Source of the DNA: Luminiphilus sp.
GTDB taxonomy: Bacteria; Pseudomonadota; Gammaproteobacteria; Pseudomonadales; Halieaceae
Direction: 5' to 3'
Assembly (NCBI GenBank): GCA_029253085.1
Contig: JAQXAF010000011.1
Location: forward strand, 1-40,324
Length of the DNA stretch: 40,324 nt
The notes under the pieces are model-generated. The model saw only the letters and a list, made by a program, of their open reading frames with translations. It did no database searches and was not told the DNA's origin. The position numbers were made by a program, and so were the translations under genes. Positions 1 to 40,324 of the stretch are shown here, in pieces (position 1 is the stretch's first letter; the number at the start of each line of letters is the position of its first letter).

Positions 1-168
1 GATTGCGCGAAAAACATGCTGCTTGATGGTGCTAGCGTGGAAGCTGTCGCCGCCGACTTAGGCTATGAGAATGCCGCCAATTTTCGGCGCTCCTTCCGTT
101 CGGTTAATCGCTGCTCACCAACACAGTGGATGAAAGATTTTCGCCAAGGAGCCCTAGCCGACCGTTAG
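1..168 (+). CDS. AraC-family transcriptional regulator, C-terminal fragment
   Basis: The window opens inside this gene; 55 codons remain in frame 1 before the TAG at 166-168. The residues read as the second helix-turn-helix of an AraC/XylS DNA-binding domain: a segment like LLDGASVEAVAADLGYENA followed by NFRRSFRSVNRCSPTQW, which matches the family pattern (A..LGY...S.F.R.F....G.SP..W). The N-terminal sensing domain lies outside the window, so the effector is unknown. The stop codon overlaps the stop of the convergent SDR gene by four bases, so the two genes end on each other without a terminator. Confidence 0.85.
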   Translation, partial: DCAKNMLLDGASVEAVAADLGYENAANFRRSFRSVNRCSPTQWMKDFRQGALADR

Positions 169-947
169 GAAGGCTCTGGACGGGCCTTTATCCGAAAAAA
201 CCTACGGGTCCAGACCGATTGGAATAAGGGGTCTAACCATCGGTATAAACGGCCCGACACTACGATTGACTTACCGGCTTCTGCGCCTCGAATACCATCA
301 TTAACAACGGTGTCAGCTCCGTACCAAAGCCAACGTGGCATACCGGCCTTCATGTCGGTAAGGCCAGCAGTTTCATGGAAATCGGTGTGAGTGAAACCCG
401 GGCACAGTGCGGTGACATGCACGCCCTGACCAGCTACGGTTAAATTAAGCTCCTCAGACACGGCTATTAAATAGGTCTTGCTGGGGCCGTAGTTGCAGCC
501 CCCTGACCGAGGAATTCGCCCCGCTACTGAAGCCACATTAACCACCCGACCAAATCCTCTATTCGCCATAGCGGGCACAAATCGATGACATAACTCCGTA
601 ACCGATAGCATCATAAGCTGGAAAAATGCTTGCTGCTCCGACCAGTCGCGGTCCTCCAGTAAATCTGGGCCCGCGATACCGGCATTGTTAATCAGCCAGT
701 CGATCTGAAGCGTGTTTTTATCGCAAAACTGCTCAATAAGCAGCGGCGCACTGGGTTGGGCGAGATCAGCAACCAATGTTTTCACCGTCACGTCATAATC
801 TCGCGTCAACGAATCTGCTAGAGCCTTAAGACGCTCGCCACGACGGGCCACCAACACTAAATTGAGGCCTCTTGCGGCCAACTGCCTTGCAAACTCAGTA
901 CCCAAGCCTGCTGATGCACCTGTAACCAGAGCGTAACTTTGCGTCAT
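165..947 (-). CDS. SDR-family NAD(P)-dependent oxidoreductase
   Basis: A 260-residue classical short-chain dehydrogenase/reductase. The cofactor loop TGASAGLG is at residues 9-16, NNAG at 87-90, and the catalytic Ser140, Tyr153 and Lys157 (YGPSK) are all present, so it should be an active soluble oxidoreductase. An Arg-Arg pair after the second strand (VARRGERL, 33-40) suggests preference for NADPH; this is inference. It is the last gene of a minus-strand group with the GST-like, DUF3429 and DUF3833 genes, starting 24 bases after the GST gene ends. In other gammaproteobacteria SDR and DUF3833 genes often sit together near lipid-modification genes, so a lipid or carbonyl substrate is possible but unproven. 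Confidence 0.9.
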   Translation of the reverse strand: MTQSYALVTGASAGLGTEFARQLAARGLNLVLVARRGERLKALADSLTRDYDVTVKTLVADLAQPSAPLLIEQFCDKNTLQIDWLINNAGIAGPDLLEDRDWSEQQAFFQLMMLSVTELCHRFVPAMANRGFGRVVNVASVAGRIPRSGGCNYGPSKTYLIAVSEELNLTVAGQGVHVTALCPGFTHTDFHETAGLTDMKAGMPRWLWYGADTVVNDGIRGAEAGKSIVVSGRLYRWLDPLFQSVWTRRFFRIKARPEPS

Positions 948-971
948 ATTCCCTCCCGAGCAATCAATTGG

Positions 972-1910
972 TCAATCGGGGGCATAGGGCCTCAAGCCGT
1001 AACCCGCGCGAGGAAAATGAACATGCACGACACCAAAATCCTCTGTTTGTCTTGCGATAACATAGCGCTCGGTCGTTGCAGCAACCAAACAGCCCATGAC
1101 AGGGACCTGACCATAATCAACAGGCGCCACACTAACCTGCTGATTCAAATAGTCGTGGGTTTCAGACGGAGGCAAGGGTCTAGGTTCTGACTGAGCAGCC
1201 ATTGTGAAAGCAGCCGCGGGTTCAAGTTCAAATCGCTCGCCATGACCCGGTGCCAGCATTGCGTTATACCAGCGATTGAGATTTTCGAGTGCTTCTGGCA
1301 AGGCCGCCCCGACAAGATCCATCTTAAACTTGACCGGGTGTATCGCCGCGAAATCGGCATAACCGGGACGCTCTCCGTCAAGAAACGCGCGATCTTTAAG
1401 AACTGCATCTAAGTCTGAGAAGAACGTTGAAATTACGGTGCCAGCGCGCTTTCCTGAGGGCGGCCGAATCGTCGCATCTTTCATCATGCTCTTGCGGTCT
1501 TTAAAAAATCGATAGGTTTGGCGAATTCCAAACTGACGCAACAGCGCACCCAAAATTTTCATAGGTGGCTCACTGGTGATTACCGAGAAGAAGACATCGC
1601 CCTGAGCGTGGGCGACTAACGCCTCACAGTCTTGACTCACGGAGTCGGGGTGCAACGCTGCGCGATCGGTCTCCCTAGCGATTTCCAGAGAAATTAGCGC
1701 CGTATCACAAAACAAGTCAGCACCTTGCTGCGCAACCGGTATGCGTCGGTATCCCCCTGTCAGTGGATCGAGATTGGGGCGAGGAGGCATTGGCGGCGAG
1801 ATCACCGAATGCCAAGCCAATTTTGTATGGCCAAACATCAACCGTATTTTCTCGGCGTAGGGCGACGCTTCGTAATGATGCAGGACCCATGGGTTTTCAC
1901 GATCAGTCAT
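972..1910 (-). CDS. Glutathione S-transferase-fold protein (long, 312 aa)
   Basis: The N-terminus has a thioredoxin-like GST domain: a short strand (VLHHYEASPYAEKIRLMFG, residues 9-27) with the SPYAEKIR segment typical of the glutathione site, a cis-Pro region around RRIPVAQQG and an acidic/Ser segment (CDTALISLEI) that normally binds the gamma-glutamyl end. The middle is an alpha-helical GST C-domain (about 100-220), with GYADFAAIHPV corresponding to the N-cap region of the GST core. About 80 extra residues at the C-terminus are beyond a usual GST. The start ATG has GGGAG upstream. Substrate unknown. It sits between DUF3429 and the SDR gene in the same direction. Confidence 0.8.
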   Translation of the reverse strand: MTDRENPWVLHHYEASPYAEKIRLMFGHTKLAWHSVISPPMPPRPNLDPLTGGYRRIPVAQQGADLFCDTALISLEIARETDRAALHPDSVSQDCEALVAHAQGDVFFSVITSEPPMKILGALLRQFGIRQTYRFFKDRKSMMKDATIRPPSGKRAGTVISTFFSDLDAVLKDRAFLDGERPGYADFAAIHPVKFKMDLVGAALPEALENLNRWYNAMLAPGHGERFELEPAAAFTMAAQSEPRPLPPSETHDYLNQQVSVAPVDYGQVPVMGCLVAATTERYVIARQTEDFGVVHVHFPRAGYGLRPYAPD

Positions 1911-1968
1911 TGTTGCTCCCTATGATAATTTTTCTGCATTTCGAGCCTGTCGATGCGAACCAGATAAC

Positions 1969-2406
1969 TCAGTCCAACATGACAACGTTCAGCCCAACAT
2001 ACAGCACGTGAGCGAGCACTACCCCAAGAGTCAACTGCGCGCGCATCGCAGAGTACCAATCTCGGGTCTCTTGAGTCCGCCGCTCGAACCAAAGCAACGA
2101 CAAATAACCGAGCATCAGTAAGAGCACGGCCAACACCACCTGTGCCGTTAGCACGCTCGCAACAGCAAAAACGACAATGCCGTTGCTAATGACCAGATGT
2201 CCAATTTGTTCACGATCAGGCAGACCACGAGCGTACCCCCACAAGGCGCCCGAGAGAAAGCAAAGGATTGCTAGCGAGTAAATAACGAAGCCCTGAACTG
2301 ACAATGCTCTGGGATAATCTTTTAAAAAGGCCACTCCGCCTAACAGCAAATAAAAGGGGGTGAGCCCAGCAAAGCCGAGAGCTTGCGTTGTCAATTGGGA
2401 GCGCAT
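1969..2406 (-). CDS. DUF3429 inner-membrane protein
   Basis: A 145-residue, strongly hydrophobic protein with about five membrane segments and the pattern of the DUF3429 family (LGFAGLTPFYLL near the start, then SFLSGALWGY-like segment at about residues 50-58, and a LWFERRTQ loop). Function unknown in the family. Its ATG overlaps the end of the upstream DUF3833 gene by 16 bases, so the two are translationally coupled. Downstream is the GST-fold gene, 58 bases away. Confidence 0.8.
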   Translation of the reverse strand: MRSQLTTQALGFAGLTPFYLLLGGVAFLKDYPRALSVQGFVIYSLAILCFLSGALWGYARGLPDREQIGHLVISNGIVVFAVASVLTAQVVLAVLLLMLGYLSLLWFERRTQETRDWYSAMRAQLTLGVVLAHVLYVGLNVVMLD

Positions 2407-2942
2407 TCAACCTCGGTATCGGGGTGGCGAATAATGGTGAGCAGAATCTCACCAACACCCACTCCGAATTTTGTCATTTGCGACTGATTGACAACCACAT
2501 GTTCGCTTATTCGATACATACGATCGTCGACCCTAACATCGACTGTAGTGTCCTCTAACTGAATACGCAGCGTGTAGTCCAGCAGGAAAGCACTGCCATA
2601 CCAGCGGCCTACACCCTCCCCAACGACATCGCCAGCCGTGGCAATATACGTCTGGTTGGCACCCGGCGTTAGCGTCCACACGCGCTTTTGCTCTTCACCA
2701 TCGTCGAAAATAAAGTCTTCGTCTAAGGTTCCAATGCCGTCAGTCCAACACGCGCTAATATCGGCATTGAATTGACGTATTGCACCACCCTGACGGTCTC
2801 TGACCACGCCGTGCGCGGTTAAGAAACCTGAGAAAAAATCTTCAGGCTGCAGCTGTGGGCCCAGAATCTCGTGGTCCTGCAGATCGGCAGACCCACAACC
2901 CACCAACAGCAAAAGTGTGGCGCAGCTGATGAGCCTGCACAC
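2391..2942 (-). CDS. DUF3833-family lipoprotein
   Basis: From a GTG start at 2942 the product is 183 residues beginning with a short signal and lipobox (LLLVGC, Cys16), then a soluble domain matching DUF3833: LGPQLQPEDFFSGFLTAHGV, DEDFIFDDGE, and SAFLLDYTL. Family members are periplasm-facing lipoproteins of unknown function. The frame is open further upstream to 3065, but that extension would run through two strong terminator hairpins and would destroy the lipoprotein signal, so I reject it. There is no clear ribosome binding site. The start lies 14 bases after the T-run of the second terminator, so transcription must read through the leader at 2957-3107 or start within a few bases. Confidence 0.75.
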   Translation of the reverse strand: MCRLISCATLLLLVGCGSADLQDHEILGPQLQPEDFFSGFLTAHGVVRDRQGGAIRQFNADISACWTDGIGTLDEDFIFDDGEEQKRVWTLTPGANQTYIATAGDVVGEGVGRWYGSAFLLDYTLRIQLEDTTVDVRVDDRMYRISEHVVVNQSQMTKFGVGVGEILLTIIRHPDTEVECAPN

Positions 2943-2956
2943 TGTCGCTTGGGGAG

Positions 2957-2984
2957 AAAAAAAAGCCCGGCCACATGGGCCGGG
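2957..2984 (-). terminator. Intrinsic terminator 2 (proximal to DUF3833 gene)
   Basis: Minus-strand hairpin with stem CCCGGCC (plus 2966-2972) and GGCCGGG (2978-2984), 5-base loop, followed after one C by eight T residues (plus 2964-2957). A textbook rho-independent terminator. The plus strand has no T-run, so it works on minus-strand transcripts only. Confidence 0.85.
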
Positions 2985-2987
2985 GAG

Positions 2988-3012
2988 AAAAAACCATCTG
3001 GGGGAAGATGGT
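2988..3012 (-). terminator. Intrinsic terminator 1 (tandem with the next one)
   Basis: Minus-strand hairpin with stem ACCATCT / AGATGGT (plus 3012-3006 and 2999-2993), 6-base C-rich loop, followed directly by six T residues (plus 2993-2988). It ends only three bases before the second terminator stem. Its 5' arm (CATCTT at plus 3010-3005) is also complementary to AAGATG at plus 3068-3063 in the leader. Confidence 0.75.
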
Positions 3013-3107
3013 CTAAAGCTATCGCAAGACATACTGGGACTAACCCTGTGGTCGTTCCAATGCATCTTGTACGACCCTATTTTCAGTATGGATCACACAA
3101 GATTTGG
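3013..3107 (-). promoter_or_regulatory. Structured leader RNA / possible attenuation switch or sRNA body
   Basis: Read on the minus strand, this stretch can fold as a three-way junction: outer stem CATACTG (plus 3090-3084) with CAGTATG (3036-3030), hairpin GGTCGT / ACGACC (plus 3076-3071 and 3055-3050) and a short GGG/CCC hairpin (3046-3044, 3038-3036). The loop of the second hairpin contains ACAAGAT (plus 3070-3064), which pairs with an upstream ATCTTGT (plus 3103-3097), extended by CCAA/TTGG after a 3-base bulge. The same loop can pair through AAGATG with the 5' arm of terminator 1. Competing helices ahead of two terminators fit an attenuator. I recognise no known riboswitch core. The promoter was not located. 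Confidence 0.5.
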
Positions 3108-3577
3108 TACGAACAGAAACTTAAAGCTCGCGCTAAGAGTTTCGCCCAACACCTGACTCCATAAACATTTAATTTTGATCGCCACCCACAGCCTTAAAAC
3201 ACAGGAACCAAATTTCGCTGAATGATTGCTAGCGGTTAACCATAAAGATCGAGTTCGGTGCATGCGGATTTTCCCTGACCAGGCTACGCAAAATTTTTCC
3301 CCCGCAGTTCCTAGGGGTAAACCCTAATGTAAAGGGCATATTCCTAGGCCACGCTCAGAGGTTTAAATCCTCGCCGCAAGCCAGCATCTCCTGTGAAATA
3401 ACCATCAAAAATTCCCAAGCGCTTCTGGCGTCGGTTTCTCCAGTACCAGCCCGTCAAAATTTGCTCGGACAACTATTATTCAAATTAAAAATTTTAGACT
3501 GCTTGTCACAAACTCAAAATACCAATATTTGTACCAAGTCCAATTTTCCCCTCTGCATTACAAGAGCTTATTAGCCC

Positions 3578-3632
3578 AACAGGAGAAAAAATATTAAGTA
3601 TTAGCAAGCTTTTAAAGCTTCCTGTTGCTAAT
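3578..3632. repeat. Overlapping inverted repeats upstream of rmf
   Basis: ATTAGCAA (3600-3607) pairs with TTGCTAAT (3625-3632) around a near-palindrome AAGCTTTTAAAGCTT (3606-3620). A second pair, AACAGGA (3578-3584) and TCCTGTT (3620-3626), overlaps the right arm of the first, so only one can form at a time. No T-run follows. It could be an operator region or a structured transcript; role unknown. Confidence 0.4.
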
Positions 3633-3865
3633 TAGAACCAATCAACCCTCGACAGCTGTTGTTGCTTCTGTTTTTATCTGGGTTGTGCAGACCTATGTAA
3701 ATGACTCAAAGATTTATCCTGCCAGCTGTCAACTACGGCAGCGTTATTATGGCACCGTAAGAGTTATGGCCCATTGAGGCGCACCCACTCAACACAGGCC
3801 TGCCGGCTACTCTGCTCCCATTTCCCTCATTTGCGATTGATAGACGTTGGTTCTCTGAGCCAGCG

Positions 3866-3877
3866 ATTGTTAACAAT
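3866..3877. promoter_or_regulatory. Perfect 12-bp palindrome just upstream of rmf
   Basis: ATTGTTAACAAT is a perfect dyad ending three bases before the ribosome binding site (TAGGAG, 3881-3886) of rmf. Its position suits a repressor site or 5'-UTR element. The binding protein is not known to me. Confidence 0.45.
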
Positions 3878-3894
3878 AAGTAGGAGATCAAACG

Positions 3895-4098
3895 ATGCGA
3901 AGATCTAAACGTGACATGCCTAAACGTGCTTTTGAACGCGGCTACCAAATCGGACTTTCCGGACGCTCACGTGAGACCTGCCCTCACGGCACCGGCCCCC
4001 ATAAATTGAGTTGGCTACAGGGTTGGCGCGAGGGTCGAATCGACCAATGGGAAGGCCTAACCAACATTACGGCCTGCCATAAACTGTCGGGGTTTTGA
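3895..4098 (+). CDS. rmf: Ribosome modulation factor
   Basis: A 67-residue basic protein matching RMF: the N-terminal KRD....AFERGYQIGLSGRSRETCP block and the WLQGWREGR block align with Escherichia coli RMF (RGYQAGIAGRSKEMCP, WLGGWREA). RMF binds 70S ribosomes in stationary phase or starvation, drives dimerisation into inactive 100S particles and shelters them. The product is somewhat longer at the C-terminus than the 55-residue E. coli protein. ATG with a good TAGGAG site 8 bases upstream. Transcribed alone, with a long upstream region, as expected for a growth-phase-controlled gene. Confidence 0.93.
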   Translation: MRRSKRDMPKRAFERGYQIGLSGRSRETCPHGTGPHKLSWLQGWREGRIDQWEGLTNITACHKLSGF

Positions 4099-4156
4099 CC
4101 GCCCCTCGCGATTAAGCCACCCCCAACTCTGGATCAGTCGGGGGACTTTGGGCGGT
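4098..4156 (+). terminator. Hairpin after rmf, possible terminator
   Basis: Outer arms ACCGCCC (4098-4104) and GGGCGGT (4150-4156) enclose an inner CCCCC (4120-4124) / GGGGG (4140-4144) stem. It begins at the last base of the rmf stop codon. There is no T-run after it, so it may stabilise the 3' end rather than terminate. Confidence 0.35.
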
Positions 4157-4236
4157 AAATCGCTAATTTCAAGGCTTTTGGACGTTCAAGGATGAACTCG
4201 CGACACTTGTTTTTGTCATAGAAGGACCCATATCCT

Positions 4237-5220
4237 TTGGATCCCTACGACAGAGCGATTTCCGTGACTTCGACACCACTACAACAACTTGAGCAATGGT
4301 TGTCTGGCCAGATTATTGGCCAGCACGAACTAATCCACAAATTATTGATTGCACTTTTGGCTGATGGACATCTCCTTGTTGAGGGTGCTCCAGGGCTGGC
4401 CAAGACCCGCGCAATAAAACAAATGTCCGAAGGGATCGAAGGGGGATTTCATCGCATTCAATTTACCCCCGACCTGCTTCCGGGAGATATCACAGGCACT
4501 GACATTTTTCGCCCGCAACAAGGAACCTTTGAATTTCAACAGGGACCTATTTTCAACAACCTAATACTCGCGGACGAAATTAATCGAGCGCCTGCTAAGG
4601 TCCAATCGGCGCTGCTAGAGGCCATGGCCGAGCGGCAAGTAAGCGTCGGGACGCGCACCTACCCCCTTCCCGATATGTTCCTGGTCATGGCGACCCAAAA
4701 TCCCATCGAACAAGAGGGAACCTACCCGTTACCCGAAGCTCAACTCGATCGATTTCTCATGCAGGTAAACGTGTCTTACCCAGATGCTGAGGCGGAAACA
4801 CGCATCCTCAAGTTGGCGCGCAGTGAAGCCAGCGGCACCACCCCAGCACCGCCCCAGCCACTTTCCCAGGACGCAGTCTTCAAAGCTCGCCAAGCGGTCT
4901 TATCGGTACACATGGCAGAAGCTGTTGAGGCCTACATTGTCCAGCTAGTTATTGCCACCAGAGAGCCCGGAGCTTACGACAGCGAACTCTCTGATTGGTT
5001 AGAGTTTGGGGCCAGCCCCCGGGCAACCATTGCTCTAGATCGCTGTGCTCGCGCGAATGCTTATTTACACGGACGCGACTATGTCAGTCCCGATGATGTC
5101 CAAGCAGTGGTTACCGACTGCCTCAAGCACCGCTTGATTCTGTCCTTTGAGGCAGAAGCTGCGGGGGTAACCCGTTCTCAGGTTATTAATCGGCTTCTCG
5201 AGACAGTAGCCGTAGGCTAG
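4237..5220 (+). CDS. moxR: MoxR-type AAA+ ATPase
   Basis: A 327-residue MoxR-family AAA+ protein. Walker A GAPGLAKT at residues 50-57, Walker B LILADEINRAP at 109-119, sensor-1 region ATQNP at 152-156, followed by PLPEAQLDRF, all typical. MoxR proteins act as chaperone-like ATPases that mature or insert partners, often together with von Willebrand factor A (VWA) proteins. The frame starts at a TTG with AGAAGGA (4220-4226) ten bases upstream; no in-frame ATG precedes the ATPase core, so a TTG start is likely, with a GTG nine codons on as alternative. First gene of the six-gene Bat-type operon; its stop codon overlaps the start of the DUF58 gene. Confidence 0.92.
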   Translation: MDPYDRAISVTSTPLQQLEQWLSGQIIGQHELIHKLLIALLADGHLLVEGAPGLAKTRAIKQMSEGIEGGFHRIQFTPDLLPGDITGTDIFRPQQGTFEFQQGPIFNNLILADEINRAPAKVQSALLEAMAERQVSVGTRTYPLPDMFLVMATQNPIEQEGTYPLPEAQLDRFLMQVNVSYPDAEAETRILKLARSEASGTTPAPPQPLSQDAVFKARQAVLSVHMAEAVEAYIVQLVIATREPGAYDSELSDWLEFGASPRATIALDRCARANAYLHGRDYVSPDDVQAVVTDCLKHRLILSFEAEAAGVTRSQVINRLLETVAVG

Positions 5221-6143
5221 TGGTGAAATTTCAGCCACAACAACCCAATGGCGCAGATATCGACAGCAGCACACTCATTGCTGCACGTTTTTCTGCCCGG
5301 TTCCTTGACGTCACAAAAGCGAGCCGAGCACTAGCCAATCTCGCGGGGGCGAAGCGTTCTTACCGGCGAGGCCGAGGCGTAGAATTCGATGAAGTGCGAC
5401 AGTACACCGCCGGGGATGACGTTCGAGCCATCGACTGGCGGGTGACTGCGCGGTCGGGAGAGCCCCATACCAAATTGTTTCACGAAGAGCGCGAGCGTCC
5501 TGTGCTTATCTCACTCGATCTTAGGCGGACGATGCACTTTGGCTCGCGCAACTGCTTTAAATCTGTGTTGGCGGCTCATACCGCCAGCCTACTTCTCTGG
5601 TCAGCACTTGATCGAGGCGAGCGCGTTGGAGGCATGGTGGTATCAGGTAACCGTGCAGAGGATATAAGGCCCGCCCGATCAAGACATACTGTTCTCGCTA
5701 TTATTCGTGAAATGGTCCGTTGCGATAAAAACCACGGTGATAGCGAATCTCTTGCCCTCGCTGAGCAACTCAAACAGATACAACGTATTGCGCGACCCGG
5801 CAGTGCCTTATTTCTCATCAGCGACTTCCATGACGGGTTGAACCCCGAAGTCCTGCAAACGCTGCGTCGCCTCGTACAACACGTACAGATCACGGGGGTC
5901 ATGATAAGCGATCCCCTAGAACGCAATTTACCCACAGCGGGTCGCTACGTGGTCAGCGATGCTTCAGGGCGCAGTGCTCTGGATACGGGCAATCGAAAAC
6001 TGGTGGCGCAGTTTAGCGCCGAGTTTGATGAGCATGAACAAGCCCTGCGTGAGGCCTACCAGAGTTTGCGAATACCCCTTATCCCAATAAGCACCGATCA
6101 GCTACCGCTGAACGTGCTTCAACGTTACTTTCCAGCACACTAG
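5220..6143 (+). CDS. DUF58 domain protein
   Basis: A 307-residue protein carrying the DUF58 signature RGxGxEFxxxRxYxxGDDxRxIDW at residues 51-73. DUF58 proteins are standard partners of MoxR ATPases and contain a VWA-like fold after the signature (here VLISLDLRRTM at about 95-105). Unlike many homologues it has no N-terminal membrane segments, so it is probably cytoplasmic. The GTG start shares the G of the moxR TAG stop (5218-5220); a second GTG follows at once. Downstream gene starts three bases after the stop. Confidence 0.9.
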   Translation: MVKFQPQQPNGADIDSSTLIAARFSARFLDVTKASRALANLAGAKRSYRRGRGVEFDEVRQYTAGDDVRAIDWRVTARSGEPHTKLFHEERERPVLISLDLRRTMHFGSRNCFKSVLAAHTASLLLWSALDRGERVGGMVVSGNRAEDIRPARSRHTVLAIIREMVRCDKNHGDSESLALAEQLKQIQRIARPGSALFLISDFHDGLNPEVLQTLRRLVQHVQITGVMISDPLERNLPTAGRYVVSDASGRSALDTGNRKLVAQFSAEFDEHEQALREAYQSLRIPLIPISTDQLPLNVLQRYFPAH

Positions 6144-6146
6144 GGA

Positions 6147-6620
6147 ATGATGAACACGGCCTCCTTACTTGATCAGCTGGCGCCATTACGAGAGCCCAAC
6201 GCAATAGGCTGGTGGCCGCTGGCACCGGGTTGGTGGTTAGGTTTAATCATTGTCAGCTTACTCATCGGCCTTTTGAGTAGGGCACTGGTTAAACGATGGC
6301 AAAGAAATCACTATCGTAGGCTCGCCCTGCGCCAAATCAAGGTACTTCAAACATTGGATAAGCCCACACTCGAGCAGGTCAATAAACTGCTGAAGGCGAC
6401 TGCACTGCGCACCTGGCCCAAACGCGAGGTAGCAGCATTGCACGGTGCTGAGTGGTTACAGATGCTCAGTGATAGCGCGCCAAAAGTGAATGGACGCTGG
6501 ATGCAATCTCTTGAAAAGGTTTATCGCACACCGGGCGACCCTGCATCTGAAGAACTGTTGCTAGGCGCTGCGCGCTGGATTCGCCACCACAGCCCCCGTC
6601 ACAATGAGAAAGCCATATGA
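6147..6620 (+). CDS. DUF4381 membrane protein
   Basis: A 157-residue protein with one membrane segment at about residues 28-47 (WWLGLIIVSLLIGLLSRALV) preceded by the Trp/Pro-rich IGWWPLAPGW, then a helical cytoplasmic part with the DUF4381 pattern (LALRQIKVL, LLKATALRTWPKREVAALHG, W). DUF4381 is found almost only between DUF58 and batA in MoxR-Bat operons. Either of two adjacent ATG codons (6147 or 6150) may be the start; an AGGGA lies right before. Its end overlaps batA by four bases (ATGA). Confidence 0.85.
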   Translation: MMNTASLLDQLAPLREPNAIGWWPLAPGWWLGLIIVSLLIGLLSRALVKRWQRNHYRRLALRQIKVLQTLDKPTLEQVNKLLKATALRTWPKREVAALHGAEWLQMLSDSAPKVNGRWMQSLEKVYRTPGDPASEELLLGAARWIRHHSPRHNEKAI

Positions 6621-7615
6621 TTGAGCTGGCTTATCCCGAGCTTTTCTTGTTAGCCCCTCTGCCCATCGTTATGCGCTTTCTCCGTGCTGGCAACCGCTCT
6701 GAGGAGGCGGCTTTAGAAGCGCCTTTTGCAAATCGCTGGCGGCAGCTGGCAAAAACATCATCACTGGGATTCCAAAGTAGCCCACTAAAACTTATCGTTT
6801 TGATCTTAATTTGGCTGAGCTTAGTCACTGCCGCCACGCGTCCTCAGTGGGTTGGTGAGCCTATAGAGCTGGCAAATTCCGGGCGAGATTTACTCCTTGC
6901 CATTGATCTCTCGGGCAGTATGCAGATCGAAGACATGCAGATTGGCAACAGCTTGGTATCACGAATCACCGCAGTCAAAGCTATCGCAGCTGACTTCGCA
7001 AGCCGAAGAACCGGAGACCGGGTGGGGCTCATACTCTTCGGAACTCGGGCTTATGTGCAAGCCCCTCTTACCTTCGATGTTAAAACCGTCAAGCAGTTCA
7101 TTGAAGAAGCTCAACTGGGTTTTGCGGGTGAAGACACCGCCATCGGAGATGCACTTGGACTGGCCGTCAAACGCTTACGTGAACGTCCAGCAAACTCACG
7201 AGTATTAATTTTACTCACGGATGGTCAGGACACAGCGAGCACCGTTGATCCAATGGAAGCTGCCGCTCTAGCCTCTGAAATGAATGTCAGAATATATACT
7301 ATCGGCATCAGTAGGCGCCTTGGCACTTCAAGTAATGCCTCTGGTGAGGTTGATGAAGCACTACTCACCGCCATTGCTCAAGCAACGGGTGGGCGTTATT
7401 TCCGGGCCAGAACACCTCAGGAGCTGCAAGGTGTTTATCAAGTACTCGATGAGCTAGAGCCCGTTGAACAGGAGAAATCTACATTTAGACCCATAGAATC
7501 TATGACCTGGGTGCCCGCCTCTGTGGCATTTTGGTTAGCTTTATTGTTGATTGTTCTTCGAACTTGGCCGCAACGCCGTTTGCGATCCGCTCCCAAGGAA
7601 CAACAATATGATTGA
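6617..7615 (+). CDS. batA: BatA-like VWA membrane protein
   Basis: A 332-residue protein with a membrane segment at about 57-74, a VWA domain from about 90 to 270 and a C-terminal membrane segment (about 297-316). The metal-ion site is intact: DLSGS (Asp97, Ser99, Ser101), with the later Thr/Asp elements in TAIGDALG and LLTDGQD. Topology places the VWA domain in the periplasm. Bat proteins (first named in Bacteroides for aerotolerance) are thought to form an envelope complex activated by MoxR. Starts within the DUF4381 stop and overlaps the next gene by eight bases. Confidence 0.9.
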   Translation: MIELAYPELFLLAPLPIVMRFLRAGNRSEEAALEAPFANRWRQLAKTSSLGFQSSPLKLIVLILIWLSLVTAATRPQWVGEPIELANSGRDLLLAIDLSGSMQIEDMQIGNSLVSRITAVKAIAADFASRRTGDRVGLILFGTRAYVQAPLTFDVKTVKQFIEEAQLGFAGEDTAIGDALGLAVKRLRERPANSRVLILLTDGQDTASTVDPMEAAALASEMNVRIYTIGISRRLGTSSNASGEVDEALLTAIAQATGGRYFRARTPQELQGVYQVLDELEPVEQEKSTFRPIESMTWVPASVAFWLALLLIVLRTWPQRRLRSAPKEQQYD

Positions 7616-9443
7616 CGATGGATTTAATTTGTTGCGGCCACAGGCGTTTTGGTTACTCATTGCCCTACCACCAGCCCTCTTTATGCTTTGGCGTTCGGTT
7701 CAAACATCCGCGAGTTGGGCTAAGGTCATCGACCCCCATCTCTTGCCGCACCTGATGTCCAATAATACGAAAACCGCAAAAAAAATGGGGCATTGGTGGA
7801 CACTGTTGTGGCTGCTCATGGCGATAATAACCATCGCCGGTCCAAGCCTTCAGAAGATTGACATACCCGTCTTTCAACGCGCTGATGCATTGGTCATTGT
7901 TTTGGACCTTAGCGCATCGATGAGTGCTGCCGACATTCAACCAAGTCGAGTGCAGCGCGCCAAACAAAAAATTCTCGATTTACTCACCAGCCGTGATGAG
8001 GGTGTGACGGGGCTAGTCGTCTATGCTGGGGATGCCCATGTGGTGGCTCCGCTGACGGACGACCGTCGTACAATTGAAAACCTACTGAGCGCCCTAACAC
8101 CCAATATTATGCCCCTACCCGGATCCGACGTGACTGCGGCTCTGCGGGTCGCCGTTGGGCTGCTACAAACGGCGGGTGTTGCAAACGGTCAAGTCTTACT
8201 GATCACTGATGGAATGCCAAAATTTCAAGCCGCGGATATCAGCGACGAGTTGAGTGCTGCGAGAGCAGAGTTAGCGATCTTAGGTGTGGGAACACGCTCA
8301 GGAGCTCCAATACCAAGGGCTGATGGGGGTTTCCTTCGGCAAGAAAGTGGCGAGATTGTAATCCCCAGCTTTCAGCCTGGAGTATTGGCAAATCATGCTG
8401 GCGCTCTAGGAGGCCGCTTTACCGAAATCACACTCGACAACCGGGACATAGACCTGCTTTTACAACGTTCAACCCTGCTAGACCTAGGCGAGATCGCCCT
8501 GGATAGAGAAACTGATAGCTGGCTTGATCAAAGCAACTGGCTGGCTTTAATACTCGGGATCTCGTTACTGCCTTTGTTCAGACGGGGTGCCTTAGCGGCC
8601 CTGCTCATCGTGCCGTTACTCTCTCCTGCTCCGGCTAGCGCTCAACTCTTGTCTGGCCTATGGCAAACCCCAGACCAACGGGGCGCCCGTGCTCTTGAGC
8701 AGGGCGATGCCAACGCCGCGGCCAACTTATTTGAGGACGATGCTTGGCGAGGCACGGCTCAGTACTCCGCTGAAAACTGGCAGGATGCTGCAGACAGTTT
8801 CAAAAAAGGTGATGATGCCGATCATTGGTACAATCAGGGCAATGCATTGGCTATGTCCGGCAAGCTCGAGCAAGCACTAGAGGCGTTTAATCAATCGCTT
8901 GCTTTGATGCCCGAGGCAGAAGATGCACTTCGCAACCGCGAGCTCGTAGAACAACTATTAGAGCAGCAAGAGCAACAGTCCCAAGAAGATCAGGATCGCG
9001 AACAAGATTCGAATAATGACGAGTCGTCTGATGATCAGGAAGGATCTTCAGAACAAGATCAGGAAGGTGACTCGCAACAACAGGACAGCGACGATTCGCA
9101 AGGCAATTCAGAGAGCGACCCCTCACAACAAAATGCTTCTGACGGGGACTCTGGAAACACGAGCCCGCAAGATGGAAAGGCCAGCGATTCCGAGAGCGCA
9201 GCAGAAACTGATAACGATCAAGAGACGACGCCGTTATCTGAAGAAATGCAAGCGAGGCTCGACGCACAAACCGAAGAACAAATGGGTAAATTTGATGCCG
9301 GCCTAGAAAAGCAGCAGGCTTTAGAGCAGTGGCTACGGCGTGTGCCTGACGATCCCGGTGGATTATTACAGCGCAAATTTCGCTACGAAACGATCCAAAG
9401 ATTACGCCAAGGTGAGGAGCCCGATGAAGATGTGCGCTGGTAA
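7608..9443 (+). CDS. batB: Fused BatB-BatC protein: VWA domain plus TPR and acidic tail
   Basis: Start chosen at the ATG at 7608, which has AAGGAAC nine bases upstream; the reading frame is open earlier but only inside batA. The 611-residue product has two N-terminal membrane segments (about 12-28 and 63-80), a VWA domain with intact DLSAS (Asp100, Ser102, Ser104), further membrane segments at about 308-345, a TPR region at about 370-440 (WYNQGNALAMSGKLEQALEAF, then SLALMPEAEDAL) and about 110 residues dominated by Gln, Asp, Ser and Glu. In some genomes VWA (BatB) and TPR (BatC) parts are separate genes; here they are one. The acidic tail is probably disordered. Confidence 0.88.
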   Translation: MIDDGFNLLRPQAFWLLIALPPALFMLWRSVQTSASWAKVIDPHLLPHLMSNNTKTAKKMGHWWTLLWLLMAIITIAGPSLQKIDIPVFQRADALVIVLDLSASMSAADIQPSRVQRAKQKILDLLTSRDEGVTGLVVYAGDAHVVAPLTDDRRTIENLLSALTPNIMPLPGSDVTAALRVAVGLLQTAGVANGQVLLITDGMPKFQAADISDELSAARAELAILGVGTRSGAPIPRADGGFLRQESGEIVIPSFQPGVLANHAGALGGRFTEITLDNRDIDLLLQRSTLLDLGEIALDRETDSWLDQSNWLALILGISLLPLFRRGALAALLIVPLLSPAPASAQLLSGLWQTPDQRGARALEQGDANAAANLFEDDAWRGTAQYSAENWQDAADSFKKGDDADHWYNQGNALAMSGKLEQALEAFNQSLALMPEAEDALRNRELVEQLLEQQEQQSQEDQDREQDSNNDESSDDQEGSSEQDQEGDSQQQDSDDSQGNSESDPSQQNASDGDSGNTSPQDGKASDSESAAETDNDQETTPLSEEMQARLDAQTEEQMGKFDAGLEKQQALEQWLRRVPDDPGGLLQRKFRYETIQRLRQGEEPDEDVRW

Positions 9444-11094
9444 ATCTAGGGGCCTTTGCCTGTTGACGGCTTTATTCCTACTGATATCGATGCCGGTAGC
9501 GGCACGCATTACCGCAGAAGTCGATCGCACCGATATCGCCATGGGTGAAACGCTACGCCTGACACTAACCGCAGATGCGGGAGAACGGCCTGATCAAATC
9601 AGCCTAGAGCAACTCGAAATTGATTTTGAAATACTCCAGCGTTCTAGCTCAACCAGTGCTCGACTTATTGGTGGCGAACAAAATATCACCCGAACGCTGG
9701 AGATCGAGCTATCGCCGTTGCGAGAAGGCATTCTCACCATACCCGCCTTCAATACGGGTGGGCGGAGAACAACGCCGACAGCGATCAAGGTATCACCCGA
9801 ACCCGAATATGCATTAGCCGAAGAACTCGTCACTTTTGAGGCGACAGTCGATCACACTGAAGTGTATGTGCAAGCCCAGGTCATACTCACTATCACCCTC
9901 CAACAAGCCATTAATCTCGACAGCAGAGCAGTTTCTGATGTCGACATTCCTGATACCTATCAAGAGGCTCTCGAGCAAAAAAGTTTTCAGCGGCGCTCTG
10001 GAGGGCGGCTCTGGCAGGTTACAGAACTGCGCTACGCACTATTTCCGCAAAAATCAGGTGACCTTCTCGTGCCGGCGATCGCATTTTCAGGACGTGAACT
10101 CTTGCCAGGCAGGTCGCTTTTGGGCGCCCGTCTGGGCCGTCGAATCGCCATTAAATCTGATCCGATCAGCATTCGCGTTAAGCCAGTGCCAGCAACATTT
10201 CCGGGTGAAGTTTGGTTACCCGCGCAACAACTAACACTGACAAGTCGCTGGAGTACAGCGCCTGAGCAGCTAAACACCGGTGACTCTACGACCCGAACAC
10301 TAGAAATAACGGCACAAGGCCTGCAGGGTAGCCAGCTGCCTCCCGTAACCAGCCTAGGCGGAACCAGTGGTATTAAAGGGCTGCGCTTCTATCCAGACAA
10401 AGAAACCATCGAGCAACGAGAAATTCCACTAGGGCTTGAAGGTTATCGACTTCAAAGCGAAGCTCTAGTGAGTAGTGAAGCCGGCAACTGGACGCTTCCA
10501 GAGCGCACTATCCCCTGGTGGAATACCAAAACCGACACGCTGGAATTTGCTCGACTGCCAGAAGAGCGTATTCGTGTCATCGACTTGCTGGCGCTCGAAG
10601 GCACGAGTATCAGCGGCATACCCGCTCTACCAAGCCCCTCTGAAGATACAACAGTGAACGCACGCCTATGGCAGATCAGCGCCGCAAGCGGCTGGTTGTT
10701 AGCGGCGTTATTGGGCTACTTACTGTGGTTTCGACGCCAAAACGCAAAAGTAACGACAACTCATGGGCAGACAGCTATCAACGCCCAAAAAATACAGCAC
10801 CTAATGTCCGTGCGCCAGGCCTGTAGTACCAATGATCCTATTGCGGCGCGTTTGGCTGTTTTGGCGTGGGGACTTAACCGGTTTAACGATTCTTCACCCA
10901 ACACGCTGAATGAAATCGCCGACCGAGTGGGCGGCGAGCTGGCAGAGGAACTGCGCGCCATCGACACGCTGCTTTTTTCAAAAGAAAGCACCCGATCGTG
11001 GCGAGGGGCGCTACTTTTTAAGCTCTTAAAGAACTACGATGATAGGCCGGCGTCAAAAGATGTCACCGAACTGCGTCTGTATCCCACTGCTTGA
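9424..11094 (+). CDS. batD: BatD-like envelope protein
   Basis: Start chosen at ATG 9424 (GGTGAGGAG upstream), giving 556 residues with a signal peptide (SRGLCLLTALFLLISMPVAA) directly after. The long periplasmic part is beta-rich, as in BatD (VDRTDIAMGETLRLTL opens the first immunoglobulin-like repeat). One membrane segment lies at about residues 417-438 (ISAASGWLLAALLGYLLWF) and a helical cytoplasmic tail follows. It overlaps batB-C by 20 bases and closes the operon. The stop is two bases from the stop of a convergent response regulator gene. Confidence 0.88.
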   Translation: MKMCAGKSRGLCLLTALFLLISMPVAARITAEVDRTDIAMGETLRLTLTADAGERPDQISLEQLEIDFEILQRSSSTSARLIGGEQNITRTLEIELSPLREGILTIPAFNTGGRRTTPTAIKVSPEPEYALAEELVTFEATVDHTEVYVQAQVILTITLQQAINLDSRAVSDVDIPDTYQEALEQKSFQRRSGGRLWQVTELRYALFPQKSGDLLVPAIAFSGRELLPGRSLLGARLGRRIAIKSDPISIRVKPVPATFPGEVWLPAQQLTLTSRWSTAPEQLNTGDSTTRTLEITAQGLQGSQLPPVTSLGGTSGIKGLRFYPDKETIEQREIPLGLEGYRLQSEALVSSEAGNWTLPERTIPWWNTKTDTLEFARLPEERIRVIDLLALEGTSISGIPALPSPSEDTTVNARLWQISAASGWLLAALLGYLLWFRRQNAKVTTTHGQTAINAQKIQHLMSVRQACSTNDPIAARLAVLAWGLNRFNDSSPNTLNEIADRVGGELAEELRAIDTLLFSKESTRSWRGALLFKLLKNYDDRPASKDVTELRLYPTA

Positions 11095-11096
11095 TA

Positions 11097-11816
11097 TCAA
11101 AGCGGCTCAACTTCCAGTGCAAACATATAACCGACACCTCGCACTGTCCGTACCGGTGGAGCGCTCCCCGGAGCTGTAATTTTTTTACGTATGCGGCTGA
11201 CTAAATTATCGATATTTCGGTCAGAGCCGGCCCAGTTAGCCGCATGAACAGACTCCAGCAAAAACTCTCTGGAAAGCACTTGCCTAGCGTGGGTCACCAA
11301 GGTCTTTAATACAGAAAACTCCAGCGTTGTAAGGGACACCTCATCGCCACCGGGATCCGTCAATGCCATAGCATTTGTGTCAAAAACATAATCGTTAAAT
11401 TTAAAGCGTCCCGTCCCTTCGCCGCTACCCGACACACTTTTTGTATACACAACGCCGCCCGTGCGGTACATCAATTGTCGAATACGCGCGACCATTTCAC
11501 GAGAGCTGAATGGCTTAACAACATAGTCGTCGGCTCCTGTTTCAATGCAAACGACCCGCTCGATTTCATCGCTACGCCCTGACATTACAATAATTCCGAT
11601 ATCACTTTTACTGCGGACATCTCTGATGATATCGACGCCGGAACCGTCAGGAAGGGTAAGATCTACCACAATCAACTGGGGTTGATAATCCTGAACCCTA
11701 GCCCAGAAATCACTGACGGACGCTACGGTTAACGCCTCGAATCCCCACTGGATAAACACGTCGCGAAGCTCGTCTCCGAGAATCTCGTCATCCTCAACAA
11801 TCAACACCTTTGTCAT
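11097..11816 (-). CDS. OmpR/PhoB-family response regulator
   Basis: A 239-residue two-domain regulator. The receiver has the acidic pocket EDD at 8-10, phospho-acceptor Asp52 (VVDLTLPDGSG) and Lys101 (VVKPF). A winged-helix output domain fills about 135-235 (LTTLEFSVLKTLVTHARQVLSREFLLE, then RTVRGVGYMF). Start ATG has AAGGAAGG upstream. No histidine kinase gene lies next to it, so its partner is encoded elsewhere. It is divergent from an HD-GYP response regulator with a 125-bp shared promoter region, and convergent with batD. Confidence 0.92.
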   Translation of the reverse strand: MTKVLIVEDDEILGDELRDVFIQWGFEALTVASVSDFWARVQDYQPQLIVVDLTLPDGSGVDIIRDVRSKSDIGIIVMSGRSDEIERVVCIETGADDYVVKPFSSREMVARIRQLMYRTGGVVYTKSVSGSGEGTGRFKFNDYVFDTNAMALTDPGGDEVSLTTLEFSVLKTLVTHARQVLSREFLLESVHAANWAGSDRNIDNLVSRIRKKITAPGSAPPVRTVRGVGYMFALEVEPL

Positions 11817-11941
11817 GGATAGGCCTTCCTTAATTTTTAGCAGAACTAGGCACGAAGAATAACTAACTTATGAGGTAATGAGCTACCCTAAGCCCTCACT
11901 TCATGAAATACTGATCTAAACGGGCCAACCACAAAGCTGTA

Positions 11942-13045
11942 ATGAAAATACTGTTAGCTGAAGACGATGCTCAGGTACGTACAGAACTTCGTGAACTGCT
12001 GGTGGAGCAAGGTTACGATGTCACCACCGCTGTTGATGGTATCGATGCCTTTGAAAAATTTCGCGCTGACGAAATGGTGGAAATTTTGCTGCTCGACATT
12101 CGCATGCCGAGAGCCACCGGAATTCAAGCACTTGATGCCATAAAAAAAATCGAGTCAACGAACGACCGCGTTTTTGAAACGCTTTTTATAACTGGTGTCA
12201 GCGACAACAACGCCATTGTCTCCGCGCTGAAATTAGGTGCCTTTGCATTTTTATTCAAACCCATCGTCGTTGAAGAACTTCTTAAAGAACTGTCGGAAGC
12301 CACCGATAGCATTAATCAGAAGCACTACCGAAAATTTCAAAACTCGATGCACAACGCCAACCTTGAAAATAGATCGCCCGGCAAAGCAGCAGGTTCGCTC
12401 AGGGATGGTATGAGTGCGACTTCTGAAATTGCCGCTATCGGCGCCGAGCACTACGCACCGGATATAGAGCAGCATGTTCACAGAATTTCAGAAATGGCGC
12501 TTTGCGTCAGCGTCCGTCTGGGTCTAGAAAACCAACAGTGCCAGCACATTAGGCTCGCTAGCCTGCTTCATGACATTGGCAAACTCGGGGGGCCCACCGA
12601 CATCTATACCGCCAAGCGCGCACTCACCAAAGAAGAGTTCGAAAAAACAAAAGACCATACCCGTTTGGGTGCAGCGCTCCTTGAACACTACGATGATCCC
12701 GTTATCGAAGTTGCACAAAATATTGCATTGCAGCACCACGAGAACTGGGATGGATCGGGTTATCCTGCAGGGCTAAAGGGCGATGAAATAAGCATCGAAG
12801 CAGCGATTGTTCATGCAGTAGATACCTATGACAATCTGCGATCACATCGGCCCTACAGAGCCGCCCTACCCCACCATGTCGCGATGGAGATTTTGATCAG
12901 CGGCGATGAGAAATCAAACCCGGACCATTTTCATCCCCGCGTTTTGCAGGCCCTTCTAAGTCAGCATCGCGAAATCGAAGCCATCTATGAGCGTTACCGC
13001 CCAGTTGAGATTGACAAGGGCGTTACCAATCAGGCCCCTGCGTAA
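11942..13045 (+). CDS. Response regulator with HD-GYP phosphodiesterase domain
   Basis: A 367-residue protein: receiver at 1-120 (Asp52 in LLLDIRMP, Lys106 in FLFKPI) and an HD-GYP domain at about 175-350. The catalytic pieces are present: HDIGK (His210, Asp211), HHENWDGSGYP with His265, His266 and the GYP at 273-275, and DTYDNLRSHRPYR. HD-GYP proteins with intact GYP usually hydrolyse cyclic di-GMP, so phosphorylation probably tunes c-di-GMP turnover. I see no ribosome binding site ahead of the ATG, so the start may be poorly translated or leaderless. The stop abuts the stop of pepN. Confidence 0.9.
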   Translation: MKILLAEDDAQVRTELRELLVEQGYDVTTAVDGIDAFEKFRADEMVEILLLDIRMPRATGIQALDAIKKIESTNDRVFETLFITGVSDNNAIVSALKLGAFAFLFKPIVVEELLKELSEATDSINQKHYRKFQNSMHNANLENRSPGKAAGSLRDGMSATSEIAAIGAEHYAPDIEQHVHRISEMALCVSVRLGLENQQCQHIRLASLLHDIGKLGGPTDIYTAKRALTKEEFEKTKDHTRLGAALLEHYDDPVIEVAQNIALQHHENWDGSGYPAGLKGDEISIEAAIVHAVDTYDNLRSHRPYRAALPHHVAMEILISGDEKSNPDHFHPRVLQALLSQHREIEAIYERYRPVEIDKGVTNQAPA

Positions 13046-15649
13046 CTATTTTTCTAGGGCCTTGCCGACAACCTCAAAGACATCTCGCGATAAATTTTCA
13101 AGACCCGCAATACGCTCGAGCTGATTCTGCATCGCCTCTACACCTTGCGAATAACGGCGGAAACGGGTTAACGGCGTGCACAAACGAGCCGCAATCTGTG
13201 GGTTGGCCGACTGCACCCTCGCGATAACGTCACCCAATAGGGCATATCCAGCACCGTCCTGACGATGGAATGCTGTGGGGTTAGCAGAAGCAAATCCGCC
13301 CACTAATGCTCGTATTTTATTGGGATTACGCCAATCGAAGGCTCCATGGGTCTGTAACTGTATGACCGCCTCAACAGTGTCAGCACTAGGGCGCATCGCC
13401 TGTAGCGTGAACCATTGGTTCACGATAAGCGCCTCGTGTTGCCACTGCTGGTAAAAATCTCCCAGCGCGGCGCTACGAACTGACTCATCACCCATGTTGA
13501 CCAGCACTTGAAGAGCAGCCAAACGATCACTGAGGTTATCGGCTTGACTCAGCAGAGTATCAGCCCACTCCAAAGCTTCAGGTCGGGCGTGGCATAAATA
13601 GCTCAAGGCAAGATGGCGTAAACCTCGGCGACCAATTTGTCGGCCGTTTGCTTGATACAGCTCAGAGGTATCGTAGCTGCTAAACCACGCTATCCACTGC
13701 TCTGAAAATTCAGTCGCCAGTGTTTTCTTAATGTGTTCGCGGGCTTTCCTAATTTCGAAAACATCGACACAACCCTGTTGCGCTTGCCGATCAGCAAGAG
13801 ACTCCTCAGAGGGCAGCATCAACAGCAGCGCCTTCATGGCATCATCAATATCACTGGACATGACTTGTCTATAAGCCGACACGAAGGCGTCCGATAACGA
13901 CTCACCGCGCATCTGAGCTTCAATTACTCTCGATGCATAACGCTGCATAGCATCCCACTTTACGAAGTCATCACTATCACTGCCGATCAACATGGCCAAC
14001 GTATTATCGTCGTCTGCACTGTTCAGCCTGACCGGCGCAGAAAAACCCCGCAGTAACGACGCCACTGGCTTATCTTCAACATTATCGATATGGAATACTT
14101 GGCTGGGCTCTGTAACTTCAAGCAGGCGCGTTGTCGTGCCTTCTTCGAACGTGTGGGACTGCCCGTTAACAACCAAGCCTACCGTTAGGGGTAAGTGAAG
14201 TGGGGACTTGTCCGTACCATCAGGGCCAGAGCCATTGCTTTGCCTTACCGTCAAAGTGACCCGCCGGGTCTCGGGATCGTATTGATCCTCAATCACCAGA
14301 TCTGGAGTTCCCGACTGTTCGTACCAGCGACGGAACTGCAGTAGATCTCGCCCAGAAACCTGCTCCATCGCCGATACAAAGTCGTCGCAAGTCACCGCCT
14401 GGCCATCGTGGCGCTCAAAATAATTTTTGGCCCCAGCAATAAACATGTCATGACCTAAAAGCGTGTGCAGCATCCGCACAACTTCCGCTCCTTTCTCGTA
14501 CACGGTTAAGGTGTAAAAGTTCGAAATTTCAATAAAACTATCGGGGCGCACAGGATGTGCCATAGGACCTGCGTCCTCGGCAAATTGATGGGTTCGCAAA
14601 AAACTAACGTCCTCAACGCGCTTAACTCCAGGGGAGTTCATATCCGCTGAAAATTGCGAGTCGCGAAAAACAGTAAAGCCCTCTTTTAAACTGAGCTGAA
14701 ACCAGTCGCGACAGGTAACTCGGTTGCCTGAGAAATTGTGGAAGTATTCATGCGCAACAATCGACTCGATCCTTAAGTAACCCGCATCTGTGGTGATGTC
14801 CGGTGATGCCAAAACACAAGAGGTGTTGAAAATATTGAGGCCCTTATTTTCCATCGCCCCCATATTAAAATCATCGACAGCAACAATATTAAAAAGGTCA
14901 AGGTCATATTCAAGGCCATAAACTTCTTCGTCCCATTGCATGGAGCGCTTTAATGAGTCCATAGCATGATCGCAGTAGTTCACATCTTTAGCCTCGACAA
15001 AGATATTGAGCGCCACCTTACGACCCGAGGCTGTTGTAAAAGTATCTGAAACAGATTGCAGATCACCTGCCACCAAAGCAAATAGGTAGCAAGGCTTAGG
15101 CCACGGGTCGTGCCAAATACTCCGATGCCGACCCTCAGGCAAATCCTCTTGAAATACGGCATTACCGTTACTCAGCAGTATGGGACAGGATGTTTTATCG
15201 GCCTCAACAGTAACTTTAAAAATAGCGAGAACGTCAGGTCGATCAAGAAAAAAAGTTATTTTCCTAAATCCCTCAGCTTCACATTGAGTGCAATAAATTG
15301 TTCTAGACCGATAAAGACCTTCAAGAGCTGTATTGGCCTCTGGGAAAATGCGTACCCGCGTGAACAGCTGACAACTATCCCCTATTTGGGGCAACGTTAG
15401 TTGACGGCCATCATAGCTGTATTCATGTTCTTGCAGGGTTGTGCCGTCGATCTCGAGACACTCGATTTCAAGGTCCTCGCCATCAAGAATCCACGGAGCC
15501 TCATCCTGTCGCTGTCGCTGCAAATGCAATCGACTAGAAACCAAGGTATATCCGTCATGGATAGCAAAGGTCAGATCAGCATCCGCAATCGTAAATGCTG
15601 GCGCTTTGTATTCTTTTCGATAAATCGTCTTCGGGTTGCCATCACGCAT
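13046..15649 (-). CDS. pepN: Aminopeptidase N (M1 metallopeptidase)
   Basis: An 867-residue soluble M1 aminopeptidase of the E. coli PepN type. The substrate-binding GAMEN is at 264-268, the zinc site HEYFH at 300-304 with Glu323 (LKEGFTVFRD) as third ligand, and the conserved GNRVTCRDWFQLSLKEG stretch is nearly identical to E. coli. It removes N-terminal residues from peptides in the cytoplasm. Last gene of the lipA-pepN operon; it starts inside the end of the DUF2797 gene (8-base overlap), with AAGGTG upstream of the ATG. Confidence 0.96.
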   Translation of the reverse strand: MRDGNPKTIYRKEYKAPAFTIADADLTFAIHDGYTLVSSRLHLQRQRQDEAPWILDGEDLEIECLEIDGTTLQEHEYSYDGRQLTLPQIGDSCQLFTRVRIFPEANTALEGLYRSRTIYCTQCEAEGFRKITFFLDRPDVLAIFKVTVEADKTSCPILLSNGNAVFQEDLPEGRHRSIWHDPWPKPCYLFALVAGDLQSVSDTFTTASGRKVALNIFVEAKDVNYCDHAMDSLKRSMQWDEEVYGLEYDLDLFNIVAVDDFNMGAMENKGLNIFNTSCVLASPDITTDAGYLRIESIVAHEYFHNFSGNRVTCRDWFQLSLKEGFTVFRDSQFSADMNSPGVKRVEDVSFLRTHQFAEDAGPMAHPVRPDSFIEISNFYTLTVYEKGAEVVRMLHTLLGHDMFIAGAKNYFERHDGQAVTCDDFVSAMEQVSGRDLLQFRRWYEQSGTPDLVIEDQYDPETRRVTLTVRQSNGSGPDGTDKSPLHLPLTVGLVVNGQSHTFEEGTTTRLLEVTEPSQVFHIDNVEDKPVASLLRGFSAPVRLNSADDDNTLAMLIGSDSDDFVKWDAMQRYASRVIEAQMRGESLSDAFVSAYRQVMSSDIDDAMKALLLMLPSEESLADRQAQQGCVDVFEIRKAREHIKKTLATEFSEQWIAWFSSYDTSELYQANGRQIGRRGLRHLALSYLCHARPEALEWADTLLSQADNLSDRLAALQVLVNMGDESVRSAALGDFYQQWQHEALIVNQWFTLQAMRPSADTVEAVIQLQTHGAFDWRNPNKIRALVGGFASANPTAFHRQDGAGYALLGDVIARVQSANPQIAARLCTPLTRFRRYSQGVEAMQNQLERIAGLENLSRDVFEVVGKALEK

Positions 15650-16478
15650 TGTCGTGCACCTTTACTTCCAAGTTATAACCGCCATATTTTCGAATATTGA
15701 TGACGCCAGTATCAAACATCAGATACTGGCCTTTAATGCCCAGTAGGGTCCCTTCAATGTCTGGTGTCTTGTCGAGATTGTGTGAGCTCACTTTGACGGG
15801 CCACTCGAGAACGGGATAGTCGATACTCACACTACTCGAGTCATCCAGCCACTGTATGGCCTGCATGCCATAGGTTGACTGCAGTTCACCGATACCCTCA
15901 GCACAAATCTCAGCCAAGGACCGCTGCTTTTCCTGTAAATCGACAGGGCTACCATTGCCCTTGAGCATTCTTTGCCAAGCAGTTTTATCGGCAACATGTT
16001 GAGCCAGCAGTATCTCGAGCAAACCCGATTGATGACGAGTGGCAACCCGTGCGATAGGTTTCGCCTGTGTCGCCCCTTGGTCTATCCAGCGGGTTGGCAC
16101 CTGTGTACCGCGGGTGATTCCAACCTTCACGCCTGAGGTATTAGCGAGATACACAACGTGGTCCACAAAACAGTTCGTTTCGCCCCACTTCGGCTCTCGA
16201 CAAGTTCCCTCGGCGAAATGGCACTTTTCGGGTTTTATAATGCAGGTATCACACTGGGCCAGTCGTTGAAAGCAGGGGTAGCAATAGCCCTGATTAAAGC
16301 TCTTTTTTGTGACCCTATTACAGTGAACGCAGTTGATTAATCCCGTGGAATTAATGCTTATCCTGCGTCCTAACCAGGAATTGACTGATGTCTCATGGTC
16401 GCCCGCTATAAAGGTGTAGCTGACAGGGTCATCCAAGGTGACCCGCATTTTTCTTACTGGACCGGCTAAATCTGTCAC
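15642..16478 (-). CDS. DUF2797 protein with Cys-rich zinc-binding-like part
   Basis: A 278-residue protein matching DUF2797. Eight cysteines between residues 50 and 93 (CVHC, CYPC, CDTC, then single Cys) look like zinc ribbons. After them VYLANTSGVKVGITR.....RWIDQGA resembles the start of a GIY-YIG nuclease-like fold (VYL..., KVGIT); that is inference. Function unknown. ATGA overlap with the upstream YeaC-type gene, and 8-base overlap with pepN. A DUF2797 gene beside pepN is also seen in pseudomonads, which suggests co-expression rather than a shared pathway. Confidence 0.85.
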   Translation of the reverse strand: MTDLAGPVRKMRVTLDDPVSYTFIAGDHETSVNSWLGRRISINSTGLINCVHCNRVTKKSFNQGYCYPCFQRLAQCDTCIIKPEKCHFAEGTCREPKWGETNCFVDHVVYLANTSGVKVGITRGTQVPTRWIDQGATQAKPIARVATRHQSGLLEILLAQHVADKTAWQRMLKGNGSPVDLQEKQRSLAEICAEGIGELQSTYGMQAIQWLDDSSSVSIDYPVLEWPVKVSSHNLDKTPDIEGTLLGIKGQYLMFDTGVINIRKYGGYNLEVKVHDNA

Positions 16479-16762
16479 TTGTTTTCTTCCTCGTCTAACC
16501 AGGTCATTGGCTGCGGATCATCGCAACTGCTTTCTGCTTTGCGCCCCTTATCGATATAACCAATGCGTTCCTCTGGAGGCAAATTCAATGCACCCCAGGC
16601 AATGACGGCCTGCATCGTATGTTCCCGCTGTGCTTCAGTGACGCTACTACCATCGGGCCATAAGCCCGTTGCCAGTGCTTGCACCATACGCTCATAAAGG
16701 TCGGGACCCATGGCGCGAACTGTTTCTAAATATGGGTCAGTCAAGCTTTCCACCTTCTTCAA
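16475..16762 (-). CDS. YeaC-like DUF1315 protein
   Basis: A 95-residue acidic protein with the DUF1315/YeaC pattern: MGPDLYERMVQALATGLWPDG followed by LTxxQRE-like SVTEAQREHTMQAVIAW. Function unknown. The frame begins at a TTG (16762) overlapping the rhomboid stop; a TTG six codons later (16744) has a better AAGGTGG site and could be the true start. It overlaps DUF2797 by four bases. Confidence 0.8.
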   Translation of the reverse strand: MKKVESLTDPYLETVRAMGPDLYERMVQALATGLWPDGSSVTEAQREHTMQAVIAWGALNLPPEERIGYIDKGRKAESSCDDPQPMTWLDEEENK

Positions 16763-17385
16763 GATTTATTAAATCTGGATAACAAACCAAAGACACCGCC
16801 CAGTAAAACACCGATGACCAAACCTCCTAGATGCGCGCCATTAGCGATCGCACCAGCCCCCAAGACTTCCAGCGCTCCCACCAAACCCACAAGAAGCCAG
16901 ATCAACATAAAGCCCATAACAGCAGCGGGCAGCGGCTCCATCCAATGGGGTCGCAGGGCATTTCCAGCCCAAATAAAACCCATCAGCGCGTATACAACTC
17001 CTGACATTCCCCCAAAAATCGAAGGTCCAGAAATAAAAAATTGCACGCTATTTGAAAAGACTGCTGACGCCAAATATAAGCCCAGCATATTCAGCGAACC
17101 TAGGGACACCTCAATGCGACGCCCAAACTCCCAAATCCACAAACAATTGAATACCAAATGCATCCAACTAAAATGCAGCAACGTCGGGGTTATGAAGCGC
17201 CACCAGTCATTACCCGGCTCACCGAGGCGACCTCCACGAGAAGTCAGTTCTACTGGGACAAAATTAAATAGCTGCAGAATGGGCCCATAAAAACCCAGCT
17301 CTTTGAACAGCAGAAACACCAAACTGCTTAGGGCAACCAGAGCGAACGCAACTGGGGCAGATCTGATCTTATTGGGTAAGGGCAT
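16759..17385 (-). CDS. Rhomboid-family intramembrane serine protease
   Basis: A 208-residue polytopic membrane protein with about six membrane segments. The rhomboid active site is present: HLVFNCLWIWEFGRRIE (the conserved HxxxN segment), GGMSGVVYAL with the nucleophilic Ser, and GAHLGGLVIGVLLG with the catalytic His. It should cleave membrane-spanning substrates; none is identifiable here. It overlaps nadK by 17 bases and the YeaC-type gene by four, so it belongs to the lipA-pepN operon. Confidence 0.9.
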   Translation of the reverse strand: MPLPNKIRSAPVAFALVALSSLVFLLFKELGFYGPILQLFNFVPVELTSRGGRLGEPGNDWWRFITPTLLHFSWMHLVFNCLWIWEFGRRIEVSLGSLNMLGLYLASAVFSNSVQFFISGPSIFGGMSGVVYALMGFIWAGNALRPHWMEPLPAAVMGFMLIWLLVGLVGALEVLGAGAIANGAHLGGLVIGVLLGGVFGLLSRFNKS

Positions 17386-18253
17386 CGGACCATCGCAGCT
17401 TGTCGCGACAACTCGCGTAGAAGCTATTCCCCGGAGGATGCAACAAGATAAGCCGCTCCTTCTTCTTCCTGACAGTAACCGAATCGCCGGGCAGTGCCGT
17501 TAAGGAAACCTGGCCATCGCAAGTCACTAAAGGGTGTATTTGATTGCGAGACACCACATCGACCTTTATCTGCGAGTCACCGTGAACAACAATCGGTCGG
17601 CTGGTGAGGGAGTGGGAAAACATAGGCACTAAAACAATGGCATCGAGAGCCGGATTCATAATCGGGCCACCGCCTGACATTGAGTAGGCGGTAGAACCTG
17701 TGGGTGTGGCCAAAATCAGTCCGTCAGCATTCATGCGATAAACAAATTCGCCGTCGATGGTCAGTTCAAATTCAATCATTTGAGCCGAAGTTCCCGAATT
17801 CACAACGACATCATTTAGAGCCTCGGCCGCGCCAATTACCGAGCCGTCACGCATGACCTCCGTATCGAGTAAAAACCGCGAATCTCTCGTATAGTTGCCA
17901 TCGAGCACCGCTGTTACTTGGGCCACCAAATCATCGGGACTCACATCGGTAAGAAAGCCAAGGCGACCTCGATTAACACCAATTACAGGGGTGTGATGCC
18001 GAACTAAGGTTCTGGCCGCACTGAGCAGTGAGCCATCGCCACCAATAACGATAGCTAAATCTACGGTTTCACCAATGGCATCGCGGGGTTGCATGGCTCG
18101 CTTCTCAAAATGTGAAAGCGTTGCAAGGCGATCTTCAAGAACCACGTCAACACCCCGAGCATCTAAGAGTGTCAGCAAGTCAGCTACAATTTGATTCACA
18201 CCAGGGTGCTCGCGCCGACCAAGCAGACCGACACGCTGGAATTCCTTCCCCAT
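17369..18253 (-). CDS. nadK: NAD kinase
   Basis: A 294-residue ATP-NAD kinase. GGDGS at 71-75 and the NDVV segment with Asn147-Asp148 are the conserved catalytic and NAD-binding motifs, followed by DGLILATPTGSTAYSMSGGGPIM, a family hallmark. It phosphorylates NAD to NADP in the cytoplasm. The ATG has GAGGTGG upstream. It lies 40 bases after the glycosyltransferase gene and overlaps the rhomboid gene. Confidence 0.95.
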   Translation of the reverse strand: MGKEFQRVGLLGRREHPGVNQIVADLLTLLDARGVDVVLEDRLATLSHFEKRAMQPRDAIGETVDLAIVIGGDGSLLSAARTLVRHHTPVIGVNRGRLGFLTDVSPDDLVAQVTAVLDGNYTRDSRFLLDTEVMRDGSVIGAAEALNDVVVNSGTSAQMIEFELTIDGEFVYRMNADGLILATPTGSTAYSMSGGGPIMNPALDAIVLVPMFSHSLTSRPIVVHGDSQIKVDVVSRNQIHPLVTCDGQVSLTALPGDSVTVRKKKERLILLHPPGNSFYASCRDKLRWSDALTQ

Positions 18254-18293
18254 AGTTACACCACCTCACTCACGATTAGCACGCTCAATTTTT

Positions 18294-19481
18294 TCAGCCA
18301 CTTAGCGACTGGCGATGATAACGGTTAAGTTCTCGCCGTATACAGTGCGCCAGTTCGAAGCGCGGCAATTGCTCTCGAGCAGCAGCCATGCCCTCTCTGG
18401 CAGCTCGCTTCCAGAATACTGAATCGGACATCATTCGGTTAATGGCCACCACCATCTCTTCGCGGCTATCAGCCACAACAACCCCCGAACGCATACGGAA
18501 GTGCGATCTTCGCATGGCGTGACGGGTGGTGACTGTGGGAATGCCCCTAGCCATCGCATTCACCAACTTCGCATCGACGTGATCTTCAAATAGAAGCGGT
18601 TCAATCACAATTCTGCAACGCTGATCTAACAGCTGGTGGTCGTCAGTGCTCCAGTGCAGAACCACTCTAGCCATTGCCGACACTTGCTCAATGAATTCTC
18701 GCGAAGGCGCAGATCCGACAATATGAAATTCAACCCCCGGTATGACCCTCTGGGCTACCGGCCAAATCTCTTTTAAAAACCATTTTACACTGGCCACATT
18801 TCCGGCATCGCCCAAATAGCCATTAAAACCAATTCGCGGCTCAGTACGATTAAAATCAACCTCAGCTAGTGTCGGCTTAGCACCCGTTGGATGACTAAAG
18901 CTGTACTGCAGCTGTCGCATAGAAACACCGCGCTCAGACAACCTGGCAGCAAGACTCGGGCGGATAAAAACCATCTCTACTTCACGGCAAACATCGACTA
19001 GGTAGGGCTCGCGTAAATCGCTGCCAACCCCTGTGGTGTTTTCTTCGTTATCCATAACGCCCTGACCGTAGGGAATAAACGCGATAGGTACGTCAGTACC
19101 AATAGGTCGGTATGGCCATGACAACAAGCCATCTATCACCACAGCATCAAAGGCCTCAACGTTACGCTGGATCGTTGTCTGCAGTCGCGCGCAAAGCTTT
19201 GTGGTGCCAAAACGTTCTTTCATCAACCGTTTCAGGCCTTTGTCACAATCTACATCAGCACTGCTCTCCTCAAAACCGCCGGTCACTCGAAGAGGGCCAA
19301 GATCAACACGTAACCTATGCAGGCCTTCCGCAGTCACGGGGCCCACAACGGCCAGAGAAATTTCAAAATCACGGCTTAGAACACCGATGTTAATTCTCGA
19401 TTGCAGCGACAGAATGCCCTCACCGCTACGCGACTGTACGGCACTAATGTAGAGCAGCTTAAGCGCTGGCGTATTAGCCAT
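18294..19481 (-). CDS. Glycosyltransferase (GT-B, GT4-like)
   Basis: A 395-residue protein with two Rossmann-like halves: an N-terminal acceptor half (LKLLYISAVQSRSGEG, then a glycine-rich loop) and a C-terminal half with GFNGYLGDAGNVASVKWFLKEIWP, VEFHIVGSAPS, and the donor-site stretch RIVIEPLLFEDHVDAKLVNAMARGIPTVTT, where GT4 enzymes carry the E-x7-E-like motif. Soluble, likely peripheral at the inner membrane. The acceptor is unknown. It starts in a TAATG overlap with the lipA stop. No other polysaccharide gene is nearby. Confidence 0.8.
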   Translation of the reverse strand: MANTPALKLLYISAVQSRSGEGILSLQSRINIGVLSRDFEISLAVVGPVTAEGLHRLRVDLGPLRVTGGFEESSADVDCDKGLKRLMKERFGTTKLCARLQTTIQRNVEAFDAVVIDGLLSWPYRPIGTDVPIAFIPYGQGVMDNEENTTGVGSDLREPYLVDVCREVEMVFIRPSLAARLSERGVSMRQLQYSFSHPTGAKPTLAEVDFNRTEPRIGFNGYLGDAGNVASVKWFLKEIWPVAQRVIPGVEFHIVGSAPSREFIEQVSAMARVVLHWSTDDHQLLDQRCRIVIEPLLFEDHVDAKLVNAMARGIPTVTTRHAMRRSHFRMRSGVVVADSREEMVVAINRMMSDSVFWKRAAREGMAAAREQLPRFELAHCIRRELNRYHRQSLSG

Positions 19482-20497
19482 TACTTGAGGCCCACATTAT
19501 TACCTTCAAGAACCCGCTCAGCTCGATAGCTTGACCGCACCAAGGCACCGGCCACCACCTCCATAAAGCCAAGAGATAAACCCAGGCTCCGATAATGCTC
19601 AAATTCCTCGGGAGTCACATACCTTGCGATCGGATAGTGATTTTTAGTGGGTTGAAGGTACTGTCCTAGCGTAATGACATCGACGCCATGTTCTCTACAG
19701 TCTTTCATGCACTGAACGATCTCGTCTTCGGATTCGCCTAACCCGAGCATTAGCGACGTTTTAGTGATGACATCAGGGCGGTATTGCTTGCCATGGGCCA
19801 ACACTGAGAGCGTTTGTTGATACGTGGCTCGCACGTCTCTCACTGGATGAGTCAATCGCTCAACGGTTTCAATATTTTGTGCAAATACCTCTACCCCGGA
19901 ATCGAGTAAAACTTCAATCGCCCGCGTATCCCCCAAAAAATCCGGGGTCAGTGCCTCCACGGCCGTTTCCGGGTTTTGATCCTTCACAGCGATCACAACC
20001 TCGGCGTATCGCGATGCACCGCCGTCCGGCAAGTCATCACGGTTAACCGAAGTCAATACAACGTATTTGAGCCCCATCAATTGCACCGCACGAGCAGTCT
20101 TATCCGCTTCATCAGGATCGAGCCAACCTTGGGGGTTACCGGTATTTACCGCACAAAACTGACAGGCTCGGGTACAAACATCACCCATTAACATAATCGT
20201 GGCGGTACCCGCGCTCCAACACTCGCTAATATTGGGGCACTTGGCCTCCTCGCAAACGGTCGCCAGATCATTGTTGTGCACGATGGTTTTGACTGCTGCA
20301 TATTTGGGCGTGCTGTGAATCCGTACGCGCAGCCAATCGGGTTTTTTCAGAGCAGCAGAGGCCGTAGCACTTCGTTTGATGCCATCTTTAATCGCCCGCA
20401 CACCCCTGTCAGTGGTGAATTTCTCACCGCTTTTCACCTGCTGGGTGGGGATTAGCTCAACTTTTCTATCAACCGTAGATTCACTCATAGTGTCCAT
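19481..20497 (-). CDS. lipA: Lipoyl synthase
   Basis: A 338-residue radical SAM enzyme. Both iron-sulfur sites are complete: CX4CX5C (Cys82, 87, 93) for the auxiliary sacrificial cluster and CX3CX2C (Cys108, 112, 115, CTRACQFC) for the SAM cluster. It inserts two sulfurs into octanoyl groups on lipoyl domains. ATG at 20497 or 20488 are both possible; neither has a clear ribosome binding site, and TATAAT (20501-20496) sits on the first ATG. lipB is not adjacent. First gene of the operon running to pepN. Confidence 0.96.
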
Positions 20498-20525
20498 TAT
20501 ATCGCGATCAACGCCTTACGTAGCA

Positions 20526-20557
20526 GTATTTCGTAGTTTAAAAACTCCATGAAATAC
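20526..20557. repeat. Hairpin upstream of lipA
   Basis: GTATTTC (20526-20532) and GAAATAC (20551-20557) pair, with AGTT/AACT inside. It lies about 30-60 bases upstream of lipA on the minus strand, in the gap after the molybdopterin oxidoreductase gene. No T-run; could be an operator or a 3'-end hairpin. Confidence 0.3.
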
Positions 20558-20635
20558 GGTGGTTTTGACACCATACAAGCCCGGTTCAGCCCCCGCGAAA
20601 ATCGGCAGCGCGAGCCCTGCCTGTCGCCATTCAAG

Positions 20636-22756
20636 TTAAAGGCTGGCGATCGAAACTCCGACCCCATTGAGCGCAGCATTGCCGGTTAACTCATCGATGT
20701 ACGATGACTCCGTAATTGCATTGCAACTGACACCCGCATGGACGTTGGCAACACCACTGCGCGTGCCTTGTCGACCATGGCCATAGCCGTGAGGCAGGCT
20801 GACAACTCCTGGCATCATCGTGTCGGTAATTTCCAGCTCAACCACTATCTGCCCTGCCTGACTAGCGACGCTAACGCGAGACCCGGTGAGCCAACCCTCG
20901 CGCTGCGCATCGTCGGGGCTAACTTGCAAAGTACATCGCTGAGGGCCTTTCACCAGTCGAGTAAAATTGTGCATCCATGAATTACAGTCGCGCACATGAC
21001 GTCGCCCTATGAGCCGGTAGCCCTGACTCGCCTCACCAAGCTGCTCCTCGAGGCGGCCTAAATCTTCAAAAATAGCGGAAAGAGCCAGATTAATCCGCTG
21101 ACCCGGAGTTTGAAGGCGCTCGGGAAGCTGGGGTTTCAGCGGCCCCAGGTCGATTCCCGACGGGGTGGCGCGAAGTGCTTCTATTGAAAGTTTATATTCA
21201 CTGCTATCGCCATAAGGCCCGGCTTTTAAACCGTGATCAATAATGACGTGTGGAGGTACCGCGCTTCGCGCATCAAGATTAAAGGCACTAGCAATACGTT
21301 CGCCCAAGCCCTGAAAAATCTCCCAATCATGCAAAGACCCCTCAGGCTTTTCAAATACGGCGTCACTAAAGCGTGCTGTGTTACGCATCGCGTTCACATG
21401 AAAGGCCAGATCGTAATGGTCGTGCTCTAGCGGTGATGTAGGGGGCAAGATGACGTCAGCATGTCGGGTTGTTTCATTGATCCATGGATCGAGGGATACC
21501 ATAAACTCGAGATCTTCCAAGGCACCGTCCAAAGCATCACCTGCAGGAGTCGAGAGCACCGGATTGCCCGCGCCGGTAAAGAGCGCTCGAATTTTACCCT
21601 CACCGGGGGTAGTGATTTCTTCAGACAAGCAGGCAACCGGCAATTCGCGATCAAACTCCGGAAGCTCTCGAACACGACTGCTATGCCGGCCAAAGCCACC
21701 CGGGCTTACACCCAGTACCTGATCAACTGCAGGCAAAGTAAACAAACTACCGCCCTCTCGATCGAGATTAGCGGTCAAGACATTAATCACCTGAATCGCC
21801 CACTGGCAAAGCGTGCCAAAGCGTTGGGTAGAAACGCCCATGCGGCCGTAACAGATCGCTCGGTCAGCACTAGCGAAATCATGGGCTAATTGAGTAATTT
21901 TTTCAGAACTCATTCCCGTGTGCGACGCCGCCCACTCGGGCGTATAAGACACGACAGCTCGCTGAACTTCATCAATGCCATCGACGAAACCCGTCAAATG
22001 ACCCAAATCAACAAGATCATCTCGAAACAGCAGGTGAATCATGGCAAGCAACAACGCAGCGTCGGTCCCCGGCCTTGCAGCATGGTGCTCCGTGGCCAGT
22101 TCAGCCGTTTCCGTTCTTCGCGGATCAATAACGACCAGCTTCCCGCCGCGTTCGGTCAATGATTTGATACGTTTACGAACGTCTGGAACCGTCCATATGC
22201 TGCCATTGGACGCGACGGGATTAGCGCCGATCATGAGAAAGTAGTCTGTCCGATCAATATCGGGAATCGGAAACATCAGCTTGTGCCCGAAAAGCCAGAG
22301 CGAAATCAAGTGATGCGGCAACTGATCGACTGATGTCGCCGAGAAGCGATTGCGGGTTCGGATGTGTTTAAACAGTGCACTTTGATGGGTCATCATGCCG
22401 TAGTTATGAACCGTCGGATTTCCCATGTAGATTCCAACAGCGTCCACACCATGATTTTTGATCGTGTCAATTAACCCCTGAGCCGCAAGATCGAGCGCCT
22501 CATCCCATTCGATAGGCTGGTGCTCATAATCTCCGTCAGCGTTGCGAACCCGTTTAACCGGCTTTTTCAGGCGGTCAGGATCGCTATGGATATCTTGAAG
22601 CGCCACCGCTTTTGGGCAAATATGTCCGCGACTAAGGGGGTCATCGGGGTCACCTTTAATTGAGACCACCTCAGACCCCTCTGTTTCTATAACGACGCCA
22701 CAAATGGCCTCACACAAATGACAGGCCCGATAATGGGTTTGGCGCTCTTGATTCAT
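20636..22756 (-). CDS. Molybdopterin-dependent oxidoreductase
   Basis: From the ATG at 22756 the product is 706 residues and begins with the iron-sulfur site CX2CX3CX27C (Cys12, 15, 19, 47), then the molybdopterin-guanine-dinucleotide domains typical of the formate dehydrogenase/DMSO reductase superfamily (WDEALD, MIGANPVASNG, VVIDPRRTETA, GRMGVSTQRFG, YGHGRQGTRSG near the end). The frame is open for 50 more codons upstream, but that part is not family-like. No Tat signal, so cytoplasmic. At the usual metal-ligand position (after ATSVDQLP) I find no Cys, Ser or Sec. Substrate unknown. Divergent from the Coq4 gene. Confidence 0.85.
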   Translation of the reverse strand: MNQERQTHYRACHLCEAICGVVIETEGSEVVSIKGDPDDPLSRGHICPKAVALQDIHSDPDRLKKPVKRVRNADGDYEHQPIEWDEALDLAAQGLIDTIKNHGVDAVGIYMGNPTVHNYGMMTHQSALFKHIRTRNRFSATSVDQLPHHLISLWLFGHKLMFPIPDIDRTDYFLMIGANPVASNGSIWTVPDVRKRIKSLTERGGKLVVIDPRRTETAELATEHHAARPGTDAALLLAMIHLLFRDDLVDLGHLTGFVDGIDEVQRAVVSYTPEWAASHTGMSSEKITQLAHDFASADRAICYGRMGVSTQRFGTLCQWAIQVINVLTANLDREGGSLFTLPAVDQVLGVSPGGFGRHSSRVRELPEFDRELPVACLSEEITTPGEGKIRALFTGAGNPVLSTPAGDALDGALEDLEFMVSLDPWINETTRHADVILPPTSPLEHDHYDLAFHVNAMRNTARFSDAVFEKPEGSLHDWEIFQGLGERIASAFNLDARSAVPPHVIIDHGLKAGPYGDSSEYKLSIEALRATPSGIDLGPLKPQLPERLQTPGQRINLALSAIFEDLGRLEEQLGEASQGYRLIGRRHVRDCNSWMHNFTRLVKGPQRCTLQVSPDDAQREGWLTGSRVSVASQAGQIVVELEITDTMMPGVVSLPHGYGHGRQGTRSGVANVHAGVSCNAITESSYIDELTGNAALNGVGVSIASL

Positions 22757-23098
22757 AAAGGTAGCATCGCTGACAAAAACACCACCCTGCCCTGCCCCAT
22801 CAAAAAGCGCAAGGGTATTGCTGGGTCTGAAGGGGCTAGTGGCTGAAGCTTGGGCAGATTTGCTCCCCAGGACATGGATCAAACATCCCAATAACCGAAC
22901 ACTCAAGGGCCCAACTGAATCAATGCTTTCTCAACCAATATGGCCGATAATGATTCGGCGCCCCCAAGCAGAGCAGGTATATTGATATCGGCGTATAGAC
23001 CGTAAAAATTAACAGCGATTTTGCGTTGTAGTAATCCTATTTTTTAGGCGTTTAACTCCCAATCCAAACAACAAAACCAAGACAACCCGAGGCAGTTG
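22757..23098. other. Divergent intergenic region, molybdopterin enzyme / Coq4
   Basis: No gene. It must hold promoters in both directions. A weak plus-strand candidate is TTAACA near 23008 with TAATCC 17 bases on. No strong palindrome seen. Confidence 0.4.
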
Positions 23099-23836
23099 AT
23101 GAACAGGCTAAAGCGTGTTTTTCTCCGAAAAAGAATCAAGCCAATTGCAGCTCTACTGGCCATCAAAAAACTCTTGCGAGATCCCGATGACACCAGTCAG
23201 GTTTTCAAGATCATTGACGCACTCAGTGGCGATGTGATTGGTCAAACAGTAAAGCGGCTATTAGATGACGGCTCGGGCCGGGAGCTACTCGCCAGCAAGC
23301 CTAACATCGTGACACTACTCAATGATCGTGAGCAGCTATCGGCAATGCCCGTCGGCTCAGTAGGGCATACCTATTACCAATTTGTTCACGGCCAGAACCT
23401 GTCTGCAGACGGACTCGTCGCATCAAGCGAAGGCTCTCGCAACAACCAAGGTTTTTCCGCCAACGAGCGCTGGACGGGAGATCGACTGCGAGACATTCAC
23501 GATTTGCAGCACGTTATGACCGGATACGGACGGGACCCCATTGGTGAACTCAGCCTACTGTCCTTCATGACCACGCAGGTTCCCAATCGCGGCATTAACT
23601 TCATCATTAAAATGGCCAAGCGTAAGTATCAGCAAGAAATAGCAGCACTTGATATCGATGCGCTGGTTCTCGAAGGCAAAAATCTGGCACAACAAGCCGC
23701 ATGGATGCCCGCTATTCACTGGGAGGAGCGCCTCACCGAGTCTCTAGAGAATGTTCGCGCTGAGTTAGGCTTCGTTACACCCACGAAGTACCAAAACAGC
23801 AAAATGAACCATCCCGAGTGGTTTTCTGCTACCTAA
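23099..23836 (+). CDS. Coq4-family protein
   Basis: A 245-residue protein with the Coq4 signature HDxxHx11E (His134, Asp135, His138, Glu150 in DIHDLQHVMTGYGRDPIGE), the metal site of the family. In eukaryotes COQ4 organises ubiquinone synthesis and removes a ring carboxyl; bacterial homologues are common in alphaproteobacteria and some gammaproteobacteria, with roles less certain. Start ATG 23099 has GAGG six bases upstream; a TTG lies directly before it. No membrane segment, but a very basic N-terminus that may contact the membrane. Followed by the dehalogenase-like gene after 185 bases. Confidence 0.85.
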   Translation: MNRLKRVFLRKRIKPIAALLAIKKLLRDPDDTSQVFKIIDALSGDVIGQTVKRLLDDGSGRELLASKPNIVTLLNDREQLSAMPVGSVGHTYYQFVHGQNLSADGLVASSEGSRNNQGFSANERWTGDRLRDIHDLQHVMTGYGRDPIGELSLLSFMTTQVPNRGINFIIKMAKRKYQQEIAALDIDALVLEGKNLAQQAAWMPAIHWEERLTESLENVRAELGFVTPTKYQNSKMNHPEWFSAT

Positions 23837-23861
23837 TATCTCACCGAATCGGCCAAGGTTT

Positions 23862-23936
23862 CGCAGCGGCGTGGACTATCTGGCACCAGCCCGCATGTCA
23901 GCAGACCTAAATCGGGCTTAATCATAAAACGCTGCG
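23862..23936 (+). promoter_or_regulatory. Nested inverted repeats ahead of dehalogenase-like gene
   Basis: CGCAGCG (23862-23868) pairs with CGCTGCG (23930-23936), enclosing AGCCCG (23888-23893) with CGGGCT (23913-23918). It lies between Coq4 and the dehalogenase-like gene and ends 85 bases before the latter. Could be a terminator-like 3' structure or a leader. I looked for a cobalamin riboswitch core and did not find a convincing one. Confidence 0.35.
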
Positions 23937-24021
23937 CAGGTCGGCATGGCAAAACGCTAATTTACATCGGCATGAGAGCCGGTCTAATCTCTAGGTATGT
24001 GTACCCAGGGACGGCACTGCT

Positions 24022-25062
24022 ATGGCCATCAAAAAATCACACCACTTCACTCCCGATGAAAATTTCACACGGCTATTGCATGGCTATAGTGGCAATGCGG
24101 TTAACGGTGTTGGCGAACACCAAAAACGACGCCCGTCGATGGTCTGGTGGGCACCTGACCCGGCATTGGCACCCTTTGGTGCGGCGCAAAAATGGTTTTA
24201 CTCAAGGGAACAACCCGATGAGGAAATGCTTGAACTCCGGAGGGCGCGCCACCAGGTTGTAGCCCAGTCCACCCCTGAAGTCGCCCCTGAGAAAGTGTTC
24301 AGGCAGCCCCATGAATGGACGGCTGAACTGCAACAGTTTATTGCGTCAGGGGACTGCGAAATGACCGGAGTCACCCCGTTGGAGGAAGATTGGGTCTTTA
24401 ACCATGAAACCTCGGCACTGCCGAACATTGTCATGCTTGGTGTACAGCACGATTACGAAGAGTTAAAGCATGTTCCCGAAATTCAGGGTGGCAAGGACGT
24501 CACGAGACAATATCTCAGGGCAGCCGCAGCCGCCAAAAAGGTCGCCGCTTGGCTACGCGAGCAGGGCTATCAGGCCGACGCGGTCACCGGCCCCATGACG
24601 GGAAAGATATTGATGATTCCACCCGCCATCGCGTGCGGTTTTGGTGAGCTGGGAAAACATGGCTCAATCATCAATCAAGAATTCGGCTCTGCTTTTCGGT
24701 TATCCGCCGTACTGACGGATGCTCCGTTTGCCAGCACGCCTCCCAGAGAATTCGGGATCGATGATTTCTGTAGTCGCTGTCGCGTCTGTGAAAATGCCTG
24801 TCCCCCAGAAGCCATCGCGCCCGAAAAGCAGCTCGTGAGAGGTGTCGATAAATGGTATGTCGACTTCGACCGCTGTATCCCTTATTTCGCAGAGACCTCG
24901 GGATGCGCCATTTGCATCGCGGTGTGCCCTTGGTCACTGCCTACTGTGGGCCTGAGTCTGGCGGCAAAACTGAAAAGGCGGGCACAGCGTTTAGCATCTG
25001 ACGCTACAGGAAAAAACGCCGAAACAACGGGATCCAACCAACAACCCGCCGACCCAACCTGA
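24022..25062 (+). CDS. Reductive-dehalogenase-like iron-sulfur protein
   Basis: A 346-residue protein. Residues about 120-240 resemble the cobalamin-binding core of reductive dehalogenases and QueG (MLGVQHDYEEL, GELGKHGSIINQEFGSAFRLSAVLTD). Then two 4Fe-4S sites: CX2CX2CX3CP (Cys250, 253, 256, 260) and Cys285 plus CX2CX3CP (Cys295, 298, 302). The order is that of RdhA. There is no Tat signal and no RdhB-type anchor gene, and the HEAT repeats of QueG are missing. So it is likely a cytoplasmic corrinoid enzyme of unknown substrate. ATG at 24022. Confidence 0.82.
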   Translation: MAIKKSHHFTPDENFTRLLHGYSGNAVNGVGEHQKRRPSMVWWAPDPALAPFGAAQKWFYSREQPDEEMLELRRARHQVVAQSTPEVAPEKVFRQPHEWTAELQQFIASGDCEMTGVTPLEEDWVFNHETSALPNIVMLGVQHDYEELKHVPEIQGGKDVTRQYLRAAAAAKKVAAWLREQGYQADAVTGPMTGKILMIPPAIACGFGELGKHGSIINQEFGSAFRLSAVLTDAPFASTPPREFGIDDFCSRCRVCENACPPEAIAPEKQLVRGVDKWYVDFDRCIPYFAETSGCAICIAVCPWSLPTVGLSLAAKLKRRAQRLASDATGKNAETTGSNQQPADPT

Positions 25063-25147
25063 TCTTCGCGCTGCCTGCCCTTCTATTGCCAGACGCTAAT
25101 ACAGACCGGACCGATACTCTGCGGTCGTGGCTACCCTAATGGCGATA

Positions 25148-25168
25148 GCGCCGGATCATCCGGGGCGC
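25148..25168. terminator. GC-rich hairpin between convergent genes
   Basis: GCGCCGGAT (25148-25156) pairs with ATCCGG then GCGC after a 2-base bulge (25158-25168). It sits between two convergent genes, 86 bases after one stop and 29 after the other. No T-run on either side, so only a possible bidirectional terminator. Confidence 0.35.
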
Positions 25169-25196
25169 CCTAGTTCCCCAATTGCATGTAAAACAG

Positions 25197-25853
25197 TTAT
25201 TTAGCCTTGAGCCCAGCAACAAACCCCGCCATTTCAGCAGCACTCTCAGCGTTGAACTGTTGTGCCTGCTCGTTACCGTTTAGCGCCGACAGCAGCTCAG
25301 CACTGCCGTTAATATCGGCTAACAAATTCCACCCGTAGGTTTTTTTCGCTACGGCCTGAGCCAGAGGCAAGACGTACAGTGCCATGTAATCAGGTGCCAT
25401 AGGGGTATCCCCCATTAAATAGGGCCCGCAATTAGCCAGTTGGTTTATTGTTCGCACACCTTTTTCGAGGACTGGCTTTACCTCGTCAATGGTCAGTTCC
25501 TCGTTGCGCCCGCCAAAGAGTGCGCCGGGAAACAGTCGACGCGCCGGCAACTCGAGATACAACTCTAAAGAGTGCATGAGCTGACGTGCTCGTGCCTTGT
25601 CATAGCTTCCTGTGGGAAGTACGGGTTTGTCGGGGTACTGCTCATCAAGGTATTCGAGAATAACCTGTGTCTCGGCGATGAAACCGTGCTCGGTTTCCAG
25701 ACACGGCACCTTGCCCATGGGGCTCCTAGCGACCCAATCCACGCTTTGGCTGGGAAACGTTTTTACAACCTCGTAATCAAGGCCCTTGGCCGCAAGGGTC
25801 ATCCGGACCATATTGAAATAGTTACTGACAGCAAAGCCGTAAAGTTTGAGCAC
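25197..25853 (-). CDS. Glutathione S-transferase family protein
   Basis: Start chosen at GTG 25853, with GGAG six bases upstream; the frame is open four codons further to a TTG. The 218-residue product starts at the first strand of a thioredoxin fold (LKLYGFAVSNYFNMVRM), has the cis-Pro segment GKVPCLETEHG and the glutathione-binding ETQVILEYLDE, then an all-helical C-domain. The active residue would be a Ser/Asn in FAVSNYF rather than Cys. Soluble; substrate unknown. Single gene, divergent from the EthD gene. Confidence 0.85.
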   Translation of the reverse strand: MLKLYGFAVSNYFNMVRMTLAAKGLDYEVVKTFPSQSVDWVARSPMGKVPCLETEHGFIAETQVILEYLDEQYPDKPVLPTGSYDKARARQLMHSLELYLELPARRLFPGALFGGRNEELTIDEVKPVLEKGVRTINQLANCGPYLMGDTPMAPDYMALYVLPLAQAVAKKTYGWNLLADINGSAELLSALNGNEQAQQFNAESAAEMAGFVAGLKAK

Positions 25854-26007
25854 ACTGATCTCCAAAATACTTGTTTTACATACACTAACATCCAGACGTG
25901 CTTTCTAGAATAAAAAAGAGCGCTGCCCACTGCTGTTCTAGGTTGGCATAATCATCACAGCGTAAAAAAATATATTCTGAAAAACCACAAAGCAGAGAAC
26001 ATGACCC

Positions 26008-26391
26008 ATGATAAAAGTGATTACACTGCTTTCCAGAAAAGCCGGCATGAGCAAAGCTGATTTCCGAAAATATTATGAAAACAACCATCGGTTGATCGGG
26101 GAAAAATATCTTGGTGGATACGCCGCGCATTACCAACGGCGTTACGTTTGCTCTGCGACTCCTGACGCTCAGTACGGTATTGAACCTGACTTCGATGTGG
26201 TCATGGAAATCTGGTTTCCCGACCCGGCTGCCATGCAAAAGGCGATGGCCGCGCTGGCACAACCCACGGCTCAAGCCGAAATAATCGCCGATGAGGAACA
26301 GCTATTTGATCGCGTAAAAACCGTCACCTTTGTCGTAGATGAGGTCGCATCGACGTTGCCAGCACCGAATCAATCGCCAGAGGTTTTCTAG
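26008..26391 (+). CDS. EthD-domain protein
   Basis: A 127-residue protein with the EthD fold pattern (IKVITLLSRKAGMSKADFRKYYENNH at the start, where the KxG..xF..YY...H segment is diagnostic) of the dimeric alpha/beta-barrel superfamily. EthD-type proteins occur with ether or aromatic degradation genes and as stand-alone small enzymes or cofactor proteins. No degradation cluster is next to it, so its role is unknown. The ATG at 26008 has weak upstream signal (AGAGAA). Confidence 0.85.
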   Translation: MIKVITLLSRKAGMSKADFRKYYENNHRLIGEKYLGGYAAHYQRRYVCSATPDAQYGIEPDFDVVMEIWFPDPAAMQKAMAALAQPTAQAEIIADEEQLFDRVKTVTFVVDEVASTLPAPNQSPEVF

Positions 26392-26522
26392 AAATTCCAC
26401 CCTGACCGACGTCCGTTGACTCGCACCCACAGTAAGGGGCAACGTTTGGCAACATCTAGAACGAAGCCTTCCTACCCGAGGTTAAAAGTTCCAAGGGCGG
26501 AAAACTCCGACTCCGGCCATGC

Positions 26523-28691
26523 TTACTCAGTGATGGGCGTTAAACCCCGACGCTTGAGCAACGGCTCTAAAGCCGCATCTCGGCCCCGGAAGTTACGGTA
26601 CAAAGTCATCGCATCTTCAGAACCGCCTCGTGATAACAACCTGGCTCTGAAGTGGTCACCGTTGTCTCTTTGTAGTCCATCGTTCTCGATAAACCATTCC
26701 ACGGTATCAGCATCAAGCACCTCACTCCAAATATAAGAGTAGTACCCCGCAGAATACCCGCCAACTATGTGAGAAAAGTATGTGGTTCGGTAGCGCGGTG
26801 GCACCACCTCAAAATACGCTCCCGCTTCGTTTAAAGCATTAGCCTCGAAATTTAGCACGCCTTCGGCATCGGGCAACTCATCTACCGATCGCTGATGCCA
26901 AGCTTGATCCAGTAGCGATGCCGCCAAATATTCTGTCGACCTAAACCCCTCGTTAAACCGTGCTGAAGCCGATACCTTTTCCAGAAGCTCAACAGATAAC
27001 GACTCGCCCGTCTCATAATGAACCGCATAATTTGAAAGTATCTCTGGCCAGCTAGCCCACATTTCATTGACCTGCGAGGGATACTCTACAAAGTCACGAG
27101 GCACTGACAAACTGCTGGGATATTGCACATCAGCAAACATAGAGTGCAAAGCATGACCAAATTCATGGAAAAGCGTTGTCACTTCATCCCACGTTAGTAA
27201 CGTGGGTTCACCCGCTGGTGGACGAGGAATATTTAAGTGATTCGCCGACACTGGCCGCGTCCCCATAAGGCCTGACTGGGACACATAAGACATGGCCCAA
27301 GCACCACCCCGCTTTGAAGCTCTGGCGTACATATCTTCTACAAATAATGCGAGCACGGAATCGTCGGCGTTGCGAACCTCCCAGACCCGCACCGTTTCAT
27401 GATAGACCGGCAGGTCATCGCGTAGCGTAAAAGTAATGCCGTAAAGCTGTTCCGCAGCATAAAACACGCCGCGGGTTAGCACATTATTGAGCTCAAAATA
27501 CGGCTTGAGCTCAGACTCATCGAAGTCATATTTCTGCGCCCGCAAACGTTCAGAATAATAGGCCCAATCCCAAGCTGCCAAATCGAAATCTCCCCCCTCA
27601 GCAGCAATCAACGCTTGCAGCTCTGCTGCCTCGATCTTGGCATTGGCCACCGCTACAGGCGCTAAACTGGTGAGCCTTTCGTTGACCGCCTCCGTAGTCT
27701 TTGCTGTTTGGTTCTCGAGATTAAAGGCAGCATGATTGGGGAAACCCAGTAGACTGGCACGCTCGGCACGCAATGTCATAATTTTTGAAACCGTCTGGCG
27801 GTTATCGAAATCACCGCCCGAGGAGCCTCGCCCAATAGAAGTCTTATAGATCCGCTCTCTTAAATCACGATGCGTTAGACGAGCGAGCGCGGGTTGTCCC
27901 GACGTATTAAGTAGCGGTATCACCCATTGATTTTCAAGACCCCTTGCCACTGCCGCAGCTTTAGCCGATGCGACCTCTCCTTCGGACAGCCCATCAAGCT
28001 GCTCTAAGTCTTCAACGACAATCGCCTGAGCATTGACCTCAGACAGGACATTTTGTCGAAACGCAGTTTGCAGGCTAGCCATCTCAGCATTTATCGCGCG
28101 CATTCGTTCCTGCTCAGCCTCCGTCAGTAGCGCGCCGGCCCGAACAAAGTCTCTGTGCGTTTCCTCTAGCAACCGCAATGACTCTGGATCGAGGGACAAG
28201 TTTTCCCGCTCGCGATATAACGTATCGATGCGTTTGAAAAGCTGCGAATCTAGCAAAATGGCATCGCCATGTTCCGCAAACTGCGGCGACATCCGCACTT
28301 GGATCGCTTCGATGTCATCATTGGTATCAGCCGAGGACAGGCCAAAAAATACGGTGGCAGCGCGATCCAGTAACTGACCACTTTGCTCCATTGCTACCAG
28401 GGTATTTTCAAAAGTTGGCAGCGTCCCATTGCTAGCGATGGCAGCTATTTCGGCACGCTGCTCTGCCATGCCTTGAATCATCGCCGGCTCGAAGTGTTCA
28501 TTTTTTATACGATCGAAGGGGGGATAACCAAACTGCAGCTTGCTAGCCGTCAGCAGGGGGTTTTCATCGAGAACCGCTGCATGATCAGACAAGGAGGTCC
28601 CCTCTGCGTTTGGCTCCATAGCATCTTCCCCAGTACAAGCACCCAACATTAACGGGATCAAAGCGCTGCCCAATATTTTTACTACGTTCAT
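26523..28691 (-). CDS. M3-family oligopeptidase, lipoprotein
   Basis: Start chosen at ATG 28691 (AAGGAAG upstream) because it gives a lipoprotein signal, LIPLMLGAC, with Cys19 as the lipidated residue; the open frame extends 29 codons further. The 722-residue protein is an M3 metallopeptidase of the Dcp/oligopeptidase A type, with HEFGH at 509-513 and the downstream EYPSQVNEMWA holding the third ligand Glu. It should cut short peptides in the periplasm or at the outer membrane. Homologues such as E. coli Dcp and PrlC lack the lipid anchor. Confidence 0.92.
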   Translation of the reverse strand: MNVVKILGSALIPLMLGACTGEDAMEPNAEGTSLSDHAAVLDENPLLTASKLQFGYPPFDRIKNEHFEPAMIQGMAEQRAEIAAIASNGTLPTFENTLVAMEQSGQLLDRAATVFFGLSSADTNDDIEAIQVRMSPQFAEHGDAILLDSQLFKRIDTLYRERENLSLDPESLRLLEETHRDFVRAGALLTEAEQERMRAINAEMASLQTAFRQNVLSEVNAQAIVVEDLEQLDGLSEGEVASAKAAAVARGLENQWVIPLLNTSGQPALARLTHRDLRERIYKTSIGRGSSGGDFDNRQTVSKIMTLRAERASLLGFPNHAAFNLENQTAKTTEAVNERLTSLAPVAVANAKIEAAELQALIAAEGGDFDLAAWDWAYYSERLRAQKYDFDESELKPYFELNNVLTRGVFYAAEQLYGITFTLRDDLPVYHETVRVWEVRNADDSVLALFVEDMYARASKRGGAWAMSYVSQSGLMGTRPVSANHLNIPRPPAGEPTLLTWDEVTTLFHEFGHALHSMFADVQYPSSLSVPRDFVEYPSQVNEMWASWPEILSNYAVHYETGESLSVELLEKVSASARFNEGFRSTEYLAASLLDQAWHQRSVDELPDAEGVLNFEANALNEAGAYFEVVPPRYRTTYFSHIVGGYSAGYYSYIWSEVLDADTVEWFIENDGLQRDNGDHFRARLLSRGGSEDAMTLYRNFRGRDAALEPLLKRRGLTPITE

Positions 28692-28774
28692 GTCTACTTC
28701 CTTGTATTCATTATGACTAACCGATGATTCTAAACTCATGACTTCAATTTGTACGGCCATAAAAAAGGCCGCCG

Positions 28775-29089
28775 TCATTCGATGGTGGGAAGCACCTCCC
28801 AGTCGGGAGCCTCAAACTCTCCAATAAACTCCACCGTGACGATGCCTGACTGGGCTTCAATAATCGCCTTGACTGCATCTCCTCCCATAAGAGAGGCAGC
28901 ATCTCTAGCGACTTTGCTCTCCCAGGTCGCAATGGCCAAGGCGCGTCTATCGTCACCGATTTTGCGGTGTAACCTCGTACCTTGAGCTCCGTAAGAACGC
29001 TGTATCAGTGCGCTAGCTTCCATCCAAGAGGCCGCGTATTCATCGATGGAGTGGCCTGCTTTAGCAGTAACCTCAAAGATATAGTACAT
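28775..29089 (-). CDS. Small monooxygenase-like / dimeric alpha-beta barrel protein
   Basis: Start chosen at ATG 29089, which has a strong AGGAGG six to seven bases upstream. The 104-residue product begins MYYIFEVTAKAGHSIDEYAASW and resembles antibiotic-biosynthesis-monooxygenase or NIPSNAP-like barrels; later ALAIATWES and IVTVEFIGEF fit the last strands. The match is by pattern only. It stops 84 bases upstream of the M3 peptidase start, same strand, and may be co-transcribed with it. Confidence 0.65.
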   Translation of the reverse strand: MYYIFEVTAKAGHSIDEYAASWMEASALIQRSYGAQGTRLHRKIGDDRRALAIATWESKVARDAASLMGGDAVKAIIEAQSGIVTVEFIGEFEAPDWEVLPTIE

Positions 29090-29191
29090 GGACACCCTCC
29101 TCAGAGGCTGGGTTTAGCCCCTTTTAAACATGCGACCGCAGCACCCAGCTTACGCACTCCAGCACTGGCCTTCGTTATCCGAGCCTGTGCC

Positions 29192-29788
29192 TTAATGCTT
29201 TTGCTCAAATTTCAAATAGCAATGCGCGCAAAGTGCTTCGTATGTCACCCCTGGAGCATCTATCATAATCTGATGCCCCTCATGCGCCATACCCTCATCA
29301 CCCAACCGCGCGTTGAAGATAGCTTTCCCACCGCAGCGACAAATTGTCTTCATTTCTTCCAAGGCATGAGCAACTTCTAGAAGGCGCAGACTACCGGGAA
29401 AGGCTTGTCGCCTAAAGTCGGTGCGTATACCGAATGCCACGACCGGGAGACCGTCAAAGACAGCAATCTCCAGCGCTGCATCGACCTGCTCGGGCTCCAA
29501 AAATTGCGCCTCATCAATAAGCACACAAGCCAACGCAGACTCAGATGAAGATCGATGCCGACCTAACTCGTTGACTCTTTGCCGCAGATCATCCCCTGAA
29601 GCAAGTAGAATATCAGCCGTGCGACTAACACCAAGCCGAGACACAATTTGATTGTGGCCTTTGGTATCTAGTGCCGGCTTCACCACAACCACCGCCTGCC
29701 CGCGCTCCTCGTAATTATGGGCCACCTGCAGAAGCGCCGTACTTTTTCCACTGTTCATGGCGCCGTAACGAAAGAATAATTTACTCAT
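29192..29788 (-). CDS. tdk: Thymidine kinase
   Basis: A 198-residue class II thymidine kinase. P-loop GAMNSGKS at residues 9-16, DEAQ at 92-95, the TDF segment after YGIRT-like FGIRTDFR at 120-126, zinc ligands Cys150, 152, 187 and 190, and a thymidine-binding C-terminal loop. It salvages thymidine to dTMP. E. coli Tdk is similar in length and sequence throughout. Single gene with 95 bp upstream of the small monooxygenase-like gene. Confidence 0.95.
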   Translation of the reverse strand: MSKLFFRYGAMNSGKSTALLQVAHNYEERGQAVVVVKPALDTKGHNQIVSRLGVSRTADILLASGDDLRQRVNELGRHRSSSESALACVLIDEAQFLEPEQVDAALEIAVFDGLPVVAFGIRTDFRRQAFPGSLRLLEVAHALEEMKTICRCGGKAIFNARLGDEGMAHEGHQIMIDAPGVTYEALCAHCYLKFEQKH

Positions 29789-29847
29789 GTCCGAATCCGA
29801 CGACCTGACTCATTGGCACCAGTGTAAATGCCACTCAACAACATCGC

Positions 29848-30852
29848 TTAAAGTTCAACGCAGATCTTGCCAAAGTGTTTTTGCGACTCCTGATGTCGAA
29901 ATGCCTCACCTAAAGCCTCCAAAGGCATGGAGCAATCGATGACAGGCTTTAGATCATGTGCCTCAATGGCGCGCGACATTGCTAACTGATCACTGTGGCT
30001 GCCGACTGTGATACCACTAAGCCGCCCATTTTTTGTCATCAAAGCCGCAGTAGGAACCTCACCGGCGAAGCCCGTTAAGACACCAATAAGACTAATGCAA
30101 CCGTCCACCGCCAAGGCATTAACTGATTGCGGGAGATTTCCCGGTCCCCCGACTTCGACGACCAGATCCACGCCTGTACCACCGGTCATCTCAAAAGCCG
30201 TCGCACCCCAGTTGCCGTTCTCACGATAGTTGATCAGATGCTCGGCACCGAGCTCTCCTAGGCGCTCAAGTTTTGCATCAGAAGATGAAGTCGCAATGAC
30301 TCTACAGCCCATCATGCGAGCAAATTGCAGCGCAAAAACAGAAACCCCCCCGCTACCCTGAACGAGTACCCAATCGCCCGGTTTCAGGGCGGTTTCAACG
30401 AAGAGGGCCCGCCAGGCGGTTAAACCCGCACAGCTCAAGGTTGCCGCCTCAATATGGCTCAAATTTTTTGGGGACTGACTAAACGCACTTGCAGGCATGG
30501 TCACTGTCTGTGCGGCGAACCCGTCAATATGGTCGCCAGGAACGCCTTGAAGACACGCCGCTGTTGGTCGACCGCTAATCCACTGAGGAAAGAAATGGCT
30601 GATCACATTATCGCCAACGGAAAAATCACTGACGCCATCTCCCACCGCAGTCACAACACCCGCACCATCTGACATCGGGATACGCCCGTCTGCGGCGGGT
30701 ATCAAACCAACGACAACGGCGTAATCATGAAAGTTAAGGGAAGTCGCTTTGATAGCGACCTGAATCTCATGGGAACTCGGTGCCCGTGGCTCGACATCTA
30801 CTAGTGAGAGTTGGTCTATGCCCCCAGGGGCTGCAAGTGACATGGCCTGCAT
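29848..30852 (-). CDS. MDR-family NAD(P)-dependent oxidoreductase
   Basis: Start chosen at ATG 30852 (TAGGA eight bases upstream; the upstream ATG at 30861 has no spacing). The 334-residue product has a GroES-like N-domain (SLNFHDYAVVVG, DGAGVVTAVG) and a Rossmann domain with VLVQGSGGVSVFALQFAR. The structural- and catalytic-zinc cysteines of alcohol dehydrogenases are missing, so it is closer to the quinone oxidoreductase/zeta-crystallin type. Substrate unknown. It ends 59 bases before tdk on the same strand. Confidence 0.87.
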   Translation of the reverse strand: MQAMSLAAPGGIDQLSLVDVEPRAPSSHEIQVAIKATSLNFHDYAVVVGLIPAADGRIPMSDGAGVVTAVGDGVSDFSVGDNVISHFFPQWISGRPTAACLQGVPGDHIDGFAAQTVTMPASAFSQSPKNLSHIEAATLSCAGLTAWRALFVETALKPGDWVLVQGSGGVSVFALQFARMMGCRVIATSSSDAKLERLGELGAEHLINYRENGNWGATAFEMTGGTGVDLVVEVGGPGNLPQSVNALAVDGCISLIGVLTGFAGEVPTAALMTKNGRLSGITVGSHSDQLAMSRAIEAHDLKPVIDCSMPLEALGEAFRHQESQKHFGKICVEL

Positions 30853-30973
30853 ACTAAGCATCCTAAACTAGAAAAATTGGCTCAAGTATAGCGACACTGC
30901 CTCAACAAAGCCTGTGATCTTACGAAACCGTAGCGCCCCACAAAATTTTTCGTTGCATCATTGGCCGAACTCG

Positions 30974-32929
30974 TTAAGTGCTGCACTGCTCCGCAAAAGC
31001 CCTGGCGGAATCAGTGGCTGCGCCACTTGAGACAGCCGCAACGATCTCCCAGGGACGCACACAAGCGTCTTGCTTTTCACACCACTGATACCCCGCCGAA
31101 CCAATACAACCGTTACTGTCGCTATCGCTACCAACCCGCAACGCGGCTTTTAAATTTTCACCAGCAACGCGATAGACCGTGAGCCCGTCGTTGATCGTTT
31201 CTAGCACTTTTATTTCTGAAATCTTCATGGGATCTATGGACAGGGGATCGGCGGATAAAATCACCAAATCGGCTTGCTTTCCTACCACAATTGAGCCTTT
31301 TTGCATTTCTTCAAAATGCTGATATGCCGGCCAGATTGTAATGGCTTTTAAACCTTCATAAGGTGTGACTCGCTGGTCGGCGCCTAGCACCTTACCGCTG
31401 CGCGTCGTTCTTGTGACGGTTGCCGATAACACGCGCATCGAATCTGGCCTAGCAACAGGTGCGTCGTGGTGTGATGAAAAAATCATCCCGGCATCGAGCA
31501 CATCACGAGTCGGCGAAATATAGGCGGCGCGCTCTGGCCCTAGCACTGATTCGCGATGCCAATCGCCCCAGTAAAACGTGTGCATAGGAAAGAGTGAAGG
31601 CATGATTCCCAGCGCTTTTAGACGGCCAATTTGATCTTTGCGCAGCGTTTGCCCATGAATGAGAACATTGCGGCGATCACCGAGTCCGTGTACCGCAACA
31701 GCGCGCTCAATTGCATTAAGATAACGATCAATGGCTGCATCACCATTGCAATGAACTAGGATTTGACGATTGTTCGCGAATGCATCCATCACTTCGTCAT
31801 TGACCTGCTGTTCGGTCATTGCCGGATATCCGACATAATCTGCGGGCTGACCGTGAGGGGCGACAAAATAGGGTTCCGTCAGCCAAGCCGTTTTCCCCTG
31901 TGGTGATCCATCGATGGTGAGCTTTACTCCAGCAATACGAAACCCGTTGGTATAGCCAATACCCTCATAGCCCGAACCGTTGTAGTAAGGCGATGCGGTC
32001 ATCTGATCTTTAACGGTGTAGTCGAGGTAAAGCGCTACGTCGATAGGCAACGCGCCGCGCTCGGCGCGGGTTTGAGCAGTCGCTAGCGACGATGCGAAAC
32101 CCCGCCCCTCTTGGGCCGTGGTGTAGCCGTAGCTCGCAAATAGCTGCATTCCTTGCTCAAGCAGATCGACCGCATAAGCCGGCTCAATACTTGTCTGAAA
32201 AACACGCAGGGCGCTAAAAAACGCATTTTCTTCGAGCACGCCGTTAGGCGTTTTACCATCCTTCTCACAGCGAATTAATCCGCCGGAAATCTCTTTGGTG
32301 CAGTCATCGATTCCAGCGAGCGCCAGCGCTCGACGATTAAACACGCCAAAGTGACCCGACTGATGAATAATCATCAACGGCTTTTCCTCGGTAACTGTGG
32401 ACAGCTCGTTGGCGGTAGGGAACATGCCCTCCGACAACTGCGAATCATCAAACCCAAAGCCTAGCAGCCAACCGGTTCTCTCAATGAACTCGACCCCCGA
32501 GGGGGACATCTGCCAGTCTTCTAGGGTAGCTATGAGGCTAGCAAAATCTGTAACAGCACCATCGGGTACTGGAAGCATATTGGCACTCGCCGCCTGAAGC
32601 CCAGCACTCACCACGTGTCCATGGGCGTCAACGAATCCGGGAACTACGGTTTTGCCTTGAAGGTCTATTTTTTCTGTCGTTTCGGTGATAAACGGTTGAA
32701 GGCCTGCAGTATCACCAACGTAAGTAATTAGCCCCTCACGAGTGGCTACTGCCGTTGCCTTGGGGTTATCGTCGTCAACCGTGATGATCTTTCCGTTAAA
32801 AAACACCTTGTCGGCCGTTTGCTCTGTCTCGACCCCAGTTGGCAAAGATAACGGGGCTGAGGTATCACAGGCGGAAATCACCGCAAAAATCATAACGGTC
32901 AGACTGATCAGTACAGTGGGTTTACGCAT
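30974..32929 (-). CDS. YtcJ-type amidohydrolase, lipoprotein, with Cys-rich tail
   Basis: Starting at ATG 32929 or 32938, the product has a lipoprotein signal (VISAC). The body is an amidohydrolase-3 (YtcJ-like) domain: VVPGFVDAHGHV metal site, GFDDSQL, HCNGDAAID and HQASGH-like IIHQSGHFGVFN segments. It probably hydrolyses an amide in the periplasm. The last 50 residues are an extra module with four Cys (SNGCIGSAGYQWCEKQ, ACVRPWE, QCST), spaced as two disulfides, which the enzyme family does not need. A META-domain lipoprotein gene lies 38 bases upstream on the same strand. Confidence 0.85.
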   Translation of the reverse strand: MRKPTVLISLTVMIFAVISACDTSAPLSLPTGVETEQTADKVFFNGKIITVDDDNPKATAVATREGLITYVGDTAGLQPFITETTEKIDLQGKTVVPGFVDAHGHVVSAGLQAASANMLPVPDGAVTDFASLIATLEDWQMSPSGVEFIERTGWLLGFGFDDSQLSEGMFPTANELSTVTEEKPLMIIHQSGHFGVFNRRALALAGIDDCTKEISGGLIRCEKDGKTPNGVLEENAFFSALRVFQTSIEPAYAVDLLEQGMQLFASYGYTTAQEGRGFASSLATAQTRAERGALPIDVALYLDYTVKDQMTASPYYNGSGYEGIGYTNGFRIAGVKLTIDGSPQGKTAWLTEPYFVAPHGQPADYVGYPAMTEQQVNDEVMDAFANNRQILVHCNGDAAIDRYLNAIERAVAVHGLGDRRNVLIHGQTLRKDQIGRLKALGIMPSLFPMHTFYWGDWHRESVLGPERAAYISPTRDVLDAGMIFSSHHDAPVARPDSMRVLSATVTRTTRSGKVLGADQRVTPYEGLKAITIWPAYQHFEEMQKGSIVVGKQADLVILSADPLSIDPMKISEIKVLETINDGLTVYRVAGENLKAALRVGSDSDSNGCIGSAGYQWCEKQDACVRPWEIVAAVSSGAATDSARAFAEQCST

Positions 32930-32967
32930 AACACTCATCTCTCGCTATTCCGGGGAAAGTTTACTTC

Positions 32968-33468
32968 TTAGAAGTATACCGCCGTGAATTCAGCCGTGAT
33001 AACACCCGTTCCATCGATTAAGGTCAACCTGTCGCCAGCGATGGCAAATGATATCGTCTGATCTAACGCATCGAGGAAGCGTTTCTCTGTGGGCATCGCG
33101 TCTGCACACGCCATCCTTGTGGTGGCCATTGATCCAAGAAAAAGCCGATTTTTAGTGACCTCGTACACCCCAGAAAACTTATTGCACCCCGCAAATCCGC
33201 GAACGCTTTGCGTGTCCTCACGAAACTGCAAATAGACCTCACGAAGCTGTGACCAGCTCATCGTGACGGGCGCGTTGTTTAGGGCAGTGAGTTTCCAGTA
33301 GGTGTTTGCAAGTGGCGCTTTCGGGCCGGTCGAAGGAGACTCACTATCCACTCCAGAGTGAATAGGCTCTGTTTTAGCCGCCGAATCGGCGGGCCTTGGT
33401 GACATTGGAACACAGCCCGCCAATACAAATGCGGCAAGTAGTAGGTGTCGTACTGATACAAAAGTCAT
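32968..33468 (-). CDS. META-domain lipoprotein (HslJ-like)
   Basis: Start chosen at ATG 33468, with AGGAG five to six bases upstream. The 166-residue protein has a lipobox (VLAGC, Cys19), a Pro/Ser linker and a META domain: LANTYWKLTAL, FAGCNKFSGVYEV, and MATTRMACADAMPTEKRFLDAL, which is the family hallmark. META proteins such as HslJ are envelope-associated and linked to stress tolerance; the exact role is unknown. Same direction as, and directly upstream of, the amidohydrolase lipoprotein. Confidence 0.88.
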   Translation of the reverse strand: MTFVSVRHLLLAAFVLAGCVPMSPRPADSAAKTEPIHSGVDSESPSTGPKAPLANTYWKLTALNNAPVTMSWSQLREVYLQFREDTQSVRGFAGCNKFSGVYEVTKNRLFLGSMATTRMACADAMPTEKRFLDALDQTISFAIAGDRLTLIDGTGVITAEFTAVYF

Positions 33469-33704
33469 AGCCACTCCTAGCCTTTCCTTATGCCGAGCTC
33501 TTCGTAGCCAGCATCATTTTTGGCGCTGCAATTGGCTATCAAGCAAAGCCCAAAAAAACAGTGGGCGCACGCCGAGGTCAACCCCTGTAAACCCCCAATG
33601 AATGCTACAGTGGGAAAGGATTTCAGCAATCGTTTTCTGACCAAGACGCGATCAAATAAGGCCTAGTAGCTGACATGACAACCTCTTTTAAAGGCGTATG
33701 AACC

Positions 33705-33923
33705 ATGCCTCAGGCAACTTTTGACATGGCATTAAGTACGGAAAAAGTTCTGCTTTTTTATAAAGCCAAGAAAAACCGAGTGCAAGTTATTGCTCGGGAT
33801 GGAAGAACCCTTAATCTGCCCTGGGAGCTTTTCAAACCCTACATTACCCCCACAGGTATTCATGGAAGCTTCACGATATTTTTTGGGGTCGAAGGAAAAT
33901 ACGAACGTCTAGTTTTGATTTAA
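33705..33923 (+). CDS. DUF2835 protein
   Basis: A 72-residue protein matching DUF2835 across its length (FDMALSTEKVLLFYKAKKNRV, DGRTLNLPWELFKPYITPTGIHGSF). These small single-domain proteins occur in gammaproteobacteria; no function is known. No ribosome binding site stands out. Convergent with rmuC. Confidence 0.85.
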   Translation: MPQATFDMALSTEKVLLFYKAKKNRVQVIARDGRTLNLPWELFKPYITPTGIHGSFTIFFGVEGKYERLVLI

Positions 33924-34005
33924 ATCGCCGCAAGCTGCGCCTCATGTTGGACTTTGCTAATCGAGTCTCGCCGGCTGATGTCACCCAACGTGTGTTGCGG
34001 CGATT
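33923..34005. repeat. 83-bp hairpin with perfect 11-bp arms after DUF2835
   Basis: AATCGCCGCAA (33923-33933) and TTGCGGCGATT (33995-34005) are a perfect inverted repeat beginning at the last base of the DUF2835 stop codon. Inside, CATGTTGG (33943-33950) pairs with CCAACGTG (33985-33992) with one G-U. No T-run. Could be a small mobile repeat or structured 3' end. Confidence 0.55.
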
Positions 34006-34038
34006 ACCTGCTGAAATGTGGTGATTCGAAACGGGCAA

Positions 34039-34079
34039 TCACAGCGGCAAAACCCCGGGCATGGACAGCCGCATTGTGA
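34039..34079. repeat. Second hairpin next to rmuC stop
   Basis: TCACAGCGGC (34039-34048) pairs with GCCGC and TGTGA (34068-34079) with a 2-base bulge. It lies 8 bases from the rmuC stop codon and with the previous hairpin fills the whole 163-bp convergent gap. Terminator function is possible for rmuC but there is no T-run. Confidence 0.45.
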
Positions 34080-34086
34080 CACGCGT

Positions 34087-35784
34087 CTAAGGGCCTTTAT
34101 CCTCATCTTGCGGAGAACCTATTTCTGTGATCGACCCCTGCACCGCGGGTTCCGAAAGTGCTGTGTCTTCCTTGGGCAAGGAAGCGGCTGAACTCCCAGC
34201 CTCTTCTATCGGCTCTTCTATCGGCTCTACCAGAAGCTCCAACCGGCTTGTCTCAAGCTCGAAATCGCGTGGCTCAAGGTCGGGCAATTCTTTGGATATC
34301 TTAGTCGATATTTTTCTAAATTTGTCGACCTTACCAAAAAGACCCTGCTTCCCAGCGAGAGCGACCACAGCCTTGTTGTAGTGATTTCCAACGGTCGTTA
34401 GTGACCCTCCCAAACTGCGCAGCCCCTCAGCGACTCCAGTGACCTTGTTGTAGATATCAGCCGCCATATCACTGATTTCTTTCGCCTCAGCATTACTGCG
34501 CTCCAGCATCCAAAGGTTGGCGACAGTTCGTAGAATAGGAATCAATGTGGTGTGCGACACCAAGACTATCTGTTTACTAAAGCCGTACTGAAACAACTCT
34601 TTATTGTGCTTCAGCGCCTCAATGTAAGCCGACTCCATTGGCATAAACATGAGTACATAACTGGGGCTCTTCATGCCTGTGAGGTTGGTATAGTCCTTCG
34701 AGGCCAGGTCGTCGATATGCTTTCTCACCGCGTGAACATGCTCCGTCATCGCCCGCTTGTAGTCCTCTGGCGTTTCCGCAGCTATCGTTCTTTCATAGGC
34801 GTTGAGCGTTACTTTACTGTCGATAATGAGCTGACGATTTTCCGGTAAGCGCACAAGAAAATCCGTTCGCTTCACCTTGCCGGTGCTATCTGAAAAGCTG
34901 TCCTGCATTGTGTAGTGATCGCCCTCAATCAGACCGCTGATCTCCAACGTACGCTGCAATTGCGCTTCGCCCCAAGCCCCACGCTGTTGAGAGTCCCCTT
35001 TCAATGCTGTGGTGAGATTACTCGCGTCTTGACCAATTTTTAATCCTAGATCTTTGACGCCATCAATAGCCTGCTGCAAGGAGGTATGGTTCTTTGTCGA
35101 TGCGTCATGCACTTCGTTGACCCGACTTTGAAACCCAGCAATTTGCTCCTGTAACGGTTTCAAAAGTCCCCCGAGATTGGTTTGGTTAGCCTCAGCGAAT
35201 TGCTTACCTTTTTGCTCAAAAACCTTGTTCGCAAGATTTTCGAATTGTTGGTTCAAAGACTCAGTGGAGTTTTTGAGAAACTCTTTTTGAACCCTTAGAT
35301 TTTCCTCCTGCTGCTCTCGCTCAGTGACTAGCACGGCGGTTTCAGTGGTCTGCTTTTCTAGTTTTTTAAGCAGCTGCTGTCGCTCAGACTTCAACTCATC
35401 AAGGTCTCGCTGCAAACCTAGAACTCGACCTTGGGCCGCACTGAGCTCTGCCTGCCCCTGGCGCAATGTCAATAATTCACCGTTGCTTTCAGCTAACTGA
35501 CCCGCAAGACGATTTTTCTCTAAGCCAGAAAACTCCTTTTCCTTTTCGAGCCGCAGACAGTCATCTTCGCGATCCCTTAATATTGCAGCGGCCGCGTCGC
35601 TCGCGTTGGCCGCCGACACTAAATCTGCCTGAAGCTGATCACGAGCCTGTTGTGTATTGCTCAGCTGCAACTCGAGCATGGCGGTCTTGGAGCGGCCTCG
35701 ATACGCTGCGGCAAAGTAGGAGGCCACCACTAAGAGCAGCGCCACCATCACCAGAGCCATTGAACTCTCGCTCATAGCCGACAT
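34087..35784 (-). CDS. rmuC: DNA recombination protein RmuC
   Basis: A 565-residue RmuC-family protein: one N-terminal membrane segment (about 8-28), a coiled coil from about 30 to 210 rich in Leu, Glu and Gln, and the RmuC domain (about 240-480) with GAWGEAQLQRTLE, RTDFLVRLPENRQLIIDSKV, MFMPMESAYIEALKHN and VLVSHTTLIPILRTV. RmuC limits inversion and recombination at repeats and has a nuclease-like core. An acidic C-terminal tail of about 70 residues ends the protein. Either of two ATG codons (35784, 35775) may start it. Confidence 0.93.
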   Translation of the reverse strand: MSAMSESSMALVMVALLLVVASYFAAAYRGRSKTAMLELQLSNTQQARDQLQADLVSAANASDAAAAILRDREDDCLRLEKEKEFSGLEKNRLAGQLAESNGELLTLRQGQAELSAAQGRVLGLQRDLDELKSERQQLLKKLEKQTTETAVLVTEREQQEENLRVQKEFLKNSTESLNQQFENLANKVFEQKGKQFAEANQTNLGGLLKPLQEQIAGFQSRVNEVHDASTKNHTSLQQAIDGVKDLGLKIGQDASNLTTALKGDSQQRGAWGEAQLQRTLEISGLIEGDHYTMQDSFSDSTGKVKRTDFLVRLPENRQLIIDSKVTLNAYERTIAAETPEDYKRAMTEHVHAVRKHIDDLASKDYTNLTGMKSPSYVLMFMPMESAYIEALKHNKELFQYGFSKQIVLVSHTTLIPILRTVANLWMLERSNAEAKEISDMAADIYNKVTGVAEGLRSLGGSLTTVGNHYNKAVVALAGKQGLFGKVDKFRKISTKISKELPDLEPRDFELETSRLELLVEPIEEPIEEAGSSAASLPKEDTALSEPAVQGSITEIGSPQDEDKGP

Positions 35785-35890
35785 TAAATTATTGCTCTAA
35801 AAACTGAAACGTTGTTGGACATAAAACCCACCGCCTTTCTGTGAAGCATTGGTCTCTGAGATAAAGAACATCAGAGGCACGTATACATGC

Positions 35891-36280
35891 TCAAACTTTC
35901 GCAATTACCTTTATTTCCACCTTAAGTCCGGGATCAACCAAAGCCGAGACGCCAATCAGTGTTTGAGCAACTTCCGGCTTTTTGCCGTAAGCAGCCTCCC
36001 TAGCGTCAAAGATTGCTGGAACCTGACGCATACAATCCTTCATGTCTGTCACGAAGAACGTTTCATCCACGATATTGTCCATTGTGGCTCCAAATTCAAA
36101 CAAAACAGCCGCAATGTTTTTATAGGCCGCTTCGACCTGAGAGGGTAAATCTGATGGGATTTCTCCAGCCTCAGTCATGCCCACCTGACCCGCCAAGTAC
36201 AAGGAATCGCCAACGCGCACACCCTGGCTGAAAAAATCGGCGTAAGGACCCGCTCTGAACAACTCTTTCTCGATAGACAT
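35891..36280 (-). CDS. RidA/YjgF-family protein, atypical active site
   Basis: Start chosen at ATG 36280 (GAGAG upstream), since the 30 codons ahead of it are not family-like. The 129-residue product fits the RidA fold (SQGVRVGDSLYLAGQVG, AAYKNIAAVLFEFGATMDNIV, VEIKVIA at the end). In true RidA an Arg in the ParS-type segment holds the imine substrate; here that stretch reads KPEVAQTLIGVSAL with no Arg. It therefore probably belongs to the Rid subgroups that are not 2-aminoacrylate deaminases. Confidence 0.85.
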   Translation of the reverse strand: MSIEKELFRAGPYADFFSQGVRVGDSLYLAGQVGMTEAGEIPSDLPSQVEAAYKNIAAVLFEFGATMDNIVDETFFVTDMKDCMRQVPAIFDAREAAYGKKPEVAQTLIGVSALVDPGLKVEIKVIAKV

Positions 36281-36787
36281 GGCATCTCTCGTGTAAATAA
36301 GCACTGAATTTACTGCACTATAACTGCGCGACGGCTTGGGCAACAAAGAAATTCGAACCCGCAATAACAACTCCAGTTACTTAAGCGCGAGCTATTATCA
36401 CCACTGCCGTTATGAAATCCTGTGGGCAAACCAACAATGCCCTTCGCTTCGCAGTTGGCAGTTGGCGCTTTGCCATCATTTCATGTTCCTAGCCCAGCGC
36501 GGCTGCCTATCGCGTTAAAAATACTTTACTAGTCCGCAAGGGAAACATTATGGCCCTCACCGACGTATCCGCTTAATTTACGATTCCAGCTTGATTAACT
36601 CAAAAATATCAACTCGTAAAACGCCGTTAAGGCAAACTGATTTTGCGGATAAGAACAAACTGGCTGGTTGAGTGCCTCGTTAACGATGCAGGCACCCACG
36701 GTAGCATTGTGGCCTTTAAGAAACGCGCAGGCTAACATTGATTCAGGCTTCATCTAATCTGCATCTTGGGTTAAGTGATCTCAAAAT
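36281..36787. other. Gene-free stretch between RidA and small membrane protein genes
   Basis: About 500 bases with no credible reading frame on either strand. The minus strand holds a tRNA-like GGTTCGAAT at about 36350-36360, but no tRNA folds around it. The right end should carry the promoter of the small membrane protein/symporter pair. Confidence 0.5.
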
Positions 36788-36804
36788 TTGGCGTATATTG
36801 CCAA
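36788..36804 (+). promoter_or_regulatory. Dyad TTGGC-N7-GCCAA upstream of small protein/symporter genes
   Basis: TTGGC (36788-36792) and GCCAA (36800-36804) flank GTATATT, which contains a -10-like TATATT (36794-36799). It is 36 bases ahead of the GTG start. It looks like an operator covering a promoter; regulator unknown. Confidence 0.4.
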
Positions 36805-36839
36805 TAAGGCGCCACATCGACCAAGAGGAGGGATAATCT

Positions 36840-37103
36840 GTGGAAAGTTTTGTTGTAACCGATATCCTATTCCTGTCTGGGGTCATCCTGATCTTGGCTG
36901 CCGGCATTGCCCGATATACGAGAGCCTCTAAGGATGAACCCGATCCCAAATATCAACACTTTGGCCCCCCCACTAAAAAGTCTCATTCGATAAAGTCCGG
37001 CGAGCGCGCTGTTTTTGAACCCGCTGATCCGGCTGACGAAGGCGCTCTGTGGAGCGCTTACAGCCCCGTGGGCCGGACAGACCGAAAACGCCGACATCGA
37101 TAA
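36840..37103 (+). CDS. Small one-TM protein upstream of symporter
   Basis: An 87-residue protein with a GTG start and a strong AGAGGAGGG 8 bases upstream. The N-terminal third is a single membrane helix (DILFLSGVILILAAGIARYT), ending with Arg residues on the cytoplasmic side; the rest is hydrophilic, Pro- and Lys-rich, probably disordered. I recognise no family. It lies 37 bases upstream of a sodium:solute symporter in the same direction, so it may be a small accessory subunit; this is inference. Confidence 0.6.
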   Translation: MESFVVTDILFLSGVILILAAGIARYTRASKDEPDPKYQHFGPPTKKSHSIKSGERAVFEPADPADEGALWSAYSPVGRTDRKRRHR

Positions 37104-37140
37104 CCCTGACTCAGTTGGTAACTATCCGATAGGAGCTTGA

Positions 37141-38661
37141 GTGATAGAAAAATATTTCATGATTGGGCTCTACTTTGGAATTCTTCTGCTGCTGGGCTAC
37201 GTCGCATCAAAGCGCATAAAGACCCTGAGGGATTTTGTTGTTGGCGGTAAGTCGCTAGGGTTTTGGGTGGCTGCTTTTTCGGCCCAAGCGACCGGTGAAT
37301 CAGCCTGGTTACTGCTGGGACTGACCGGCATGGGAGCGATGATTGGCTTTTCTGCCTATTGGGTTGTGCTGGGAGAGTTACTCGGTGTCTTTGTCATGTG
37401 GTTTTTCATGGCCGGACGCTTCAAGCGGCTGACCGATCGCTATGACTCTATGACAGTTATCGATTATTTAGTCACGCGCCTACGATGTAAGACTCACCTT
37501 TTGCGCGTGGTTGCGGCGCTGAGTCTTTGCGTATTCGTTTTGATTTACATCGCCGCCCAAATCGATGCAACGGGCTCTGCCTTTGAAACCTTTCTTGGTT
37601 GGCCTTACCTAACGGGCGCTATTTTTGGGTTTAGCATTGTCACTATTTATTGTTTAGCCGGCGGATTTTTAGCGGCCGCTTGGACCGATATGTTGCAAGG
37701 CGCCGTCATGTTGGCGTGCCTCATGCTGCTACCTACTGTGGCCATACTCACTTTGACCCATGCAGATTCCATTCATGACGGACTGGCAACCATTGACCCC
37801 GGGCTAGTCACTGTCTGGGGTACGGGGGGGCCGACTTTGCTGAACATTGCCGCCGTGCTGGGTATGGCCCTCATAGGCCTTGGGTTTTTGGGCTCCCCGC
37901 AGGTATTCGCACGTTTAATTGCCATAAGAAGCGATCGTCAAATTAATCGCGGTAAGTGGGTCGCGTTAGTCTTCACGCTGCTGGTCGATTTCTCGGCGGT
38001 GACGATTGGTATCCTTGGGCGCTATATTTTCACCGAAACGGGTGTAGACCCCGAGTCTGTGCTGGGCAACGGTGCTCAGAACGTACTGCCAGAACTGGTT
38101 GAATACACCTTCCCACCCTGGATCGTCGGCCTTTACGTAGCGGCCGTTCTGTCGGCCATTATGTCCACCGTATCCTCGCTTATCGTAATGGCGGCAGGCT
38201 CAATAACCCACGACCTGTATGGACAAATCTACAATCCAACGATGGAAGATGCTCAAGCCGCACGACTATGCCGACTGATAACACTTGTGCTGGCGCTGGT
38301 AGCGCTGCTCATTGCCGTGACAGTGGCAATCATGTCACCTGATCGGACAATATTTTGGTTTGCCATCTTTGGTTGGTCGGGGATCGCAGCCACCTTCTGT
38401 CCCATGATGATACTTTCACTATTTTGGTCCGAGTTTACGGAGCGCGCCGCTATAGCCTCTATGCTGGCTGGCTTTTTCATGACCATCGCCAGTAAATTCT
38501 TACTTCAAGACCTTCAAGGCGCGGGCGAATACTTTGCTGCGCTCGAGACAATGCCCCCGTCGTTTCTAGCCGCACTACTGGCAGGGTATTGGGTCTCGAA
38601 AGCCTGGCCCGACCAGAGTCTTAGGGCGCAATATCAAGATGATTTGACGCACTGCCGCTAA
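37141..38661 (+). CDS. Sodium:solute symporter family protein (PutP-like)
   Basis: A 506-residue integral membrane protein with about 13 membrane helices and SSS family features: RTLRDF-like KTLRDFVVGGKSLGFWVAAFSAQATGESAWLLLG near the start, GGFLAAAWTDMLQGAVML in the middle, SAIMSTVSSLIVMAAGSITHDLY later. These match sodium/proline symporters (PutP) most closely. It likely imports an amino acid or small organic solute with sodium. GTG start with AGGAG upstream. Cotranscribed with the small protein before it. Confidence 0.9.
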   Translation: MIEKYFMIGLYFGILLLLGYVASKRIKTLRDFVVGGKSLGFWVAAFSAQATGESAWLLLGLTGMGAMIGFSAYWVVLGELLGVFVMWFFMAGRFKRLTDRYDSMTVIDYLVTRLRCKTHLLRVVAALSLCVFVLIYIAAQIDATGSAFETFLGWPYLTGAIFGFSIVTIYCLAGGFLAAAWTDMLQGAVMLACLMLLPTVAILTLTHADSIHDGLATIDPGLVTVWGTGGPTLLNIAAVLGMALIGLGFLGSPQVFARLIAIRSDRQINRGKWVALVFTLLVDFSAVTIGILGRYIFTETGVDPESVLGNGAQNVLPELVEYTFPPWIVGLYVAAVLSAIMSTVSSLIVMAAGSITHDLYGQIYNPTMEDAQAARLCRLITLVLALVALLIAVTVAIMSPDRTIFWFAIFGWSGIAATFCPMMILSLFWSEFTERAAIASMLAGFFMTIASKFLLQDLQGAGEYFAALETMPPSFLAALLAGYWVSKAWPDQSLRAQYQDDLTHCR

Positions 38662-38739
38662 GACCTATAAACGCTCAAAACGAACTGAAAACACGCCAAA
38701 TAGCGATCAACACCTCACTGGAACGGGACCAGAAAACGT

Positions 38740-39141
38740 TCACTCGCAGGTGAAATTTGAGACCGTCTGCTGCAACCAATTGGTGCTATTGCCGACGAAC
38801 AGAGCTTTCAAACCAAAGCTAGCGCAGTGATCAAGGGCCAAAGTTTTCACTTCAGCTGGAAGCTTTGCACAATCGTTCAGCTCATCACTAAAGGTTTGAT
38901 TGGGGTTGCAGCCACTGTCAAATCCCATCGAAGCCTGAGCATAAGTAATTTTAATACCCTCCTCGCTCGCATCTGACGTACTCGGCCCAAAAAGGAGTAC
39001 GGTATCAGATGACGATACCTTGGAAACGTCTCTCGGGGGTTGTTGCTGTGCAGCGCAACCGGCTAGAAAAGTGAAGCCCAGAAAGACTACAAAGGACTTT
39101 GAAATAATGCGGTGCAGGGGGACTAACCGTGAGACAAACAT
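38740..39141 (-). CDS. Small Cys-containing lipoprotein
   Basis: Start chosen at ATG 39141, eight bases after AGGAG; the ATG at 39147 is too close to that site. The 133-residue product has a signal peptide and lipobox (FLAGC) and a mature part with four further Cys (GCNPNQ, NDCAKL, DHCASF, FTCE) that could form two disulfides. I recognise no family. Downstream and convergent is the symporter gene; upstream on the same strand is a 58-residue membrane protein, 243 bases away. Confidence 0.65.
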   Translation of the reverse strand: MFVSRLVPLHRIISKSFVVFLGFTFLAGCAAQQQPPRDVSKVSSSDTVLLFGPSTSDASEEGIKITYAQASMGFDSGCNPNQTFSDELNDCAKLPAEVKTLALDHCASFGLKALFVGNSTNWLQQTVSNFTCE

Positions 39142-39383
39142 GACCATTTCTCCTAATACTGAGCGTGTACTACAAAAAAACCAAACAACCCGCCGACACT
39201 ACAGTAAGAACCTATCTTGCATAGCAACACAATGCGCTTAGTGTGACCGGGTAGACACTGCTTCCTGTAACCCAAGCTTGCGAACAGCTTGATCAGAATG
39301 CGTTATCAGGCTCTTCCTAAAGGCATGGGATGAAAAACGTGGTTACGGGCGTTACCATTGGCCGCAAATAGTTAATAGAGATG

Positions 39384-39560
39384 CTACGCGCCCGTATCTT
39401 CCTTTGCAGCAGCAGCGTCCTCCTCCTGCCGCCGCTTGAAGTAACGGACAAACTTTTTTGAGGCGCTATAGAACAGTCCCGAAGCTACTAATACGATAGC
39501 TAACAAGGCAAACATCATGGGATAACCCATTTGCCCGAGTACTGACGTTGATTCACTCAT
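39384..39560 (-). CDS. 58-residue one-TM protein
   Basis: A short reading frame with ATG 39560, AAGGA six to seven bases upstream and TAG at 39384-39386. The product has a single membrane helix (MMFALLAIVLVASGLFY, about residues 15-31) followed by a basic stretch (SKKFVRYFKRRQ) and an acidic, Ala-rich tail. The positive residues after the helix put the C-terminus in the cytoplasm. It is a typical small membrane protein, possibly a partner of a larger complex. No family recognised. Confidence 0.55.
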   Translation of the reverse strand: MSESTSVLGQMGYPMMFALLAIVLVASGLFYSASKKFVRYFKRRQEEDAAAAKEDTGA

Positions 39561-40103
39561 ATCTTATCCTTCATTTTCAGCTCCTTTGGCTAAACGCCTT
39601 AGATGAGCCAAATAATCGCTTTAATCTATTACAGATACTAGGGATCCGTTGATTTTTGTGGGCGTTAGTTATTGGCGAGCGTTGGCTAAAGGGCACCCCG
39701 TAACGCCCCTGTCGCGTTCTACAAATCTGAGAAATGCTAGCCAATTTGGCTCCCTGTTCAACTTAGCCTTCAGTCTTACCGAAGCACCGCAGGCCCTGCA
39801 CACCTTCTGTTAGTTCGTTATTATCGTCGCTTTGGAGTGTCACTGTTAGTTGCCGCTTTTATCTTTCCACCAAAACCACCCCTAGGGGCTACAAGGATGA
39901 GATGCTAAATGATTGCAGCATGCTGAGTGCGGGTGCGCCATCTGCATTTAGTGTATCGGCACAAGAGCTAAAGCTACCCGCCAGCTAAAACGTGAAAAGG
40001 GATTGCATAGTTTTTGAAACCGTCTACGCGGCCCTTTTTCTGATAACCTCGGCCCTTGCACATCGAACCAAACAACAACTCCCCCAAACAGAGAGAGACC
40101 GCA
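39561..40103. other. 543-bp gene-free stretch
   Basis: No convincing gene. A 28-codon frame at 39902-39988 has a fair AAGGATGAG ahead but no other support. The right end must hold the promoter of the SDR gene at 40104; I could not define it. Confidence 0.45.
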
Positions 40104-40324
40104 ATGAGTTTGCAAGGAAAAACACTTTTCATCAGCGGCGCCAGCCGCGGTATTGGGCTGGCCATTGCTAAACGTGCGGCTCAAGACGGGGCAAATGTCG
40201 CGATCGCAGCAAAAACCGCCGAGCCCCATCCCAAGCTCCCAGGCACTATTTACACCGCTGCCCAGGAGATCGAAGAAGCTGGCGGCACAGCGCTACCTGT
40301 TTTATGCGATATACGCTTTGAAGA
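40104..40324 (+). CDS. SDR-family oxidoreductase (HSDL2-like), N-terminal fragment
   Basis: Partial gene running off the window end, with ATG at 40104 and AGAGAGA upstream. The 73 residues visible have the cofactor loop SGASRGIG followed by LAIAKRAAQDGANVAIAAKTAEPHPKLPGTI, a pattern typical of hydroxysteroid-dehydrogenase-like-2 (HSDL2) SDR proteins, where the AAKTAEPHPKLPGTIYTAAQ block is diagnostic. The catalytic Tyr/Lys lies outside the window. Confidence 0.85.
   Translation, partial: MSLQGKTLFISGASRGIGLAIAKRAAQDGANVAIAAKTAEPHPKLPGTIYTAAQEIEEAGGTALPVLCDIRFE

Follow-up and report, generated by a model that had tools for sequence, protein, structure and literature searches.

Upstream of a short minus-strand operon in Luminiphilus sp., the DNA holds a run of hairpins that ends in a T-rich tract immediately before a lipoprotein gene. 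The window, that is the whole stretch analysed, covers 40,324 nucleotides of contig JAQXAF010000011.1. The question raised by this locus is whether these hairpins form a sensory leader, an attenuator, a simple terminator or an RNA gene. The first-pass annotation favored a riboswitch or attenuator and offered, as an alternative, a small RNA that ends at the terminators. This alternative turns out to be the best-supported reading. Indeed, the locus is probably (at roughly 0.7) a member of an undescribed, conserved family of ECF11-dependent small RNAs which doubles as an operon leader in Luminiphilus.

According to this reading, transcription would begin near 3063, driven by an ECF11 (RpoE/ChrR-type) stress promoter at 3095-3070 on the minus strand. 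Some of the transcripts, probably the majority, would stop at the terminator at 2984-2957; the product would be a small RNA, about 107 nt long, in which a C-rich loop is exposed. The remaining ones would read through into the DUF3833-DUF3429-GST-SDR genes. The RNA would act in trans, its C-rich loop pairing with G-rich ribosome-binding sites. The start site and the terminating share are both inferred.

The promoter

Two elements define the promoter:

3095-3090, minus strand: -35 element TGATCC of an ECF11-type promoter, identical in 29/29 same-genus loci and corresponding to the published ECF11 consensus
3073-3070, minus strand: -10 element CGTA, exactly 16 bases past the -35 element, with a 16-base spacer in 29/29 loci

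TGATCC-N16-CGTA is thus found in all 29 aligned same-genus loci, the window among them, with spacer letters that vary and a length that does not. TGATCC and CGTA about 16 bases apart is the arrangement expected of an ECF11 promoter. Among published ECF11 examples, the Shewanella RpoE2 promoter carries TGATCC and CGTAAT, and that of P. syringae PSPTO_1043 reads TGATCC-N16-CGTA. The promoter of Rhodobacter Pos19 is given as TGATCC(N15)GCGTA in the part of the source available (PMC5036791).

ChrR, the anti-sigma partner, scores above the cut-off in 42 of 58 genomes, including 30 of 36 same-genus relatives; it does not in the window's own genome, itself 79% complete. In genome G016, the ECF sigma gene adjoins chrR, and a divergent FAD amine oxidase lies behind the same TGATCC/CGTA motif. 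Genome-wide, the motif occurs at 113 places in 37 genomes of the genus versus 47 for the reversed pattern, a mild excess, and at 6 versus 5 places in the window's genome. As the motif is frequent by chance, the case for ECF11 rests on its conserved position; the transcript would depend on an ECF11 sigma factor. A sigma-70 scan of positions 1-6000 returned two sites, fewer than the 4.7 averaged over shuffles, and neither lies ahead of the RNA.

The predicted RNA and its conservation

Downstream of the promoter, the following features are recognized:

2957-3063, minus strand: predicted RNA of about 107 nt, its start placed 6-8 nt after CGTA and its end at the T-run
3012-2993, minus strand: hairpin 1 with the C-rich loop ACCAUCUUCCCCCAGAUGGU, a likely pairing seed in view of its conserved core and supported stem
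2984-2966, minus strand: terminator hairpin 2, CCCGGCC/GGCCGGG, a strong intrinsic terminator in the pattern scan
2957-2964, minus strand: T8 tract of the terminator, encoding part of Phe-Phe in the lipoprotein frame

The fold of 2957-3063 reaches -37.3 kcal/mol (z -3.47; 1/200 shuffles as good), and the predicted size in relatives is roughly 76-120 nt. The 13-nt core of hairpin 1, CATCTTCCCCCAG, is identical in 29/29 loci. Covariation was assessed on alignment A3, which consists of 42 chosen distinct loci from eight genera, all matching, fitted to the covariance model, with the four g34 candidates (L200, L333-L335) excluded. In this alignment, 98.4% of cells are paired and 8 pairs are doubly changed, and 0/500 shuffles reach either value. 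In hairpin 2, 6/8 pairs are changed on both sides, and the stem of hairpin 1 is supported as well, its CCAUC..GAUGG stem being nearly invariant across the eight genera. Pair counts on 29 sequences (25 distinct) also support both stems.

The first-pass annotation had described two tandem terminators. Hairpin 2 followed by T8 is indeed a strong one; hairpin 1 followed by T6 exists too, but is not listed as a terminator by the pattern scan. As a conserved feature the tandem fails: in the DUF3429-only clade (12/29 loci), the 8 bases behind hairpin 1 hold 1-2 T and form no T-run, so that the conserved role of this hairpin is not termination. The invariant loop would fit a pairing seed.

Strong conservation of the 5' part of the RNA (GGAACGACCACAGG..GGTCCCAGTATGTCTTGC; window 3063-3013) is confined to the window's subclade (L001-L005, L114, L122, L129). 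Outside this subclade the 5' part is different and mostly shorter.

As the first-pass annotation had supposed, no known class fits: among 4227 Rfam models, none reaches its gathering score in the window or in 15 related loci. Membership of RF02837 (anti-hemB; 32.3 bits versus a gathering score of 49.5) and of RF02278 (Betaproteobacteria toxic small RNA; 21.3 bits versus 50), matched at E-value level, was rejected. Neither a description of the RNA nor its core sequence was found in the open-licence literature searched.

Range in genomes

Related DNA is present in the window's genome, in 28 of the 36 relatives from its genus, among them HTCC2080 and L. syltensis NOR5-1B (Luminiphilus / OM60-NOR5 clade, Halieaceae), and in 0/21 genomes of other families. 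When 84,980 genomes, one for each species, were scanned with a pattern, 47 loci emerged, 44 of them of Luminiphilus/Halieaceae type. A few of the 44 bear wider or other labels, and many lie on the same contigs as the 29-locus set. The promoter is present in all 44, once as TGATCT. DUF3833 or DUF3429 follows in 42, whereas the stretches of the other two end too early. The remaining three loci, with neither promoter nor downstream match, look like chance.

With the covariance model at 53 bits or more, the module is detected in 48/57 genomes of the genus. Nine have no match of this strength; in two of them (G030, G036) the promoter sits at a contig end. Elsewhere in the family, it is accepted in at least 13/83 genomes from seven genera, acceptance outside the genus requiring the hairpin together with the promoter and/or DUF3833 or DUF3429. 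Family matches in G147, G092 and G105 (L193, L199, L201) have neither promoter nor DUF3833, those in G065, G003, G002 and G014 were rejected on reading, and a second weak match in G066 (L328) has no promoter.

Across the order, the model gives weak matches in 85/194 genomes; apart from the window and G068, which were inspected individually, they are treated as terminator look-alikes. The promoter-plus-hairpin pattern, which misses members with other loops or spacings, occurs in 6/390 genomes of the order, five of them Halieaceae and the sixth (G500) taken as chance, and in 1/369 of a class sample, the window itself. These order- and class-wide patterns give no convincing member beyond the family.

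One genus of the family shows a different arrangement. At L333, L334, L335 and L200 (genomes G095, G094, G096 and G097), an ECF11-like promoter TGATCC-N17-CGTA precedes three structures: a short 5' hairpin, another one containing a CCCACCCCC stretch, and finally a terminator. The stretches taken there contain no DUF3833 match. These loci may represent a sister small RNA.

The downstream operon

Behind the terminator, the window encodes four genes:

2391-3032, minus strand: DUF3833 lipoprotein (Pfam), 213 aa from the ATG inside the RNA, or 183 aa from the GTG at 2942 proposed in the first-pass annotation
1969-2406, minus strand: DUF3429 membrane-type protein (Pfam PF11911)
972-1910, minus strand: glutathione S-transferase family protein (Pfam GST_N_3, GST_C)
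165-947, minus strand: short-chain dehydrogenase (Pfam PF00106)

All 29 loci stand directly upstream of DUF3833 (17, usually followed by DUF3429) or of DUF3429 alone (12). It had been argued that the space between the T-run and the GTG leaves no room for a promoter and that the genes depend on read-through. Both points hold, the latter across the genus, where an SD sequence or the gene itself comes close behind the T-run. The RNA has its own promoter and an intrinsic terminator upstream of a gene, which is the arrangement of a 5' UTR-derived small RNA.

On the other side of the promoter, about 1 kb of the window (3165-4236) has no listed open frame longer than 71 aa on either strand. The plus-strand operon beyond it presumably resembles MoxR/von Willebrand-type genes.

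In some loci, the RNA need not be tied to read-through. At L192 (G066), promoter, hairpin and terminator are flanked by a divergent frame on one side and by a convergent gene on the other; the 7,879-base contig has no DUF3833 match, so that this copy is free of the operon. In L186, L188 and L191, the RNA promoter (with a 17-base spacer in L191) is joined by another ECF11-like site, placed after the terminator and before DUF3833; L187 has such a site only at the latter position, with no promoter ahead of the RNA. The free-standing L192 and the second promoters of L186-L188 and L191 argue for an RNA gene in its own right.

Within the order, 56 genomes have the DUF3833 gene, and thirty of these loci were read. 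Five of them have no RNA and carry TGATC[CT]-N16-CGTA at most 150 nt from the gene; four of the five are outside the family, three of these four from one family. TGATCT-N16-CGTA stands directly upstream of DUF3833 at L344, L348, L350 and L365, in other families of the order. This suggests that DUF3833 belongs to ECF11 regulons more widely. The history may have been that of an operon with its own ECF11 promoter, upstream of which the RNA unit arrived; Luminiphilus would then have lost the second promoter, leaving read-through.

A lipoprotein frame through the terminator

In the window, the lipoprotein frame stays open through both hairpins up to an ATG inside the RNA, at 3032. Read from this ATG, the terminator stem would encode the charged Gly-Arg part of the signal peptide, and the U-tract Phe-Phe. 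The window's group comprises L001-L005, L114, L122, L008, L009 and L198, and in 10/10 of its readable members the hairpin 1 frame (Pro-Ser-Ser-Pro-Arg-Trp) runs through the terminator into DUF3833, an ATG lying within the RNA. Since the frame is continuous, length differences from T-run to gene are multiples of three within this group. Counted over 52 distinct loci with a downstream gene, fusion is found in 22: 9/9 in the window's group (L009 being added separately) and 13/43 elsewhere, which is the chance level. L129, a member of the window's subclade whose terminator contains Ns, is counted among the 43.

Start codons tell a similar story. HTCC2080 (L002) has no ATG, GTG or TTG from the T-run to the codons just before the lipobox cysteine, and the window's group has no SD-preceded ATG or GTG past the T-run, whereas in 21/22 other DUF3833 loci a start codon located there is preceded by an SD-like sequence. 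The SD test is loose, accepting any of six tetramers; it flagged as SD-preceded a TTG inside the hydrophobic stretch of L122 and left L196 unflagged, its aligned start reaching the T-run. The fused frame in the window's group and the SD-preceded starts past the T-run elsewhere make it probable that translation of the lipoprotein begins within the RNA, at 3032, in the window's lineage and that ribosomes must cross the terminator. A choice between RNA and mRNA that depends on translation is plausible. That a single RNA stretch serves at once as seed hairpin, terminator and start of the signal peptide, with a ribosome at the ATG at 3032 gating small RNA versus operon mRNA, is a more tentative proposal, to which we give about one chance in four.

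Alternative readings

The leader proposed by the first-pass annotation was a three-way junction with mutually exclusive helices, as in a riboswitch or attenuator. Its helices can form: the stems CATACTG/CAGTATG, GGTCGT/ACGACC and GGG/CCC can pair in the window, base 3036 serving two of them, and the loop segment ACAAGATG can pair with ATCTTGT or, partially, with the CATCTT of hairpin 1. The whole region folds well (161 nt: z -3.84, 0/200 shuffles as good; 108 nt without hairpin 2: z -2.41, 5/200). Its minimum-energy fold is not the three-way junction, however, and contains a 14-bp hairpin across the -35/-10 region that shows no clear covariation excess. Compared across 8 close relatives, the proposed stems are not conserved beyond expectation, 49 to 500 of 500 shuffles matching the observed values; because base 3036 is used twice, one pair each of stems 1 and 3 was dropped from this comparison. 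Stem 1 reaches 72.9% pairing, and a double change occurs in it once. All 8 close relatives keep stem 2 paired, but this stem consists of the -10 region and its mate, with 4/6 pairs invariant. The AAGATG required by the competing helix is present in the window only (1/8 close relatives). Conservation falls instead on the promoter, on hairpin 1 and on terminator 2. As the helices overlap the ECF11 promoter, and a transcript starting near 3063 would leave much of the 5' side of the junction untranscribed from it, a riboswitch or other ligand-sensing leader is hardly credible.

Two further explanations keep the promoter and terminator and dispense with a function in trans. The locus could be a cis attenuator, in which translation starts at the ATG at 3032, ribosomes crossing the hairpins suppress termination and the short RNA is a by-product. 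The frame fused throughout the readable members of the window's group, and the start codons past the T-run being SD-preceded in the other DUF3833 loci and not in this group, are what such a device would leave. Yet fusion falls to chance elsewhere, where hairpin and loop are conserved equally, L192 stands free, and in four loci an ECF11-like promoter lies behind the terminator; attenuation alone is therefore unlikely. A plain insulator, with leaky terminators that merely damp an ECF11-driven operon and an RNA without function, is less probable still. A promoter alone does suffice at the five RNA-less DUF3833 loci of the 30, but a core identical in 29/29 loci and a near-invariant CCAUC..GAUGG stem exceed what a terminator needs. 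The small-RNA reading also has a precedent in Pos19, since ECF11-dependent small RNAs exist.

Candidate targets

If the small RNA pairs through its loop, complementary sites may lie before start codons. In 11 genomes, TGGGGGAAG-N0-8-ATG occurs at 58 listed places versus 20 for the reversed control; 11 of the 58 are the RNA locus on the opposite strand, and the remaining 44 distinct places were all fetched and read. The best candidate, weakly indicated by sequence complementarity, is a sigma-54-activator gene (PF00158), in which CTGGGGGAAGC directly precedes the ATG in 11/19 homologues. CTGGGGGAAGC has 10 nt complementary to the loop, and the duplex is predicted at -21.0 kcal/mol versus -6.0 for an invented SD string. 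In one homologue the sequence is CTGGGGGACAC, the site is absent from seven distant ones, and the window's own genome gives no match to the gene at the cut-off used. Four of the 11 site carriers (L300-L303, Luminiphilus) are frames of 113-115 aa, two of them with a TGA inside the match.

Similarly, CTGGGGGA before ATG occurs at 87 places in 8 genomes versus 22 for the reversed control, 8 being the RNA locus. GGGGGA is itself SD-like, and a following AG shows no clear enrichment; for these reasons, the targets are no more than candidates.

Comparison with known systems

In its control, the predicted RNA is like Pos19; its anatomy is close to that of RhlS and UpsM, while the C-rich loop is a likeness to GsrN. 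We know of no C-loop in RhlS. The Rfam families RF02837 and RF02278 share a hairpin followed by a GC-rich terminator hairpin, and RF02278 also a C/U-rich loop.

As described in the available part of the source, Pos19 (RSs0019) of Rhodobacter sphaeroides is a small RNA behind an RpoE/ChrR promoter, TGATCC-N15-GCGTA, and carries a small reading frame, counted here as a further likeness (PMC5036791). By the same description, it differs in its 219 nt, in a terminator without the usual poly-U and in its position between cxp and fadB, not at the head of an operon (PMC5036791). RhlS of Pseudomonas aeruginosa likewise arises by termination within a 5' UTR that is also read through, but, in the portion of the report available, under quorum-sensing control and not ECF11 (PMC6786874). 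In Rhodobacter sphaeroides, a Rho-independent terminator in a 5' UTR yields UpsM ahead of an operon; in the accessible text, this UTR measures 268 nt, belongs to the dcw cluster, undergoes RNase E processing and has another promoter type (PMC5089854). GsrN of Caulobacter, compared by description only, is a stress-sigma small RNA that pairs, through its C-rich loop, with a G-tract of the katG mRNA leader, whereas its sigma factor is, in the extract at hand, sigma-T of the general stress response (PMC5869019).

Significance

If the small-RNA reading is true, one stress signal would give rise both to a small regulatory RNA and, by read-through, to an operon. The singlet-oxygen (ECF11) response would then have an RNA arm in abundant coastal bacteria, in a family of which some strains use bacteriochlorophyll a, according to the part of the source available (PMC4391266). 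The locus would offer a conserved, well-defined RNA whose inducer is obvious, and a terminator that doubles as signal-peptide code would be a compact test case for translation-coupled termination. It would also link DUF3833 and DUF3429, domains of unknown function, to a photo-oxidative stress regulon in Halieaceae.
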